64,000 nt of DNA from Streptomyces chattanoogensis (GTDB lineage Bacteria > Actinomycetota > Actinomycetes > Streptomycetales > Streptomycetaceae). The DNA lies in NCBI RefSeq assembly GCF_001294335.1, contig NZ_LGKG01000001.1, forward strand, positions 434,001-498,000. The letters run 5' to 3'. Shown piece after piece: positions 1 through 64,000 of the stretch. The translations under genes were made by a program, and so were the position numbers. A model generated the notes under the pieces. The model did no database searches, was not told the origin of the DNA, and worked only from the letters and a program-made list of their open reading frames with translations. The stretch's first letter is position 1; each line of letters begins with the position of its first letter.

Positions 1-840
1 CCGCGCGAAGACGGTGTTACAGGAGAGGCGGAAGGCGTCCTTGAGGCTGGCGTTGCGGCAGCCCTTCACGGAGTTGCCGAGGCGGGTGGCGGTGCCGGGC
101 AGGGTGTAGGGGTCGGGGGTGTCCGTGGGGGCGTCGATATCGGTCACCGTGCGGCTCTCCAGCGCCGCCGCCGCGGTGACGACCTTGAAGACCGAGCCCG
201 GCGGATAGGTCTTCCGGATCGCCCGGTTGAGCAGCGGGCGGCGGGCGGCGCGGCTCAGCCGCCGCCAGGTGTCGCTCACCGAAGTGCCGTTCCCGGCAAG
301 GGAGGTGGGGTCGTACGACGGTGTGCTGACCAGCGCCAGGATCCGTCCGGTACGCGGTTCGATCGCGGCCACCGCGCCCTTCCTGCGGCCGAGCCCGTCG
401 AACGCGGCGCGCTGCACGGCGGGGTCGATGCTGGTGGTGACGCTCCCGGGCGGGCGGTGGCCGTGGGTGAGCCGGTCCCACCAGGGGAAGGTGGCCAGCC
501 GGTCGTCGGTGCCGGCCAGGATGCCGTCCTCGGCGCGCTCCAGCAGGGAGGTGCCGTAGAGCTGCGAGGAGTAGCCGGTGACCGGCGCGTACAGGGGGCC
601 GTCGGTGTAGGTCCGCTCGTAGCGCAGCCGGCCGCCGCTGTCCCGGGAGCCGGTGACGGGCCGGCCCCCGACCAGCACGGCGCCCCGGGGCTGGGCGTAA
701 CGGGCCAGTGTGGCACGGCGGTTGGCGGGATTGGCGGTGTAGGCGTCGGCCTCCCACAGCTGCACCCGGGCGGCGTTGACCAGCAGTGCGACGAGGAGGA
801 GGGCGCAGATGACGGCGGTCTGCCGGATGCAGCGGGTCAC
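1..840 (-). CDS. Class B penicillin-binding protein, N-terminal part (cut by window edge)
   Basis: This is a peptidoglycan transpeptidase of the PbpA/FtsI type, which would cross-link glycan strands outside the membrane. The first 280 codons are visible. A short cytoplasmic start leads into one membrane segment (about residues 7-24), then the pedestal domain, then the start of the transpeptidase domain with the nucleophile motif SVFK (S216, K219, preceded by PPG) and the second motif SCN (S273). The KTG motif lies beyond the window. The GTG start overlaps the stop of the upstream FtsW/RodA gene by four bases (GTGA), so the two are translationally coupled, as expected for a polymerase and its cognate transpeptidase. 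Catalytic residues seen so far are intact. Confidence 0.93.
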   Translation of the reverse strand, partial: MTRCIRQTAVICALLLVALLVNAARVQLWEADAYTANPANRRATLARYAQPRGAVLVGGRPVTGSRDSGGRLRYERTYTDGPLYAPVTGYSSQLYGTSLLERAEDGILAGTDDRLATFPWWDRLTHGHRPPGSVTTSIDPAVQRAAFDGLGRRKGAVAAIEPRTGRILALVSTPSYDPTSLAGNGTSVSDTWRRLSRAARRPLLNRAIRKTYPPGSVFKVVTAAAALESRTVTDIDAPTDTPDPYTLPGTATRLGNSVKGCRNASLKDAFRLSCNTVFAR

Positions 841-2279
841 CGGCGGGTCTCCGGCTCCCGGCGGGTCTCCGGCTCCCGGTGGTTCTCCGGCTTCCGACAG
901 GCCTCCGGCTTCTGGCAGGCCACCGGGTCCCCCTCGGGCGCCCGCGCCCGGTCGCTGATCCGCGCCAGCAGCGCCACAATGATCCAGTTCGTCACCACCG
1001 ACGACCCGCCCTGCGCCAGAAACGGCATCGCCATGCCCGTCAGCGGGATCAGCCCCATCACCCCGCCCGCGATGACGAAGACCTGGACGGCGGGCAGCGC
1101 GGCGAGGCCCACGGCCAGCAGTCCGCCGAACGGTTCGCCGATGCCCAGGGCGGCCCGGAAGCCGCACCCCACGAGCAGCGCGTAGAGCACGAACAGCGCG
1201 GTGAGCCCGGCCAGCCCCAGCTCCTCGCCGAAGGTCGCCAGCACGAAGTCGGACTTCATGGCGAACCCGATCAGCTGCGAATCGCCCTGCCCCAGCCCGG
1301 TCCCCAGCAGTCCGCCCGCCGCGAAGGCGAACAGCGACTGGGCGAGCTGCCCCGGCCCCTCGCCCGCCGCGGTCCCCGCGAACGGATGCAGCCAGTCCGC
1401 CACCCGCCCGTGCACATGCGGCTCCAGCGTCGCGACCGCCGCCGCCCCGGCCGCCGCCAGCAGCAGCCCGGCCGCCAGCCATCCGACCCGCCCCGTCGCC
1501 ACGTACAGCAGCACCACGAAAATCCCGAAGAACAGCAGCGAGGTCCCCAGATCCCGCTCCAGGACCAGGACGCCCACACTGACCAGCCAGATCGCCACGA
1601 CCGGCCCGAGCACCCGGCCGGTGGGCACCCGCAGGCTCCACACCGTGCGCCCGGTGACGTCCAGCGCACTGCGGTTCGCCGCGAGATACGCCGCGAAGAA
1701 GACGGTGATCAGCACCTTGGCGAATTCGCCGGGCTGCAGCGACAGCCCCGCGACCCGGATCCAGATCTTGGCACCGTTGACGGCCGGGAACAGGATCGGC
1801 GCGACCATCAGCAGCAGCGCGAGGGCCGCGCAGAGCGAGGCGCGTTTCTGCAGTGCGCGGTGGTCGCGCAGCAGCACCACCACACCGGTGAACAGCCCGA
1901 CGCCCACCGTGGACCACACCAGCTGGGCGGGCGCGGCGTGTTTGCCGGGGGTCTCCAGATCGAGCCGGAAGATCAGCACCAGGCCGAGTCCGTTGAGCAG
2001 GACGGCGATGGGAAGCAGCAACGGATCGGCGTACGGGGCCCGGAGCCGTACGGCGAGATGGGCGAGCAGCGCGAGCGCGCCCAGCCCCGCGCCGTATTTG
2101 GCCGCGCCGGCCGGGAGGGCGTGCCCCGTGGCGGCGCCCACGGCCAGGTACCCGCAGACGCTGATGAACACGGCGCCCACCAGGAGGCCCAGTTCGGTGC
2201 CCCGCCGCCTGGGCGGCAGCGGCACGGGTGGGGGAGTGTCAGCGGGGCGCGCGGGGGCCGCCGGTGCCGTTGCCGTCAT
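837..2279 (-). CDS. FtsW/RodA/SpoVE family peptidoglycan glycosyltransferase
   Basis: This is a polytopic SEDS-family protein of 480 residues that polymerises lipid II into glycan strands with a partner class B PBP, here the next gene. Hydrophobic segments typical of the family run from about residue 27 to 440, and the conserved loop around residues 330-350 (GLGQGDSQ followed by KSDFV and FGEELG) is present. ATG at 2279 is preferred over an in-frame TTG three codons upstream because it begins the usual short cytoplasmic leader. The C terminus carries charged hexapeptide repeats. The pair resembles what I remember as SCO5302/SCO5301 rather than the rodA-pbpA pair beside pknB, which is an inference. 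Confidence 0.94.
   Translation of the reverse strand: MTATAPAAPARPADTPPPVPLPPRRRGTELGLLVGAVFISVCGYLAVGAATGHALPAGAAKYGAGLGALALLAHLAVRLRAPYADPLLLPIAVLLNGLGLVLIFRLDLETPGKHAAPAQLVWSTVGVGLFTGVVVLLRDHRALQKRASLCAALALLLMVAPILFPAVNGAKIWIRVAGLSLQPGEFAKVLITVFFAAYLAANRSALDVTGRTVWSLRVPTGRVLGPVVAIWLVSVGVLVLERDLGTSLLFFGIFVVLLYVATGRVGWLAAGLLLAAAGAAAVATLEPHVHGRVADWLHPFAGTAAGEGPGQLAQSLFAFAAGGLLGTGLGQGDSQLIGFAMKSDFVLATFGEELGLAGLTALFVLYALLVGCGFRAALGIGEPFGGLLAVGLAALPAVQVFVIAGGVMGLIPLTGMAMPFLAQGGSSVVTNWIIVALLARISDRARAPEGDPVACQKPEACRKPENHREPETRREPETRR
841..930 (-). repeat. Five imperfect 18-bp tandem units encoding a hexapeptide tail
   Basis: Five consecutive 18-bp units (consensus CGGCGGGTCTCCGGCTCC on the plus strand) encode the C-terminal tail of the FtsW/RodA protein as degenerate hexapeptides of the type EPETRR. 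The two units nearest the stop codon are identical, which suggests recent unit duplication. The tail is hydrophilic, charged and probably disordered in the cytoplasm. Confidence 0.85.
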
Positions 2280-2440
2280 GGCAGGCAACGTAGCAAGCGG
2301 TGAGCTGTATATCCGTTATGTCGCACTCGGCGTCCGGGGGCCGGGTCAGTGACCGAACAGGCGGACGGGCAACGGGGGGCGGGCCCCGGGCCGGCTCCCG
2401 GCGCCTGCGTCCTCGCCGGCTCACTGCCGCTCACGGCGGC

Positions 2441-3541
2441 TCACTTCCAGAACTGTACGTCCGGCACCGCCACCGCCCGCCCGCGCTCCCGCAGCGAAAC
2501 CGCCGCGGCCGTCCCCACCAGCGACGCCGCGACCGCCGGCCGCACCCCGATCCGCGGCACCGCCCCGTCCTCCTCCATACAGGCCCGGAAGGCGTCCACG
2601 ACCCTTGCCGTCCCCTCGTCGTGGCGCGGCACCTCCACGGCCCCCGCCGCGGTCTCGATCCGCAGCGCCGGCGGCACCAACTCCTCCTCGTGCGCACCCT
2701 CTTGCCCCGGACCGGTCCTCGGTGCCGCCCAGGCGTCCCGCCGCACCCGTACGTGCCAGGACCGCTCGCCGGCCGTCCGTACCGACTCGGCCAGCCCGCG
2801 CGAGCCGCGCACCGAGAACCAGTGCCAGTGACTGTCCGGCTCGCCCTGCAGGAACGTCTGCCGGGTGAGGGCCAGGCCGCCGTCCGAGAGCCGCACCATC
2901 AGCACCACGGCCTCCGGCCGCTCCTGCCGCGCGTTCACCGGAAAGGCGCTCACCTCGACCGGCCAGGCGCCGGTGACATCCAGCACGGGGGAGAGGGCGT
3001 GGGTGCAGTAGGCGGTGGACGAGATCCGGCCACGCCAGTGCGCCGGGTCGCCGATGAGCGCCGCGACGTCCTCCGGGGACGCGGCATGCACGTAATCGGA
3101 CTCGATCAGCTGCGGCGCCCCGATGACGCCGTCCCGCACCAGCTTCCCGATGGCGCGCACATGGGCATGCGTCACATAGTTCTCCGCGAAGGAGTACGAG
3201 GCGCGGCTCCGCTCCGCCGCCGCGACCAGCGCCCGCCCCTCCCGCTCCGTCGTGCAGGCCGCGGTCTCGCTCAGCACATGAACCCCGCGGTCGAGAAAGG
3301 CGATGGCCGCTTCCGCGTGCCGGTCGAAGTCATGCGCCAGCAGTACGCCGTCGATCCCGGCCCCGGGCGCGAGCAGATGCCGCCACTGACTGGTCGTACG
3401 GGCCCCGGGGAACTCCCGGACGGCCGCCGTGAGACGTCCCTGATCCGTATCGCACAGGGCGGTGACCCGGATCCCCAGCCGTGCACACCACCGCGCCACA
3501 TATAACCCACGGACCAGTCCGACGACACCGATGGCAGCCAT
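2441..3541 (-). CDS. Gfo/Idh/MocA family oxidoreductase with altered EKP motif
   Basis: The product (366 residues) has an N-terminal NAD(P)-binding Rossmann fold and a C-terminal alpha/beta domain of the Gfo/Idh/MocA family, which usually oxidises sugars or inositols. The dinucleotide loop reads GVVGLVRG (residues 5-12) rather than GxGxxG. The position of the catalytic EKP motif reads SETA (residues 91-94), so the family Lys is Thr. The later active-site helix keeps a His (THALSPVLDV) but lacks the usual GxxxD/N pattern. The gene stands alone between the wall pair and a divergent P450. Start ATG 3541 matches the family N terminus; the frame stays open upstream but that extension is Gly/Arg-rich and unlike the family. 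Substrate unknown. Confidence 0.85.
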   Translation of the reverse strand: MAAIGVVGLVRGLYVARWCARLGIRVTALCDTDQGRLTAAVREFPGARTTSQWRHLLAPGAGIDGVLLAHDFDRHAEAAIAFLDRGVHVLSETAACTTEREGRALVAAAERSRASYSFAENYVTHAHVRAIGKLVRDGVIGAPQLIESDYVHAASPEDVAALIGDPAHWRGRISSTAYCTHALSPVLDVTGAWPVEVSAFPVNARQERPEAVVLMVRLSDGGLALTRQTFLQGEPDSHWHWFSVRGSRGLAESVRTAGERSWHVRVRRDAWAAPRTGPGQEGAHEEELVPPALRIETAAGAVEVPRHDEGTARVVDAFRACMEEDGAVPRIGVRPAVAASLVGTAAAVSLRERGRAVAVPDVQFWK

Positions 3542-4057
3542 TGCACCAGTCTGTCCGCCTGTGGCAGCCGCCCGCCAGGCAATTTCACCGCCGGGCCGAG
3601 GGCGGTCCCGGGGTTCGCCACGCACGAACCACCCGCCCCCGTGCGTTCCCCGCCCGTTACCCCGGTCGTTCCTCGAACGCCCCCAATGGCACTTTGTAAA
3701 CTCGTCCGGACCGACCCGGACAACCTCATCGACCCGAACCGCGTCAACGACGTCAGCGAACTCAGTGAACTCGACGTCGGCAGCGGACAACCCCAGCGAA
3801 CAACTGCAACGTACACCCCCGACGAACAACCCGATAAGACCGAAAAGACCGAAAGCAGAAGGCCGAGCTCGTCACGCTGCCGCGAACGACCGGAGACACC
3901 GGTCGGGGCATGGACCTACGCCATGACCACCGCAAGCGAGGGGCTATGGCGTACGTCTCATCCGTGCACGCCGAGTGGAGGTCCCGCACCGGCCGGCCCC
4001 GCAAGGGCCGCGGAGTGCGGGTGACCGACCCCCTCGACGAAAGGCAGTATTAGCGTC
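3542..4057. other. Intergenic 516 bp, divergent promoters and a doubtful small open frame
   Basis: This gap separates the oxidoreductase from the divergent P450 gene. It is less GC-rich than its surroundings in places (around 3690 and 3790-3870). A plus-strand open frame from ATG 3686 to 4024 (112 codons) has strongly G/C-ending codons for about its first 36 codons and then loses that bias, so it may be a gene remnant rather than a gene. No clear promoter boxes could be assigned. Confidence 0.4.
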
Positions 4058-5350
4058 ATGACGACTCTCCGTTCCCGGATCATCGCCTGGGCCGGCCGCA
4101 TGTATCTGGCGAGAACGCGCAGGAAGGGCTTCGACCTGTCGCGAATGTCTTTCTTGCCCGAGTCCGTTCTGATGCCCTTGCGGCGCGAGGGGCTCGACCC
4201 CGTAGGCGAATTGGGAGCCGTCCGGGAGAAGGCGCCGATCACCAAGCTTCCGGTGCCGATAGCCGCGAACGTCTGGCTGGTCACCGGTTACGACGAGGTC
4301 AAGCAGGTGCTCGGAAAGGCCAATTCCTTCAGCTCGGACTTCACCAATCTCGTGGGCAGCGCCGGCGCCGGCGCCGAACAGAACCCCGGCGGCCTCGGTT
4401 TCGCGGACCCGCCCGTCCACACCAGACTCCGCCGTCTGCTCACGCCCGAATTCACGATGCGCCGCCTCGGCCGGCTCACCCCCCGTATCCACGAGATCGT
4501 CGAGGAGCGCCTCGACGCCATGGCGGCGGCGGGCAAAAACGGCGAGCCGGTCGACATCGTCCACCATTTCGCCCTGCCCATCCCCTCGCTGGTCATTTGC
4601 GAACTCCTCGGCGTCCCCTATGAGGACCGCGCCGACTTCGAACGCCTCAGCGCCGCCCGCTTCGACCTCTTCAGCGGTGCGAATGCGTCCTTCGGCGCCA
4701 TATCCGAATCCCTCTCCTACTTCCGGGACATCGTCAAGAAGCAGCGCGAGAATCCGGGCGACGGCCTGCTCGGCATGATCGTCAAGGAACACGGCGACTC
4801 GGTCAGCGACGAAGAACTGGCCGGCCTGGCCGACGGCGTTCTGACCGGCGGCTTCGAAACCACCGCCAGCATGCTCGCCCTCGGCGCCCTGGTCCTCCTC
4901 CAGGACCCGGAACACTTCGCGGCAATCAAGGCCGAGAGCGACGACGACACCGTCGACCGCTATGTCGAAGAACTCCTCCGCTATCTCACCGTCGTCCAGG
5001 TCGCCTTCCCCCGCTTCGCCCGCGAGGATCTCGAAATCGGCGGCGTGCAGATCTCTTCCGGAGACGTCGTCCTCTGCTCCCTCAGCGGCGCCGACCGCGA
5101 CGGCAAACTCGGCCCGGAGATGGAACAGTTCGACCCCTCCCGCAACGTCCCCTCCCACCTCGCCTTCGGCTACGGAATACACCGCTGCGTCGGCGCCGAG
5201 CTCGCCCGCATGGAACTCCGCGCCGCCTATCCCGCCCTGGTTCGCCGCTTCCCCGGCATGCGCCTGGCCGCCGCCCCCGAGGACCTCGAATTCCGAAAGC
5301 TGTCCATCGTGTACGGAATAGAGTCCCTCCCGGTGCACCTCAACAACTGA
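4058..5350 (+). CDS. Cytochrome P450
   Basis: A soluble bacterial P450 of 430 residues that would hydroxylate or otherwise oxidise a small molecule using electrons from ferredoxin. Visible landmarks are the I-helix oxygen-activation segment LTGGFETTAS (about residues 262-271, with Glu in the acid position before Thr), the ExxR motif EELLR in the K helix, and the haem loop FGYGIHRCVG with the thiolate Cys at residue 377. Length is normal. The ATG follows an AAAGG element by about a dozen bases. No ferredoxin, reductase or biosynthetic partner is adjacent, so the substrate cannot be inferred. A strong hairpin follows the stop. Confidence 0.95.
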   Translation: MTTLRSRIIAWAGRMYLARTRRKGFDLSRMSFLPESVLMPLRREGLDPVGELGAVREKAPITKLPVPIAANVWLVTGYDEVKQVLGKANSFSSDFTNLVGSAGAGAEQNPGGLGFADPPVHTRLRRLLTPEFTMRRLGRLTPRIHEIVEERLDAMAAAGKNGEPVDIVHHFALPIPSLVICELLGVPYEDRADFERLSAARFDLFSGANASFGAISESLSYFRDIVKKQRENPGDGLLGMIVKEHGDSVSDEELAGLADGVLTGGFETTASMLALGALVLLQDPEHFAAIKAESDDDTVDRYVEELLRYLTVVQVAFPRFAREDLEIGGVQISSGDVVLCSLSGADRDGKLGPEMEQFDPSRNVPSHLAFGYGIHRCVGAELARMELRAAYPALVRRFPGMRLAAAPEDLEFRKLSIVYGIESLPVHLNN

Positions 5351-5389
5351 CGGCACCGGCCGGACGATTTCCCCGCCGACTCCGGCCCC

Positions 5390-5428
5390 GGACCGGGCAC
5401 CTGACCCTTACGTCACCGTGCCCGGTCC
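5390..5428 (+). terminator. Hairpin after the P450 gene
   Basis: GGACCGGGCAC (5390-5400) pairs perfectly with GTGCCCGGTCC (5418-5428) across a 17-base loop that itself contains TGAC/GTCA. It begins 40 bases after the P450 stop. There is no long T tract, which is common for Streptomyces terminators. Confidence 0.65.
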
Positions 5429-5846
5429 CTGTATTCCGCCCGTCTGGCTCCTGCGGGCCGGCAGAGGCATCCGCGGTGGCGGAACCGGCCCTCCGCAACA
5501 ACGAGTTCGGGCGACCGCCCGCCGCCCTCCGCGCGCTCGCCCCCACCACGCACGCCCGACGGGCACCCGACGATTTCCGTCCCCGGGGAAACCGGACCGG
5601 CTGCGCCGCCCGCGGGCGAGGCGCGCGGCATTCTCCGTCAGATGGGTGACCTCTGCCGCAGACCCCTCGAGCGATGCCCGGCATTCATCTGAAATACGGC
5701 TCAACTGAGAAATGGGACGGCCCCAGTTCGCGCTGGTCACGGGGTTCGGCGCGTCACCGAGTGAGTGCGTGGCATTTCGTATTAACCTCCATTAACTGTA
5801 CGAAGTCGATCTTTTCTGATCGCATTCGCTCGATTTAGGAGATGAC
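5429..5846. other. Intergenic, upstream region of the secreted-protein gene
   Basis: No gene with convincing codon bias is seen. The last 100 bases are AT-richer and contain TTAAC twice (near 5783 and 5792) and a GATC-containing stretch before the Shine-Dalgarno AGGAGA of the next gene. This is the likely promoter of the secreted protein, but boxes could not be set with confidence. Confidence 0.35.
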
Positions 5847-6212
5847 ATGCGCAAGCTTCGCAGGGCTGCCGTCGTGACAGCCGTTCTCGGCAGCGTCGGC
5901 CTCCTCGGCGCCGGCACCGCCTACGCCGGCGGCGGGGCGGACGGCGGCACCTACAGCCGCACCCAGTCGGTCCAGCAGGACTACCGGCCGCAGTCGAGCG
6001 GCGGCCACAAGCACGGCAAGTCGCACGGCCACAAGGTCATCATCCGGCAGAGCACCTCATGCCGGGCGTCCGAGCAGAACGTCGACGTCCTCGGCGAGGT
6101 CGGGATCCTCGACGGCCTGCTGGGTCACCTGCACGGGCACAAGGGCAAGCCGGGCGTGCAGTCCACCAGGATCGGCTCGTCCGCCGGGTGCAACAACATC
6201 GCCCGCTTCTGA
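5847..6212 (+). CDS. Small secreted His-rich protein, function unknown
   Basis: The 121-residue product begins with a classical Sec signal peptide: basic residues 2-6, a hydrophobic core at 8-22, and a predicted cut after AYA at residue 27. The mature part of about 94 residues has two His/Lys/Gly clusters (HKHGKSHGHK at 54-63 and HLHGHKGK at 94-101) and exactly two cysteines (C72, C115) that could form one disulfide. A hydrophobic segment at 79-93 lies between them. I do not recognise a named family. His clusters may bind metal ions, which is inference. The gene is monocistronic, with AGGAGA seven bases before the ATG and a hairpin just after the stop. Confidence 0.8.
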   Translation: MRKLRRAAVVTAVLGSVGLLGAGTAYAGGGADGGTYSRTQSVQQDYRPQSSGGHKHGKSHGHKVIIRQSTSCRASEQNVDVLGEVGILDGLLGHLHGHKGKPGVQSTRIGSSAGCNNIARF

Positions 6213-6215
6213 AAG

Positions 6216-6254
6216 GCCGGTCCGACGGGGCATGTCGCCTCCCCGCCGACCGGC
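6216..6254 (+). terminator. Hairpin after the secreted-protein gene
   Basis: GCCGGTC (6216-6222) pairs with GACCGGC (6248-6254), with an inner GGGG/CCCC stem, starting four bases after the stop codon. Confidence 0.6.
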
Positions 6255-6616
6255 GCGGCGTTCCGCTGTCCCCGCGAGGATCTGCCCGGACGGCCAACCG
6301 CGCCATGACCGGCGAGGGTTATCGCCTCGGTAATGCACTCATTCTCGAGTGAGTACGACGTCTTGCTGTGCGGAGCCTCGACGGAATTCGACTTCGTATC
6401 TGCGTCGGAACCGATCGGAAAATTCAGCGGCGACAGGTGGCCGGATCGCCGGTGCGGCGGTGGACTACGAAGTGCAGCCGTGAGGGGACGGCTTTCCGGA
6501 AATGCAGCGGCAGCCTCGGGATCTGCCTCGGCACTCGCCGCCTTTTCCGTATGAGCCCATCCGGCGTGCCACGGACCGGGCCGCCGAAGCGCTCGAGGGC
6601 AGTGTCCGGAAAACAA
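6255..6616. other. Intergenic stretch without a recognisable gene
   Basis: Short open frames on both strands have no codon bias and no clear ribosome sites. The stretch is less GC-rich than the flanks around 6320-6430 and contains the near-palindrome CTCATTCTCGAGTGAG at about 6339-6354. Nothing else could be supported. Confidence 0.4.
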
Positions 6617-6617
6617 C

Positions 6618-6660
6618 GATGAAGGGCCGGACCCAGTGATACTGAGTCCGGCCCTTCATT
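6618..6660 (-). terminator. Terminator of the tRNA-Arg gene
   Basis: TGAAGGGCCGGAC (6620-6632) pairs with GTCCGGCCCTTCA (6646-6658); the stem continues with CAG/CTG around a five-base loop after one mismatch. On the minus strand it is followed by a T-rich run (TTGTTTTCC), giving a classical intrinsic terminator about 50 bases past the tRNA. Confidence 0.8.
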
Positions 6661-6710
6661 CACGGCACATTAGCTGGTCAGCGGTGTGATCACGCTGTCC
6701 CGGCATTCTG

Positions 6711-6782
6711 TGCCCCCGGCAGGATTCGAACCTGCGCACACGGCTCCGGAGGCCGTTGCTCTATCCCCTGAGCTACGGGGGC
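6711..6782 (-). tRNA. tRNA-Arg (anticodon CCG)
   Basis: On the minus strand a full cloverleaf can be drawn: a seven-pair acceptor stem GCCCCCG/CGGGGGC with discriminator A, D arm GCTC/GAGC, anticodon arm ACGGC/GCCGT with loop CTCCGGA giving anticodon CCG for CGG codons, and T arm GCAGG/CCTGC with TTCGAAT. The CCA end is not encoded. The 3' end faces the accessory stretch with the P450 and the secreted protein. tRNA 3' ends of this kind are frequent integration sites for actinomycete integrative elements. Confidence 0.97.
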
Positions 6783-7018
6783 GTTGCCGCCTGTGTTCTC
6801 GTGGCGACGGGTAGAACACTACCAGCTCTGATGGGGTGTTCAGGAACAGGGTTTTGCGGGGCGGGGGAGGAAGGGACGGAGAGGCGCCGGAGGGGAGGCG
6901 TCGGGGGTCTAGCGCATGCCGGGGGTGCGGCGGCGGGGGTCGTGGAAAGGTCCCTCGCATGGGGGCGGAAGTGGGCAAAACCGGGACGCAGCCGCAGGTC
7001 GGCACCTAGTCTCGTGGT

Positions 7019-7498
7019 GTGCCTGGCTTGTCCGGTCGGATCCTTGTGGTCGATGACAACAAGGTGATCCGGCAGTTGATCAGGGTCAATCTCGAGCTGG
7101 AGGGCTTCGAGGTGGTGACCGCGGCTGATGGTGCCGAATGCCTGGATGTCGTGCACCACGTGAGACCTGATGTCGTGACCCTCGATGTGGTGATGCCGCG
7201 GCTCAACGGTCTGCGCACCGCGGCGCGCCTGCGGTCCGATCCGCGGACCTGGGACATCCCGATCGCCATCGTCAGCGCGTGCACCCAGGGCGAGGTGGAC
7301 AACGGCGAGTGGGTGGGCGTGGATGCCTTCCTGGCGAAGCCGTTCGAGCCGACGGAGCTGGTACGGACCGTGGGGACGCTCGTCCGGGAGCGGCGGCAGC
7401 GGGAGCGCAGGGCCGGGGACGACGGGGCGGAGCCGGGGGTGGAGGCGGGGACGGAGCCGAGCGGGGGCTCGGGGGCCGGGGCCCGGCCCGGGGGATGA
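7019..7498 (+). CDS. Stand-alone response regulator receiver (CheY-like)
   Basis: A 159-residue protein that is almost only a receiver domain: acidic pair D12/D13, phosphoacceptor D56 (TLDVVMP), conserved S86 and K107 (AKPF). No DNA-binding output domain follows. Residues 120-159 form a Gly/Glu/Pro-rich, probably disordered tail. No histidine kinase is next to it, so it is an orphan. GTG 7019 is the start that yields the complete first beta strand; there is no Shine-Dalgarno element, so the transcript may be leaderless. The orphan receiver sits in front of nrtL and lysA, an arrangement I recall as conserved in Streptomyces. Confidence 0.9.
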   Translation: MPGLSGRILVVDDNKVIRQLIRVNLELEGFEVVTAADGAECLDVVHHVRPDVVTLDVVMPRLNGLRTAARLRSDPRTWDIPIAIVSACTQGEVDNGEWVGVDAFLAKPFEPTELVRTVGTLVRERRQRERRAGDDGAEPGVEAGTEPSGGSGAGARPGG

Positions 7499-7570
7499 CC
7501 GCACCGCCGGAGGTGTCCACAGGGCGAAACCGGTCGCGTGTCCGGGGCCCTGGTCCCATACGCTTGTCCC

Positions 7571-8554
7571 GTGACCCCCGCTGAGCTCTCCCGTACCGTC
7601 CTGCGCTCCGTGCGCGGTGCCGTGGACGAGAAGGAGCTCTGCGTGCCGGTGCCGGCGCGGATCGTGGTGCGCCCGCCGCGGCGGGCCGGGTGCGGTGACT
7701 ACGCCTCGAATGTGGCGCTGCAGCTCGCCAAGGAGGCGGGGCGGCCGGCCCGGGAGATTGCCGAGCTCTTGTGCAGGCGGCTGGTGGGCAGTGCCGGGAT
7801 CGCCCGGGTGGAGGTCGCCGGTCCGGGGTTCTTGAACTTCACGCTGGGGGACGGTGCGCAGGCCGCGCTGGTGCGGGACGTGCTGGCGGGCGGGGCGCGG
7901 TACGGAGAGCGGGAGCCGGGGGAGGCCCCTGTCGAGGTGCCGGTGCCCGATGGCGCGCGCGGTGTGGTCGTCGCCGAGGCGCTGGGGCGGATCGTGGCGG
8001 CGGCCGGGGCGGGGCGGCTGAAGCAGCCGGAACAGGCACCTGCCGCCACCCGGGAACTTGCCGGGATCGTCGCCCGGCTGGGCGACGACGAGGCGCGCTG
8101 GGCGTTGCTGCGGCCCGCGGCGCGGGATGCGGTGCGGCTGCCGGAGCGGCCGGTGCAGCGGGAGGGCAATCCGCGGTTCCGGGTGCAGTACGCGCACGCC
8201 AGGACGCGGGCCCTGGTGCGTAACGCGGGGGATCTGGGGTTCACGAGCGAGCCCGGGGAGACGGGGCCGGGGACGGCCGCCGCTCCGACCCAGGACCTCA
8301 CCGCCCTCCTGGCCACCTACCCCGCCACCGTCGAGGCCGCCGCCCGGCTCCGGGCGCCGGACCGGATGGTGCGGCATCTGGAGGCGACGGCGGATGCGTT
8401 TCTGCGGTGGTGCGAGGCGTGTCCGCCGCTGCCCGTCGGGGAGCGGAAACCCTTGGCCGTGCACCGCGCCCGGCTGGCTCTTGCCGAGGCCACCGGGACG
8501 GTGCTCGCCAACGGCCTGCGCCTGCTCGGCATCTCCGCGCCCGAATATCTGTGA
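7571..8554 (+). CDS. nrtL: ArgS-related anticodon-binding protein NrtL
   Basis: The 327-residue product resembles arginyl-tRNA synthetase with its centre removed. Residues 1-100 match the ArgS N-terminal additional domain (the segment GDYASNVALQLAKEAGR is typical), and the C-terminal 150 residues match the DALR anticodon-binding domain (FRVQYAHAR, LATYPATVEAAA, GLRLLGI). The catalytic Rossmann domain with HIGH and KMSKS motifs is absent, so it cannot aminoacylate. It is encoded directly upstream of lysA, with only 32 bases between. I recall this family being annotated NrtL; its function is unknown, and RNA binding or tRNA-linked regulation is inference. GTG 7571 is chosen; another in-frame start lies 11 codons upstream. 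Confidence 0.85.
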   Translation: MTPAELSRTVLRSVRGAVDEKELCVPVPARIVVRPPRRAGCGDYASNVALQLAKEAGRPAREIAELLCRRLVGSAGIARVEVAGPGFLNFTLGDGAQAALVRDVLAGGARYGEREPGEAPVEVPVPDGARGVVVAEALGRIVAAAGAGRLKQPEQAPAATRELAGIVARLGDDEARWALLRPAARDAVRLPERPVQREGNPRFRVQYAHARTRALVRNAGDLGFTSEPGETGPGTAAAPTQDLTALLATYPATVEAAARLRAPDRMVRHLEATADAFLRWCEACPPLPVGERKPLAVHRARLALAEATGTVLANGLRLLGISAPEYL

Positions 8555-8586
8555 CCTGAACTGAGTCTGAGGGGATCCTCGCCGCT

Positions 8587-9978
8587 ATGAGTCGTTCCGC
8601 GCATCCTGCCGGGCCCCGGCATGCCGACGTGCTGCCCGAGGGGCACTACGCCGGGCCGCCCGCCGATCTCAACACCCTGGACCCGCGTGTCTGGTCCCGT
8701 ACCGTCCGGCGCAACGCCGACGGTGTGGTGACCGTCGGCGGGCTGGACGTCCGTGCGCTGGCCGAGGAGTTCGGTACGCCGGCGTACTTCCTGGACGAGG
8801 ACGACTTCCGGGCGCGCTGCCGTGCCTGGAAGGACGCCTTCGGACCGGAGGCGGACGTCTTCTACGCCGGCAAGGCGTTCCTGTCCCGGGCCATCGTGCG
8901 GTGGCTCAACGAGGAGGGGCTCAACCTCGATGTGTGTTCGGGGGGCGAGCTGGCCACGGCGCTCGCCGCCGGGATGCCCGCCGACCGGATCGCGCTGCAC
9001 GGCAACAACAAGAGCACGGAGGAAATCACCCGGGCCGTGGAAGCCGGTGTCGGGCGGATAGTGCTGGATTCGTTCCAGGAGATCGTGCGGGTCGCGCACA
9101 TCGCCGAGCAGCTCGGCAAGCGGCAGCGGGTGCAGATCCGCGTCACCGTCGGTGTCGAGGCGCATACGCATGAATTCATCGCGACGGCCCACGAAGACCA
9201 GAAGTTCGGCATTGCGCTGGCCGGCGGGCAGGCCGCCGAGGCCGTACGGCGGGCGCTGAAGCTGGACGGGCTGGAGCTCATCGGGATCCACAGCCACATC
9301 GGGTCGCAGATCTTCGACATGGCGGGATTCGAGGTCTCCGCGCGCCGGGTGGTGCAGCTGCTGACCGAGGTGCGGGACGAGCACGGCATCGAGCTCCCGG
9401 AGATCGACCTCGGCGGCGGGCTGGGGATCGCGTACACCTCCGAGGACGATCCGCGGGAGCCGCACGAGATCGCGAAGGCGCTCAGCGAGATCGTGACGAA
9501 GGAGTGCCGGGCCGCGGGGCTGGGGGTGCCGCGGCTGTCGGTCGAGCCGGGGCGGGCGATCGTCGGGCCCACGGCGTTCACGCTGTACGAGGTCGGCACG
9601 GTCAAGGAGCTGGAAGGCCTGCGGACGTATGTGTCCGTGGACGGCGGGATGTCGGACAACATCCGTACCGCCCTCTACGACGCGGAGTACAGCGTGGCCC
9701 TGGTGTCGCGTACGTCCGACGCCGAGCCGATGCTGTCGCGGGTGGTCGGCAAGCACTGCGAGAGCGGGGACATCGTGGTGCGGGACGCGTTCCTGCCGTC
9801 GGATGTCGCGCCCGGGGACCTGCTCGCGGTGCCCGCCACCGGTGCGTACTGCCGGTCCATGGCGAGCAACTACAACCACGCCCTGCGGCCCCCCGTCGTG
9901 GCGGTCACGAACGGCGAGGCCAGGGTGATCGTCCGGCGGGAGACGGAGGAAGATCTCCTGCGGCTGGATGTCGGGTAG
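8587..9978 (+). CDS. lysA: Diaminopimelate decarboxylase
   Basis: A PLP-dependent fold-type III decarboxylase (463 residues) that converts meso-diaminopimelate to lysine, the last step of lysine synthesis. The PLP lysine is K96 in FYAGKAF. HSHIGS, the glycine-rich phosphate loop GGGLG, the GRAIVG segment and the C-terminal CESGD loop contributing to the dimeric active site are all present. The N terminus has about 30 extra residues before the barrel, common in actinobacteria. It follows nrtL closely and heads the aspartate-family group with hom, thrC and thrB. Confidence 0.98.
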
Positions 9979-9989
9979 GGCCTGATCCA

Positions 9990-10004
9990 CGGGGCCGGGC
10001 CCCG
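9990..10004 (+). terminator. Weak hairpin after lysA
   Basis: CGGGGC (9990-9995) and GCCCCG (9999-10004) can form a short stem with a three-base loop 12 bases after the lysA stop, followed by an AT-rich run. It may separate lysA from hom. Confidence 0.35.
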
Positions 10005-10148
10005 GATGAAATAAATGTCTCGGTATCCGGACGACGGATCGAATCCGCCGTCCGGTGCGTGAGACTTGTCCATAGCACTTGTGCGGCAATGGGCAAGCAG
10101 CATGAGCAAGCTGAAAATGGCTGATCGATGAGAAGCAGGGGTCGAATG

Positions 10149-11438
10149 ATGCGTACGCGTCCGCTGAAGGTGGCGCTGCTGGGCTGTGGTGTGGTCGGCT
10201 CAGAGGTGGCGCGCATCATGACGACGCACGCCGACGACCTCGCCAACCGCATCGGCGCGCCCGTGGAGCTCGCCGGAATCGCCGTGCGCCGCCCGGACCG
10301 GGTGCGCGCCGGTGTCCCGGCCGAGCTGGTCACCACCGATGCGACCGCCCTCGTCAAACGCGGGGACATCGACGTCGTGATCGAGGTCATCGGCGGGATC
10401 GAGCCCGCCAGGGGCCTGATCACCACCGCCTTCGAGCACGGCGCGAGCGTGGTGTCGGCCAACAAGGCGCTGGTGGCGGCGGACGGTGCCGCGCTGCATG
10501 CGGCGGCCGAGGCCCACGGCGCGGATCTCTACTACGAAGCGGCCGTCGCGGGCGCGATCCCGCTCGTCCGGCCGCTGCGCGAGTCGCTGGCCGGGGACAA
10601 GGTCAACCGCGTGCTCGGCATCGTCAACGGCACCACCAACTTCATTCTCGACAAGATGGATTCGACGGGCGCCGGCTACAGCGAGGCGCTCGACGAGGCG
10701 ACCGCGCTGGGCTACGCGGAGGCCGATCCGACCGCCGATGTCGAGGGCTTCGACGCCGCCGCCAAGGCCGCGATCCTGGCCGGTATCGCCTTCCACACCC
10801 GCGTCACCATCGACGACGTGCACCGCGAGGGCCTGACCGAGGTCACGGCGGCCGATATCGCCTCCGCCAAGCGGATGGGCTGTACGGTCAAGCTCCTGGC
10901 GATCTGCGAGCGGGCCGCGGACGGCGCGTCGGTCACCGCCCGGGTGCATCCCGCGATGATCCCGCTGACGCATCCGCTCGCCTCCGTCCGCGAGGCCTAC
11001 AACGCGGTGTTCGTGGAGTCCGACGCGGCCGGGCAGCTGATGTTCTACGGGCCCGGCGCGGGCGGTGCGCCGACCGCCTCCGCGGTTCTCGGCGACCTCG
11101 TCGCGGTCTGCCGTAACAAGCTCGCCGGTGCCACCGGGCCGGGTGAGTCCGCCTACACACGGCTGCCGGTCAGCCCCATGGGTGAAGTCGTCACGCGGTA
11201 CCACATCAGTCTCGACGTGGCCGACAAGCCCGGCGTTCTGGCGCAGGTCGCCACCATTTTCGCCGAACACGGCGTATCCATCGATACGGTCCGTCAGCAG
11301 GGCAAGGACGGCGAGGCCTCCCTCGTCGTCGTCACCCACCGGGCGGCCGACGCGGCCCTGTCGTCGACCGTCGGGGCACTGCGCGAGCTGGACACCGTCC
11401 GCGGTGTCGCCAGCATCATGCGGGTCGAAGGGGAGTAA
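10149..11438 (+). CDS. hom: Homoserine dehydrogenase
   Basis: NAD(P)-dependent reduction of aspartate semialdehyde to homoserine, the branch point to threonine, methionine and isoleucine. The product (429 residues) has the dinucleotide loop [11 protein letters not shown] near the start, the catalytic centre segment NGTTNFIL, the substrate lysine region ([14 protein letters not shown]), and a C-terminal ACT domain ([20 protein letters not shown]) for feedback control by amino acids. AGGGG at 10137-10141 is best spaced for ATG 10149; the adjacent ATG 10146 and an upstream ATG 10128 are alternatives. The stop lies eight bases before thrC. Confidence 0.97.
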
Positions 11439-11446
11439 AGGAACCC

Positions 11447-12532
11447 ATGTCTGCCAATTCCACCGCGTCCACCACCAGCCGTCAGTGGCGCGGAATCATC
11501 GAGGAATACCGTGACCGGCTGCCGGTCAGCGACACGACCGAGGTCATCACCCTGCGGGAGGGCGGCACGCCCCTCGTGCCGGCCCAGGTGCTCTCCGAGC
11601 GCACCGGCTGTGAGGTGCATCTCAAGGTCGAGGGTGCCAACCCCACCGGCTCCTTCAAGGACCGCGGGATGACGATGGCCATCACGCGGGCGAAAGAGGA
11701 GGGCGCCAAGGCCGTCATCTGCGCCTCCACCGGCAACACCTCCGCCTCGGCCGCCGCCTACGCGGTCCGGGCCGGGATGGTCTGCGCGGTGCTCGTCCCG
11801 CAGGGCAAGATCGCGCTCGGCAAGATGGGCCAGGCGCTGGTGCACGGCGCGAAGATCCTGCAGATCGACGGGAATTTCGACGACTGCCTCACGCTGGCCC
11901 GGGGCCTGTCCGAGAACTACCCGGTCGCACTTGTGAACTCCGTGAACCCGGTGCGCATCGAGGGGCAGAAGACCGCCGCCTTCGAAATCGTCGACATGCT
12001 CGCCGACGCGCCCGACATCCATGTGCTGCCCGTCGGCAACGCCGGCAACATCACCGCGTACTGGAAGGGCTACCAGGAGTACGCGGCCGACGGCATCGCC
12101 TCGCACACCCCGCGGATGTGGGGCTTCCAGGCCTCCGGCAGTGCGCCGATCGTGCGCGGTGAGGTCGTCAAGGACCCGCACACCATCGCCACCGCGATCC
12201 GCATCGGCAACCCCGCCTCGTGGGCGAACGCCGAGCGTGCCCGGGACGAGTCCGGCGGCTTCATCGACGACGTGACCGACCGTCAAATCCTGGCCGCCTA
12301 CCGCCTGTTGGCCTCCCAGGAGGGTGTCTTCGTCGAGCCCGCCTCGGCCGCGTCGGTGGCCGGTCTGCTCAAGGCGGCCGAGGAGGGCAAGGTCGACCCG
12401 GGGCAGCGGATCGTCTGCACGGTCACCGGCAACGGCCTCAAGGACCCCGACTGGGCGGTGGCGGGTGCGCCGCAGCCGGTCACGGTCCCGATCGACGCGG
12501 ACGCCGCCGCCGAGCGCCTGGGCCTGGCCTGA
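11447..12532 (+). CDS. thrC: Threonine synthase
   Basis: PLP enzyme of fold type II, 361 residues, converting O-phosphohomoserine to threonine. The PLP lysine is K71 in [11 protein letters not shown]; the phosphate loop GNAGN and the preceding STGNTSAS asparagine motif are intact. It has the short form typical of actinobacteria. It is eight bases downstream of hom, with the ribosome site AAAGGAA overlapping the hom stop, so the two are cotranscribed. A GC-rich hairpin follows. Confidence 0.97.
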
Positions 12533-12541
12533 CCGCACCGC

Positions 12542-12567
12542 CCGGCCGGGCCGCCCGGTCCGGCCGG
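12542..12567 (+). terminator. Hairpin after thrC
   Basis: CCGGCCGG at 12542-12549 and again at 12560-12567 (self-complementary octamers) can pair across a ten-base spacer, ten bases after the thrC stop. No T tract follows. Confidence 0.4.
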
Positions 12568-12915
12568 CTGGTGTGAAACGCGGTCCCTGTGGGCAGGACC
12601 TGCTCGCAAGGACCCGGGGGTGCGGGGCCCGCGCTCGCTCCGTAACCCAGGAAAAGCAAAGAGTGCAAAGGCTGCAAAGCCCCGGAAGGTGGCGTCGGGG
12701 CACCGGCGGCGCGCGACACGCATCGTGCGCCTCCTGTGCGCCCTATGTCGTGACAGAACCTTCCTTCGATAGGCTGGCAGCCAACTCCCCTCCCCACGGC
12801 ATAACGCAGTGGTGTGCAGGGCAGGTCAGAACAGACCCCAATGAGCCGTCCGGGCGCCTCGGTGCCGGTGCTCTGGGGCAGTACCGCAGCATCAATCAAG
12901 GAGAGTCATCGAGCG
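12568..12915. other. Intergenic between thrC and thrB
   Basis: About 350 bases without a convincing gene. An A-rich patch (AAAAGCAAAGAGTGCAAAGG, 12651-12670) and the sequence TTCCTTCGATAGGCT near 12760-12774 suggest a promoter for thrB, but the boxes are weak. Short plus-strand frames reaching thrB lack codon bias. A good ribosome site AAGGAGAG lies at 12898-12905. Confidence 0.35.
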
Positions 12916-13833
12916 ATGGCCGGTCCCGCGTTCCGCGCCGCCGCCGTCCGGGTGCGCACCCCCGCTTCCAGCGCCAATCTCGGTCCCGGCTTCGACGCCC
13001 TCGGCCTTTCCCTGGGCCTCTACGACGATGTCGTGGTGCGCGTCGCCGATTCCGGATTGCACGTCGATATCGCAGGTGAGGGCGCCGAGACCCTTCCGCG
13101 CGACGAGAGCCATCTGCTCGTACGGTCGATGCGCGCCGCCTTCGACCGGCTCGGCGGACAGCCGCGCGGCCTGGAAATCGTCTGCGCCAACCGCATCCCG
13201 CACGGCCGCGGCCTGGGCTCCTCGTCGGCCGCCATCTGCGCCGGCATCGTCGCGGCCCGCGCCGTGACGATAGGCGGCGAGCAGAAGCTCGACGACGCCG
13301 CGCTTCTGGAGCTGGCCACCGAGCTCGAGGGCCATCCCGACAATGTCGCCGCATGTCTGCTGGGCGGTTTCACGCTCGCCTGGATGGACACCGGAACCGC
13401 GCGGGCGATCCGGATGGATCCCGCCGATTCCATCGTTCCGGTGGTCTTTGTGCCCGGAAAGCCGGTGCTGACCGAGACCGCCCGTGGACTGCTGCCGCGT
13501 ACCGTCCCGCACGGGGACGCCGCGGCCAACGCCGGCCGTGCCGCGCTGCTCGTCGAGGCCCTGACCAGGCGCCCCGAGCTGCTGCTGGCTGCGACCGAGG
13601 ACCGACTTCACCAGGAGTACCGCGCCCCCGCGATGCCGGAGAGCGTGGCCCTGGTGAACCGACTGCGCGCGGACGGCGTCCCCGCAGTCGTGTCCGGTGC
13701 GGGCCCCACCGTGCTCGCACTGGTCGAGGATGCGGCGGCCGACAAGGTCGCCGCGCTGGCGGGAGAGGGGTGGGCGGCCAACCGGCTGACCCTCGACGCG
13801 GTGGGCACCTGTGTGCTGCCGCTCGCCGGGTGA
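12916..13833 (+). CDS. thrB: Homoserine kinase
   Basis: GHMP-family kinase of 305 residues that phosphorylates homoserine for threonine synthase. The ATP loop PHGRGLGSSSA is at residues 95-105, the N-terminal motif PASSANLGPGFD at 16-27, and the C-terminal GHMP motif SGAGPTVLAL near 280. ATG 12916 has AAGGAGAG upstream at good distance; in-frame starts further upstream add residues without family similarity. It is separated from thrC by 383 bases, so it probably has its own promoter. Confidence 0.97.
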   Translation: MAGPAFRAAAVRVRTPASSANLGPGFDALGLSLGLYDDVVVRVADSGLHVDIAGEGAETLPRDESHLLVRSMRAAFDRLGGQPRGLEIVCANRIPHGRGLGSSSAAICAGIVAARAVTIGGEQKLDDAALLELATELEGHPDNVAACLLGGFTLAWMDTGTARAIRMDPADSIVPVVFVPGKPVLTETARGLLPRTVPHGDAAANAGRAALLVEALTRRPELLLAATEDRLHQEYRAPAMPESVALVNRLRADGVPAVVSGAGPTVLALVEDAAADKVAALAGEGWAANRLTLDAVGTCVLPLAG

Positions 13834-13847
13834 TCACGCGTGTGATC
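13832..13847 (+). terminator. Small hairpin at the thrB stop
   Basis: GATCAC (13832-13837) and GTGATC (13842-13847) flank GCGT and overlap the thrB stop codon. The stem is short, so its role is uncertain. Confidence 0.3.
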
Positions 13848-13892
13848 GACTGATTGCCGGTCTTGGAGAGGGGGAATGTTTGTTGGATCCGG

Positions 13893-13898
13893 TAGTGT
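13893..13898 (+). promoter_or_regulatory. Putative -10 box of the rho promoter
   Basis: TAGTGT fits the Streptomyces housekeeping -10 pattern TANNNT, within an AT-richer patch (TAGTGTTAACC). No good -35 hexamer is found at 17-18 bases. If used, the rho leader would be about 300 bases long. Confidence 0.35.
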
Positions 13899-13924
13899 TA
13901 ACCTCAAGTCAGTACCCGACACCT

Positions 13925-14014
13925 ATGCGGTGCGGTGCTTGGTGTCCCCAGTTGGGACCACTTTCTTCCGGGAGCCTCCCAAACTGCTTGGAGCAATGGC
14001 CTGAGCAGAAGTGA
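13925..14014 (+). CDS. Possible 29-residue leader peptide upstream of rho
   Basis: An ATG about 20-25 bases after the putative start of the rho transcript opens a 29-codon frame ending in TGA at 14014. The peptide contains three Cys and two Trp (it begins MRCGAWCPQ). Codon third positions are less GC-biased than in normal genes of this window and no Shine-Dalgarno element is seen. It could be a leader peptide in the roughly 300-base rho leader or chance; comparison with other Streptomyces would decide. Confidence 0.25.
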   Translation: MRCGAWCPQLGPLSSGSLPNCLEQWPEQK

Positions 14015-14209
14015 GCACGCTCCGGAATCGGCGTGGCGTCATGAGTCACTCTGCATCTCTTCACGCCGGAACCATGAATTGATCTTTCCGCCGTATCCGG
14101 CGGGACCACCGCCCCGGCCCGGTCCGCAAGACCAAGGACATCGAGCCGGACAGCACAACCCGGTCGCCGAGCCAGACAGGCCGACGCCCGCTCCAGGGAA
14201 GGACCCTTC

Positions 14210-16228
14210 GTGAGCGACACCACCGATCTGATGGGCGTGCGCACCGATGGCAGTGCCACCGCGCCCGCCACGGACGCTCCCGCCGCGCCTGCAACCACGC
14301 GTCGCCGCCGTTCCGGCACCGGCCTTGAGGGCATGGTCCTGGCGGAGCTGCAGCAGGTTGCCTCCGGCCTCGGCATCAAGGGCACCGCGCGGATGCGCAA
14401 GAGCCAGCTGATCGAGGTCATCAAGGAGAAGCAGGCCGGCGGCTCCGGCGCCCCGGCCAAGGCCGACGCGCCCGCCGCCGAGACCAAGCCGAAGCGCCGT
14501 ACGACCTCCAAGGCCCGTACGGGTGAGGACGCGGACAAGAGCGCCGAGAAGGCCGCCAAGGGCGGCAAGGCCGCCGAGCAGCCCGCGGCCGCCCAGCAGC
14601 AGATCGAGATCCCCGGCCAGCCCACCGACGAGCAGCCGGCCGGTGAGCGCCGCCGGCGCCGGGCCACCGCCGCCGCGGGCAGCCCCGAGGCCGCCGCCGG
14701 CGACCTCAAGACCGACACCAAGGTCGAGGCGAAGACCGAGGTGAAGGCCGACGCCAAGGCCGAGGCCGCGGTGGAGACCGCCGAGGGCCGACCGGCCAAG
14801 GACCGTCAGGACCGCGGCGACCGCCAGCAGAAGGGCGACCGCGAGGGCCGCGGCCAGCGCGGCCAGCGCGACCGTGACCGCGGCGACCGCGGTGACCGCG
14901 GCGACCGCCGCAAGGGTGACGCGGGCGACGGCGGCCAGGGCGGCGGCCGTCAGCGGGACCGCCGTGTGGAGGACGAGGACGACTTCGAGGGCGGCCGCCG
15001 GGGCCGTCGCGGCCGCTACCGCGACCGCCGGGGCCGTCGCGGCGGCCGTGAGGAGTTCGGCGGCGAGCCGCAGGTCTCCGAGGACGACGTCCTGATCCCG
15101 GTCGCGGGCATCCTCGACATCCTCGACAACTACGCGTTCATCCGGACCTCGGGCTACCTGCCCGGCCCGAACGACGTGTACGTCTCGCTCGCCCAGGTCC
15201 GCAAGAACGGCCTGCGCAAGGGTGACCACGTCACCGGCGCGGTCCGCCAGCCCAAGGACGGCGAGCGGCGCGAGAAGTTCAACGCGCTGGTCCGCCTGGA
15301 CACCGTCAACAGCGTGGCGCCCGAACAGGGCCGCCAGCGGCCGGAGTTCGGCAAGCTGACGCCGCTCTACCCGCAGGAGCGGCTGCGCCTGGAGGGCGAG
15401 TCGGGCGGTCTGACGACCCGGATCATCGATCTGGTCACGCCCATCGGCAAGGGCCAGCGCGGTCTGATCGTGGCCCCGCCGAAGACCGGCAAGACCATGA
15501 TCATGCAGGCGATCGCCAACTCGATCACCCGCAACAACCCCGAGTGCCACCTGATGGTCGTCCTCGTCGACGAGCGTCCCGAAGAGGTCACCGACATGCA
15601 GCGGTCGGTCAAGGGCGAGGTCATCTCCTCGACCTTCGACCGTCCGGCCGAGGACCACACCACCGTCGCCGAGCTGGCCATCGAGCGGGCCAAGCGGCTC
15701 GTGGAGCTGGGTCACGACGTCGTTGTCCTGCTGGACTCCATCACCCGTCTGGGCCGCGCGTACAACCTCGCGGCGCCCGCCTCCGGCCGCATTCTGTCCG
15801 GTGGTGTCGACTCGACCGCGCTCTACCCGCCGAAGCGCTTCTTCGGTGCCGCGCGCAACATCGAGGACGGCGGTTCGCTGACCATCCTGGCCACCGCGCT
15901 GGTCGAGACCGGTTCGCGGATGGACGAGGTGATCTTCGAGGAGTTCAAGGGCACCGGCAACCTCGAGCTCAAGCTCGACCGCAAGCTCTCGGACAAGCGC
16001 ATCTTCCCGGCGGTGGACGTGGACGCGTCCAGCACCCGTAAGGAAGAGATCCTCATGGGCAGCGACGAGCTGGCCATCGTCTGGAAGCTGCGCCGGGTGC
16101 TGCACGCCCTGGACCAGCAGCAGGCCATCGAGCTGCTGCTGGACAAGATGAAGCAGACGAAGTCCAACGCGGAGTTCCTGCTGCAGATCCAGAAGACGAC
16201 GCCGACCACGGGCAACGGCAACGACTGA
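14210..16228 (+). CDS. rho: Transcription termination factor Rho
   Basis: Hexameric RNA helicase of 672 residues that terminates transcription. The N-terminal Rho_N helical domain (about residues 36-75, [19 protein letters not shown]) is followed by a long Ala/Lys- and then Arg/Gly/Asp-rich insertion (about 80-285, with RGD-type repeats) characteristic of actinobacterial Rho. Next come the cold-shock RNA-binding domain, the Walker A loop APPKTGKT (about 423-430), and Walker [11 protein letters not shown]. The Q/R loop regions follow, and the C terminus is complete. GTG 14210 follows GGGAAGGA. It is preceded by a long leader and followed by a very strong hairpin. Confidence 0.98.
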
Positions 16229-16247
16229 CGCCCTCGGCGACGCCGCA

Positions 16248-16289
16248 CACGGAGCCCTCCTCACCCCTGTGGGTGGGGAGGGCTCCGTG
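16248..16289 (+). terminator. Strong hairpin after rho
   Basis: CACGGAGCCCTCC (16248-16260) pairs with GGAGGGCTCCGTG (16277-16289), and an inner CACCC/GGGTG extends the stem to about 18 pairs with a CTGT loop. It starts 20 bases after the rho stop. No T tract. Confidence 0.8.
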
Positions 16290-16589
16290 CTGTCCGCTCT
16301 CCTGTGTGATGCGCGCCGCCCCGGGGGCGCCCGCCGCTGAGACCTTCCGCACAGCCCCGAAGATCACACAACTGTTCACGCAATGTCCGAAAACATGCCG
16401 TAAGCGCTGGTGAGAGGGACCAAAGTCCCGGACCGCCGCGCACCGGCCGGCCGGTTTTCTAAGAAAGCCCTCACACCACGCTGTGCAACCCTTCCCGTCA
16501 GCCTCCCGTCTGACCAGACACCACAGGGCCGTCATGTACGGAACACGGCCGGCGAGGCGGCAGCCGAGCGACCAAGGACTGAGGAGCAG
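16290..16589. other. Intergenic upstream of the LCP gene
   Basis: Three hundred bases with no convincing gene. An AT-richer patch at 16360-16405 (ATCACACAACTGTTCACGCAATG) is the likely promoter zone for the LytR-CpsA-Psr gene; the in-frame extension upstream of its chosen start lacks codon bias. Confidence 0.35.
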
Positions 16590-17714
16590 ATGGCCGACAG
16601 CAACGGGACCGCGATGACGGCCGGAAGCCGTGCCCGCGGCATACGTGCCACGGGCCGCCGGCGCAAGGGCCCGACCCGGCGCCGCAGGGCCCTGACCATC
16701 ACGTTGTGCGCGCTGGTCAGCGTCCTACTGCTCGGCGGGGCCGGGCTGGGGTACGTCTATTTCAAGCTGAACGGCAACCTCAAGGGCGTCGACATCAACG
16801 CCGCCCTCGGCCACGACCGCCCGCAGAACGTCGACAACGGCTCGATGGACATCCTGGTGATGGGCTCGGACTCCCGGGCGGGGAAGAACGGCGAGTACGG
16901 CCGGGACGAGGGCGGCGCCCGCTCCGACACCGCGATGATCGTGCACGTCTACAAGGGCCACAAGAAGGCCAGTGTGGTGAGCATCCCGCGCGACACGATG
17001 GTCAAGCGGCCCGACTGCACCAAGGACGGCCGGTCCCTCCCGGGCTCGCAGCGGGCGATGTTCAACACCGCCTACGAGGTCGGCGGCCCGGCCTGCGCCG
17101 TCAAGACCGTCGAGTCGATCAGCGGCATCCGGATGGACCACTTCATCGAGGTGGACTTCACCGGCTTCAAGCGGCTCATCGACGCGCTGGGCGGTGTGGA
17201 CATCACCACCACCAAGCCGATCGACGACAACAACAGCCACCTGCATCTGCCGGCCGGCAAGCACACGCTCAACGGCGAGAACGCGCTCGGTCTCGTCCGG
17301 ACCCGGCACGGCGTGCCCGGCGGCGACGGCAGCGACCTGGGCCGCATCCAGCTCCAGCAGACCTTCGTCAAGGCGCTGATGAACCAGGTCAGGAACGTCG
17401 GGGTGCTCACCAACCCCGCCAAGCTCTATGACATCGCGGACACCGCCACCAAGGCCATCACCACCGACACCGATCTCAACTCGGTGGGCGAGCTGACCGG
17501 ACTGGCCAAGAGCCTGGGCGCCATCGGGTCGGAGAACATCGACATGGTGACGCTGCCGGTGACCTACGACCCGGCCAACCCGGACCGGGTGGTGCCGCTG
17601 GCCAGGCAGGGCAAGCAGGTCTGGGACGCGCTGCGGCAGGACCGCGCCATCCCGAAGGATGCGATCAAGGGCTCGGCCGGTGACCAGGGCGGCACGGGCC
17701 GGTACGTGAAGTAG
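16590..17714 (+). CDS. LytR-CpsA-Psr (LCP) family protein
   Basis: Membrane-anchored phosphotransferase family that attaches anionic polymers from undecaprenyl carriers to peptidoglycan. The product (374 residues) has an Arg-rich cytoplasmic start, one transmembrane segment (about 34-57), and an extracellular LCP domain with the conserved Arg/Asp motifs (MGSDSRAG, RSDTAMIVHV, SIPRDTMV) and the later RTRHG segment. ATG 16590 is chosen because GAGGAG lies just upstream and the residues before the membrane segment then match the usual length. It stands alone between rho and rpmE. Confidence 0.93.
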   Translation: MADSNGTAMTAGSRARGIRATGRRRKGPTRRRRALTITLCALVSVLLLGGAGLGYVYFKLNGNLKGVDINAALGHDRPQNVDNGSMDILVMGSDSRAGKNGEYGRDEGGARSDTAMIVHVYKGHKKASVVSIPRDTMVKRPDCTKDGRSLPGSQRAMFNTAYEVGGPACAVKTVESISGIRMDHFIEVDFTGFKRLIDALGGVDITTTKPIDDNNSHLHLPAGKHTLNGENALGLVRTRHGVPGGDGSDLGRIQLQQTFVKALMNQVRNVGVLTNPAKLYDIADTATKAITTDTDLNSVGELTGLAKSLGAIGSENIDMVTLPVTYDPANPDRVVPLARQGKQVWDALRQDRAIPKDAIKGSAGDQGGTGRYVK

Positions 17715-17797
17715 CCGTGGTGCCCCGGCGTCGGGGCCGTACGGGCCCCGGTTCCGGGCGGCGGACACCCCGGGGAATAGTTGCGCACGTACCCCGG

Positions 17798-17826
17798 TTT
17801 TGGGAGATACGGCTAGTCCTGGCAGA
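17798..17826 (+). promoter_or_regulatory. Putative promoter of the rpmE-prfA-prmC group
   Basis: TTGGGA followed after 17 bases by CAGACT resembles a housekeeping promoter with one mismatch in the first base of the -10 box. Transcription would begin about 70 bases before rpmE. Confidence 0.35.
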
Positions 17827-17901
17827 CTGGACCGTCGGCCCCGGTTCACGTGACGCAACCCGCGACACGACCCGGTGCACTCCCGAACCTAGGAGAATCC
17901 C

Positions 17902-18126
17902 TTGAAGCGCGACATCCACCCGGAGTACGTCGAGACCCAGGTCAGCTGCACCTGTGGCGCGTCGTTCACCACCCGCAGCACCGTTGCCGGCGGCAGCATC
18001 CGCGCCGACATCTGCTCCGAGTGCCACCCGTTCTACACGGGCAAGCAGAAGATCATGGACACCGGCGGCCGCGTGGCCCGCTTCGAGGCCCGCTTCGGCA
18101 AGTCCGCCGCAGCCGCCAAGAAGTAG
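17902..18126 (+). CDS. rpmE: 50S ribosomal protein L31, zinc-binding type
   Basis: Large-subunit ribosomal protein of 74 residues. The four zinc ligands of the C+ type are present: C16 and C18 (CTC) and C38 and C41 (CSEC). The start is TTG at 17902, supported by AGGAG at the right distance and by the universal N terminus MKRDIHP. A paralogue without cysteines is often found under zinc-responsive control elsewhere in actinomycete genomes, but none is seen here. Confidence 0.97.
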
Positions 18127-18264
18127 CGACCCGCAAGGCGCCGGTTCGCGGTCGCCCCTGGATGGGGGTGACCGGACCGGCGTCTTTGTCGTCCGGCCCC
18201 CCGCCGTCCGGCCCGGGGTCCGGGGCCCGTCCCCGGTAGTCACAGCCAGTAGAGGAACCCCACG

Positions 18265-19344
<1,080 letters not shown>

Positions 19345-19397
19345 AGCAGCACCGAGCAAACCCGCAAGACCTGTACGTACCGGCTGGAGGACTCCCC

Positions 19398-20243
19398 GTG
19401 AACCTGCTGCTCGCAGAGGTGGCCCAGGCCACCCAGCGGCTGGCCGACGCCGGCGTGCCCTCACCGCGGTTCGACGCCGAGGAGCTCGCCGCACATGTGC
19501 ACGGCGTCAAGCGGAGCCAGCTGCACACGGTCCCCGACGCGGACTTCGACGCCCGCTACTGGGAGGCCGTCGCCCGCCGCGAGGCCCGCGAGCCGCTGCA
19601 GCACATCACCGGCCGCGCCTTCTTCCGCTACCTCGAACTCACCGTCGGGCCAGGGGTGTTCGTACCCCGTCCGGAGACCGAGTCGGTGGTCGGCTGGGCG
19701 ATAGACGCCGTACGGGCCATGGACGTCGTCGAGCCGCTGATCGTCGACCTGTGCACGGGCTCCGGGGCCATCGCCCTGGCCCTCGCCCAGGAGGTGCCGC
19801 GTTCGCGGGTGCACGCCGTGGAGCTGTCCGAGGAGGCCCTGCGCTACGCCCGGAAGAACGTCGAGGGGTCCCGGGTCCAGCTCCACCAGGGCGATGCGCT
19901 CACCGCGCTGCCCGAGCTGGACGGACAGGTCGACCTGGTGGTCTCCAACCCGCCGTACATCCCGCTGACCGAGTGGGAGTACGTCGCGCCCGAGGCCCGC
20001 GACCACGACCCCGAGCTCGCGCTGTTCTCCGGCGAGGACGGGCTCGACACCATCCGCGGCATCGAGCGGACCGCACACCGTCTGCTGCGGCCCGGCGGCG
20101 TGGTCGTCGTCGAGCACGCCGACACCCAGGGCGGTCAGGTGCCGTGGATCTTCACCGAGGAGAAGGGGTGGGCGGATGCGGCCGACCATCCCGATCTCAA
20201 CAACCGGCCCCGTTTCGCCACCGCGCGCCGGGCGACGCCATGA
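19398..20243 (+). CDS. prmC: Release factor glutamine methyltransferase
   Basis: SAM-dependent N5-glutamine methyltransferase (281 residues) that modifies the GGQ glutamine of release factors, which fits its position directly after prfA. The N-terminal helical domain leads into the SAM loop DLCTGSGAIA (117-126) and the catalytic NPPY motif (184-187). GTG 19398 has GGAGG seven bases upstream; the in-frame extension upstream overlaps the end of prfA and is unlike the family. Its stop overlaps the ATG of a 33-codon frame leading to the next gene. Confidence 0.96.
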   Translation: MNLLLAEVAQATQRLADAGVPSPRFDAEELAAHVHGVKRSQLHTVPDADFDARYWEAVARREAREPLQHITGRAFFRYLELTVGPGVFVPRPETESVVGWAIDAVRAMDVVEPLIVDLCTGSGAIALALAQEVPRSRVHAVELSEEALRYARKNVEGSRVQLHQGDALTALPELDGQVDLVVSNPPYIPLTEWEYVAPEARDHDPELALFSGEDGLDTIRGIERTAHRLLRPGGVVVVEHADTQGGQVPWIFTEEKGWADAADHPDLNNRPRFATARRATP

Positions 20244-20341
20244 CGCGTACCGCCCAGGCGCCCGATGCGGCCGGTGTACCCGACGCATCCGCCGTATCCG
20301 CCGCATGTGAAGTATTCGTTCCGCACGAGGAGGTCTCGTAA
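20240..20341 (+). CDS. Possible 33-residue translational-coupling frame
   Basis: ATG 20240 overlaps the prmC stop (ATGA) and the frame ends in TAA immediately before the ATG of the next gene, so the stop and start are adjacent. The peptide (beginning MTRTAQAPDAAG) is Ala/Val/Pro-rich and resembles nothing I know. It may only carry ribosomes from prmC to the next gene, or be chance. The GGAGG for the next gene lies inside it. Confidence 0.25.
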   Translation: MTRTAQAPDAAGVPDASAVSAACEVFVPHEEVS

Positions 20342-20989
20342 ATGGCACGGCGCTACGACTGCAACGACGCGACCGACCGCGCGACCGGTCTGCGGGAGGC
20401 CGCCTCGGCCGTCCGCCGCGGCGAGCTGGTCGTGCTGCCGACCGACACCGTCTACGGGGTCGGTGCGGACGCCTTCAGTGCCGAGGCCGTCGGGGATCTG
20501 CTGGAGGCCAAGGGCCGCGGCCGCGGGATGCCCTCGCCGGTCCTGGTCGGCTCGCCCAACACCCTGCACGGCCTGGTCACCGACTTCTCCGAGCAGGCCT
20601 GGGAGCTGGTCGACGCCTTCTGGCCCGGCGCGCTCACCCTCGTCGCCAAGCACCAGCCGTCGCTGACCTGGGACCTGGGCGAGACCCGCGGCACGGTCGC
20701 GGTGCGGATGCCGCTGCACCCCGTCGCGATCGAGCTGCTCACCGAATTCGGCCCGATGGCCGTCTCCAGCGCCAATCTCACCGGTCACCCGTCGCCGCAG
20801 GACTGCGACGCCGCCCAGGAGATGCTGGGGGACTCGGTCTCCGTCTACCTCGACGGCGGCCCCACCCCCGCCGCCGTACCGTCCTCCATCGTCGATGTCA
20901 CCGGCAAGATCCCGGTGCTGCTGCGCGAGGGCGCGATCAGCGCGGACGAGCTGCGCAAGGTGGTACCCGAGCTCGAGGTGGCCAATTGA
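20342..20989 (+). CDS. L-threonylcarbamoyladenylate synthase (Sua5/YwlC/YrdC family)
   Basis: Makes threonylcarbamoyl-AMP from threonine, bicarbonate and ATP, the first step of t6A modification of ANN-decoding tRNAs. The product has 215 residues, essentially only the YrdC domain with the basic cleft. Characteristic segments are LPTDTVYGVGADA (about 33-45), KGRGRGMPSPVLV, FWPGALTLV, TVAVRMP and SSANLTGHPSP. The C-terminal Sua5 extension is absent. It lies in a translation-related operon after prmC, and its last base overlaps the next gene (TGATG). Confidence 0.94.
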   Translation: MARRYDCNDATDRATGLREAASAVRRGELVVLPTDTVYGVGADAFSAEAVGDLLEAKGRGRGMPSPVLVGSPNTLHGLVTDFSEQAWELVDAFWPGALTLVAKHQPSLTWDLGETRGTVAVRMPLHPVAIELLTEFGPMAVSSANLTGHPSPQDCDAAQEMLGDSVSVYLDGGPTPAAVPSSIVDVTGKIPVLLREGAISADELRKVVPELEVAN

Positions 20990-21663
20990 TGGCGCCCCTG
21001 GGGCGTGGCATAGCGGGACCCGGCGACGACCTCCTTCTCCCCCCGCAGCGCCCTTTCCGGATCCTGCACGTCAGCACCGGCAACGTCTGCCGCTCGCCGA
21101 TCACCGAGCGGCTCCACCGGCGTGCGCTGGAGCTGCGGCTCGGCGCGCAGCGCAGCGGCGGGCTGCTGGTGGAGAGCGCGGGCACCTGGGGGCACGAAGG
21201 CGCTCCCATGGAGGCGCACGCCGCCACCGTGTGCAGCGACTACGGCGCGGACCCGGCCGGCTTCATCGGCCGTGAGCTGCTCGACGAGCACGTCATCCGC
21301 GCCGACCTGGTGCTCACCGCGACCCGTGACCACCGCGCCCAGGTCATCTCCATGGGCCATTCGGCGGGACTGCGGACCTTCACGCTCAAGGAGTTCAACC
21401 GCCTGGTGCGGGCCATAGACCCGGCCACGCTGCCGGACCCGGACCCGGACCTGCCGGACGGCGGGCTGGTCGAGCGGGCCCGTGCACTGGTGGGCGCGGC
21501 CGCCGCGCTGCGCGGCTGGCTGCTGGCGCCCAACCCGGAGTCCGACGAGGTCTACGACCCCTACGGCGCGCCCATCACCTTCTTCCGCTCCATCGGGGAC
21601 GAGATCAACCAGGCGCTGGACCCGGTCGTCACGGCGCTCACGGGGGTCCCGGCGCGCGCCTAG
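20989..21663 (+). CDS. Low-molecular-weight phosphotyrosine phosphatase-like protein with Ser at the catalytic position
   Basis: The 224-residue product has the LMW-PTP fold signature near its start, but the P-loop reads HVSTGNVCRSP instead of the family VCxGNxCRSP: the nucleophilic cysteine is serine (S29, codon AGC at 21073-21075). The second loop Cys, the Arg and the Asp-Pro motif near the C terminus (YDPYG) are retained. It is therefore probably not a normal Cys-dependent phosphatase; it may bind phosphotyrosine or another phosphate without hydrolysis. It overlaps the preceding gene by one base (TGATG) and would be translated from the same mRNA. Confidence 0.88.
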   Translation: MAPLGRGIAGPGDDLLLPPQRPFRILHVSTGNVCRSPITERLHRRALELRLGAQRSGGLLVESAGTWGHEGAPMEAHAATVCSDYGADPAGFIGRELLDEHVIRADLVLTATRDHRAQVISMGHSAGLRTFTLKEFNRLVRAIDPATLPDPDPDLPDGGLVERARALVGAAAALRGWLLAPNPESDEVYDPYGAPITFFRSIGDEINQALDPVVTALTGVPARA

Positions 21664-21829
21664 CGGCACCGGGGGCGCACCAGCACTCCCCGGCCTCCGG
21701 CCGCAACCACCAACGGCTCCTGCCCCGGCCGGCCCCGCCGCGGGGTGCCCCGTTGCCCGCACGCCGCGCCCGATCGCCCCTCCGCGCCTACATTGGACTT
21801 ACGTCCCCGTACGAGGCCCGGAGCCAGCG

Positions 21830-23167
21830 ATGTCCACCACCGCGTCAGCCCGCAGCCAGCACAAGGCCGCCGAGGAGCGGGCACGGGCCGCCGCCCGCGA
21901 CGGCGCCGCCCGCCCGGCCGGTGCCCCGGACTTCGACGCGCTGCTGCGCCAGGACCCGGAGATCGCCGGGGTGCTGCTGGGGGAGAGCGCCCGACAGGCC
22001 GACGGCCTCCAGCTGATCGCCGCGGAGAACTTCACCTCGCCCGCGGTGCTCGCCGTCCTCGGCTCCCCGCTCGGCAACAAATACGCCGAGGGATATCCCG
22101 GCGCCCGGCACCACGGCGGTTGCGAAATCGTCGACCTCGCCGAGCGGATCGCCGTGGAGCGCGCCACGGCCCTGTTCGGCGCCGAACACGCCAACGTCCA
22201 GCCCCACAGCGGGTCTTCGGCCGTGCTGGCCGCCTACGCCGCCCTGCTGCGCCCGGGAGACACCGTCCTGGCCATGTCCCTCCCGCACGGCGGCCATCTC
22301 ACCCACGGATCGCCCGCCAACTTCTCCGGCCGCTGGTTCGACTTCGTCGGCTACGGCGTCGACGAGGAGACCGGGCGGCTCGACTACGACGCGATCCTGG
22401 CGCTGGCCCGCACCCACCGCCCCAGGGCGATCGTGTGCGGCTCGATCTCGTATCCCCGGCACATCGACTATGCGGCGTTCCGGGAGATCGCGGACGAGGT
22501 CGGCGCCTATGTGATCGCGGATGTGGCCCACCCCATGGGGCTGATCGCCGGGGGCGCGGCGCCCAGCCCGGTCCCGTACGCGCATGTGGTGTGCGGCACC
22601 ACCCACAAGGTGCTGCGCGGGCCGCGCGGCGGGATGGTGCTGTGCGGTGCGGAGCTGGCCGAGCGGATCGACCGGGCGGTGTTCCCCTTCACCCAGGGGG
22701 GCGCCCAGATGAACGCGGTCGCCGCCAAGGCCGTCGCCTTCGCGGAGGCCGCCGCGCCCGCCTTCGGCGCGTACGCCCATCAGGTCGTCGCCAACGCCCG
22801 GCGGCTCGCGCGGGCGCTGGCGGAGCAGGGGCTGACGGTCTCCACCGGCGGGACCGACACGCATCTGATCACCGCCGACACCACACCGCTCGCGGTGGAT
22901 GCGCGTACCGCCCGGGGGCGGCTGGCGGCCGCCGGGATCGTGCTGGACACCTGCGCGCTGCCGTGCGCCGCGGTGCCGGACACGCGCACGGCCCTGCGGA
23001 ACGGCCTGCGGCTGGGCACCGCCGCGGTGACGACGCAGGGGATGGGCGAGCCGGAGATGCACCGGATCGCCGAGCTGATCGCCGCGGCGCTGCGGGAGGA
23101 CGGTACGGCGCGCGCGGAGACGCGGGCACTGGTCCACCGCTTCCCGCCGTACCCCGATCGCGGCTGA
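21830..23167 (+). CDS. glyA: Serine hydroxymethyltransferase family protein (divergent glyA paralogue)
   Basis: PLP enzyme of fold type I, 445 residues, closest to SHMT, which interconverts serine and glycine with tetrahydrofolate. Family motifs are clear: AENFTSPAVL, NKYAEGYPG, QPHSGS, GGHLTHGSP, ADVAHPMGL and the PLP lysine K260 in THKVLRGPRGG. The tyrosine pair after the substrate loop (RYYGG in typical SHMT) is replaced by histidines (H94, H95), and the 45-residue N terminus is Ala/Arg-rich. Streptomyces usually carry another, canonical glyA, so this copy may have a different substrate. ATG 21830 fits the shortest N terminus with a weak GGAG upstream. Confidence 0.85.
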   Translation: MSTTASARSQHKAAEERARAAARDGAARPAGAPDFDALLRQDPEIAGVLLGESARQADGLQLIAAENFTSPAVLAVLGSPLGNKYAEGYPGARHHGGCEIVDLAERIAVERATALFGAEHANVQPHSGSSAVLAAYAALLRPGDTVLAMSLPHGGHLTHGSPANFSGRWFDFVGYGVDEETGRLDYDAILALARTHRPRAIVCGSISYPRHIDYAAFREIADEVGAYVIADVAHPMGLIAGGAAPSPVPYAHVVCGTTHKVLRGPRGGMVLCGAELAERIDRAVFPFTQGGAQMNAVAAKAVAFAEAAAPAFGAYAHQVVANARRLARALAEQGLTVSTGGTDTHLITADTTPLAVDARTARGRLAAAGIVLDTCALPCAAVPDTRTALRNGLRLGTAAVTTQGMGEPEMHRIAELIAAALREDGTARAETRALVHRFPPYPDRG

Positions 23168-23271
23168 TCACGGGCGGACGGCGCCGTCCGGGGCCGCCGG
23201 GGACGCGGCGGGAACCGTCCGGCGGGCGGGTGCGTCTTTACCTGTATTCACGGCCAGGGGGCGGACACGCA

Positions 23272-23277
23272 TAGGGT
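23272..23277 (+). promoter_or_regulatory. Putative -10 box upstream of the GlcNAc-1-P transferase gene
   Basis: TAGGGT matches TANNNT in a sequence 40 bases before the GTG start. The -35 region is poor. Confidence 0.3.
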
Positions 23278-23316
23278 GTGGGGCTGTGATGGCCAGCTAT
23301 ACCTCTGGGGCAGCCC

Positions 23317-24630
23317 GTGCGTGAATACCTGCTGACGCTGTGCGTCACGGCCGCGGTGACCTACCTGCTGACCGGGCCGGTGCGGAAATTCGCGATCGCG
23401 GCCGGTGCGATGCCGGAGATCCGCGCGCGTGACGTACACCGCGAGCCGACACCGCGGCTCGGCGGTATCGCGATGTTCGGCGGGCTGTGCGCGGGTCTCC
23501 TGGTCGCCTCGCATCTGACGAACCTCAAGTCCCTCTTCGCCAGCTCCAACGAGCCGCAGGCCCTGCTGTCGGGTGCCGCGCTGATCTGGGTGCTCGGGGT
23601 GCTGGACGACAAATGGGGCGTGGACGCCCTGGTCAAGCTCGGCGGCCAGATGATCGCCGCGGGGGTGATGGTCCTCCAGGGCCTGACCATCCTGTGGATT
23701 CCGGTCCCCGGTGTGGGCACGGTCTCGCTGACGCCGATGCAGGGCACACTGCTGACCGTCGCGCTGGTCGTCGTCACCATCAACGCCGTCAATTTCGTCG
23801 ACGGCCTGGACGGCCTGGCCTCCGGCATGGTGTGCATCGCCGCCGCGGCGTTCTTCATGTACGCGTACCGGATGTGGTTCGGCTACGGCATCGAGGCGGC
23901 CGCGCCGGCCACGCTGTTCTCGGTCGTGCTGATGGGGATGTGCCTGGGCTTCCTGCCGCACAACATGCACCCGGCGCGGATCTTCATGGGCGACTCGGGC
24001 TCGATGCTGATCGGCCTGGTGATGGCCGCCGGGGCGGTCTCGGTGACCGGTCAGGTCGACCCGGACCTGCTGGGCGAGAAGACCGGCGGTGTGCGGGAGG
24101 CCACCCACGCGATGGTGCCGGTCTACATCCCGCTCCTGCTGCCGCTGACGGTCATCGCGGTGCCGGTCGCCGACCTGATCCTGGCCATCGTGCGACGTAC
24201 CTGGAAGGGCCAGTCGCCGTTCGCCGCCGACCGCGGTCATCTGCACCACCGGCTGCTGGAAATCGGCCATTCGCACAGCCGCGCGGTGCTGATCATGTAC
24301 TTCTGGTCGGCGCTGATCGCCTTCGGCGCGGTGGCGTACTCGGTGAACAACGCGAGCATGTGGATCGTGCTGGGCATCGTGCTGCTGAGCGCGGTGGGTC
24401 TGGTGCTGCTTCTGCTGCCGCGCTTCACACCGCGGGCGCCGCGCTGGGCGGAGTGGGCGGTTCCGCCGCGTTACCGCCGCAGTCGGCGCGAGTCGGTCGC
24501 GGCGGCCGGCGAGCCCTCCGCCGACGCCGAGGAGCAGCCCGAGCCCGTCCCGGCCGGCATCCACGGGGCCACCGCGATCGGCGACCGGTCACGCTTCGTG
24601 GATCGCCGTAAGGCGGGAAGTAACCGCTGA
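23317..24630 (+). CDS. Undecaprenyl-phosphate GlcNAc-1-phosphate transferase (WecA/Rfe type)
   Basis: Polytopic membrane enzyme of 437 residues that transfers an amino-sugar-1-phosphate from a UDP-sugar to undecaprenyl phosphate, starting a cell-wall polymer. The polyprenyl-phosphate transferase motifs are present: the first loop PTPRLGGIAMF, the Mg-binding LDDKWG, NAVNFVDGLDGLA, FMGDSGSM, and the His motif HLHHRLLEIGHS. Ten or so membrane segments are followed by a charged cytoplasmic tail from about residue 385. The GTG start immediately precedes the first membrane helix. It lies ahead of the atp operon, as is common in actinobacteria. Confidence 0.93.
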   Translation: MREYLLTLCVTAAVTYLLTGPVRKFAIAAGAMPEIRARDVHREPTPRLGGIAMFGGLCAGLLVASHLTNLKSLFASSNEPQALLSGAALIWVLGVLDDKWGVDALVKLGGQMIAAGVMVLQGLTILWIPVPGVGTVSLTPMQGTLLTVALVVVTINAVNFVDGLDGLASGMVCIAAAAFFMYAYRMWFGYGIEAAAPATLFSVVLMGMCLGFLPHNMHPARIFMGDSGSMLIGLVMAAGAVSVTGQVDPDLLGEKTGGVREATHAMVPVYIPLLLPLTVIAVPVADLILAIVRRTWKGQSPFAADRGHLHHRLLEIGHSHSRAVLIMYFWSALIAFGAVAYSVNNASMWIVLGIVLLSAVGLVLLLLPRFTPRAPRWAEWAVPPRYRRSRRESVAAAGEPSADAEEQPEPVPAGIHGATAIGDRSRFVDRRKAGSNR

Positions 24631-24654
24631 AACGGTGACCGTGTCGCCCTGATG

Positions 24655-24682
24655 GGGGTCAAAAATCGCCATGGTTGACCCC
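24655..24682. other. Inverted repeat between the transferase gene and atpI
   Basis: GGGGTCAA (24655-24662) and TTGACCCC (24675-24682) are perfect inverted copies separated by 12 bases, 25 bases after the transferase stop. They may be a terminator or an operator ahead of the atp promoter region. Confidence 0.45.
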
Positions 24683-24870
24683 ATACCAGACATTTACCGG
24701 GCTGTCAGTGCACCAACGCGCACGTTCACGCTCAGGTGTGACAGGGTCCACACGAACCAGGTAAAGACCTCATCAAATAGTTTGTGATACCGTTCACGAA
24801 ACCCGGCGACACAGCCGAAGGACCGTAGTGCGACGGCCCTTTGGCATCAGGTTCTGCCTCAGGCCGGGTC

Positions 24871-24876
24871 TACGCT
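24871..24876 (+). promoter_or_regulatory. Putative -10 box of the atp operon promoter
   Basis: TACGCT (TANNNT) lies 43 bases before the atpI ATG, leaving room for a short leader with a GGAG ribosome site. The -35 sequence is weak. An AT-rich patch at 24770-24800 could contain an alternative promoter. Confidence 0.35.
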
Positions 24877-24919
24877 CGTCCTTGACGACATCACCCCCAC
24901 CCCTTGCCGGAGCGCCGCC

Positions 24920-25357
24920 ATGCAGTCGAATGACGCCCGACTACTCCTTTCCGCCGTTGTGCCCACGCTCGCCCTCGGTGCTGTCGCCGTTGCCGTGAGC
25001 GCGGTGGCCGCGGGCGGGAAGGCAGTGATCGGCGCCGTCGTCGGCACCGTGCTGACGGTGCTCGTGATGGGCGTGGGGCTCGCCGTCCTGCAGCAGACCG
25101 CCAAGAAGCTTCCGCAGCTGTTCCAGATGATGGGCCTGCTGCTGTACACCGTGCAGATCCTGCTCGTCGCGGTCTTCGTGATCGCGTTCAAGGGCACAAC
25201 GCTCTTCGACACCAAGGCGTTTGCGCTCACCCTGCTCGGCGCCACCCTCGTATGGATCGCGGCCCAGACCCGCGGTCATATGAAGGAGAAGATTCTGTAC
25301 GTGAATCCCGACTCCGCGGAATCGAAGAACGCGGAGACGGCGGGGTCGCCGACGTGA
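24920..25357 (+). CDS. atpI: ATP synthase protein I
   Basis: Small membrane protein (145 residues) encoded at the head of atp operons; AtpI is thought to help assemble the c ring and may take part in Mg transport. Four hydrophobic segments can be drawn (about 8-29, 33-54, 70-90 and 97-115), with a hydrophilic tail. It starts at ATG 24920 after GGAG. Sequence conservation in this family is low, so the assignment rests mostly on topology, length and position before atpB. Confidence 0.88.
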   Translation: MQSNDARLLLSAVVPTLALGAVAVAVSAVAAGGKAVIGAVVGTVLTVLVMGVGLAVLQQTAKKLPQLFQMMGLLLYTVQILLVAVFVIAFKGTTLFDTKAFALTLLGATLVWIAAQTRGHMKEKILYVNPDSAESKNAETAGSPT

Positions 25358-25621
25358 GACGTAGGGCCGGGATAAATGCCCTCATGCGGGCCTGCTATCG
25401 TCCGGTGCCAACTGCGGCACAGAGGGCGCAGGCGGCTGAGCTCCCAGACTCCATACGAGGCGACGGGCAGTTCTCGCGGCCGATGCCTGTGATCCGGCCC
25501 GGCCCAGCGCCGGCCAGCCGCCCCCTTATCCGTAAGACCAGTCCAGTGCCGCTCCGTGGCTCAACGCCGCGCCGACACAACGAGGTTGCCGTACCCATGC
25601 GCCACGCTGAAGGAGCCCGCG

Positions 25622-26434
25622 GTGAGTGCTGAAACGATGCTCGCCTTCGACGCGAATTGCCACCTCTTTATTCCGGGGTGTGGCTTCGAGTCCCCGGGCC
25701 TTCATTCGTTCGTCTTCGAGCCGCTCTTCACCGTCGGTGGCTTCGAGTTCAACAAGCCGATGCTGCTCGCCCTGCTGAGCACGGTCGTGGTCGTGTGGTT
25801 CTTCTGGGCCGCATTCGGCAGGGCCAAGGTGGTCCCCGGCAAGCTGCAGATGATCGGCGAAGCGGGATACGACTTCGTGCGCCGCGGGCTCGTCTATGAC
25901 GCGCTCGGCAAGAAGGAGGGCGACAAGTACGTCCCCTTCATGGTGTCGCTGTTCTTCTTCGTGTGGATCATGAACATCTGGTCGATCGTTCCGGTCGCCG
26001 CGTTCCCGGTCACCTCGATCATCGCCTTCCCGCTCGGGCTCGCGCTGATCGTCTACATCCTCTGGATGTCGCTGACCTTCAAGAAGCACGGATTCGTCGG
26101 CGCTCTGAAGAACCTCTCCGGCTACGACAAGTCGCTCGGCTGGGTCCTCCCGCTGATCATGGTGCTCGAGCTGCTCCAGCACCTGCTGATCCGCCCCTTC
26201 ACCCACGCGGTCCGGCTCTTCGCGAACATGTTCGCGGGCCACATGCTGATCCTGATGTTCACCATCGCCAGCTGGTACCTGCTGAACGGCATCGGCATCG
26301 TCTACGCGAGCGCGTCGTTCGTGATGACCATCGTGATGACCGCCTTCGAGCTCTTCATCCAGGCCGTCCAGGCGTACGTCTTCGTGCTCCTGGCCTGCAA
26401 CTACGTCCAGGGCGCGCTCGCCGAGAACCACTGA
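25622..26434 (+). CDS. atpB: ATP synthase F0 subunit a
   Basis: Integral stator subunit a (270 residues) forming the proton half-channels against the c ring. The essential arginine is R198 in THAVRLFANMFAGH, and five to six membrane helices are evident. GTG 25622 has AAGGAG six bases upstream, and the residues before the first helix (DANCHLFIPGCGF) are as in other actinobacteria. A gap of 264 bases separates it from atpI, so an extra internal promoter is possible, though none is clear. Confidence 0.97.
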   Translation: MSAETMLAFDANCHLFIPGCGFESPGLHSFVFEPLFTVGGFEFNKPMLLALLSTVVVVWFFWAAFGRAKVVPGKLQMIGEAGYDFVRRGLVYDALGKKEGDKYVPFMVSLFFFVWIMNIWSIVPVAAFPVTSIIAFPLGLALIVYILWMSLTFKKHGFVGALKNLSGYDKSLGWVLPLIMVLELLQHLLIRPFTHAVRLFANMFAGHMLILMFTIASWYLLNGIGIVYASASFVMTIVMTAFELFIQAVQAYVFVLLACNYVQGALAENH

Positions 26435-26511
26435 GCACCCCGGCTCCCGCAAACCACCAGTCGTCCGGTGGCCAACCCCCACCGGTCCTTGAAAGAGAAG
26501 GAAGAACCGGC

Positions 26512-26751
26512 ATGTCCGCTCTCCAGACCCTCGCCGCCGAAGGCCTCCACGGCAACATCGCCTCCGTTGGTTACGGCCTCGCGGCCATCGGCCCCGGCGT
26601 CGGCGTCGGCATCATCTTCGGTAACGGCACCCAGGCCCTCGCCCGTCAGCCCGAGGCGGCCGGCCTGATCCGTACCAACCAGATCATGGGTTTCGCCTTC
26701 TGTGAGGCGCTCGCCCTCATCGGCATCGTCATGGGTTACGCGTACGCGTAA
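26512..26751 (+). CDS. atpE: ATP synthase F0 subunit c
   Basis: Proteolipid subunit of 79 residues forming the rotor ring: two helices, the first with the glycine pattern GPGVGVGIIFG, a polar loop ARQPE, and the proton-carrying glutamate E65 in the second helix (FCEALALIG). ATG 26512 is preceded by AGAAGGAAG. This is the most conserved small subunit of the operon, so the call is secure despite its length. Confidence 0.98.
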   Translation: MSALQTLAAEGLHGNIASVGYGLAAIGPGVGVGIIFGNGTQALARQPEAAGLIRTNQIMGFAFCEALALIGIVMGYAYA

Positions 26752-26793
26752 GCGGAACGCCCGACGACGCCCAATTAGACGGAAGGCATTGTT

Positions 26794-27345
26794 GTGACCC
26801 TGGTCAACATGGCGGCGGAGGTTCCTGAGAACCCCCTGTTCCCGCCGATTCCAGAGCTGGTCATCGGCCTGGTCGCCTTCTTCATCGTCTTCGGCATCCT
26901 GGCCAAGAAGCTCCTCCCGAACATCAACAATGTTCTGGACGAGCGCCGGCGCCAGATCGAAGGCCGTATGGAGGAGGCCGAGGCACTCCAGGCCGAGGCG
27001 CAGCAGGTGCTCGCGGACTACCGGGCACAGCTGGCCGACGCCCGCCACGAGGCCGCGCGACTGCGCCAGGAGGCGCAGGAGCAGGGCGCGACGCTCATCG
27101 CCGAGATGCGCGCCGAGGGCCAGCGGCAGCGTGAGGAGATCATCGCCGCCGGTCACGCCCAGATCGCGGCGGACCGCAAGGCGGCCGCGCAGTCGCTGCG
27201 CCAGGACGTGGGCAAGCTCGCCACCGACCTGGCCGGCAAGCTCGTCGGCGAGTCCCTCGAGGACCACGCCCGGCAGAGCCGGACCATCGACCGCTTCCTC
27301 GACGAGCTCGAGGCCGGTGCGACGAAGGCTGAGGCCGGCCGATGA
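26794..27345 (+). CDS. atpF: ATP synthase F0 subunit b
   Basis: Peripheral stalk subunit of 183 residues: one membrane helix (about 21-41) followed by a long Glu/Ala/Arg-rich coiled coil that binds delta and F1. GTG 26794 has GGAAGG upstream. Its stop overlaps the start of atpH in the arrangement ATGA, so translation is coupled. Confidence 0.96.
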   Translation: MTLVNMAAEVPENPLFPPIPELVIGLVAFFIVFGILAKKLLPNINNVLDERRRQIEGRMEEAEALQAEAQQVLADYRAQLADARHEAARLRQEAQEQGATLIAEMRAEGQRQREEIIAAGHAQIAADRKAAAQSLRQDVGKLATDLAGKLVGESLEDHARQSRTIDRFLDELEAGATKAEAGR

Positions 27346-28157
27346 ACGGAGCGAGCCGCGAGGCACTCGCCTCCGCACGCGAGCAGCTCGATGCGCTGAC
27401 GGACGACGCCTCCGTCGACGCGGCGAAGCTCGCCGAGGAGCTGGCTGCCGTCACCGCTCTGCTCGACCGCGAGGTGTCGCTGCGTCGGGTCCTGACCGAC
27501 CCGGCGCAGGGCGGCGAGGCCCGCGCCGAGCTGGCCAGGCGGCTGCTCGGCGGCCAGGTCGGCGGCCCGACCGTGGATCTGGTCTGCGGCATGGTCCGCT
27601 CCCGCTGGTCGCGCTCGCGTGACCTGACGGACGCGATCGAGGAGCTGGGCTACAGCGCGGACCTGGCTGCGGCGCAGCGCTCCGGCGCGCTCGACGACGT
27701 CGAGGACGAGCTGTTCCGGTTCGGCCGGATCCTCGCCTCGGCCCCCGAGCTGCGCAGCGCGCTGACGAGCAGCACCGCGACGACCGCGGCCAAGACGGAG
27801 CTGCTGCACTCGCTGCTGGGGAACCGGGCCAACCCGGTCACCGAGCGGCTGGTGGTCCGTCTCGTGGGAGCGCCGCGAGGCCGTAGCCTGGAAGCAGGGA
27901 TCGACGCCCTCTCCAAGCTGGCCGCGCACCGCCGGGACCGCATGGTCGCGGTGGTCACCTCCGCGGCACCCCTCAGCGAAGGGCAGCGGCAGCGCCTCGG
28001 CGCCGCGCTGGCCAGGGTGTACGGACGGCAGATCCACCTGAACCTCGACGTGGACCCCGAGGTCCTCGGCGGTGTCCAGGTCCGGATCGGCGACGAGGTC
28101 ATCAACGGGACCATCGCGGAGCGCCTCGACGAGGCGAACCGGCGGATGGCCGGCTGA
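27342..28157 (+). CDS. atpH: ATP synthase F1 subunit delta
   Basis: Links the b stalk to the top of F1. At 271 residues it is about 90 residues longer than in E. coli, as is normal in actinobacteria, where delta carries an N-terminal extension. The C-terminal family signature (HLNLDVDPEVLGGVQVRIGDEVINGT) includes the conserved GGxxxxxGD pattern. It overlaps atpF by four bases. A 145-base gap with inverted repeats separates it from atpA. Confidence 0.95.
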   Translation: MNGASREALASAREQLDALTDDASVDAAKLAEELAAVTALLDREVSLRRVLTDPAQGGEARAELARRLLGGQVGGPTVDLVCGMVRSRWSRSRDLTDAIEELGYSADLAAAQRSGALDDVEDELFRFGRILASAPELRSALTSSTATTAAKTELLHSLLGNRANPVTERLVVRLVGAPRGRSLEAGIDALSKLAAHRRDRMVAVVTSAAPLSEGQRQRLGAALARVYGRQIHLNLDVDPEVLGGVQVRIGDEVINGTIAERLDEANRRMAG

Positions 28158-28302
28158 CCCGGCCACCAACTCAACAGCTGCGACGCAGCACAAGCACCAC
28201 GGCGGCCCGAGTTGGGCCGTAAGCGGAAACCCCCCGGGGGGAACAAGCCCCTCGGACACCCGCAAGTAACTTCGGGCCCAACAAGGAGAGCAGGGAACCC
28301 AG

Positions 28303-29895
<1,593 letters not shown>

Positions 29896-29918
29896 CGACG
29901 ACGGAAGGGACCTGATCC

Positions 29919-32281
<2,363 letters not shown>

Positions 32282-32295
32282 CCCCGGCACCGGTC

Positions 32296-32321
32296 CCGGG
32301 GGCGGCCCTGGCCGCCCCCGG
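32296..32321 (+). terminator. Perfect hairpin between atpD and atpC
   Basis: CCGGGGGCGGCC (32296-32307) and GGCCGCCCCCGG (32310-32321) are perfect complements with only two bases between the arms; the folded stem would open a few pairs for its loop. It lies 14 bases after the atpD stop and 68 before atpC. It could attenuate transcription into atpC or stabilise the upstream mRNA end. Confidence 0.6.
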
Positions 32322-32389
32322 CCCGTACGACCACTAGTATTTGACCCAACATCTGCCACGCCAGGCAGGTGGAGACCCGAGGAGCCATC

Positions 32390-32773
32390 GTGGCTGAGCT
32401 GCACGTCGAGTTGGTCGCCGCGGACCGTCAGGTCTGGTCGGGCAAGGCCAGCCTGGTCGTCGCGCGCACCTCGTCGGGCGACATCGGCGTCATGCCCGGA
32501 CACCAGCCGCTGCTCGGCGTGCTGCAGTCGGGCCCGGTGACGATTCGTACGACCGGCGAGAGCGGGGACGGCACCGTCGTCGCCGCCGTGCACGGCGGCT
32601 TCATCTCGTTCGCCGACAACAAGCTGTCTCTGCTTGCAGAGATCGCCGAGCTGTCGGACGAGATCGATGTCCAGCGCGCGGAGCGGGCCCTGGAGCGAGC
32701 GAAGTCGGACGCTGATGCGGCCGCCGAGCGTCGCGCCGATGTCCGGCTGCGTGCGGTGACGGGCGTTCACTGA
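32390..32773 (+). CDS. atpC: ATP synthase F1 subunit epsilon
   Basis: Regulatory subunit of 127 residues at the foot of the central stalk, with an N-terminal beta sandwich (ELHVELVAADRQVWSG, GDIGVMPGHQPLLG) and a C-terminal helical hairpin (about 90-120). GTG 32390 follows GAGGAG at normal spacing. It is the last gene of the operon, and a large hairpin follows 23 bases after the stop. Confidence 0.96.
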   Translation: MAELHVELVAADRQVWSGKASLVVARTSSGDIGVMPGHQPLLGVLQSGPVTIRTTGESGDGTVVAAVHGGFISFADNKLSLLAEIAELSDEIDVQRAERALERAKSDADAAAERRADVRLRAVTGVH

Positions 32774-32796
32774 GCCCCGTCGCCGACGAGATCGAT

Positions 32797-32845
32797 CCTC
32801 AGCCGCGGGCTGCCCGGAATCCTCCGGAGCGGCCCGCGGCTGAGG
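32797..32845 (+). terminator. Terminator of the atp operon
   Basis: CCTCAGCCGCGGGC (32797-32810) pairs perfectly with GCCCGCGGCTGAGG (32832-32845), and a nested CCGGA/TCCGG stem lies in the loop. Confidence 0.82.
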
Positions 32846-32921
32846 CAATGCAGGTGCGTTCCCGTCCCCCACGCCCGAACGGCCCGGGGGAACACCCATC
32901 GAGCTGAGGAGGTCGGTCGAG

Positions 32922-33380
32922 ATGGTCCTCGCTCTGCTTGTGAGCGGCATCGTCGTGGTACTGGTGCTGCTGGGACTGTTCGTCTTCGGACTGCGAAGGC
33001 GGCTCATCCAGCGCTCCGGCGGCACCTTCGACTGCAGCCTGCGCTGGAACGTACCGGACAGCGCCGAGAAGGGCGCCGACCCCAGCGGCAAGGGCTGGAT
33101 CTACGGCGTCGCCCGCTACAACGGCGACCGCATCGAGTGGTTCCGGGTGTTCTCGTACGCGCCCCGGCCGCGGCGGATCCTCGAGCGCGCCTCCATCGAG
33201 GTGCTGCAGCGCCGCACCCCTCAGGGCGAGGAGGAACTCGCTCTGCTCTCCGACTCCATCGTCCTGGCCTGCAGCCACCGCGGAACCCGCCTGGAGCTGG
33301 CGATGAGCGAGGACGCGCTCACCGGCTTCCTGGCGTGGCTGGAGGCGGCGCCGCCCGGCCAGCGCGTTAACGTGGCCTGA
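32922..33380 (+). CDS. DUF2550 family membrane protein
   Basis: A 152-residue protein with one N-terminal membrane helix (about 2-24) followed by a cytoplasmic domain (GWIYGVARYNGDRIEWFRVFSYAPRPRR). This family is regularly encoded just after atpC in actinobacteria; its function is not known. AGGAGG precedes ATG 32922. It lies after the atp terminator, so it probably has its own promoter or is read through. It converges with the response-regulator gene. Confidence 0.88.
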   Translation: MVLALLVSGIVVVLVLLGLFVFGLRRRLIQRSGGTFDCSLRWNVPDSAEKGADPSGKGWIYGVARYNGDRIEWFRVFSYAPRPRRILERASIEVLQRRTPQGEEELALLSDSIVLACSHRGTRLELAMSEDALTGFLAWLEAAPPGQRVNVA

Positions 33381-33400
33381 CGGCCCCGCCGCGGGCCCGC

Positions 33401-34090
33401 CTAGGCTCCCTCCACCCCCAACTCCTGTGCCAGGACGGCCGCTTGGACCCGGCTGCGCAGCTCCAGCTTGCCCAGCAGCCGGCTGACATGCGTTTTGACG
33501 GTGGCCTCCGCCATCGCCAGCCGCAGCGCGATCTCGGCGTTCGACAGCCCCCGCCCCAGACACCCCAGCACCTCTCGCTCGCGCGGCGTCAGCGCGTCCA
33601 GGACGGACGGGTCGGGAGCGTCGCCGGCGCGGGCCCCGCCCGGTGCCGTGCGGGTCCCGGCGAACTCCGCGATCAGCCGCCGTGTCACCGCGGGCGCGAT
33701 CAGCCCCTCGCCGGCCGCCACCGTACGCACCGCCGTCAGCAGCGCCGCCGCGTCGCTGTCCTTGAGCAGAAAGCCCGCGGCCCCCGCGCGCAGCGCCCCG
33801 AAGACGTACTCGTCCAGGTCGAAGGTGGTCAGCACCAGCACGTCCGCCAGCTGCTCGGCGACGATCCGCCGGGTGGCGGTGACCCCGTCCAGCCGGGGCA
33901 TCTGGACGTCCATGAGGACGAGGGCGGGGCGCAGCTCGCGGGCGAGCCGTACCGCTTCCTCGCCGTCCACCGCCTCCCCGACCACCTCGATATCGGGCGC
34001 CGAGCGCAGGATGAGCACCAGCCCGGCCCGTACGGCGGACTGGTCCTCGGCGACAAGGACCCGGATCGGTCCGGTGGCGGCTGTCATCAT
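33401..34090 (-). CDS. NarL/FixJ-type response regulator
   Basis: Two-component DNA-binding regulator of 229 residues. The receiver domain has E15/D16 as the acidic pair, phosphoacceptor D61 (LVLMDVQMPRLDG), and a switch Thr and Lys further on (VLTTFD, FLLKD). A LuxR-type helix-turn-helix follows (LTPREREVLGCLGRGLSNAEIALRL onward, about 167-225). Its ATG overlaps the stop of the kinase gene by four bases (ATGA), so it is translated with its partner. Confidence 0.94.
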   Translation of the reverse strand: MMTAATGPIRVLVAEDQSAVRAGLVLILRSAPDIEVVGEAVDGEEAVRLARELRPALVLMDVQMPRLDGVTATRRIVAEQLADVLVLTTFDLDEYVFGALRAGAAGFLLKDSDAAALLTAVRTVAAGEGLIAPAVTRRLIAEFAGTRTAPGGARAGDAPDPSVLDALTPREREVLGCLGRGLSNAEIALRLAMAEATVKTHVSRLLGKLELRSRVQAAVLAQELGVEGA

Positions 34091-35325
34091 CGGTGGGCTT
34101 CCTCCTCGGGGGCGGGCAGGGCGGCCCGCACCAGCCAGACCGTACCGTCCGCGCTCTCCGGCCCGGCCTCGAACTCCCCGCCCAGCAGGGCGATCCGCTC
34201 GCGCATCCCGGTCAGCCCGGCACCCGAGCCGGGCGCGCGCGGGCCCGGCCGGTCGTCGTACGGGCTGCGGACGGTGACGGTGAGAGCTCCGCCGCCGTCC
34301 TGGGCGAGGCGCACCAGGACCTCGCCGGGTGCGGCGTGCTTGAGCGCATTGGTCAGCGACTCCTGGACGATGCGGTACGCGGCGAGCTCGACCGGCGCCA
34401 CCGGCTTGGGCAGGGACCGGGGGGCTTCCAGGAGGAAGGACAGCCCGCTGGCGGCGCCGTTCGCACGGGCCCGGTCGAGCAGCGCCTCCAGCCCGTCGAG
34501 GGTGGGCGTGGCGGCCGGCTCATCGCCGTCCCCGCCCGCCTTCGCCTTCCGCAACAGGCCGATGAGCCTGCGCATTTCGGCCAGACCCTGCACGCTGTTC
34601 TCGCGGATGACCCCGAGGGCCTCACGGGTGGCCGCCGGATCGTCGATGGTCTGCGCGGCGGTGGCGTGGATCGCGATCGCGGAGAGATGGCCCGCGACCA
34701 GGTCGTGCAGCTCGCGCGCCATCCGGGCCCGCTCGCCGGCGACCGCCTGGGTGCGGTCCATCTCGGCCAGCAGCGCGGTCTGCTCGGCGCGGAGCCGGGC
34801 GGCCTGTGCGGCGTCGCGGTGATTGCGGATGATCGCGCCCGTCCAGGCCGGGGCGATGGTGCCCAGGGCGATGGCGATGCTGAAGATCACGACCTGGGGG
34901 TCGTGCCAGAGCGCGGCCAGCACGACGGTCGCCAGGAACGTCGCCAGCACGCAGTAGAGCGGGATGCGGCGGGCCGCGACCGGGGGGCCGTAGAGCACCG
35001 CCGCATAGACCACATCGGTGAACATCAGGACCGTGGCGATCAGGGTGCCGCTGCAGATGTCCAGCGCCAGCGCAGGCAGGGCGACGGCCAGCGCGGCCAG
35101 CGGTGCCGTACGGCGCAGCAGCTCGGCCCCGGACATCGCGGTGAGCGAGACCAGGGTGAGCCAGGCGGGCAGCCCGAACTGCGGGGGGCCGCCGTGCAGC
35201 CGCAGCGTCCACAGCAGCAGCCCGCACAGCAGCCCGCCGCCCGCGACGAGTACGTCGAGACGGTGCGGCCGGAGGGGGGCGGCGAGGATGCGGGCTGTGG
35301 GGTCGGGCACTCCTCCATCCAACAC
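34087..35325 (-). CDS. NarL-family sensor histidine kinase
   Basis: A 412-residue kinase with five or six membrane segments between about residues 22 and 166 and almost no extracellular loops, so it probably senses a signal within or at the membrane. A HisKA_3 dimerisation domain with the phosphoacceptor H207 (ARELHDLVAGHLS) and a HATPase_c domain (ELAAYRIVQESLTNALKHA, then GSGAGLTGMRERI) follow. The start is taken as GTG 35325; no good ribosome site is seen, so the mRNA may be leaderless. Its target genes are unknown; no obvious output operon is adjacent. Confidence 0.92.
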   Translation of the reverse strand: MLDGGVPDPTARILAAPLRPHRLDVLVAGGGLLCGLLLWTLRLHGGPPQFGLPAWLTLVSLTAMSGAELLRRTAPLAALAVALPALALDICSGTLIATVLMFTDVVYAAVLYGPPVAARRIPLYCVLATFLATVVLAALWHDPQVVIFSIAIALGTIAPAWTGAIIRNHRDAAQAARLRAEQTALLAEMDRTQAVAGERARMARELHDLVAGHLSAIAIHATAAQTIDDPAATREALGVIRENSVQGLAEMRRLIGLLRKAKAGGDGDEPAATPTLDGLEALLDRARANGAASGLSFLLEAPRSLPKPVAPVELAAYRIVQESLTNALKHAAPGEVLVRLAQDGGGALTVTVRSPYDDRPGPRAPGSGAGLTGMRERIALLGGEFEAGPESADGTVWLVRAALPAPEEEAHR

Positions 35326-35516
35326 GCCACCGGGCCGCGCCGTCCCCGAGTCGGCCTCATCCCTGCAGGCCGCCCGGCTACATCGAAAGATGCAGTGCCC
35401 GGGCTGCCGGATCGTCGCGGGTGACGACGTGGCCGGCGCCGGCCGCTGCGAGCCTTGAAAGGCCCGTGCACAAGGGCACGACGCGGCACAGAGGGGAACG
35501 GGGAGAGGAAACCGCC

Positions 35517-36104
35517 ATGGTCGTCACGCTGATCATCACCTGTGAGGTCGGTTTCTGGGTCCTCCTGGCCGTCGGTCTGGCCCTGCGCTATCTCGCACGG
35601 ATGCCGCGCACCGGGGCGGCGGTGCTCCTTGCGGAGCCCGTACTGGAACTCGTTCTGCTCGTCGCCACCGCCGTCGACTTGAAGAACGGCGCGGCGGCGG
35701 ACTGGAAACACGGCCTGGCCGCCGTGTACATCGGCTACACGGTGGCCCACGGTCACGCCACGATCAGCTGGGTCGACGGGCACTTCGCCCACCGCTTCGC
35801 GGGTGGGCCGCCGCCGGTCAAGCCCCCGGCGTACGGGACGGCGCGCGCCAGGTACGAGGCGAAGGTGTGGCTGCGTACGGTGCTGGGCGCGGCCGTGGCC
35901 GTGGCCCTGCTCCAGATCGCCATCTGGTACGTGGGCGACGGTCACATCGCATCCCTGCGCGGCTTCCAGGGGCTGGCGCTCAAGGCCGCGGTCCTTCACG
36001 GGATCATCGCGGCGACATATGCGATCTGGCCGAAGAAGGACCCACGCCGTACGGCGGCCCAGGAGATCCCGGACCGCCCCCACGAGAAGTCTCCGGGCCG
36101 CTAG
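35517..36104 (+). CDS. Membrane protein of unknown function
   Basis: The 195-residue product has five predicted membrane helices (about 1-27, 34-57, 70-92, 122-142 and 153-171) and a short charged C-terminal tail. I recognise no catalytic motif; HGHATISWVDGHFAHR between helices 3 and 4 is His-rich. AGAGGAAA lies upstream of ATG 35517. It is divergent from the histidine kinase gene, and its stop codon shares the palindrome CTAG with the stop codon of the converging PduO gene. Confidence 0.85.
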   Translation: MVVTLIITCEVGFWVLLAVGLALRYLARMPRTGAAVLLAEPVLELVLLVATAVDLKNGAAADWKHGLAAVYIGYTVAHGHATISWVDGHFAHRFAGGPPPVKPPAYGTARARYEAKVWLRTVLGAAVAVALLQIAIWYVGDGHIASLRGFQGLALKAAVLHGIIAATYAIWPKKDPRRTAAQEIPDRPHEKSPGR

Positions 36105-36673
36105 CGCTCGCCGCCGGGCACCCACAGCACGTCCCCGACCTCCTTGTTAGCCGTCCGCGCCAAGATGAACAGCAGGTCGGAGAGGCGGTTGAGGTACGTG
36201 GCGGTCAGCGGATTCATGGTCTCGCCGTGTTCCTCGAAGGCGGCCCAGGTGGAGCGCTCCGCGCGGCGGACGACCGTGCAGGCCTGGTGGAGCAGGGCGG
36301 CGCCGGGTGTGCCGCCGGGGAGGATGAAGCTGCGGAGCTTCTCCAGGTCGGCCAGGAAGCGGTCGCAGTCGGCCTCCAGCTTGTCGATATAGGCCTGTTC
36401 GACGCGCAGCGGCGGGAACTCGGGGTTCTCCACCACCGGCGTCGACAGGTCGGCGCCGACATCGAAGAGGTCGTTCTGTACGCGCAGCAGCACCGTGGCC
36501 ACCTCGTCCGGCAGCGAGCCGAGGGCGAGGGCCACCCCGATGGCGGCATTGGCCTCGTTGGCGTCCGCGTAGGCCGAGATCCGTGCATCGGTCTTGGCGG
36601 TACGGCTCATGTCGCCGAGGGCGGTGGTGCCCTTGTCGCCGGTACGGGTGTAGATGCGCGTCAGATTCACCAT
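36101..36673 (-). CDS. Cob(I)yrinic acid a,c-diamide adenosyltransferase, PduO type
   Basis: Makes adenosylcobalamin from cob(I)alamin and ATP. The 190-residue product is the PduO/EutT fold with the N-terminal nucleotide motif TRTGDKGTT (about 9-17) and the later signature RRAERSTW and NRLSDLLFILAR. It starts ten bases after the ABC permease gene on the same strand, so it is probably cotranscribed with the exporter. Adenosylcobalamin is the cofactor of methylmalonyl-CoA mutase, whose helper genes mce and meaB are 20 kb away in this window. Confidence 0.95.
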   Translation of the reverse strand: MVNLTRIYTRTGDKGTTALGDMSRTAKTDARISAYADANEANAAIGVALALGSLPDEVATVLLRVQNDLFDVGADLSTPVVENPEFPPLRVEQAYIDKLEADCDRFLADLEKLRSFILPGGTPGAALLHQACTVVRRAERSTWAAFEEHGETMNPLTATYLNRLSDLLFILARTANKEVGDVLWVPGGER

Positions 36674-36683
36674 ACGGGCGAGC

Positions 36684-37439
36684 CTACGCCGCGCCCCTGC
36701 GGAACGCCCGGGTGCACAGCGCCATGGACACGGCTGTCAGGCCGAGGGCGACCAGTACGCCGTAGAGCATGGCCGAGGAGGCGTACGAGCCGACGAACGC
36801 CGACCGGACCGCATCGACGAGATAGCGGAAGGGCATGAAGTGCGAGAGCACATCGAGCCACTGGGGACCCAGTGTCATCGGCAGCATCAGCCCGGACAGC
36901 AGCATCGAGGGCATGGTGACGGCGTTGACGACCGGGCCGAACTCCTGGGGGGAGGTGACCTTCAGCGCCAGCGCGTAGGAGAGGGAAGCGAGCGCGGCGG
37001 TCAGTACGGCGACGAAGGCGAAGCCGATGAGGATGCCGGCCAGGGGTGCCCGCAGGCCCATGACCAGCGCGGCCAGGACCAGGAGCACGGCCTGGAGGAC
37101 GAAGAGCGCGGCGTCCCGCAGCACCCGGCCCAGCAGCAGGGCCAGCCGGCTCACCGGGGTGACCCGCATCCGCTCGATGACCCCGTACTGCTTCTCGACG
37201 ATGATGCCGAATCCGCAGAACGCCGCCCCGAACAGGGAGAGTTGGAGCAGCAGGCCGGGCACCAGCAGCTGCCAGGAGGTGCCGGCGGAGGAGAGGGGGA
37301 GGTCGGTGAGCAGCGGCCCGAAGAAGAGGAGATACAGCAGCGGCATCAGGACACCGAAGAGCATCTGGAGTCTGGAGCGCAGGGTCTGGCGGGCATAGCG
37401 CCCGAAGATCAGCGCGGTGTCGGACAGGAACGGTGACAA
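36684..37439 (-). CDS. ABC-2 type transporter permease (DrrB-like)
   Basis: Integral membrane partner of the ATPase encoded just upstream, 251 residues with six membrane helices (first at about 21-41) and the ABC-2 signature region around FRYLVDAVRSAF. The reading frame stays open far upstream across the ATPase gene, but that part is out of frame with it and not used. TTG 37439 is chosen because AGGAG lies seven bases before it and it gives the normal short N terminus. The pair probably exports a hydrophobic compound or drug. Confidence 0.9.
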   Translation of the reverse strand: MSPFLSDTALIFGRYARQTLRSRLQMLFGVLMPLLYLLFFGPLLTDLPLSSAGTSWQLLVPGLLLQLSLFGAAFCGFGIIVEKQYGVIERMRVTPVSRLALLLGRVLRDAALFVLQAVLLVLAALVMGLRAPLAGILIGFAFVAVLTAALASLSYALALKVTSPQEFGPVVNAVTMPSMLLSGLMLPMTLGPQWLDVLSHFMPFRYLVDAVRSAFVGSYASSAMLYGVLVALGLTAVSMALCTRAFRRGAA

Positions 37440-37465
37440 GACGTACTCCTGGATGACGAGCGGGG

Positions 37466-38248
37466 TCAGACGGCGAGCGGGGCGGTGTCCTTGGGAGCGG
37501 AGTCGCGCCCGGTGATGGCGAGGAAGGTGTCCTGGAGGGACGCGTCGGGGGAGCCGGCGTGGGTGCGCTTGAGGGCGTCCGGGGTGCCGTCGGCGACCAC
37601 CACGCCCTTGTCGACGATCACCAGCCGGTCGGCGAGCGCGTCCGCCTCGTCGAGGTAGTGGGTGGTCAGAAAGACCGTGGTGCCGTGCTCGGCGCGGATC
37701 CGGCGGACCAGGTCCCACAGGTCGGCGCGGCTGCCGGGGTCGAGCCCGGTGGTCGGCTCGTCGAGGAAGAGCACGTGAGGGCGGTGGGTGAGGCCCATCG
37801 CGATGTCCAGCCGCCGCCGCTGGCCGCCGGAGAGCGCGGCCGTCCTGCGGTCCAGCACTCCGGTCAGGCCGAGGTCGGCGGCCAACTCCTCGGTACGGGC
37901 AACGGCCTGGGCCTTGGTCAGACGGTAGAGGCGGGCCTGGGTGACCAGCTCCTCGCGGACCGAGACGTGGGGGTCGACGCCGCCGGACTGGGCGACGTAA
38001 CCGGAGGCGCGGCGCACCCCCGCCGGATCGCGGACCAGGTCGCACCCGGCGATGGTCGCGCTGCCGCCGGTGGGCGCCAGCAGGGTCGTCAGCATCCGCA
38101 GGGTGGTGGTCTTGCCCGCGCCGTTGGGGCCGAGGAAGCCGAGGATCTCGCCGCGCTCGGCGGTGAGGTCGATTCCGCGTACGGCCTCTACGGGGCCGCG
38201 CTTGGTGGTGAAGGTCCGGGAGAGTCCGGACACGCTGATGGCTGGCAT
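37466..38248 (-). CDS. ABC transporter ATP-binding protein (DrrA-like)
   Basis: Cytoplasmic ATPase of 260 residues with Walker A GPNGAGKTT, Q-loop, signature LSGGQRRRL, Walker B VLFLDEPTTGLDP and H-loop TTHYLDEADAL, all intact; it resembles the daunorubicin-resistance type. ATG 38248 gives the standard N terminus (MPAISVSGLSR); the longer in-frame extension would overlap the divergent TetR gene. The TetR repressor next door is its likely regulator. Confidence 0.94.
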   Translation of the reverse strand: MPAISVSGLSRTFTTKRGPVEAVRGIDLTAERGEILGFLGPNGAGKTTTLRMLTTLLAPTGGSATIAGCDLVRDPAGVRRASGYVAQSGGVDPHVSVREELVTQARLYRLTKAQAVARTEELAADLGLTGVLDRRTAALSGGQRRRLDIAMGLTHRPHVLFLDEPTTGLDPGSRADLWDLVRRIRAEHGTTVFLTTHYLDEADALADRLVIVDKGVVVADGTPDALKRTHAGSPDASLQDTFLAITGRDSAPKDTAPLAV

Positions 38249-38272
38249 GCCGCACAGATAAACAGACAGACA

Positions 38273-38297
38273 CCAAAATTGCAACGCCCCCAAAATT
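38273..38297. promoter_or_regulatory. Direct repeat CCAAAATT in the TetR/exporter divergent promoter
   Basis: CCAAAATT occurs at 38273-38280 and 38290-38297 (17-bp period) in an 82-base AT-rich interval between the ABC ATPase gene and the tetR-type gene. It is the natural place for the operator and both promoters. The repeats are direct rather than palindromic, unlike most TetR sites, so the role is inferred. Confidence 0.45.
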
Positions 38298-38330
38298 TCA
38301 TGGAGCCCAATGAGCGGGTAGGGTAAAGGC

Positions 38331-38972
38331 ATGGCAGAGGGACTCAGGGAGCGGAAGAAGCGGCAGACCCGCCAGTACATCTCGGACATGGCGACCGGTC
38401 TCTTCCTGGAGCGCGGCTTCGACGCGGTGCCCATGGCGGAGATCGCCGAGGCGGCGAACGTCTCCGTCAACACCGTCTACAACTACTTCCCGGCGAAGGA
38501 GGACCTCTTCCTCGACCGGAGCAAGGGCCTCATCGACCGGCTGTCGCGGTTCGTACGGGCCCGGGACGCGGGGGAGTCGGCCGCCGCCGCGGTTCTGCGG
38601 GAGCTGCGCAGCGAGGTCGAGTCCGTTTCGCCCAAGGTCGGGCTCATCGAGGGCTACGCCCGCTTCATGAAGGTCGTTCAGGAATCGGCGACCCTGCAGG
38701 CCCGTATGTGGCACATCCAGCGGGAGCAGTACGAGAACCTGGAAAGCACCCTCCGGCAGGAGACCGGCGCCGCGGACGACGATCCGCTGCCCGGTCTGAT
38801 CGCCGGCCAGATCAACTGGGTCCACCAGTCCCTGATGATGGCCATCGGCCAGGAGATGATGGCCGGCCGCAAGCCCGACGTCGTGTCGCGCGAGGCCCTC
38901 GTCCTCCTGGACGAGATGGAGGACCTACTGAGCGAAAAGGTGCTCAACTACGCCGTACGGGCGGACGACTGA
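38331..38972 (+). CDS. TetR family transcriptional regulator
   Basis: The 213-residue protein has a typical N-terminal TetR helix-turn-helix (about residues 9-55: GLFLERGFDAVPMAEIAEAANVSVNTVYNYFPAKEDLFLD read across the motif) and a variable ligand-binding C-terminal domain. It is divergent from the ABC exporter genes, 82 bases apart, which makes it their likely repressor, released by the exported compound. A Shine-Dalgarno-like GGGTAAAGG precedes the ATG. Confidence 0.93.
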   Translation: MAEGLRERKKRQTRQYISDMATGLFLERGFDAVPMAEIAEAANVSVNTVYNYFPAKEDLFLDRSKGLIDRLSRFVRARDAGESAAAAVLRELRSEVESVSPKVGLIEGYARFMKVVQESATLQARMWHIQREQYENLESTLRQETGAADDDPLPGLIAGQINWVHQSLMMAIGQEMMAGRKPDVVSREALVLLDEMEDLLSEKVLNYAVRADD

Positions 38973-39124
38973 CGGCCTTCCGTGCTGCTTCCGGGGCCCT
39001 TCGGTGTGAGGTCCGTCATTTGAGACGTGACGCGCATCTCTTACCTGCCAAAGGATCGCCAACGACCGCTAACGTCACCCAGGACCGACAGGCTCTCAAG
39101 TGCACAGGGTGTGAGGGGACAGCA

Positions 39125-39973
39125 GTGGCAAAGAAGCTCGCCGTCATCGGGGCCGGACTCATGGGGTCCGGTATCGCGCAGGTCTCCGCCCAGGCGGGGT
39201 GGGACGTCGTCCTCCGCGATGTGACGGACGAGGCGCTGGCCCGCGGCAAGGGCGGCATCGAGGCCTCGTACGAGAAGTTCGTCAGCAAGGGGAAGCTGGA
39301 GGCGGCCGCCGCCGAACAGGCGCTGGCCAGGATCACCACCACGACCGACCTGGAAGCCGTCGCCGACGCCGATATCGTTGTCGAGGCGGCTTTCGAGAAG
39401 ATCGAGGTCAAGCGGGAGATCTTCCAGTCGCTGGACAAGCTCGCCAAGGACGAGGCGGTGCTGGCCTCCAACACCTCCGCCATCCCGATCACCAAGATCG
39501 CTGCGGCCACCACCCGCCCCGAGCGGGTCGTGGGCACCCATTTCTTCTCGCCGGTGCCGTTGATGCAGCTGTGCGAGCTGGTACGCGGCTACAAGACCAG
39601 CGACGAAACGCTCGCCACCGCACGGGAATTCGCCGAGTCGGTCGGCAAGACCTGCATCGTCGTCAACCGCGATGTCGCCGGTTTCGTCACCACCCGGCTG
39701 ATCTCGGCGCTGGTCGTCGAGGCGACCAAGCTCTACGAGTCCGGTGTGGCCACCGCCGAGGACATCGACATCGCCTGCAAGCTGGGCTTCGGGCACGCCA
39801 TGGGACCGCTGGCCACCGCCGATCTGACGGGCATCGACATCCTGATGCACGCGACCGAGAACATCTACACCGAGTCCCAGGACGAGAAGTTCGCGCCGCC
39901 GGAGCTCATGCGGCGCATGGTGGATGCGGGCGATATCGGCCGCAAGAGTGGGCAGGGGTTCTACGAGCACTGA
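39125..39973 (+). CDS. 3-hydroxybutyryl-CoA dehydrogenase
   Basis: NAD(P)-dependent oxidoreductase (282 residues) that reduces acetoacetyl-CoA or oxidises 3-hydroxyacyl-CoA. The N-terminal Rossmann motif IGAGLMGSGIAQ (8-19), the catalytic histidine H139 in GTHFFSPVPLM, and the C-terminal dimer domain (DVAGFVTTRL, GFGHAMGPLATADLTGID, RRMVDAGDIGRKSGQGFY) are intact. GTG 39125 follows GAGGGGACA; the frame is open upstream into the tetR gene but that part is in the wrong frame for it. It can supply butyryl-CoA or ethylmalonyl-CoA metabolism and lies 17 kb from the thiolase gene. Confidence 0.94.
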   Translation: MAKKLAVIGAGLMGSGIAQVSAQAGWDVVLRDVTDEALARGKGGIEASYEKFVSKGKLEAAAAEQALARITTTTDLEAVADADIVVEAAFEKIEVKREIFQSLDKLAKDEAVLASNTSAIPITKIAAATTRPERVVGTHFFSPVPLMQLCELVRGYKTSDETLATAREFAESVGKTCIVVNRDVAGFVTTRLISALVVEATKLYESGVATAEDIDIACKLGFGHAMGPLATADLTGIDILMHATENIYTESQDEKFAPPELMRRMVDAGDIGRKSGQGFYEH

Positions 39974-40175
39974 CGGTGCTGATACCGCGTCAGGGCCGGT
40001 GAACCGTGGAACCGGCCCGACGCGATCACCCTGTGGGGTGAATTCGGTATCGGTTCGCTTACAGGCGGCAACTTCGCCGCATGAAAGGCAGTCAGTTCTG
40101 TAGACGTCAAGGGGGTCTGTGGACGCCAAGGGCGGCAGGCCCATGTCGAACGGGTCCATCAACCGGGGAGCGCAT

Positions 40176-40499
40176 ATGCACATCAGGGGCGACCACGTCG
40201 AGCTGGTCGTCGGGGGCCGCCTCGACGTCCGCAGCGCGGCGGACGCCCGAACGGCACTGCACACCGCCGTCGACTCCGGCCACGGTGATCTCGTACTGGA
40301 CCTGACCGAGCTGGACTCCTGGGACGCCACCGGCCTCGGCGTGATCATGGGAGCGCACCGCCGCGCGGGCCGGGTCAACCGCCGGCTGGTGCTGCGCGGT
40401 GTGCCGCCCCAGATGCAGCGCCTCCTGGTCGCCACCCGGCTGCACCGCATCCTCGCCATCGAGGGCGGCATCGAAGCGGAATCGCTTCCTCGCGTATAA
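40176..40499 (+). CDS. STAS domain protein (anti-sigma factor antagonist-like)
   Basis: A single-domain STAS protein of 107 residues. The phosphorylation-loop region reads LDSWDATGLGVIMGAHRRA, where the residue corresponding to the SpoIIAA serine is threonine (T52). Such proteins bind anti-sigma factor kinases and release sigma factors when unphosphorylated; no kinase or sigma gene is adjacent. ATG 40176 is chosen because GGGGAG lies five bases before it; in-frame starts at 40143 and 40119 would add 11 or 19 residues. Confidence 0.88.
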   Translation: MHIRGDHVELVVGGRLDVRSAADARTALHTAVDSGHGDLVLDLTELDSWDATGLGVIMGAHRRAGRVNRRLVLRGVPPQMQRLLVATRLHRILAIEGGIEAESLPRV

Positions 40500-40814
40500 G
40501 GCGCGGATGAGCCGTGCATGAGGCACCGGTGGCGCAGCGCCCGCGGGAAAGTGGAGAATCTGCCCCCGACACGACTTTCCGGGTGACTCGGGGCGAACGG
40601 CGCGATCGGTGCCTTCGGTGTGTTCGGGGCGCTGCCGGGCCCCGGCGATGTGCTCCGCCGCGTCCCCGGTCTAAGGTTCGGTTGCCCGCCGTATGCCATC
40701 CACACGAGGGGCACCGGACCAGACCAGACGCCACGGCCAGGAAATCCCGGCCGCAGCCGGGGGTGCGAACGGCCGGAAGAGCAGTCGGGAACGCCAGATC
40801 TGGGAGCTTGCAGC
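40500..40814. other. Intergenic upstream of the tethered P-loop protein
   Basis: No gene is supported. TAAGGT at 40672-40677 fits a -10 box, without a good -35. The frame of the next gene stays open upstream of its start, but codon bias begins only near 40815. Confidence 0.35.
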
Positions 40815-43412
40815 ATGGACCCGAACACGAACCGGGGACCTGAGGAGTACGGTGCGCAGGATCAGCCTGCCGAGACGCCGACACCCCCGTCCGGCACCCC
40901 GCAGGAGGGTTCCGGCGGCCAGGCCCGCGTCGTACGTCTGGTCTCGGGCGGCTACCTCGTCACCGTCAACCCCATCGACGGCAGCGAGATAGAGCCCTGC
41001 CCGCCCGGTGAGCGCCCGGCCGTCCCCGGCAAGCTCGGCCCGGCGATGCGCGCCGAGGCCGCCCGCGCCGCCGCGCCCCCGGTGCCGTCGGGCCCGCCCG
41101 GATCCGCCGGGCACGAGACCGTCCTCGAGGAGCGCTCCGAGGACACCGAACGCCTGGTACGGCTGCTCTCCCGCGGCCGGTCCGTCCGGGTGACCGGCCC
41201 CTCGGGATCGGGCCGCACCCGACTGCTGGACGCCGTCGCCACCGCCTGCGCCGATCTCGCCCCCGACGGCGTCATCCGGCTGTCCGGCTACCACCGCACC
41301 CCCACCGATGTGATGTACGCGCTGTTCGGCGCCGTCTACCGCGCCCCGCAGCACCGCCCCGACCGGCCGGAGCTGCTGCGCAGGCTCGCCGACATCGGCG
41401 CGATCGTCGTCCTGGACGACCTGGAATTCGGCGGCGCCGGGCTCGACGAGCTGCTCGACGCCACCCCCGAGTGCGCCTTCCTCCTCGCCGCCACCCCCGA
41501 CGTCCCGGCCCCCAGCGCGGGTTCCCCCCTCGAGGAGGTCTTTCTCGGCGGTATCGGGCGCGGCGCCTGCGTACGGATGCTGGAGCGTGCCGTGGACCGC
41601 ACGCTCACCGCCGACGAGGAGGCCTGGGCCGCGGACCTGTGGTTCGAGTCCGAGGGCCTGCCGCTGCGGTTCGTGCAGGCCGCGGCGCTGCTGCGCCGGC
41701 GCGACCGGGCCTTGTCCGAGGCGGCACCCGCCGAACCGGGCGCCGACGAGCCCCAGGACGAGACGGCCGCCGCCGACGCACACCCCGACGGCCCGCTGCC
41801 CACCCTCGGCGAGGCCGCCTCCCCCGTACCGCTGCTCGCCGGCCGGCTCGGCGCCGCCGCCCAGGAGACCCTGCGCTTCGCGGTCGCGCTCGGCGGCGAA
41901 CTGCCGCACCAGTCGCATCTGCCGGCGCTCACCACGGACACCCAGGCGGACTCCGTCCTCGGCGAACTGCTGGGCGCGGGCCTGATCAGCCCGGCCGGGT
42001 CCCACTACCGGCTCGCCGCGACCGTCCGGGAACAGCTCACGGCCGCCGGCTACGCCGAGGGCGCCGCCGCCCGGGCGCACACCGCCGCCCAGCACTACGC
42101 CTGGTGGGCCGGTCACCCCTCGGTCACCCCCGAGCGGGCCGCCGCCGAGGCGGATGCGGTGCTGTCCGCGATGGCCGTACTGACCGGCAGCCGGGAGAGC
42201 GGCCACGCCAGCGCGGCGGTGCTGCTCGCCCGTACGGCCGCGCCCGCGTTCGCCGCGGCGCTGCACTGGAGCGCCTGGGAGCGCAGCCTGCGGCACGGCC
42301 AGGAGGCCGCGCGGCTGGCCGGTGAGGTCGCGGAGGAGGCCTACTTCCACCACGAGCTGGGAGTGCTGGCGCTGTGCACCGGCAACGTCGACCGGGCGCG
42401 GGCCGAGCTGGAGGCGTCCATCGGGCTGCGCGGGGTGCTTTCCGACCGCCGGGGCGCGGTCGCGGGGCGGCGGGCGCTGGCGCTGGTCAGCGACCGTACG
42501 CGGGCCGAATCGGCGGCCGCCGACACCACCGTCATCAAGCCCGTCGGACCCAGGGCCGGCACCCACACGGGCTCCGACGCGGCCCCCGACGCGGGCACAC
42601 CGGCCGAGGGCGCGCCGAAGGTTCCGGCGGCCGCGTCGCCCGACGCCGTCTCCACGGCCAAGCTGCGGGTGCCGCGGCCCGGAGGGAAGGCCGCGACGGC
42701 CGCCGCCCTGGACACGGCGGGCACCGAGGCCACCACCGTCCTTGCGGCCACCGGTACGGGAACCAGGCGGACGGCCCGGCGCAACCTCGTCGCCGCGGGT
42801 GCCGGTGCGCTCCTGGTGGCCGTGCTCGGCACCGCCATCACCCTCGGGATGACCTCCGGTGACGACACCAAGGACGGCGGCCACGTCACCTCGGAGCAGA
42901 CCACTCCGGACGGCGAGAACCCGGATCTGCCGATCAAGCGGCCCGACACGGGCTCCCGCCTGCCGTCCTCCGGTCCCGGGCGGTCCACCCCCGCCGACTC
43001 CCGCAACAAGGACGGCGGGTCCCCGTCGCCGAGCGAATCGGCCACCGGCGAGGCGCCGTCCGACCCCAGTGCGCGGCCGACGGGGCCGACGCCCGGCCCG
43101 ACGGAGCCGACCGGAAGTCCCACCAAGCCGACGTCCGGGCCGACCGGGCCGAGCCACACCCCCACGAGCCGGCCGACCCGGCCCACGCCGACGCAGGACC
43201 CGACCGACGAGCCGACGGACCCGACGCCGACCCAGGACCCGACCGACAAGCCGACGACCCAGAGCCCGTCGCAGGCCGCCGGTACGGACAGCGCTTCCTC
43301 GTCGTCCAGCCCCGAAGGCTCGACCTCGGCATCCGCCTCGGGCACCCCGTCCGGCTCCGGCCAGACCCCCTCCGGCACCGACAGCCCGTCGGCCGCCGAA
43401 ACCACCGCCTGA
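40815..43412 (+). CDS. Membrane-tethered P-loop NTPase-like protein with repetitive Pro/Thr tail
   Basis: The 865-residue protein starts with a disordered segment, then an NTPase domain of the STAND/AAA-like kind. Its Walker A reads GPSGSGRT (about 128-135), with Arg instead of the usual Lys, and Walker B reads IVVLDDLEF (about 198-206). Helical, Ala-rich repeats follow (about 330-560, TPR-like in character). One membrane helix (about 657-678) leads to a C-terminal tail of some 175 residues that is almost entirely Pro, Thr, Ser, Gly and Asp with repeated DPTDxPT units and is probably outside the cell. ATG 40815 follows GGGAG. I do not know the function; a regulatory or signalling NTPase is inference. 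Confidence 0.82.
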   Translation: MDPNTNRGPEEYGAQDQPAETPTPPSGTPQEGSGGQARVVRLVSGGYLVTVNPIDGSEIEPCPPGERPAVPGKLGPAMRAEAARAAAPPVPSGPPGSAGHETVLEERSEDTERLVRLLSRGRSVRVTGPSGSGRTRLLDAVATACADLAPDGVIRLSGYHRTPTDVMYALFGAVYRAPQHRPDRPELLRRLADIGAIVVLDDLEFGGAGLDELLDATPECAFLLAATPDVPAPSAGSPLEEVFLGGIGRGACVRMLERAVDRTLTADEEAWAADLWFESEGLPLRFVQAAALLRRRDRALSEAAPAEPGADEPQDETAAADAHPDGPLPTLGEAASPVPLLAGRLGAAAQETLRFAVALGGELPHQSHLPALTTDTQADSVLGELLGAGLISPAGSHYRLAATVREQLTAAGYAEGAAARAHTAAQHYAWWAGHPSVTPERAAAEADAVLSAMAVLTGSRESGHASAAVLLARTAAPAFAAALHWSAWERSLRHGQEAARLAGEVAEEAYFHHELGVLALCTGNVDRARAELEASIGLRGVLSDRRGAVAGRRALALVSDRTRAESAAADTTVIKPVGPRAGTHTGSDAAPDAGTPAEGAPKVPAAASPDAVSTAKLRVPRPGGKAATAAALDTAGTEATTVLAATGTGTRRTARRNLVAAGAGALLVAVLGTAITLGMTSGDDTKDGGHVTSEQTTPDGENPDLPIKRPDTGSRLPSSGPGRSTPADSRNKDGGSPSPSESATGEAPSDPSARPTGPTPGPTEPTGSPTKPTSGPTGPSHTPTSRPTRPTPTQDPTDEPTDPTPTQDPTDKPTTQSPSQAAGTDSASSSSSPEGSTSASASGTPSGSGQTPSGTDSPSAAETTA
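43185..43262 (+). repeat. Two 39-bp tandem units in the Pro/Thr tail
   Basis: Two consecutive 39-bp units begin with ACGCCGAC and encode TPTQDPTDEPTDP and TPTQDPTDKPTTQ, flanked by looser PTGPT and PTxPT repeats from about 43075. Confidence 0.6.
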
Positions 43413-43427
43413 GGCCCGCACGGCCTG

Positions 43428-43469
43428 CGCTGCAGGGCCGCCCCGTCAACCAGGGGCGGCCCTGCAGCG
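43428..43469. terminator. Bidirectional terminator between convergent genes
   Basis: CGCTGCAGGGCCGCCCC (43428-43444) pairs perfectly with GGGGCGGCCCTGCAGCG (43453-43469) around an eight-base loop, between the stop of the tethered P-loop gene and the stop of nucS. Confidence 0.88.
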
Positions 43470-44132
43470 TCAGAACAGCCGCAACTTGTCGTCCTCGATG
43501 CCGCGCAGGCCGTCGTAGTCCAGGACGACACAGCCGATACCGCGGTCCGTGGCCAGTACCCGTGCCTGTGGCTTGATCTCCTGAGCTGCGAAGATGCCCT
43601 TGACGGGCGCCAAGTGCGGGTCGCGGTTGAGGAGTTCGAGATAGCGGGTGAGCTGCTCGACACCGTCGATCTCGCCGCGCCGCTTGATCTCGACGGCCAC
43701 GGTCTGGCCGTCCGCGTCGCGGCACAAGATATCCACGGGGCCAATGGCAGTGGGGTATTCACGCCGAATAAGGGAGTAGCCCTCGCCGAGGGTCTCGATC
43801 CGGTCGGCGAGCAGCTCCTGGAGATGGGCCTCCACACCGTCCTTGATCAGGCCGGGGTCGACGCCGAGTTCGTGCGAGGAGTCGTGCAGGACCTCCTCCA
43901 GGGTGATGATGAGCTTCTCGCCACCCTTGTTCTCCACCGTCCAGACATCGCCGTCGCCCTCCTTGAGGGAGCAGGGCGGGGACATCCAGTTGAGGGGTTT
44001 GTAGGCCCGGTCGTCCGCGTGAACGGAGACGGAGCCGTCGGCCTTCACCAGGATGAGGCGGGGGGCTGAGGGGAGGTGGGCAGTGAGCCGGCCCGCGTAG
44101 TCCACGGAGCAGCGGGCGATGACGAGACGCAT
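43470..44132 (-). CDS. nucS: Mismatch-specific endonuclease NucS/EndoMS
   Basis: Cuts both strands at mispaired bases and provides mismatch repair in actinobacteria, which lack MutS/MutL. The 220-residue protein has an N-terminal DNA-binding beta domain and a C-terminal PD-(D/E)xK nuclease domain with D134 (GPVDIL), E148 and K150 (VEIKRR). The C terminus DDKLRLF carries the known clamp-binding LRLF-type motif for DnaN. ATG 44132 gives the family N terminus MRLVIARC. All catalytic residues are present, so it should be active. Confidence 0.96.
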
Positions 44133-44382
44133 GGGGCGAAACGCTACTCGACGGGGGCCCGCCCGCGCGATTCGCCCTTGCGCCACGGTCTCTTTACGGG
44201 GGAAATCCCCGCACCCCCGGCGCTCGCCTTTGGCCGGTTGTATGTGCAATCTCCTGGTGCGGGCCTCTTGCGCGGCATACCGTTGAAGCGGGGGGTTGTG
44301 AGGCGAACACGCTGCGTCGCGGAACCCCTTGTCCCGTCCCTAGGCCCCGTCCGTCCCGGCGGGGCCGCGAGAGGAGAACCTC

Positions 44383-44775
44383 ATGTCGCTCGACGTCTCA
44401 CCGGCCCTCCTCGAACAGGCCGAGCGAGGCGAGGTCGACGAAGCCGCATTTGTCGACTGCGTCCGGAACTCCCTGCCCTATGCATGGGGGATGATCAGCT
44501 CTCTGGTGGCCCAGCTGAAGGTCGACGGCGGTCAGTTCGCCGACAACCAGACGCCGCCGCCGGACGAGCAGGCGCGCGGCCAGCTGCTGCGCGCGCTGGC
44601 GAGTGACGCCATCCGCGGTTCGCTGGAGCGCCACTTCGGTGTGCGCCTCGCTTTTCAGAACTGCCACCGGGTGGCGGTCTTCCCGCTCGACCCGGCCGTG
44701 GACGACCGCCTGGCCAAGTTCACCTCGATCCGGGGCCAGCTGCTGAACCAGTCGCCGGAACTGCGCGACTGCTGA
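44383..44775 (+). CDS. Conserved Streptomyces protein, function unknown (SCO5389-type)
   Basis: A 130-residue soluble protein that I believe corresponds to a family named after SCO5389, always found next to nucS in Streptomyces; this is recollection. It is largely helical, with a central conserved-looking stretch (VRNSLPYAWGMISSLVAQL, 27-45) and a C-terminal FQNCHRVAVFPLDPAVDDRLAKF. No enzyme motif is seen. AGAGGAGAA lies upstream of ATG 44383. It is divergent from nucS with 250 bases between, which could hold both promoters. Confidence 0.85.
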   Translation: MSLDVSPALLEQAERGEVDEAAFVDCVRNSLPYAWGMISSLVAQLKVDGGQFADNQTPPPDEQARGQLLRALASDAIRGSLERHFGVRLAFQNCHRVAVFPLDPAVDDRLAKFTSIRGQLLNQSPELRDC

Positions 44776-44902
44776 TCGGAGTTGCTGCCGCTGCGCACCA
44801 CGCGGGGGGCGCGTGCCGTGTCCATGCGTCGGCGGCAGCATCACCGAACGACGGCCTGAACCCGGGGAAACACCGCACACCGCTCCGCCCCGTCCGGCGG
44901 AG

Positions 44903-45943
44903 TCACCCCAGCTGCGGCAGGACCTCCGCGCCGAGCCGCCGGACGTTTTCCTCGGTGGCCGCGAGATCGCCGGAGCCCTCGACGAGCAGCGCGAACCGCC
45001 GGATGCCCGTGCGCTCCGCAGAGGCCGCCAGCCGGTCCGCACACAGCCGCGGCGGGCCGACCGGATGCAGCGAGCACAGCAGCTCCGTATACGCCAGCGG
45101 ATCCCGCATGGCGCGGTAGCGGCCGTCGACCGTGACATGCGCGCCCAGCCCCTGCCGCAGCCAGCCGGGCATCGCCTTCGTCAGGGTCTCCACGGCATCC
45201 CGGCGGGCGTCGGCGATCTGCACCACGCCCGCCGACACATGCCCGGCCGCGGCCACTTCCTCGGCATCCCGGCCGGCCGCCAGCGCCGCCGACCGCCACA
45301 GCGCGATCATCTCGGCCTTCTCCTCGTCGCCGCAGTGCATCCCGAGCAGCATCGGCAGCCCACGCTCGGCGGCGAGGCGCACGGACGCGGGCGAGGTGCA
45401 GGCGACCACCACGGGCGGCCCGGACGGGGTGTCGTCCGGATCGGTCAGCGCCTCGTCGGGACGCGGGACGACGGCCACCTCCCGGAACGCATAGCGCTCA
45501 CCCGCGGCGCCGACCCGCGGTTCGCGCAGCCAGCGCAGCAGCAGATCGAGGGACTCCGGGAAGCCGTGGTCGTACGCGTCGAGCCCGGCGCCGAAGACCT
45601 CCAGATCCACCCAGGGACCGCCCCGGCCGACACCGAGCGTGAACCGGCCCTCGGACGTGAGATGCAGCAGCGCCGCCTGCTCACCGAGCGCCACCGGATG
45701 CTGGGTCGGCAGCACGCTGACCGCCGTGCCGACGCCGATCCGGCGGGTGCGGCCCAGCAGCAGTGCGGCCAGCGTCACCGCATTCGGACAGACGCCGTAC
45801 GGCACGAAGTGGTGTTCCGCCAGCCAGACATCGCTGAGCCCGGCCTCCTCCGCCACCTGTGCGGAGCGCACCGCGCGGTGCAGTGCTTCCCCCTGTCCCT
45901 GACCGGGAAATTGAGCGGCCAGGATGAAAGCCCCAACGCGCAT
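44903..45943 (-). CDS. LLM-class flavin-dependent oxidoreductase (luciferase-like)
   Basis: A 346-residue TIM-barrel oxidoreductase of the bacterial luciferase family using FMNH2 or F420. Typical segments are VWLAEHHFVPYGVCPNAVTLAALLLGRTRRIGVGTAVSVLP (read across the first barrel strands) and GRFTLGVGRGGPWVDLEVFG. ATG 45943 has GAGGAGG upstream; the frame remains open for over 400 further codons upstream, but that belongs to the shadow of other genes. Substrate unknown. It converges with the preceding small-protein gene. Confidence 0.92.
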   Translation of the reverse strand: MRVGAFILAAQFPGQGQGEALHRAVRSAQVAEEAGLSDVWLAEHHFVPYGVCPNAVTLAALLLGRTRRIGVGTAVSVLPTQHPVALGEQAALLHLTSEGRFTLGVGRGGPWVDLEVFGAGLDAYDHGFPESLDLLLRWLREPRVGAAGERYAFREVAVVPRPDEALTDPDDTPSGPPVVVACTSPASVRLAAERGLPMLLGMHCGDEEKAEMIALWRSAALAAGRDAEEVAAAGHVSAGVVQIADARRDAVETLTKAMPGWLRQGLGAHVTVDGRYRAMRDPLAYTELLCSLHPVGPPRLCADRLAASAERTGIRRFALLVEGSGDLAATEENVRRLGAEVLPQLG

Positions 45944-46131
45944 CGCTCTCTGCCTCCTCGCAGCCGACGCGACTTCCCCCTTACAGGCAACAACGTCCGA
46001 CACGTGCCAAGGGCACGGCCTGACGCGAAATTTCCCGATGATCGCAGAAACCTGCCGGGGGGAGTCCGGCCCTGACCGTGCCGCGTACGCTGGTGACAAC
46101 CCGTGACCCCGCAGAGAGCCCGAGGTGCTCA

Positions 46132-46449
46132 GTGTCCCCGCGTCGAAACCGCCAGCGCGGCGGTGCGAATCCCGTCGACCGCACGGGCGGCGACCGTTAC
46201 GGCCTGGAAACCACCGAGGAATGGCGCGGCGAGGACTGGATCGTACGGCTGGTGGGCGGTTCCGGTGCGGCCAAGCACTACCGCTGCCCCGGCTGCGACC
46301 AGGAGATCCCGCCTGGGGTGCCGCATGTCGTCGCCTGGCCGCGGTACGGCGATGTCGACGACCGGCGGCACTGGCACAAGGCCTGCTGGAACGCACGGGA
46401 CCGCCGGAGCGCGCGGCTCCAGCGGTCCCGAAATGCGCCCAGGTACTGA
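46132..46449 (+). CDS. Small protein with zinc-ribbon-like Cys/His motif
   Basis: The 105-residue product is Arg-rich at both ends. Its centre holds CPGC (about 61-64) and, 23 residues on, HWHKAC, a spacing that could bind one zinc ion like a treble-clef or HNH-type knuckle; no nuclease Asn/His signature is complete. I recall orthologues being annotated as ATP/GTP-binding proteins, but no P-loop is present here. GTG 46132 follows CGAGG by seven bases. It converges with the ABC permease gene, 15 bases apart. Confidence 0.8.
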   Translation: MSPRRNRQRGGANPVDRTGGDRYGLETTEEWRGEDWIVRLVGGSGAAKHYRCPGCDQEIPPGVPHVVAWPRYGDVDDRRHWHKACWNARDRRSARLQRSRNAPRY

Positions 46450-46464
46450 GCCTGGCGGGGAGTG

Positions 46465-47697
46465 CTACACGTCCCGCTGCTCCTGGACGACGAAGGCGGC
46501 GGCGAGGGCGGCGGCGGTGACGCCGGCGAGGATCACCAGCGGTGTCCAGCCCTGCGGGCCGTCCGGGAGGAACGGAATGCCGTACAGCGTCGCCAGGGAG
46601 TTGGGGACGGAGTAGTTGATCAGCGCCTGGGAGAGCGACCTGAGGCTCTCCGAGCCGAGCATGAAGACCGCGAGCAGCATCGGCAGCAGGACCACACCGA
46701 ACAACGCGCTGATGGCGCCGGCGGAGTGCCGCAGCAGCGAGCCGACCGCCAGGGCCAGGAGGCCGAGCGTCGACACGTAGAGACCGGCGCCCACCGTCGC
46801 CCGGAGGAATTCGTCGGTCGTCGGCTCCCGGCCGTCCACCATGCCCGACATGGCGAGCGTGACGAGTGTCGTGGCCAGGGTCGTGATCACAAAGGCGAGC
46901 AGGAAGAACACGATCACCTTGGCGCCGAGCACCCGGGCCCGGCTGGGGCAGGCGGTCATGGTCGTACGGATCATGCCCGTTCCGTACTCGGAGGAGATCA
47001 CCAGGACGCCGAGCGGGATGATGCACAGGGTGCCCAGCATGACGCTGAAGTACCCGAAGGCGGGCTTCGGGTTGACCGCGTGGCCCGACATGGCGGTGGC
47101 GGTGAGCAGGCCGACGCCCACGATCAGCAGGACCATCACGCCCAGCGTCCAGATCGTCGAGCGCACCGAGCGGATCTTCGTCCACTCGGAGGCCAGGGCG
47201 TGGCCGAAGTGGGTGTTGTTCACCGGGATCGGGGAGACATAACCGGGTTGTCCGCCTTGCCAGTTGGCGGCCGGCTGGTGGGGCTGCTGCTGCGGCTGGG
47301 CCTGCGGGGGGACCGGGGGCCGGCCCTGCGGCTGCTGCTGCGGCTGGGGGGCCTGGGCCGGGGCGGCCTGGGCCTGGAGCATCATCGTGCCCGCGTCCCC
47401 GCCGGGGCCGTGCGCGGCCAGCGGCTGCGGCTGGGGCTGCTGCGGCTGCTGCTGGGGGAGCGGCTGGGCCTGAAGCATCATCGTGCCCGCCTCTTTGGCG
47501 AGCGTGGGGCCGGGGGCGGCCGGTGCCGGGGGCTGCTGCGCCTGGAGCATCATCGTGCCGGCTTCCTGGGCGGGCGCGGCGGCGGGCTGCTCCGGCTGGG
47601 GCGCGGTAGGCGGCATCGGCGGTGCGGCCGGCATCGGCTGCTGCGCGCCGGTCTCGTGCGGTCCGCGCTCAGGCTGCGGCTGCTGAGGGCTGGTCAT
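46465..47697 (-). CDS. ABC transporter permease with repeated GTMMLQA motifs in its N-terminal tail
   Basis: The 410-residue protein has a Gln/Pro/Ala-rich, disordered cytoplasmic N terminus of about 165 residues, then the ABC-2 type membrane domain (starting at the conserved EWTKIRSVRSTIWTLG, 171-186) with six helices. Three near-identical copies of (E/D)AGTMMLQAQ lie in the tail at 45-54, 69-78 and 101-110, with threonines T48, T72 and T104. Each fits a pThr-x-x-Leu pattern recognised by FHA domains. The start overlaps the ATPase stop (ATGA), so the two subunits are coupled. It is a paralogue of the permease at 49341-50114, which lacks the tail. Confidence 0.92.
   Translation of the reverse strand: MTSPQQPQPERGPHETGAQQPMPAAPPMPPTAPQPEQPAAAPAQEAGTMMLQAQQPPAPAAPGPTLAKEAGTMMLQAQPLPQQQPQQPQPQPLAAHGPGGDAGTMMLQAQAAPAQAPQPQQQPQGRPPVPPQAQPQQQPHQPAANWQGGQPGYVSPIPVNNTHFGHALASEWTKIRSVRSTIWTLGVMVLLIVGVGLLTATAMSGHAVNPKPAFGYFSVMLGTLCIIPLGVLVISSEYGTGMIRTTMTACPSRARVLGAKVIVFFLLAFVITTLATTLVTLAMSGMVDGREPTTDEFLRATVGAGLYVSTLGLLALAVGSLLRHSAGAISALFGVVLLPMLLAVFMLGSESLRSLSQALINYSVPNSLATLYGIPFLPDGPQGWTPLVILAGVTAAALAAAFVVQEQRDV
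47368..47565 (-). repeat. Three 30-bp repeats encoding AGTMMLQAQ
   Basis: The units lie at 47536-47565, 47464-47493 and 47368-47397 on the minus strand, spaced by 72 and 96 bases. On the plus strand each contains GGAGCATCATCGTGCC. The peptide is conserved while the Gln/Pro-rich spacers vary in length and sequence. Confidence 0.85.
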
Positions 47698-48893
47698 CGG
47701 GCTTCCTCGTTCTGCGGCATGGGCATGGCGGCGGGGGCGGCGGGCTGGGCACCCGGCGGCATGGGCGCGGCGGGCTGCGGCGGCTGCCCGTACGGGTGGG
47801 GTGCGCCGTAATGCTCGGGTGCCCCGTACGGGTGACCCGGCGCCTGGGCCGGCGGCGGGTAACCGGGTCCCGGAGCGGCGGGCGCCTGCGGGGCGTACGC
47901 GTACGGCTGGTGCGGCTGGCCCTGGCCGGGCGCATATCCGGCCGGCATCTGCTGCTGGAGGCCCGCCCGCTGGTCGGCCGTCGAGCGGTAGTCCACGGCG
48001 CCCTGGGTGAGCCGCATGTACGCCTCTTCCAGGGATGCCTGGTGCGGCGACAGCTCCCACAGCCGGACGTCGGCGTCATGCGCGAGATCGCTGATCCGGG
48101 GGAGCGGCAGCCCGGTCACCTTCAGCGCGCCGTCCGCCTCCGGCGTGACCTGTCCGCCCGCCTCGCCGATCGCCGCGGTCAGCTTCTCGCGCTGCTCGGG
48201 CTCGGTGTCGGGGGTACGGACCCGGGCGAAGTCGGCGGAGTTGGCCGAGATGAAATCCTTGACCGGCATGTCCGACAGCAGCTGCCCGCGGCCGATCACG
48301 ATCAAGTGCTCGGCGGTGAGCGCCATTTCGCTCATCAGGTGCGAGGAGACGAAGACCGTACGGCCCTCGGCCGCCAGCTGCTTCATCAGATTGCGGACCC
48401 AGAGGATGCCCTCGGGGTCGAGGCCGTTGACCGGCTCGTCGAAGAGCAGCACCTGCGGATCGCCGAGGAGCGCCGCGGCGATGCCCAGCCGCTGGCCCAT
48501 ACCGAGCGAGAAGCCCTTGGAACGCCGGTTGGCGACGCCCTGGAGGCCCACCACGCCGAGCACCTCGTCGACCCGGCCGGCCGGGATGCCGGAGAGCTGG
48601 GCGAGGCTCAGCAGGTGGTTGCGCGCGCTGCGGCCGCCGTGCACGGCCTTGGCGTCGATCAGGGCGCCCACCTGGCGGGGCGCGTTGGACAGCCTGCGGA
48701 AGGGACGGCCGGCGATGGTGGCGTGTCCTGAGGTGGGTGTGTCCAGCCCCAGGATCATCCGCATCGTGGTCGATTTGCCGGAGCCGTTGGGTCCCAGGAA
48801 GCCGGTAACGGTGCCCGGCCTGACCTGGAACGACAGGTTGTGTACGGCCGTCTTGGCGCCGTAGCGCTTCGTCAGGCCGACTGCCTCGATCAT
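47694..48893 (-). CDS. ABC transporter ATP-binding protein with Pro/Tyr-rich tail
   Basis: An ATPase of 399 residues. Walker A GPNGSGKSTT, signature SLGMGQRLG, Walker B LLFDEPVNGLDPEG and H-loop SSHLMSE are intact in the first 215 residues. A C-terminal domain (to about 310) is followed by a low-complexity tail of some 90 residues rich in Pro, Gly, Tyr, Ala and Gln, with repeated YGAP/HPYG units. The tail of this subunit and the N-terminal tail of its permease meet at the gene junction, so both cytoplasmic disordered regions could interact. The substrate is unknown. Confidence 0.93.
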   Translation of the reverse strand: MIEAVGLTKRYGAKTAVHNLSFQVRPGTVTGFLGPNGSGKSTTMRMILGLDTPTSGHATIAGRPFRRLSNAPRQVGALIDAKAVHGGRSARNHLLSLAQLSGIPAGRVDEVLGVVGLQGVANRRSKGFSLGMGQRLGIAAALLGDPQVLLFDEPVNGLDPEGILWVRNLMKQLAAEGRTVFVSSHLMSEMALTAEHLIVIGRGQLLSDMPVKDFISANSADFARVRTPDTEPEQREKLTAAIGEAGGQVTPEADGALKVTGLPLPRISDLAHDADVRLWELSPHQASLEEAYMRLTQGAVDYRSTADQRAGLQQQMPAGYAPGQGQPHQPYAYAPQAPAAPGPGYPPPAQAPGHPYGAPEHYGAPHPYGQPPQPAAPMPPGAQPAAPAAMPMPQNEEAR

Positions 48894-49340
48894 TCTCCGC
48901 CCCTCGCGTGGTGGTCGGGGCAGAGGCGCCCTCGTACCCCCGTGAGAGTTATGAGGCTATCGGTGCGTTGACGGTTCCCGTTAATCGGGAGAGCGGAGAG
49001 AGACGCGGGCCCCCACAGTTCTTCCCCACCCCCCGACGGGGAGGCGACGGGCTGTAGTGGCGGAGCCGTGGAGGCCCGGCGCCGCTGCCGAACAGCCCCG
49101 CGCAGCGGCACCGCCCGCCGCAGGCGCAACGTCGAGAAGACACCACGGCGGGAAAGCCGGAAACGTGGGGCGCGGTCAAGCGCAGCGGAGGGGCGCAGCG
49201 CCGAGAGGGCTCCGCGGCGGGAGAGTCGACAACGTACGGCCCAGGCAAAGCGCAGCGGACCGGCCGCAGGCGAACCCGGAGCAACCCTCACGGCGGCAAA
49301 GCCGAAAACGTACGGCCAAAGCCCAGCGCAGCGCCACGCA
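48894..49340. other. Intergenic between the two ABC operons
   Basis: About 450 bases that hold the degenerate repeat described separately and probably the promoter of the first ABC operon close to 48894-48960, where the DNA is less GC-rich (GAGAGTTATGAGGC). Long open frames cross it on both strands without usable starts or codon bias. Confidence 0.5.
49101..49335. repeat. Degenerate tandem repeat of about 70 bp, three and a half copies
   Basis: Units begin with CGGCGGSAAAGCCGRAAACG-like sequence at 49146, 49215 and 49291 (69- and 76-bp periods), each followed by a segment containing AAGCGCAGCGGA, and a partial copy (GCGCAGCGGCACC..., from about 49101) precedes them. Copies differ at many positions. 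Similar GC-rich intergenic repeats are dispersed in Streptomyces genomes as far as I remember. No coding role is apparent. Confidence 0.65.
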
Positions 49341-50114
49341 TCACGCATCGCGTTTCTCGAGCACCACGAACCCGCCCGCCAGTGCCGCCAGCGTCCAGGC
49401 GATCATGATGCCCAGGCCGCCCCAGGGGCCGTACGGCACATCGTCGACGGCTCTCGGCACCACCTGCATGATCTTCTGGCCGGCCTGGTCGGGAAGGTAG
49501 CGGCCGATTTTCCGGGTGGCCGAGACATTGCCGAGGATGTTGGAGATGAGGAAGAAGAAGGGCATGAGGATGCCCAGCGAGAGCATGGGGCTGCGCAGCA
49601 TCGCGGCGACGCCCATGGAGAACAGCGCGATCAGGGTCATATAGAGGCCGCCGCCGATCACGGCGCGCAGGACTCCGGGATCCCCGATGTCCGCGCGGTG
49701 GTCGCCCAGGGCCGCCTGGCCCGCGAAGAACGTCGCGAAACTCGTCGCCAGGCCCACGACGAGGACCAGTGCGGTGGCCACCAGCAGCTTGCAGAACAGG
49801 AAGGTGGCGCGCTGCGGTACGGCGGCGAGCGAGGCCCGGATCATGCCGGTGCTGTACTCGTTGGAGACCACCAGGACACCGAAGACGATCATGGCGAGCT
49901 GGCCCAGCCCCATTCCGGCGAAGCTGATGTTGGTGGGGTCGAAGGCGAACCGGGCGTGGGCCGACATCGAGGCGAAGTCGGTTCTGGCCAGGGTGCAGAT
50001 CAGGACGCCCAGGGCGATGGTGACCACCACGGCCGTGCCCAGGGTCCACACCGTCGACCGTACCGATCTGATCTTGGTCCATTCCGAGCGCAGGACCTGC
50101 GGGACCACCGCCAT
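49341..50114 (-). CDS. ABC transporter permease (paralogue without tail)
   Basis: A 257-residue ABC-2 type permease that starts directly with the cytoplasmic LRSEWTKIRSVRSTVWTLG motif and has six membrane helices. It aligns along its whole length with the membrane part of the protein from 46465-47697 (for example the shared segments EYxTGMIR and GxGLYxxTLxLxxxxVxxxLR), showing gene duplication. AAAGGAAG lies before ATG 50114, four bases after the ATPase stop. Confidence 0.93.
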   Translation of the reverse strand: MAVVPQVLRSEWTKIRSVRSTVWTLGTAVVVTIALGVLICTLARTDFASMSAHARFAFDPTNISFAGMGLGQLAMIVFGVLVVSNEYSTGMIRASLAAVPQRATFLFCKLLVATALVLVVGLATSFATFFAGQAALGDHRADIGDPGVLRAVIGGGLYMTLIALFSMGVAAMLRSPMLSLGILMPFFFLISNILGNVSATRKIGRYLPDQAGQKIMQVVPRAVDDVPYGPWGGLGIMIAWTLAALAGGFVVLEKRDA

Positions 50115-50118
50115 CGGG

Positions 50119-51135
50119 TCAGCTTCCTTTCCTCTGCCGCCGGTGCGCGTCCCAGTCGGCGCCCCAGCCTTCGGGCTGCACCGGCGGGCCGGCCGGCGGC
50201 GGCCCCGGGGGCCGCACCGCCACCCGCCGGTCCTCGTGTGCGTGGTACTCCACGGACGCGGCGGTGAGCTGCATGAACGCCTCTTCCAGTGAGGCCTGCC
50301 GGGGGCTCAGCTCATGCAGGACGACCCGGCCGCGGGCGGCCATCTCGCCCAGCCGGGCGGCCGGTACGCCGTCGACCTCCAGCGAGCCGTCGCCGACGGC
50401 CACCGCAGTGATGCCCTCGGCATGCAGCAGGTCCCGCAGCTGCTCCTGCTCCGGGGAGCGCATCCGGACGTACGAGCGGGAGTTCTCCCGGATGAACGCG
50501 GCCATCGAGGTGTCCGCCATCAGACGGCCCTGGCCGATCACGATCAAATGGTCGGCCGTGAGCGCCATTTCGCTCATAAGGTGCGAGGAGACGAAAACGG
50601 TGCGGCCCTGCGCCGCGAGGTCCTTCATCAGATGGCGGATCCAGTGGATGCCCTCGGGGTCGAGGCCGTTGACCGGCTCGTCGAAGAGCAGCACCTGCGG
50701 GTCGCCGAGGAGCGCCGCGGCGATGCCCAGCCGCTGGCCCATGCCGAGCGAGAAGCCCTTGGTGCGCTTCTTGGCGACCGAGGTCAGGCCCACGGTGTCC
50801 AGCACCTCGTCGACCCGGGCGCGCGGGATGCCGTTGCTCTGTGCCAGGCACAGGAGATGGTGGTAGGCGCTCCGGCCGCCGTGTATCGCCTTCGCGTCCA
50901 GCAGCGCGCCGATGGACGTCAGCGGATTCCGCAGGCGGCGGTAGTGCCGGCCGTCGATACGGACCGTGCCCTCGGTCGGGTTGTCCAGATCGAGCATCAT
51001 CCGCATGGTCGTCGACTTGCCCGCGCCGTTGGGGCCGAGGAAGCCGGTGACGATGCCGGGCCGCACCGTGCAGGTGAGGTGGTCCACCGCCACCTTGTCG
51101 CCGTAGTGCTTGGTCAGACCCTGGAGCTCGATCAT
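50119..51135 (-). CDS. ABC transporter ATP-binding protein (paralogue)
   Basis: A 338-residue ATPase, with Walker A GPNGAGKSTT, signature SLGMGQRLG, Walker B LLFDEPVNGLDPEG and H-loop SSHLMSE. The region GLGMGQ to HLMSE is nearly identical to the ATPase at 47694-48893, as is the DNA (for example around 50671-50720 and 48425-48475), pointing to recent duplication or gene conversion. Its C-terminal tail is short (about 40 residues) and not Tyr-rich. ATG 51135 gives the same N terminus MIEL/MIEA as the paralogue; an upstream in-frame start is less likely. Confidence 0.93.
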   Translation of the reverse strand: MIELQGLTKHYGDKVAVDHLTCTVRPGIVTGFLGPNGAGKSTTMRMMLDLDNPTEGTVRIDGRHYRRLRNPLTSIGALLDAKAIHGGRSAYHHLLCLAQSNGIPRARVDEVLDTVGLTSVAKKRTKGFSLGMGQRLGIAAALLGDPQVLLFDEPVNGLDPEGIHWIRHLMKDLAAQGRTVFVSSHLMSEMALTADHLIVIGQGRLMADTSMAAFIRENSRSYVRMRSPEQEQLRDLLHAEGITAVAVGDGSLEVDGVPAARLGEMAARGRVVLHELSPRQASLEEAFMQLTAASVEYHAHEDRRVAVRPPGPPPAGPPVQPEGWGADWDAHRRQRKGS

Positions 51136-51197
51136 GTACAGCACGCTAAGGGCGCCCCAGGACCCCCGCCACCGGGGCACGCGCCCCCGTCACACGA

Positions 51198-51239
51198 CCG
51201 CGCCCCCGTTCCGCCGCCAGTGGCGGAACGGGGGCGCGG
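51198..51239 (-). terminator. Terminator of filP
   Basis: An 18-bp perfect stem: CCGCGCCCCCGTTCCGCC (51198-51215) pairs with GGCGGAACGGGGGCGCGG (51222-51239), loop of six bases, 20 bases after the filP stop on the minus strand. Confidence 0.88.
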
Positions 51240-51259
51240 AAAGCCGGCAGCGGGGCCGG

Positions 51260-52198
51260 TCAGCGGCTCTGCTGGGCGGGGACGCCGCGGGAGATGGGCT
51301 CCTCCTCGCCGGGGGCGCCGGCCGCGGCCACCGCCGCACCGGTCAGCGTCGCCAGCATCTCGCGGACGTTGGTCAGCTGCGCGTTGATGGAGTCGCGGCG
51401 GTTGGTGAGGGCCGCGAGCTCGCGCTCGGATTCGCTGCGGATACGGTCGGCCTTCGCGTTGGCGTCGGCGACGATGTCCTCGGCCTGGCGCTGGGCGGTC
51501 TCCACCGTCTGGCGGGCCCGGCGCTCGGCGTCCGTCCGCAGCTTCTCGGCCTCCAGGCGCAGCTGCTCGGCGCGGTGCTCGATCTCGGCCAGACGCTTCT
51601 CCGCCTTGGCCTGACGCGAGGCCAGGTCGCGCTCGGACTGCTCGCGGCGCTTGGCGAGGTTGGTCTCGAAGTCCGCCGCCGCCTGCGCGGCCTTGGCCCG
51701 GGTCTCCTCGAAGAGGGAGTCCGCCTCCTCGCGCTTGGACTGCGCGTCCTTCTGCGCCTCGGCCCGCAGCGAGGCAGCCTCGCCCTTGGCCTTGTCGACG
51801 ATCCGGGCGCCCTCGTCCTCCGCCTTCGCCTTGCGCTCGGCGGCGAACGACTCGGCGTCGTTACGGACCTGCTGGGCAGCCGACTCGGCCAGCTCGCGGT
51901 GCTGCTCGGCGGCCCGGCGGGCCTCCTCGCGCAGGTCCTTGGCCTCCTCCTCAGCGAGACGGAGGATCTTCTCGACGCGCGCACCGAGGCCTGCGTAGGA
52001 CGGTTCGGCGTCGTTGACCTGAGCCTGGGCGTTCTGCGTCTCGAGGTGCAGCTCCTCGATCCGCTTTTCCAGCGACGTGATGCGGGCCAGCGCACTGTCG
52101 CGGTCAGCGACGAGCTTGGTAATGCGGTCGTCCACCTGACCGCGGTCGTAACCACGCCGCACGAGCTCGAAGCCGAAGGGGGAGGAAGTGTCGCTCAT
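51260..52198 (-). CDS. filP: Intermediate-filament-like coiled-coil protein FilP
   Basis: Cytoskeletal protein (312 residues) that forms filaments near growing hyphal tips and stiffens them, working with DivIVA and Scy. A short N-terminal DivIVA-like start (FELVRRGYDRGQVDD, about 10-24) leads into nearly continuous Ala/Glu/Arg-rich coiled coil from about 28 to 280, and a short Ala/Gly tail. Its position directly after scy on the same strand, and the length near 310 residues, match the S. coelicolor gene as I know it. A -10 box lies 41 bases upstream. Confidence 0.95.
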   Translation of the reverse strand: MSDTSSPFGFELVRRGYDRGQVDDRITKLVADRDSALARITSLEKRIEELHLETQNAQAQVNDAEPSYAGLGARVEKILRLAEEEAKDLREEARRAAEQHRELAESAAQQVRNDAESFAAERKAKAEDEGARIVDKAKGEAASLRAEAQKDAQSKREEADSLFEETRAKAAQAAADFETNLAKRREQSERDLASRQAKAEKRLAEIEHRAEQLRLEAEKLRTDAERRARQTVETAQRQAEDIVADANAKADRIRSESERELAALTNRRDSINAQLTNVREMLATLTGAAVAAAGAPGEEEPISRGVPAQQSR

Positions 52199-52238
52199 GG
52201 GGTTCCTGTCGAAAGAGACCGGTGAGGTGATAAGGGGA

Positions 52239-52265
52239 ATCCTAGGGGTCTTAACGGCGTGTCAT
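52239..52265 (-). promoter_or_regulatory. Putative filP promoter
   Basis: On the minus strand ATGACA (52265-52260) and TAGGAT (52244-52239) resemble -35 and -10 boxes separated by 15 bases, shorter than the usual 17. TAGGAT is a very good -10 hexamer. Transcription would start about 33 bases before the filP ATG. Confidence 0.45.
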
Positions 52266-52312
52266 CGAGTCGTTGCACGTTTGGAATGGAGAATGACCCC
52301 TCATTCGAGTGG

Positions 52313-55300
52313 CTACCCTTCAGGCGGCTTGCCACTCGAACGAGTTGCGCCCGCTCCCGCGGACGCCTTGACGCCCCCCTTGCCCTCCGCGCCGCCCGCG
52401 GGCGCCTCGAAGGACTCCAATGCCACCAATACGTCCTGAACGCGGGAGATTTCGGCGTTGATGTCCTCCCGCCGGCGCACCAGGACCTCCAGCTCGCGCT
52501 TCCCCTCCTCCACGATCCGGGCGGCCTCGGCCTCCGCCTCGGCACGCAACCGCTCCGCGTTGCGCTCCGCCTCGGCCCGCTTGTTCTGAGCTTCCTTGAT
52601 CAGACCCTCGGCCTTCTTGACCGCCGAGATCCGGACCTTGCTCGCCTCGCTGTTCGCCTCCGACAGCAGCCGGTCGGCCTTCTCCTTGGCCTCCACCTGC
52701 TGCGCGGTGGCCTGCGCGATGAGCTTGTCGACCCGCTCGCCGGCGTTCTTCATCGCCTCCGCCGACTCCCGGCGGGCCCGGTCGTGCAGCTCCTCGACCT
52801 CGCCCTCGACCCGGACCCGCAGCTCCTCGGCACGGTCCCGGATGGCGGTGGAGTCCCCGCGGGCCTCCTCCAGCAGGGTGTTGGCGTCCGTGCGGGCCTT
52901 CTCCACCCGCGCGTTGCCCTCCGCCGTCGCCTCGGTGACGATCCGGTCGGCCTCCTTGCGGGCCGCCCCGACCATCGTGTCGGCCTGCTCCTCGGCGGCC
53001 GTGGCCGTCTTGAGCGCCTCCTCCTGGGCCTTGGCGATGAGCTGGTCGGCCTGCTCGGCGGCGTCCCCGCGGCGCTTGGCGGCGTCCTTGCGGGCCTCGT
53101 CCAGCAGCCGGTCCGACTCCTGCTGGGCCTCCGTGCGCAGCCGCTCCGCCTCGGCCTCGGCGTCCTCCTTGACCTTCGCGGACTCGTTACGGGTGCGATT
53201 GGCGTGCTCCTGCGCGGCGGTGACCGTTTCGGCCGCGTCCGTCCGCATCCGGTCCGCCTCCGCGGTGGCCGCGGCCAGCATCTCGTCCGCCTGCCGGCGG
53301 GCCTCGGCCCGGGTACGGTCCGCGTCCTGCTCGGCGGTGGCGGTGGTCTTCGCCGCCTCCGTGCGCAGCCGCTCGGCCTCCGTACCGGCCTCCGCGATCA
53401 GCTCGTCGGCCTGCTGCGCGGCGTCCGACCGCGTCTTGTTGGCCGCCTTGCGCGCCTCGTCGCCGGTCTTCTCGGCGTCCGCCCGCGCCGTCTCGAGCGC
53501 CTCGGCCGCCTCGGCCCGCAGCCGCTCCGCGGTCCGGGACGCCTCGGCGACCAGGGCCTGAGCCTGCTGCTCGCCCTCCGAGCGCAGCCGGTCGGCGGCC
53601 TGCCGGGCCTCCTGGACCATGCGGTTCGCGTCGTCCTGCGCCGAAGAGGTGAGCTCGGTGGCCTCGGTGACGATCCGTTCGGCCTCGGTACGGGCCTCCG
53701 TGATCAGCGCATCGGCCTGCCCGGCGGCGTCCGACCGCATACGGTTCGCGTCGTCCCGGGCCTCCGCGCGGGCCCGCGCCGCGTCCTGCTCGCCCGACGC
53801 CAGCGCGTCGGACGCCTCGGTACGCAGCTGCTGCGCCTTCGCCGTGGCGTCCCCGACCAGCTTCTCGGCCTGTGCGGTCGCCTCCGACAGCAGCCGGTCC
53901 GCCTGCTCCGCGGCCTCCGACCGCGCCGCATTGGCGTCCCGCCGCGCCTCGTCCACGACGCCGGCCGCTTCCGCACGCAGCCGCTCGGCCTCCTCGAAGG
54001 CCTCCGCCACCGTCCGCTCGGCCAGCGACTTCGCGGCCTCCGACGCCTCTTGCGCGTCCCGCCGCAACCGCGTCGCGTCCTCCGAGGCACGCTCGCGCTC
54101 GTCGTAGGCGTCCGTGCGGACCCGGTCCGCCTCCTCCTGCGCCTCGCTCTTGGTGCGCTCCGCGGCATGCTCGGCGGCCGACCGCAGCCCGGCGATCTCC
54201 TGCTCGGCCTGCTCGTGCAGATCCGCGACCGAGTCCCGTACCTGCTGTGCGGTCTGCTCGGCCGCCGCGACCAGCTCGCCCGCGCGCCGGTCGGCCTCCT
54301 CGACCAGCCGCTCGGCCTCCTCCTGCGCCTCGCTCACCCGCGTACGGGCCGACGCCAGCAGCTCCTCGGACTGTTCCCGCGCCGCGGTGCGCTCCTGGTG
54401 GGCCTCCTCGCGGGCCTCGCCCAGCAGCTGCTCGGCCTCCCGGCGCCGCCGCGCGGCCTCCTCCTGGGCCTCGGCCAGCGCCTGCGCCGCCTCCGTACCC
54501 GTGCGCTCCGCGGCGGCCGCCGCCTCCGCACGTACGCGGTCCGCGGTCTCCTGCGCCTCGGCCCGCAGCCGCTCCGCCTCGGCCGCCGCCTCGCTGCGCA
54601 GCCGTGCGGCCACCGTCTCGCTCTCGGCGCGCGCCGACGACGCGTCCGTGGCGGCCTCGGTGCGCAGCCGCTCGGCCTCCTCCTCGGCCTCCTGCTGCAG
54701 CGTCCGCCGGCGCTCGGCGGCCTCCGCCTTGAGCCGGGCCGCCTCCTCCTGGGTCTCCCGGCGCAGCCGCTCGGCCTCCGCGCGCGCCTCGCGCAGCTCC
54801 TCCTCGGCGGCGGTGACCCTGCTCTCGGCCTCGCTGCGCAGCCGGTCCAGCTCGGCCTGCGCCTCGGCCCGCTTCTCCTCGACGGCCCGCTCGGTCTCCG
54901 CGCGCAGCTCCTGGGCGCTCTCCTCGGCCGTCGTCGTCAGCGTCTCGGCGGCCTGGGTGCCCTCCAGCAGCAGCTGCTCGGCCTCCGCACGGGCGCGCTC
55001 CAGTGCCTCCTCGGCCTGTCGGCGCAGCGCCGAGGCCCGCTCGATGGCCTCGGTCCGTACCCGCTCGCTCTCCGCGACGGCACCCGAACGGGTCTCCTCC
55101 GCATCGGCCTTGGCCTTGCCCAGCAGATCCTCGGCGGACCCGGCCGCCTCCTCGATCTGCTGTACGGCCTCCCGGCGCGCCTCGCTGCGGATCCGCTCGC
55201 CCTCGGCGACCGCGTCCGCCCGCAGCTGCTCCGCCTCCCCGCGCAGCCGCCGTGCCTCCTCCTGGAGTTCGACGGTCTTGGCGCGGTACTCCTTGGTGTC

Positions 55301-56560
55301 GTCCTTCGCCGCGCCCTTGAGCTGCGCCGCGGTGTCATGCGCCTCTTCACGCAGCCGGTCCGCCTCGGACTCGGCGTCCTTGCGCAGCCGTTCGGCCTCC
55401 TCGGCGGCGGCCTTGGTGGTGGCCTTGGCGTCCTCCGACGCCTTGTTCAGCACCTCTTCGGCCGTACGCGCCGCCTTGGCCAGCTGCGCCGCGGAGTCCT
55501 CCGCGACCTTGGCCCGCGCGCTCTCCTGTGCCTCGGCGACCAGCCGCTCGGCCTCCGTGCGGGCGTCCGCGCGCAGTTGCTCGGCCTCGGCCTTGAGCGC
55601 CTCGGCCTCCTTGGTGGCCTCGCCGACCAGCCGCGCGATCTCCGCCTTCGCCGTACGGGTGCGCTGCTCGTTCTCCGACTCGGCGGCCGACAGCCGCTTG
55701 CCCGCGGTCTGCTGGGCCTCCTCGACCAGCTTCTCGGCCTCGGCGCGCGCCTCGCGCAGCGCCGTATCCGCTTCCTGGACCCGCGCCTCGGCGGCGCGTG
55801 TCAGCTCGGCCGCCTGACGGCGCGCCTCCTCCGACTCCGTGCCGGCCGAGGTCCGCAGCTGCTCGGCCTGATCGGTGGCCTCCTGGGCCTGGTTGGAGGC
55901 GGCGGTCAGGAGCCGCTCGGCGTCGGTGCGCGCCCGGCGCAGGATGGATTCGGCTTCGGTGCGGGCCTCTTCGGCCGCCGAGCCGAGCCGCTCGCGGGCC
56001 TGCTCGGCCAGCCGGTGCGCCTCGGCCCGTGCGGCGGCCAGCGCCTGCTCGGCCTCCGCCCGGGACTCCTCCATGAGGCGGCGGGCCTGCGACTCGGTGC
56101 GGGCCCGCAGCTGTTCGGCCCAGGCGACGTTCTCGTTGACATGCGACTCGACGGTCTGGCGGCGCTCGTTGAGCTCCTCGTCGAGCCGCTGCCTGCGGGT
56201 GACCGCCTCGGCGTGCAGCTCGGCCTCGAGCCGGGACTGCCGCTCGGCCTGCTCCTGGAGCAGCCGCTGGGTCTGCGCCCGCGCCTCGCGCAGCTCCCGC
56301 TCCGCGTCCGACCGCAGCTGGTCCGCCTGGATCTGCGCATTGCGCAGCAGCTGCTCGGCCTGATGGCTGACGTTGTCGTAGGCAGGGCGGGCCGCGAGGT
56401 TGCGGCGCGCCTCATGCAGCTTGGCGCGCAACACCTCGACCTGGTAGCCGAGGTCGTCGGCGTGCTGGACGGCCTTGTCCCGCTCGGTCTTCAGCCGCTC
56501 CATCTCGGCCTCGAACTGCGAGAGGTGGTCGTCAGCCTCGTAGCGGTCGTTGCCCCGCAC
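52313..56560 (-). CDS. scy: Polarised growth scaffold Scy
   Basis: A very long coiled-coil protein (1415 residues) that organises the tip-organising centre with DivIVA and FilP in Streptomyces hyphae. The N terminus (to about residue 60) is a heptad coiled coil; most of the rest is Ala/Glu/Arg/Lys-rich repeats of the form EAERLRxEAxxxAxRxRxEA with long-period units of 51 residues (right-handed hendecad-type coil). It is about 90 residues longer than the S. coelicolor protein as I recall. The start is GTG 56560. The repetitive DNA also opens a 1514-codon frame on the other strand, which is an artefact. Confidence 0.95.
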   Translation of the reverse strand: MRGNDRYEADDHLSQFEAEMERLKTERDKAVQHADDLGYQVEVLRAKLHEARRNLAARPAYDNVSHQAEQLLRNAQIQADQLRSDAERELREARAQTQRLLQEQAERQSRLEAELHAEAVTRRQRLDEELNERRQTVESHVNENVAWAEQLRARTESQARRLMEESRAEAEQALAAARAEAHRLAEQARERLGSAAEEARTEAESILRRARTDAERLLTAASNQAQEATDQAEQLRTSAGTESEEARRQAAELTRAAEARVQEADTALREARAEAEKLVEEAQQTAGKRLSAAESENEQRTRTAKAEIARLVGEATKEAEALKAEAEQLRADARTEAERLVAEAQESARAKVAEDSAAQLAKAARTAEEVLNKASEDAKATTKAAAEEAERLRKDAESEADRLREEAHDTAAQLKGAAKDDTKEYRAKTVELQEEARRLRGEAEQLRADAVAEGERIRSEARREAVQQIEEAAGSAEDLLGKAKADAEETRSGAVAESERVRTEAIERASALRRQAEEALERARAEAEQLLLEGTQAAETLTTTAEESAQELRAETERAVEEKRAEAQAELDRLRSEAESRVTAAEEELREARAEAERLRRETQEEAARLKAEAAERRRTLQQEAEEEAERLRTEAATDASSARAESETVAARLRSEAAAEAERLRAEAQETADRVRAEAAAAAERTGTEAAQALAEAQEEAARRRREAEQLLGEAREEAHQERTAAREQSEELLASARTRVSEAQEEAERLVEEADRRAGELVAAAEQTAQQVRDSVADLHEQAEQEIAGLRSAAEHAAERTKSEAQEEADRVRTDAYDERERASEDATRLRRDAQEASEAAKSLAERTVAEAFEEAERLRAEAAGVVDEARRDANAARSEAAEQADRLLSEATAQAEKLVGDATAKAQQLRTEASDALASGEQDAARARAEARDDANRMRSDAAGQADALITEARTEAERIVTEATELTSSAQDDANRMVQEARQAADRLRSEGEQQAQALVAEASRTAERLRAEAAEALETARADAEKTGDEARKAANKTRSDAAQQADELIAEAGTEAERLRTEAAKTTATAEQDADRTRAEARRQADEMLAAATAEADRMRTDAAETVTAAQEHANRTRNESAKVKEDAEAEAERLRTEAQQESDRLLDEARKDAAKRRGDAAEQADQLIAKAQEEALKTATAAEEQADTMVGAARKEADRIVTEATAEGNARVEKARTDANTLLEEARGDSTAIRDRAEELRVRVEGEVEELHDRARRESAEAMKNAGERVDKLIAQATAQQVEAKEKADRLLSEANSEASKVRISAVKKAEGLIKEAQNKRAEAERNAERLRAEAEAEAARIVEEGKRELEVLVRRREDINAEISRVQDVLVALESFEAPAGGAEGKGGVKASAGAGATRSSGKPPEG

Positions 56561-56768
56561 TGCGCGGTCCCATCCGTCCCCTGGTCATGGTGGCGGCCGG
56601 CTCCGTCCTGCGGATGCTCGTCCCGTACACGTCACGTCGTACCGGACTCGCGCCCATCGGAGCTGACCCTTCCGAAGAAATGGTGTCAGATCATCGGCAG
56701 AGTACGGGCCGGGCCCCACTCCCGTACCCCGGCCGAAGGTGCACTCTACCGGCCGGGGAAGGGGAAGG

Positions 56769-57209
56769 TCAGTGCTCCGTGGGAGAGGAGGGCGCCGCGG
56801 TGACGAGTTCGGTGAGCACTCCGTGGCAGTCCTTGGGGTGCAGGAAGGTGATCCGGGAGCCCATCGACCCGGTCCTGGGCTCCTCGTAGAGCACCCGCAC
56901 GCCCTTGTCCCGGATGTCGTCGGCGGCCCCGTCGACATCCGCCGTGCCGAAGGCGATGTGGTGCACCCCCTCACCGTTCTTCTTCAGCCACTTGCCCACC
57001 GCGGAGTCCTCGCGGGTCGGCTCCAGCAGCTGCAGATACGAGGCGCCGCCGTCGGAGGTCTCGTTGATTTTCAGCATCGCCTCCCGGACACCCTGTTCCT
57101 CGTTGACCTCGGAGTGGAACACCTCGAAGCCGTACGTGGCACGGTAGAACTCGACAGTCTTGTCGAGGTCGAAACAGGCGATCCCGATGTGGTCGATTCG
57201 CGTCAGCAT
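56769..57209 (-). CDS. mce: Methylmalonyl-CoA epimerase
   Basis: Interconverts (2S)- and (2R)-methylmalonyl-CoA for the B12-dependent mutase. The 146-residue protein is a vicinal-oxygen-chelate fold with the expected metal ligands: H7 in DHIGIA, Q60 in SYLQLLEP, H84 in GVHHIAFG and E134 in GVLTELV. ATG 57209 matches the usual N terminus MLTRIDHIG; the in-frame extension would cross the divergent thiolase promoter. It is divergent from the thiolase gene. Confidence 0.96.
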   Translation of the reverse strand: MLTRIDHIGIACFDLDKTVEFYRATYGFEVFHSEVNEEQGVREAMLKINETSDGGASYLQLLEPTREDSAVGKWLKKNGEGVHHIAFGTADVDGAADDIRDKGVRVLYEEPRTGSMGSRITFLHPKDCHGVLTELVTAAPSSPTEH

Positions 57210-57346
57210 GGCTCCAGTGCACCCCTCGCACGGCTGGTTACGCAACGTGCGCGCGATCACACCTGCTTCCCGGTGACCCCGGGCGTACCGCTCAGTACAT
57301 TGACGGGAACCCTCGTTAACTTCCCTGCAAAGGAAGGCCGGATCCC

Positions 57347-58561
57347 ATGTCTGCAACCAACGGCACCACCTCCGTCATCGTGGCGGGAGCGCGCACCCCC
57401 ATGGGCCGCCTCCTGGGCTCCCTCCGGACCTTCTCCGGCGCCGACCTGGGCGGTTTCGCCATCAAGGCGGCCCTGGACCGGGCCGGCATCGGCGGCGACC
57501 AGGTGCAGTACGTGATCATGGGCCAGGTGCTGCAGGCCGGTGCCGGGCAGATCCCCGCCCGCCAGGCCGCCGTCAAGGCCGGCATCCCGATGAACGTCCC
57601 CGCGCTCACCGTCAACAAGGTCTGCCTCTCCGGCCTCGATGCGATCGCCCTGGCCGACCAGCTGATCCGCGCCGGCGAGTTCGACGTCATCGTCGCGGGC
57701 GGCCAGGAGTCGATGACCAACGCGCCGCATCTGCTGCCGAAGTCCCGTGAGGGCTACAAGTACGGCGCCGTCGAGATGCTCGACGCGATGGCCCACGACG
57801 GCCTCACGGACTCCTTCGAGGGCATCGCCATGGGCGAGTCGACCGAGAAGCACAACACCCGCCTGGGCATCGCCCGTCCCGAGCAGGACGAGGTCGCCGC
57901 CCGCTCCCACCAGCGGGCCGCCGCCGCGCAGAAGAACGGCCTGTTCGCGGCCGAGATCACCCCCGTCGAGATCCCGCAGCGCAAGGGTGACCCGGTCCTC
58001 TTCAGCCAGGACGAGGGCATCCGCGGCGACACCACCGCCGAGTCACTCGGCAAGCTGCGCCCGGCCTTCGCCAAGGACGGCACGATCACCGCCGGCACCT
58101 CCTCGCAGATCTCCGACGGTGCGGCCGCGGTGGTCGTCATGAGCAAGGCCAAGGCCCAGGAGCTGGGCCTGGAGTGGATCGCCGAGATCGGCGCGCACGG
58201 CAACGTGGCCGGCCCGGACAACTCCCTCCAGTCGCAGCCGTCCAATGCCATCGGCCACGCCCTGAAGAAGGACGGCCTGTCCGTCGAGGATCTTGACCTG
58301 ATCGAGATCAACGAGGCCTTCGCCGCGGTCGCCGTGCAGTCAATGAAGGATCTCGGGGTGTCCCCGGAAAAGGTGAATGTCAACGGCGGTGCGATCGCCC
58401 TGGGGCACCCGATCGGCATGTCGGGCGCCCGCATCGTGCTCCACCTGGCGCTGGAGCTGCGTCGCCGGGGCGGCGGCGTGGGTGCCGCCGCGCTGTGCGG
58501 CGGCGGCGGGCAGGGCGATGCGCTGATCATCCGCGTACCGGGAAACAACTCGGGCAAGTAA
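57347..58561 (+). CDS. Acetyl-CoA C-acetyltransferase (thiolase)
   Basis: Condenses or cleaves acetoacetyl-CoA. The product (404 residues) has the thiolase active-site Cys C93 (NKVCLSGL), the [10 protein letters not shown] histidine motif near residue 355 and the second Cys in ALCGGGGQG near 385. AAGGAAGG precedes ATG 57347. It is followed by meaB after 43 bases, so they are probably cotranscribed. With the 3-hydroxybutyryl-CoA dehydrogenase gene it could feed the ethylmalonyl-CoA route. Confidence 0.95.
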
Positions 58562-58604
58562 CCGCGAAACGCGTACGCGAGCGAGCCGAAGGAGACGGGC
58601 AGCG

Positions 58605-59564
58605 ATGGTGGACGTCCCGCAGCTGGTGGAGCAGGCCCGGCAGGGCCGGCCGAGGGCGGTGGCCCGGCTGATCTCCCTTGTGGAGGGAGCGGCCCCGGAG
58701 CTGCGCGAGGTGATGGCGACACTTGCGCCGCTCACCGGCAACGCCTACGTGGTCGGGCTGACCGGCTCACCGGGCGTCGGAAAGTCCACCACCACCTCCG
58801 CCCTGGTGACGGCATACCGCAAGACGGGCAAACGGGTCGGCGTGCTCGCCGTCGACCCGTCCTCGCCGTTCTCCGGCGGGGCGCTGCTCGGCGACCGCGT
58901 CCGGATGTCGGAGCACGCCTCCGACCCCGGCGTCTACATCCGCTCGATGGCCACCCGCGGCCATCTGGGCGGCCTGGCCTGGGCCGCGCCCCAGGCGATC
59001 CGGGTCCTGGACGCGGCGGGCTGCGACGTCGTCCTGGTGGAGACGGTCGGCGTCGGCCAGTCCGAGGTGGAGATCGCCTCCCAGGCCGATACGAGCGTGG
59101 TGCTGCTGGCCCCCGGGATGGGCGACGGCATCCAGGCGGCGAAGGCCGGAATCCTGGAGATCGGCGATGTCTACGTCGTCAACAAGGCCGACCGGGACGG
59201 CGCCGATGCCACCGCCCGCGAGCTCAACCACATGCTGGGGCTGGGCGAGGCGCGGGCGCCGGGCGACTGGCGGCCGCCGATCGTCAAGACGGTCGCCGCG
59301 CGCAGCGAGGGCGTGGACGAGGTCGTCGAGGCCCTGGAGAAGCACCGGGCCTGGATGGAGGAGCACGGGGTGCTCGCGCAACGGCGCCGGGCGCGGGCGG
59401 CGCGGGAGGTCGAGACGATCGCGGTGACGGCGCTGCGCGAGCGGATCGGCGACCTGCGGGGGGACCGCCGGCTGGATGCGCTGGCCGAGCGGATCGTCGG
59501 CGGCGAGACCGACCCGTACCGGGCGGCCGATGAGCTGGTGGACGGGCTGACGAACGGGGGCTGA
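58605..59564 (+). CDS. meaB: Methylmalonyl-CoA mutase-associated GTPase MeaB
   Basis: G3E-family GTPase (319 residues) that protects and reloads the adenosylcobalamin-dependent methylmalonyl-CoA mutase. Motifs are P-loop GSPGVGKSTT (54-63), VDPSSPFSGGALLGDR, the switch ETVGVGQSE and the guanine motif NKAD. The C-terminal dimerisation region (ALRERIGDLRGD) is complete. Together with mce and PduO it indicates propionate/methylmalonyl metabolism in this region; the mutase genes themselves are not in the window. Confidence 0.96.
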   Translation: MVDVPQLVEQARQGRPRAVARLISLVEGAAPELREVMATLAPLTGNAYVVGLTGSPGVGKSTTTSALVTAYRKTGKRVGVLAVDPSSPFSGGALLGDRVRMSEHASDPGVYIRSMATRGHLGGLAWAAPQAIRVLDAAGCDVVLVETVGVGQSEVEIASQADTSVVLLAPGMGDGIQAAKAGILEIGDVYVVNKADRDGADATARELNHMLGLGEARAPGDWRPPIVKTVAARSEGVDEVVEALEKHRAWMEEHGVLAQRRRARAAREVETIAVTALRERIGDLRGDRRLDALAERIVGGETDPYRAADELVDGLTNGG

Positions 59565-59583
59565 GGGCGCCGGGGACCGGAGC

Positions 59584-59608
59584 CGGCCGCCCCGGGGGAG
59601 GGCGGCCG
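59584..59608. terminator. Terminator between meaB and the PepSY gene
   Basis: CGGCCGCCC (59584-59592) pairs with GGGCGGCCG (59600-59608) around a seven-base loop, between convergent stop codons. Confidence 0.65.
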
Positions 59609-59621
59609 TACCTGCCGCGGC

Positions 59622-60269
59622 TCAGTCGTCCGCACCGTCGTTGTCGTCGTCATCCGCGTCCCGCGCCGCGGCGGCCTTCGCCGTCCCCGACTGCGGGTCG
59701 ACCAGCACCTTGTGCTCCTTGCCGTCCCGGGTGACGGTCTCGACCTCCCAGACGGGCTTGGCCCGGTGGTCGCCGTCCAGGTCCACGGAGGTCACCGTGC
59801 CGTGCGCGGCGGCGGTCCGCGCGGCCGCGGCGGCGTCGGTCCGCGCGCCCCTGGGGTCGGCGGCGTCGTCCTCGTGGTCGATGTGCTGGTTCAGCACGCG
59901 GCCGTCCCTGGCGTCCAGGGTGATCTCGTGCCACTTGCCGTCCTTGCCGAGCACGTCCGCGTCCCAGACCAGGCCGGGCCGGTCCCGGTCCAGGTCGAGG
60001 CCGGCCACGGTGCCCGGTACGGCCTTCAGTGCGGCCGCGGCGGCGGCCGGCGCGTCCACCCTGGCCGCGTTCGCCTCGCGGAGGTCCTCCTGGCGGTCGT
60101 CCTCCTGGCCGCGGCCGTCGTGCGCCGCGAGCTGGGCAGTGGTGCGGGCGCCGGACCCGGAGCCGCTGCTGCCCGGCCGGTCGCCGCTGTTGACGGCGAC
60201 CGCGGTGGCGGTGCCGCCCGCGATGAGGACGGCCGCGGCGGCGGTGGCGATGACGAGATGACGCTTCAT
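59622..60269 (-). CDS. PepSY domain-containing exported protein
   Basis: The 215-residue protein begins with a basic, hydrophobic signal or anchor segment (MKRHLVIATAAAAVLIAGGTA read over residues 1-21). Two PepSY-like repeats follow, with matching segments DLDRDRPGLVWDADV and VDLDGDHRAKPVWEV. PepSY domains inhibit proteases or bind cell-envelope ligands. The protein is very rich in Asp, and ends in a run of Asp. It is divergent from an OmpR-type two-component system, 141 bases apart, and is probably its target, since the CTGAAG array lies between them. GGGGAGAAC precedes ATG 60269. Confidence 0.88.
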   Translation of the reverse strand: MKRHLVIATAAAAVLIAGGTATAVAVNSGDRPGSSGSGSGARTTAQLAAHDGRGQEDDRQEDLREANAARVDAPAAAAAALKAVPGTVAGLDLDRDRPGLVWDADVLGKDGKWHEITLDARDGRVLNQHIDHEDDAADPRGARTDAAAAARTAAAHGTVTSVDLDGDHRAKPVWEVETVTRDGKEHKVLVDPQSGTAKAAAARDADDDDNDGADD

Positions 60270-60347
60270 GAGTTCTCCCCTGTGCTCGGCCGGTGTCCGG
60301 CGGATGACCGGACCGCTGATCGGCTGTGACAGCACCGTCGCCGAACG

Positions 60348-60388
60348 CACCTGAAGGGAAGCTGAAGCCACCTGAAGGAGTCTTCAGG
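60348..60388. promoter_or_regulatory. Phased CTGAAG array, probable response-regulator binding site
   Basis: CTGAAG occurs at 60351, 60362 and 60372 (11- and 10-bp spacing), within two perfect copies of CACCTGAAG (60348-60356 and 60369-60377), and the last copy forms the palindrome CCTGAAGGAGTCTTCAGG (60371-60388). Phased direct repeats of this kind are typical of OmpR-type regulators. The array lies just upstream of the response-regulator gene and 79 bases from the divergent PepSY gene. Confidence 0.7.
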
Positions 60389-60410
60389 TACGGGGTGCCA
60401 CAGTGTCCGC

Positions 60411-61073
60411 ATGCGCCTGTTGATCGTGGAGGACGAAAAGCGGCTGGCCCTGTCGCTGGCCAAGGGCCTGCGGGCCGAGGGGTACGCGGTCGATGTGGTG
60501 CACGACGGTCTCGAGGGGCTGCACCAGGCGAGTGAGGGCGCGTACGACCTGCTCGTGCTGGACATCATGCTGCCCGGCATGAACGGCTACCGCGTGTGCT
60601 CAGCGCTGCGGGCCGCGGGCCATGACGTACCGATCCTGATGCTGACGGCCAAGGACGGTGAGTACGACGAGGCCGAGGGGCTGGACACCGGCGCCGACGA
60701 CTATCTGACCAAGCCGTTCTCGTACGTGGTCCTGGTGGCGCGGATCAAGGCGCTGCTGCGGCGCCGCGGGCGGACTGCGCAGCCGGTGCTGCGGGTGGGC
60801 GCGCTCGCCGTCGGCCAGGGCGCGCGCAAGGTGGCGCTCGACGGGGCGGAGGTCGCGCTGACCGCCAAGGAATTCGCCGTACTGGAGCAACTGGCGCTGC
60901 GGGCGGGCGACGTGGTGTCCAAGGCGGAGATCCTCGAGCATGTCTGGGACTTCGCGTACGAGGGCGACGTCAACATCATCGAGGTGTATGTGAGCGCGCT
61001 GCGCCGCAAGCTCGGCGCCGGGTACATCGTGACGGTGCGGGGCGCGGGATACCGGCTGGTGCCCGGTGCGTAG
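60411..61073 (+). CDS. OmpR/PhoB-type response regulator
   Basis: A 220-residue DNA-binding regulator. The receiver domain has E7/D8, phosphoacceptor D51 (LLVLDIMLPG), Thr in LTAKD and Lys in TKPF. A winged-helix effector domain follows (ALTAKEFAVLEQLALRAG, then the recognition region VNIIEVYVSALRRKLG). CAGTGT four bases before the ATG may be its -10 box, which would make the mRNA leaderless. The stop overlaps the kinase GTG start by eight bases. Confidence 0.95.
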   Translation: MRLLIVEDEKRLALSLAKGLRAEGYAVDVVHDGLEGLHQASEGAYDLLVLDIMLPGMNGYRVCSALRAAGHDVPILMLTAKDGEYDEAEGLDTGADDYLTKPFSYVVLVARIKALLRRRGRTAQPVLRVGALAVGQGARKVALDGAEVALTAKEFAVLEQLALRAGDVVSKAEILEHVWDFAYEGDVNIIEVYVSALRRKLGAGYIVTVRGAGYRLVPGA

Positions 61074-62472
61074 GGCGCTGGGCCCGGTCCGGGCCAGGGC
61101 GGCGGCCGGTGCGACCGCCGTGGTGGCGGTGGCGCTGCTCGCGGCCGGTACGGCGGTGCTGCTGGTGCTGCAGGGCACCCTGCGGGACCAGGCGGGGCTG
61201 CAGGCCGAGGTCGCGGCGCGGGAGGTCGCCGCGCAGATCGCGACGGGGACGGCGTACGGAAAGCTGGACCTGCCGGACGGTGAAGATCATCCGGTGGTGG
61301 TGCTGGACGACGACGGGCGGGTGCTGGCGGCCGGTGACGAGGTGCGGGCCGTGGACGGCAAGGCGGTCGGACCGGTGCAGCGGGGGAGCACCCCGCCACA
61401 GGGCGACGACGACGGCGACGACGAGGACGGCGGGCCCCGGCCCGGCGAGGTCGACGACGACGTGCACTACCGGGACGGCACCGCGGACGTCGACGGCACG
61501 GTGGCCGACTACCGTTTCGCGTCGGTCGAGGCCAAGGACACCGGCGGCGCCAAGGCCACGGTGCGGGCGGGTTCGCCGCTGGCGCCCGAGCGGAACGCTG
61601 TCGGCACGGTGCGCACCGCGATGCTGATCGGGCTGCCGCTGCTGCTCCTGGTCGTGGCCGGGGTGACCTGGCTGGTGACCCGGCGGGCGCTGCGGCCGGT
61701 GGAGGGGATCCGGGCGGAGATGGCGGCGATCACGGCGAGTACGGATCTGAGCCGCCGGGTGCCGGTGCCCGCGGCGCGGGACGAGATCGGGCGGCTGGCC
61801 CGGACGACCAATGAGACGCTCGCCGCCCTGGAGACCAGCGTCGAACGCCAGCGGCGGTTCGTCGCGGACGCCTCGCACGAGCTGCGCAGCCCGATCGCGA
61901 GCCTGCGGACGCAGCTGGAAGTGGGGGTGGCGCACCCGGAGCTGCTGGACGTGCCGGGCGCGGTGGCGGACACCGAACGGCTGCAGCGGCTGGCCGCGGA
62001 TCTGCTGCTGCTGGCCCGGCTGGACGCGGGGGAGCGGCCCGGGGAGGCTCGTGTCGATCTGGCCGCGCTGGTGCGGGAGGAGAGCTCGCAGCGGGTCGGG
62101 GACCGGATCCCGGTACGGGTGGGGGACCTGGCGGGCGTCGAAGTGGCCGGTTCCCGTGGGCAGTTGGGGCGGGTGCTGGGGAATCTGCTGGACAACGCGC
62201 AGCGGCATGCGGTCTCCGCCGTGCGGGTGGCCGTGGCGCGCGCGGGGGAGTGGGCGGTGCTCCGGGTCGACGACGACGGGCCCGGCGTGCCGGAGGGGGA
62301 GCGGGAGCGGATCTTCGAGCGGTTCGTACGGCTCGACGACGCGCGGGCCCGGGACGACGGCGGGGCCGGGCTGGGGCTGGCCATCGCGCGCGATGTCGCG
62401 GTGCGGCACGGCGGCTCGCTGGCCGTACGCGACGGCTCGGTGTTCGAGCTGCGGCTGCCGTTGAAGAGCTGA
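61066..62472 (+). CDS. Sensor histidine kinase
   Basis: A 468-residue kinase with two membrane helices (about 15-36 and 185-207), an extracellular domain of about 150 residues, HAMP, HisKA with H271 (ADASHELRSPI), and HATPase_c (N box NLLDNAQRHA, then DDDGPGVPEG). The extracellular domain has an acidic run near residues 112-122 (GDDDGDDEDGG) followed by DDDVHYRDG. An Asp-rich sensor is consistent with recognising cations or cationic peptides, which is inference. GTG 61066 overlaps the response-regulator gene. Confidence 0.94.
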   Translation: MRRALGPVRARAAAGATAVVAVALLAAGTAVLLVLQGTLRDQAGLQAEVAAREVAAQIATGTAYGKLDLPDGEDHPVVVLDDDGRVLAAGDEVRAVDGKAVGPVQRGSTPPQGDDDGDDEDGGPRPGEVDDDVHYRDGTADVDGTVADYRFASVEAKDTGGAKATVRAGSPLAPERNAVGTVRTAMLIGLPLLLLVVAGVTWLVTRRALRPVEGIRAEMAAITASTDLSRRVPVPAARDEIGRLARTTNETLAALETSVERQRRFVADASHELRSPIASLRTQLEVGVAHPELLDVPGAVADTERLQRLAADLLLLARLDAGERPGEARVDLAALVREESSQRVGDRIPVRVGDLAGVEVAGSRGQLGRVLGNLLDNAQRHAVSAVRVAVARAGEWAVLRVDDDGPGVPEGERERIFERFVRLDDARARDDGGAGLGLAIARDVAVRHGGSLAVRDGSVFELRLPLKS

Positions 62473-62476
62473 CCCG

Positions 62477-62507
62477 TCGCCGCGGCCCGGCCATCGGGCC
62501 GCGGCGA
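62477..62507. terminator. Bidirectional terminator between the kinase and marR-type genes
   Basis: TCGCCGCGGCCCG (62477-62489) pairs perfectly with CGGGCCGCGGCGA (62495-62507) around a five-base loop, between convergent stop codons. Confidence 0.85.
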
Positions 62508-62511
62508 GGGA

Positions 62512-63006
62512 TCAGAGGCCCCCGCGCTGGGTGCGCAGGTGCTCGGCCACCGGGGCCAGCGAGACGCGCAGCGCCTCGAGGTCCTCGGCGGCGAACAGGT
62601 CGATGAAGTGCCTGCGCACCGAGGCGACATGGTGCGGGGCGACCCGGCGCATGGTCTCCCAGCCCTCGTCGGTGAGCACCGCGTAGAGGCCGCGGCGGTC
62701 GGACTCGCAGCTCTCGCGGCGCACCAGGCCGGCGTTCTCCATGCGGGTGATCTGGTGCGACAGCCGGCTCTTGGACTGCAGGGTGCCGGCCGCCAGGTCG
62801 CTCATCCGCAGCCGGTGGTCCTCGGCCTCGGAGAGGTTGACCAGGATCTCGTAGTCGTTGTTCGTCAGGCCGAACGGCTGCAGATCGCGCTCCAGCTGGT
62901 GCATCAGCAGCCGGCTGACGTCCAGGTGGGTACGCCAGGCACGCTGTTCCTGGTCGGTCAGCCAGGCGGTGTCGCTGTCGTTCGGCTCGGTCGTCTCGGG
63001 CGTCAT
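62512..63006 (-). CDS. MarR family transcriptional regulator
   Basis: A 164-residue winged-helix regulator; the DNA-binding part is at about 60-120 (NDYEILVNLSEAEDHRLRMSDL, with the wing around CESDRRGLYAVLTDEG). MarR proteins respond to small phenolic ligands or oxidative stress. The ATG is six bases after a TAGAAT -10 hexamer and there is no ribosome site, so it is almost certainly translated from a leaderless mRNA. No divergent target gene is next to it; the AIM24 gene upstream on the same strand ends 183 bases away. Confidence 0.94.
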   Translation of the reverse strand: MTPETTEPNDSDTAWLTDQEQRAWRTHLDVSRLLMHQLERDLQPFGLTNNDYEILVNLSEAEDHRLRMSDLAAGTLQSKSRLSHQITRMENAGLVRRESCESDRRGLYAVLTDEGWETMRRVAPHHVASVRRHFIDLFAAEDLEALRVSLAPVAEHLRTQRGGL

Positions 63007-63012
63007 GGAGGA

Positions 63013-63018
63013 ATTCTA
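63013..63018 (-). promoter_or_regulatory. -10 box of the leaderless marR-type gene
   Basis: TAGAAT on the minus strand matches the consensus, ends seven bases before the A of the ATG at 63006, and lies at the edge of a very AT-rich patch (63018-63047, GTTGAATAGTTAATTAAATT on the plus strand) that may be the autoregulatory operator. Confidence 0.6.
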
Positions 63019-63189
63019 TCCGTAAAAGTTGAATAGTTAATTAAATTGGCTGGGTGAGGCCCTGCGGTGGCCGGGCTGCGCACCCGTGCCGCGGCGGACA
63101 TCCGCCGGCCCCCGTGCCGGCGGGCAGGACGTCACGATGACCCCGCGCGATTGGTCAGACGTTCGAGGTCACCGTCCGCAGACTACCGC

Positions 63190-63963
63190 TCACAGCCCGA
63201 AGCGGCGCTGGAGGTCCCCCAGGCCACCGGGCAGCTGGGGCAGTTGTGAGCCACTTTGCGCCGGGTGCCCGCCCCCGCCCGGAACGCCCGCCTCGTCCGG
63301 TACCGCACCCGTCGCCAGCTCCGGCATCAGCACCTCCGTGGACTGGAGCAGCACCGTCCCCGCGCCCACGAACTCGAACTGGTGCTCCTCGCCGGAGGCC
63401 CCGCCGATCCCGGTGTGCGCCCGCAGCCCGCCGAGGAATCCCCGCAGGTACTGGTGGTCGTAGTGGTGGCACGGGGAGGGGCAGTCCGCCCAGCCGACGA
63501 GCGCCTGCGGGTCCACCCGGATCGGTGGCTCGACAAAGACCACCGGTCCGTTGGAGGCCGCCACGAACTTGCCCGTGCCGATCAGGGTGAGAAAGCCCGG
63601 GATGATCGACTGCTTCAGCGCCAGAGATGGCTGAAAGGCGAGCAGGTTGCCGGAACGGATGGTGAGGTTGCCGTCCTCGAGGTCATAGGAATTGACGTCG
63701 AAGGCGCGGTCGGCGAGCAGCATCTTGCCCTGGCCCTCGGCGACGACCCAGTCGGCGGCGTGCAGCGGGGAGTGGAAACTGCCCGCGATCAGCCGGTCGA
63801 GACGGCCGTGCCCGATGCCGTGGAAGTCGATCGACCCGTAATAGGCGATCATCTTCCCCTTCTGCAGAAACCACTGGCCGTTGAGGTCCACGCTGAAGGC
63901 GTACGGATTGACGTTGTCGTCGGCCGGCAGCGTGGCGACGTCGTGGATGACGGGACCGGTCAA
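63190..63963 (-). CDS. AIM24 family protein
   Basis: The 257-residue product belongs to the AIM24/DUF124 family, a duplicated beta-barrel fold with unknown biochemical role that in bacteria is often found in tandem groups. Typical segments are FLQKGKMIAYYGSIDF and the C-terminal GTVLLQSTEVLMPEL. It has an extra Gly/Gln/Pro-rich tail of about 40 residues. The start is TTG 63963, supported by GGAGGAG about six bases upstream and by overlap with the stop of the preceding gene (TTGA). Confidence 0.85.
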   Translation of the reverse strand: MTGPVIHDVATLPADDNVNPYAFSVDLNGQWFLQKGKMIAYYGSIDFHGIGHGRLDRLIAGSFHSPLHAADWVVAEGQGKMLLADRAFDVNSYDLEDGNLTIRSGNLLAFQPSLALKQSIIPGFLTLIGTGKFVAASNGPVVFVEPPIRVDPQALVGWADCPSPCHHYDHQYLRGFLGGLRAHTGIGGASGEEHQFEFVGAGTVLLQSTEVLMPELATGAVPDEAGVPGGGGHPAQSGSQLPQLPGGLGDLQRRFGL

Positions 63964-64000
63964 AGCTTCTCCTCCGACGCCTGGACGTAGACGGTGCCCT
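63960..64000 (-). CDS. End of a second AIM24-type gene (partial)
   Basis: Only the last 12 codons and the stop are in the window. The peptide end TVYVQASEEKL is of the kind seen at AIM24 C termini, so this is probably the upstream member of a tandem AIM24 group, coupled to the next gene by a four-base overlap (TTGA). Confidence 0.6.
   Translation of the reverse strand, partial: GTVYVQASEEKL

Follow-up and report, generated by a model that had tools for sequence, protein, structure and literature searches.

A probable docking arm on a Streptomyces ABC exporter: a clade-limited array of short motifs in a disordered permease tail

Arrays of short linear motifs have been well studied in eukaryotes, and both repeated docking motifs and docking on phosphothreonine are known kinds of protein interaction; to our knowledge, few such arrays have been described in bacterial transporters. 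In mycobacteria, FhaA (with MviN and CwlM) reads a single phosphothreonine within a flexible region. Among ABC exporters, the closest described system is Rv1747 of Mycobacterium tuberculosis, whose FHA-linker part condenses upon phosphorylation by PknF and which forms clusters (PMC9312465), and the FHA protein FhaA of mycobacteria has interaction partners among the proteins of envelope synthesis, under PknA/PknB control (PMC7164672). In Streptomyces coelicolor, SCO5393 is an ABC ATPase with lower expression in the absence of sigma-E (PMC10771440) and SCO5395 appears among listed genes as an ABC ATPase (PMC4340878). These articles, like the phosphoproteome study discussed below, are cited from the parts of them that were available to us.

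The locus described here belongs to Streptomyces chattanoogensis and encodes an ABC transporter whose permease carries three near-identical copies of a short motif on an N-terminal tail. The window, that is, the whole 64,000-nucleotide stretch of DNA that was analysed (part of a contig called C1 below, with positions counted from the first letter of the stretch), holds the following features:

46465..47697, minus strand: ABC-2 type permease with motif-bearing N-terminal tail, 410 aa from its ATG; PF12679 and PF12730 above cut-off
47209..47697, minus strand: Gln/Pro-rich disordered N-terminal tail, about residues 1-163, from pLDDT and composition
47536..47565, minus strand: motif copy 1, EAGTMMLQAQ, with Thr48, in the permease tail
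47464..47493, minus strand: motif copy 2, EAGTMMLQAQ, with Thr72, in the permease tail
47368..47397, minus strand: motif copy 3, DAGTMMLQAQ, with Thr104, in the permease tail
46465..47208, minus strand: transmembrane core of the permease, from the structure model and fold matches
47694..48893, minus strand: partner ABC ATPase, 399 aa, with Tyr/Pro-rich C-terminal tail; PF00005
49341..50114, minus strand: paralogous permease without tail, from profile search and sequence reading
50119..51138, minus strand: paralogous ABC ATPase with short Pro-rich C-terminal extension, from profile search and sequence reading
51260..52198, minus strand: FilP-type coiled-coil protein; NCBIfam matches weak, below cut-off
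52313..56560, minus strand: polarized growth protein Scy; NCBIfam NF041483, 1917 bits, cut-off 1040

By its profile matches, the pair formed by the permease and its partner ATPase, with both domains encoded together, is an ABC-2 type ABC exporter: the permease scores 39.7 bits against PF12679 and 34.6 bits against PF12730 and the ATPase 93.1 bits against PF00005, all above the cut-offs, and the permease ATG overlaps the end of the ATPase gene by 4 bases. Among solved folds, the permease model matches the exporter PmtCD best (E 2.9e-4); NosFY and others come next, with weaker E-values. The best NCBIfam matches of the transporter are galliderm_ABC, drrA and lanti_perm_MutG, with NCBIfam matches that stay below their own cut-offs (for the ATPase, 25 shown of 181; for the permease, 1/1). 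On its profile score, the gene at 52313..56560 is identified with certainty as scy, and the coiled-coil gene at 51260..52198 is presumably filP; we further take SCO5393 and SCO5395 to be the S. coelicolor orthologues at this locus. Both scy and filP adjoin the transporter in 16/16 loci compared, which come from array, single-copy and motif-free genomes; one of these 16 (L174) is without the second ATPase/permease pair, and at locus L171 the permease is only a weak match, its tail having been read in L093. For this constant neighbourhood of an ABC transporter with tip-growth genes (46465-56560 and 16 related loci), we met no discussion in the parts of the literature available to us.

A preliminary description of this DNA, made from the letters and their open reading frames, had reported three near-identical (E/D)AGTMMLQAQ copies in a Gln/Pro-rich disordered permease N terminus, each containing Thr-x-x-Leu, and these points hold. 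Read from the open reading frame, EAGTMMLQAQ, EAGTMMLQAQ and DAGTMMLQAQ place their Thr at T48, T72 and T104, the only ones among the 8 Thr of the tail (residues 1-166) to be followed at +3 by an aliphatic residue (T-x-x-[LIVM]). The longest word that occurs three times in the tail has 9 aa, against a maximum of 6 in 5000 shuffles of the tail. Disorder is suggested both by composition and by the AlphaFold model, in which pLDDT stays below 50 at residues 1-22 and 30-151 and secondary structure starts no earlier than residue 164, and the motif copies fall inside this modelled structure-free tail. The same description had credited the partner ATPase with a Tyr/Pro-rich tail of its own and had seen neither tail in the paralogous pair. 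The ATPase tail is indeed present, but it is not tied to the array, because it also occurs in loci without the motif; likewise, the paralogous permease does lack a tail, whereas the paralogous ATPase (50119-51138) has at its C terminus some 45 additional Pro-rich residues, a stretch that is longer in some relatives. Two other elements recur: many array tails have PLAAHGPG in front of their last motif copy, and in nearly all tails seen SPIPV stands directly before the permease core.

Homologues were sampled as the best 120 of 2903 matches, which are related sequences and yield non-independent counts. A start with MTSP is found in 76 of these 120, whose tails hold 246 motif copies in total (1 copy in 2 tails, 2 in 4, 3 in 44 and 4 in 26), and a wider set of 78 tails, which includes two entries starting at a motif Met, holds 249 copies, every one an exact G-T-M-x-L. 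In these 78 tails (from the best 120 of 2903), no stretch lies one fixed position off G-T-M-x-L, in a scan that a copy with two changes would escape, and no otherwise intact copy has Ser or Val in place of Thr. Position +2 is free (M, T, L, V, I, A or F) and successive copies lie 15 to 59 residues apart; in the rest of the tails, Thr accounts for 349/11786 residues and T-x-x-[LIVM] occurs one further time. The motif had been said to be kept while the spacers vary, and loss of the Thr or Leu from an otherwise persisting motif had been named as a result that would refute the proposal. No such loss is seen beside the 249 exact copies, while the spacers diverge and both position +2 and the copy number are variable.

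Such identity could in principle be neutral, if recent repeat expansion or gene conversion had multiplied a low-complexity sequence whose copies resemble each other through shared ancestry only. Gln/Pro-rich tails do expand easily, the copy number varies, and Thr codons are more uniform in the motif than in the core (0.86 vs 0.62, mostly ACG). However, in a comparison of 16 distinct genomes, the synonymous-codon identity of the motif is 0.732 within genes and 0.735 between genomes, thus equal on both scales and close to the 0.708 of the core (averages that cover different residue mixes in motif and core), and the 78 tails (best 120 of 2903) show diverging spacers and no decayed copies, on which grounds we regard a neutral origin as highly improbable. 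As the synonymous codons of the motif turn over approximately as in the core, conservation bears on the protein rather than reflecting recently duplicated DNA, and the motif copies are old and maintained by selection on the protein, neither recent nor homogenised. For the same reason, namely a synonymous identity in the motif similar to that of the core, an element acting at the DNA or RNA level was considered and judged unlikely, with Thr codons and Glu codons (the latter less uniform in the motif than in the core, 0.56 vs 0.94) as deviations.

The nucleotide sequence of the motif also invites a translational explanation, because (K/R)(E/D)AGTMM encodes an AAGGAGG-like sequence about 8 bases before ATGATG, and internal starts at these sites would produce nested shorter permeases. 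Consistent with this, 31 of the best 120 homologues (2903 matches) have, judging by their first residues, a motif Met as their start, and the mean anti-Shine-Dalgarno pairing energy, computed with what we assume to be the appropriate anti-Shine-Dalgarno string, is -7.8 at 52 motifs vs -5.6 at 16 true starts. Yet selection for Shine-Dalgarno strength ahead of the motif Met was not found, 298/300 sets of synonymous draws pairing more strongly than the observed sequence, and internal starts would need neither a Thr before the Met nor a Leu after it, when Leu stands at +3 in 249/249 copies. In addition, the rare codon GAA replaces GAG at the motif Glu, being used at 11/36 of the Glu codons at -3 vs 7/154 elsewhere in the genes (16 genomes); GAA weakens the Shine-Dalgarno-like site before the internal ATG, which seems compatible with possible selection against internal starts, inheritance from an ancestral copy being a possible alternative. 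The tails of the 31 entries (P0012, P0013, P0018 and 28 others) have probably been shortened by gene calling. Internal starts thus appear disfavoured by codon choice, and we hold nested permeases to be an improbable purpose of the motif.

Across the genus, at least two clustered matches to the motif pattern, which requires LQ and would miss some variants, are found in 17/392 genomes, and all 17 proved on reading to be this permease; in 245 genomes of the order, pattern matches come from one genus of eight. The motif is without trace in 38/39 orthologues read from other genomes (21/21 loci and 17/18), most of which have short tails, and the one exception, in genome G086, holds the single copy RQDEGTMMLN; a second single-copy genome, G263, groups with it (100/100). 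The array is therefore confined to part of the genus, next to a lineage with one copy, and the 38/39 motif-free orthologues outside the array clade imply that the proposed interaction is dispensable or clade-specific. Single matches in other genomes, read at 20 loci, were all unrelated to this permease. Other proteins bearing the motif were also looked for in the genome itself, where a GTM-x-[LF] DNA pattern gave 44 matches; among the 30 loci inspected, a Gln/Pro-rich tail surrounds the three permease copies and no other match, the remainder being by eye ordinary protein sequence or unused frames, and the idea of further motif-bearing proteins was rejected. At one locus, L180 of genome G558, the start of the reading frame (QRQMCIRARHG, ahead of a GTVVLGA stretch) resembles an assembly artefact and leaves the copy count unsure.

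The history of the tail can be set against that of the membrane core to which it is attached. A tree of three neighbouring proteins (28 loci) places 16 array genomes on one side of a weak branch (38/58). In the permease-core tree (49 rows), the array genomes are not grouped in this way: the cores of G137, G175, G433 and G518 lie apart from the other 17, and the starred branches force at least two changes, the row of G433 being long and uncertain in its placement. The neighbour-protein tree pairs G433 with G064 as sisters (100/98); along their DNA, identity falls from 0.94-0.99 in the flank upstream to 0.77-0.91 in windows of the tail and 0.66-0.77 in those of the core, and returns to 0.90-0.99 from the stop codon on. 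At the level of groups, core identity averages 0.60 between the main group and the four outlying genomes (48 pairs) and 0.74 within the main group (66 pairs), whereas no such difference exists for the ATPase DNA (0.89 and 0.88) or for the tail (0.68 and 0.68); the outlying cores do not form one class, with identities of 0.60 to 0.95 among themselves. On these identities and trees, the simplest reading is that the membrane core was replaced by recombination, more than once, and that the tail was retained. Some cores could alternatively have diverged fast without any exchange, but identity drops close to the tail-core junction and recovers at the stop codon, and these edges favour exchange. A core replaced under a tail that stayed would mean that the tail behaves as an autonomous module, and its retention over replaced cores suggests that it serves a putative partner that does not depend on the core. 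When locus L209 (G433) is set beside L171 (G064), the closest pair, whose flanks are near-identical, the stretch from the tail junction to the stop codon appears to have given way to a divergent core allele, and similarly at L172, L208 and L210.

The modelled disorder, the conservation at the protein level, the changes in copy number and the limited distribution are direct observations, and we think it likely that they describe a flexible cytosolic arm, in which a multivalent [ED]-x-G-T-M-x-L-Q array serves to dock the ABC exporter to a partner in the cytosol. With its 1-4 copies, this array would stay together as a unit through exchanges of the membrane core below; its copies would bind the putative cytosolic partner, and the presence of several of them may raise avidity or cluster the transporter. 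A search of solved structures with the motif peptide gave no match.

How the motif would be bound admits two readings, the first of which dispenses with phosphorylation: docking would be constitutive, with T-M-x-L lying as a short strand or turn in a groove of the partner, for example a tip-growth or membrane-associated protein. Gly at -1 and Met at +1 are as invariant as Thr and Leu (249 copies, best 120 of 2903) and +2 is free, as expected of a pocket-binding motif; the Thr is thereby left without special status, and a groove more specific than the FHA rule alone is indicated. The adjoining scy and filP are in line with such a partner, but they also lie beside motif-free transporters, and a Thr that is never seen replaced by Ser or Val (78 tails, best 120 of 2903) is less readily accommodated. 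We view constitutive docking as a serious possibility, if one that we would not yet favour outright.

In the second reading, T48, T72 and T104 are the targets of a Hanks-type kinase, and the phosphorylated tail is then bound by an FHA protein that clusters the transporter; this is possible though on balance doubtful. Its candidate readers, put forward just as tentatively, would be one of two FHA-FHA-ABC transporters or a protein of FhaA/FhaB type. In the available part of PMC7164672, the pLogo of PknA-dependent sites of M. tuberculosis shows an acid at -1, at -3 to -6 and at +7, proline at -1 and at +2, Leu/Val at +3 and a basic residue at +4. An acid at -3 in 242/249 copies and a Leu at +3 in 249/249, following a Thr within a segment modelled as disordered, match two features of this motif, and the lack of Ser for Thr in otherwise intact copies is also in keeping with the reading; by contrast, Pro at +2 occurs in 0/249 copies and Lys/Arg at +4 in 5/249, and the invariant Gly at -1 and Met at +1 are not explained by the pThr+3 rule. 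Acids elsewhere before the Thr occur in 0/249 copies at -1, 18/249 at -4, 0/249 at -5 and 0/249 at -6 (best 120 of 2903).

The proteins that this second reading calls for are at hand in the genome, where profile search yielded 40 kinase matches (37 over cut-off) and 10 FHA matches, two of the proteins combining two FHA domains with an ABC ATPase (the ABC part by eye), and FHA domains were found in 22/22 genomes searched. None of these kinase or FHA matches lies on contig C1, however, and FHA number does not track the array, with 8-11 matches in 11 array genomes and 8-12 in 11 others (ten motif-free and the single-copy G263); an FHA expansion in array genomes was rejected on these counts. The two large proteins (L002 and L003, on contigs C112 and C173) are by eye of Rv1747 type, an ABC ATPase and a membrane part coming after two FHA domains. 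Another FHA protein (L010, contig C196) begins, by eye, with a very long region rich in Pro/Gln and also has zinc-ribbon-like cysteines.

With regard to phosphorylation itself, the phosphoproteome of S. rimosus comprises 417 sites (data set PXD034565), and its main text, in the part available, contains no match for 'ABC transporter', 'permease' or 'FHA' (PMC9600765), which speaks against the phosphorylation reading as far as that text goes. S. rimosus carries the array, and its protein P0038 is predicted to give the tryptic peptides EAGTMMLQAQQPPAAAPGK (19 aa) and EAGTMMLQAQAAPQGAPLPPQGAPK (25 aa), when the predicted peptides of the window permease itself, of 57 and 106 residues, would hardly be detectable; the question could be settled by re-analysis of the public data. 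As regards the earlier proposal that Ser/Thr phosphorylation regulates the transporter, docking-type motifs in a variable disordered tail are well supported, whereas the FHA docking step remains a tentative part of it. Phosphorylation of the motif Thr and its reading by an FHA protein may be entertained with the same reserve, and if this step were right, Rv1747 would be the nearest working model, with the FHA reader acting here in trans. Going further, one may picture a portable docking module, in which GTMxL was acquired beside polarisome genes, multiplied and kept as an address tag over cores swapped for divergent alleles more than once, and in which a Hanks-kinase/FHA switch clusters the transporter at the hyphal tip; as a whole, we deem this scenario unlikely.

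Overall, the array is sharply defined and clade-limited, and its natural variants (0, 1, 2, 3 or 4 copies, on usual or outlying cores) would serve as ready controls for an experiment on tail function. Should the Thr prove to be a phosphosite, a concrete membrane target beside tip-growth genes would be at hand for the Hanks kinases and FHA proteins of Streptomyces. In the open-licence literature, we found no paper for the motif strings, nor for the combination of short linear motif, disorder, ABC transporter and Streptomyces, and no description of this variant, an array borne by an ABC permease tail and retained across apparent core exchanges.

From a comparative perspective, the transporter resembles ABC-2/lantibiotic-immunity and DrrA-like exporters by its ABC2_membrane_2/_4 and ABC_tran domains, which score above cut-off, and differs from them by the motif tail of its permease, which is an addition. 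FhaA, MviN and CwlM rely on one site, whereas the window permease has an array of identical motifs, whose Thr phosphorylation is only putative. As for Rv1747, both are ABC exporters with a disordered cytosolic segment; however, Rv1747 has FHA domains of its own, which the Pfam search did not find in the window permease and ATPase, the kinase gene that adjoins an Rv1747-type transporter has no counterpart here (0/40 kinase matches on contig C1), and the array of the window permease contrasts with Rv1747, for which a repeated identical motif is not described in the available part of PMC9312465. With neither an FHA domain of its own nor an adjoining kinase, the window transporter is not an Rv1747-type member; by analogy, it may work like Rv1747.
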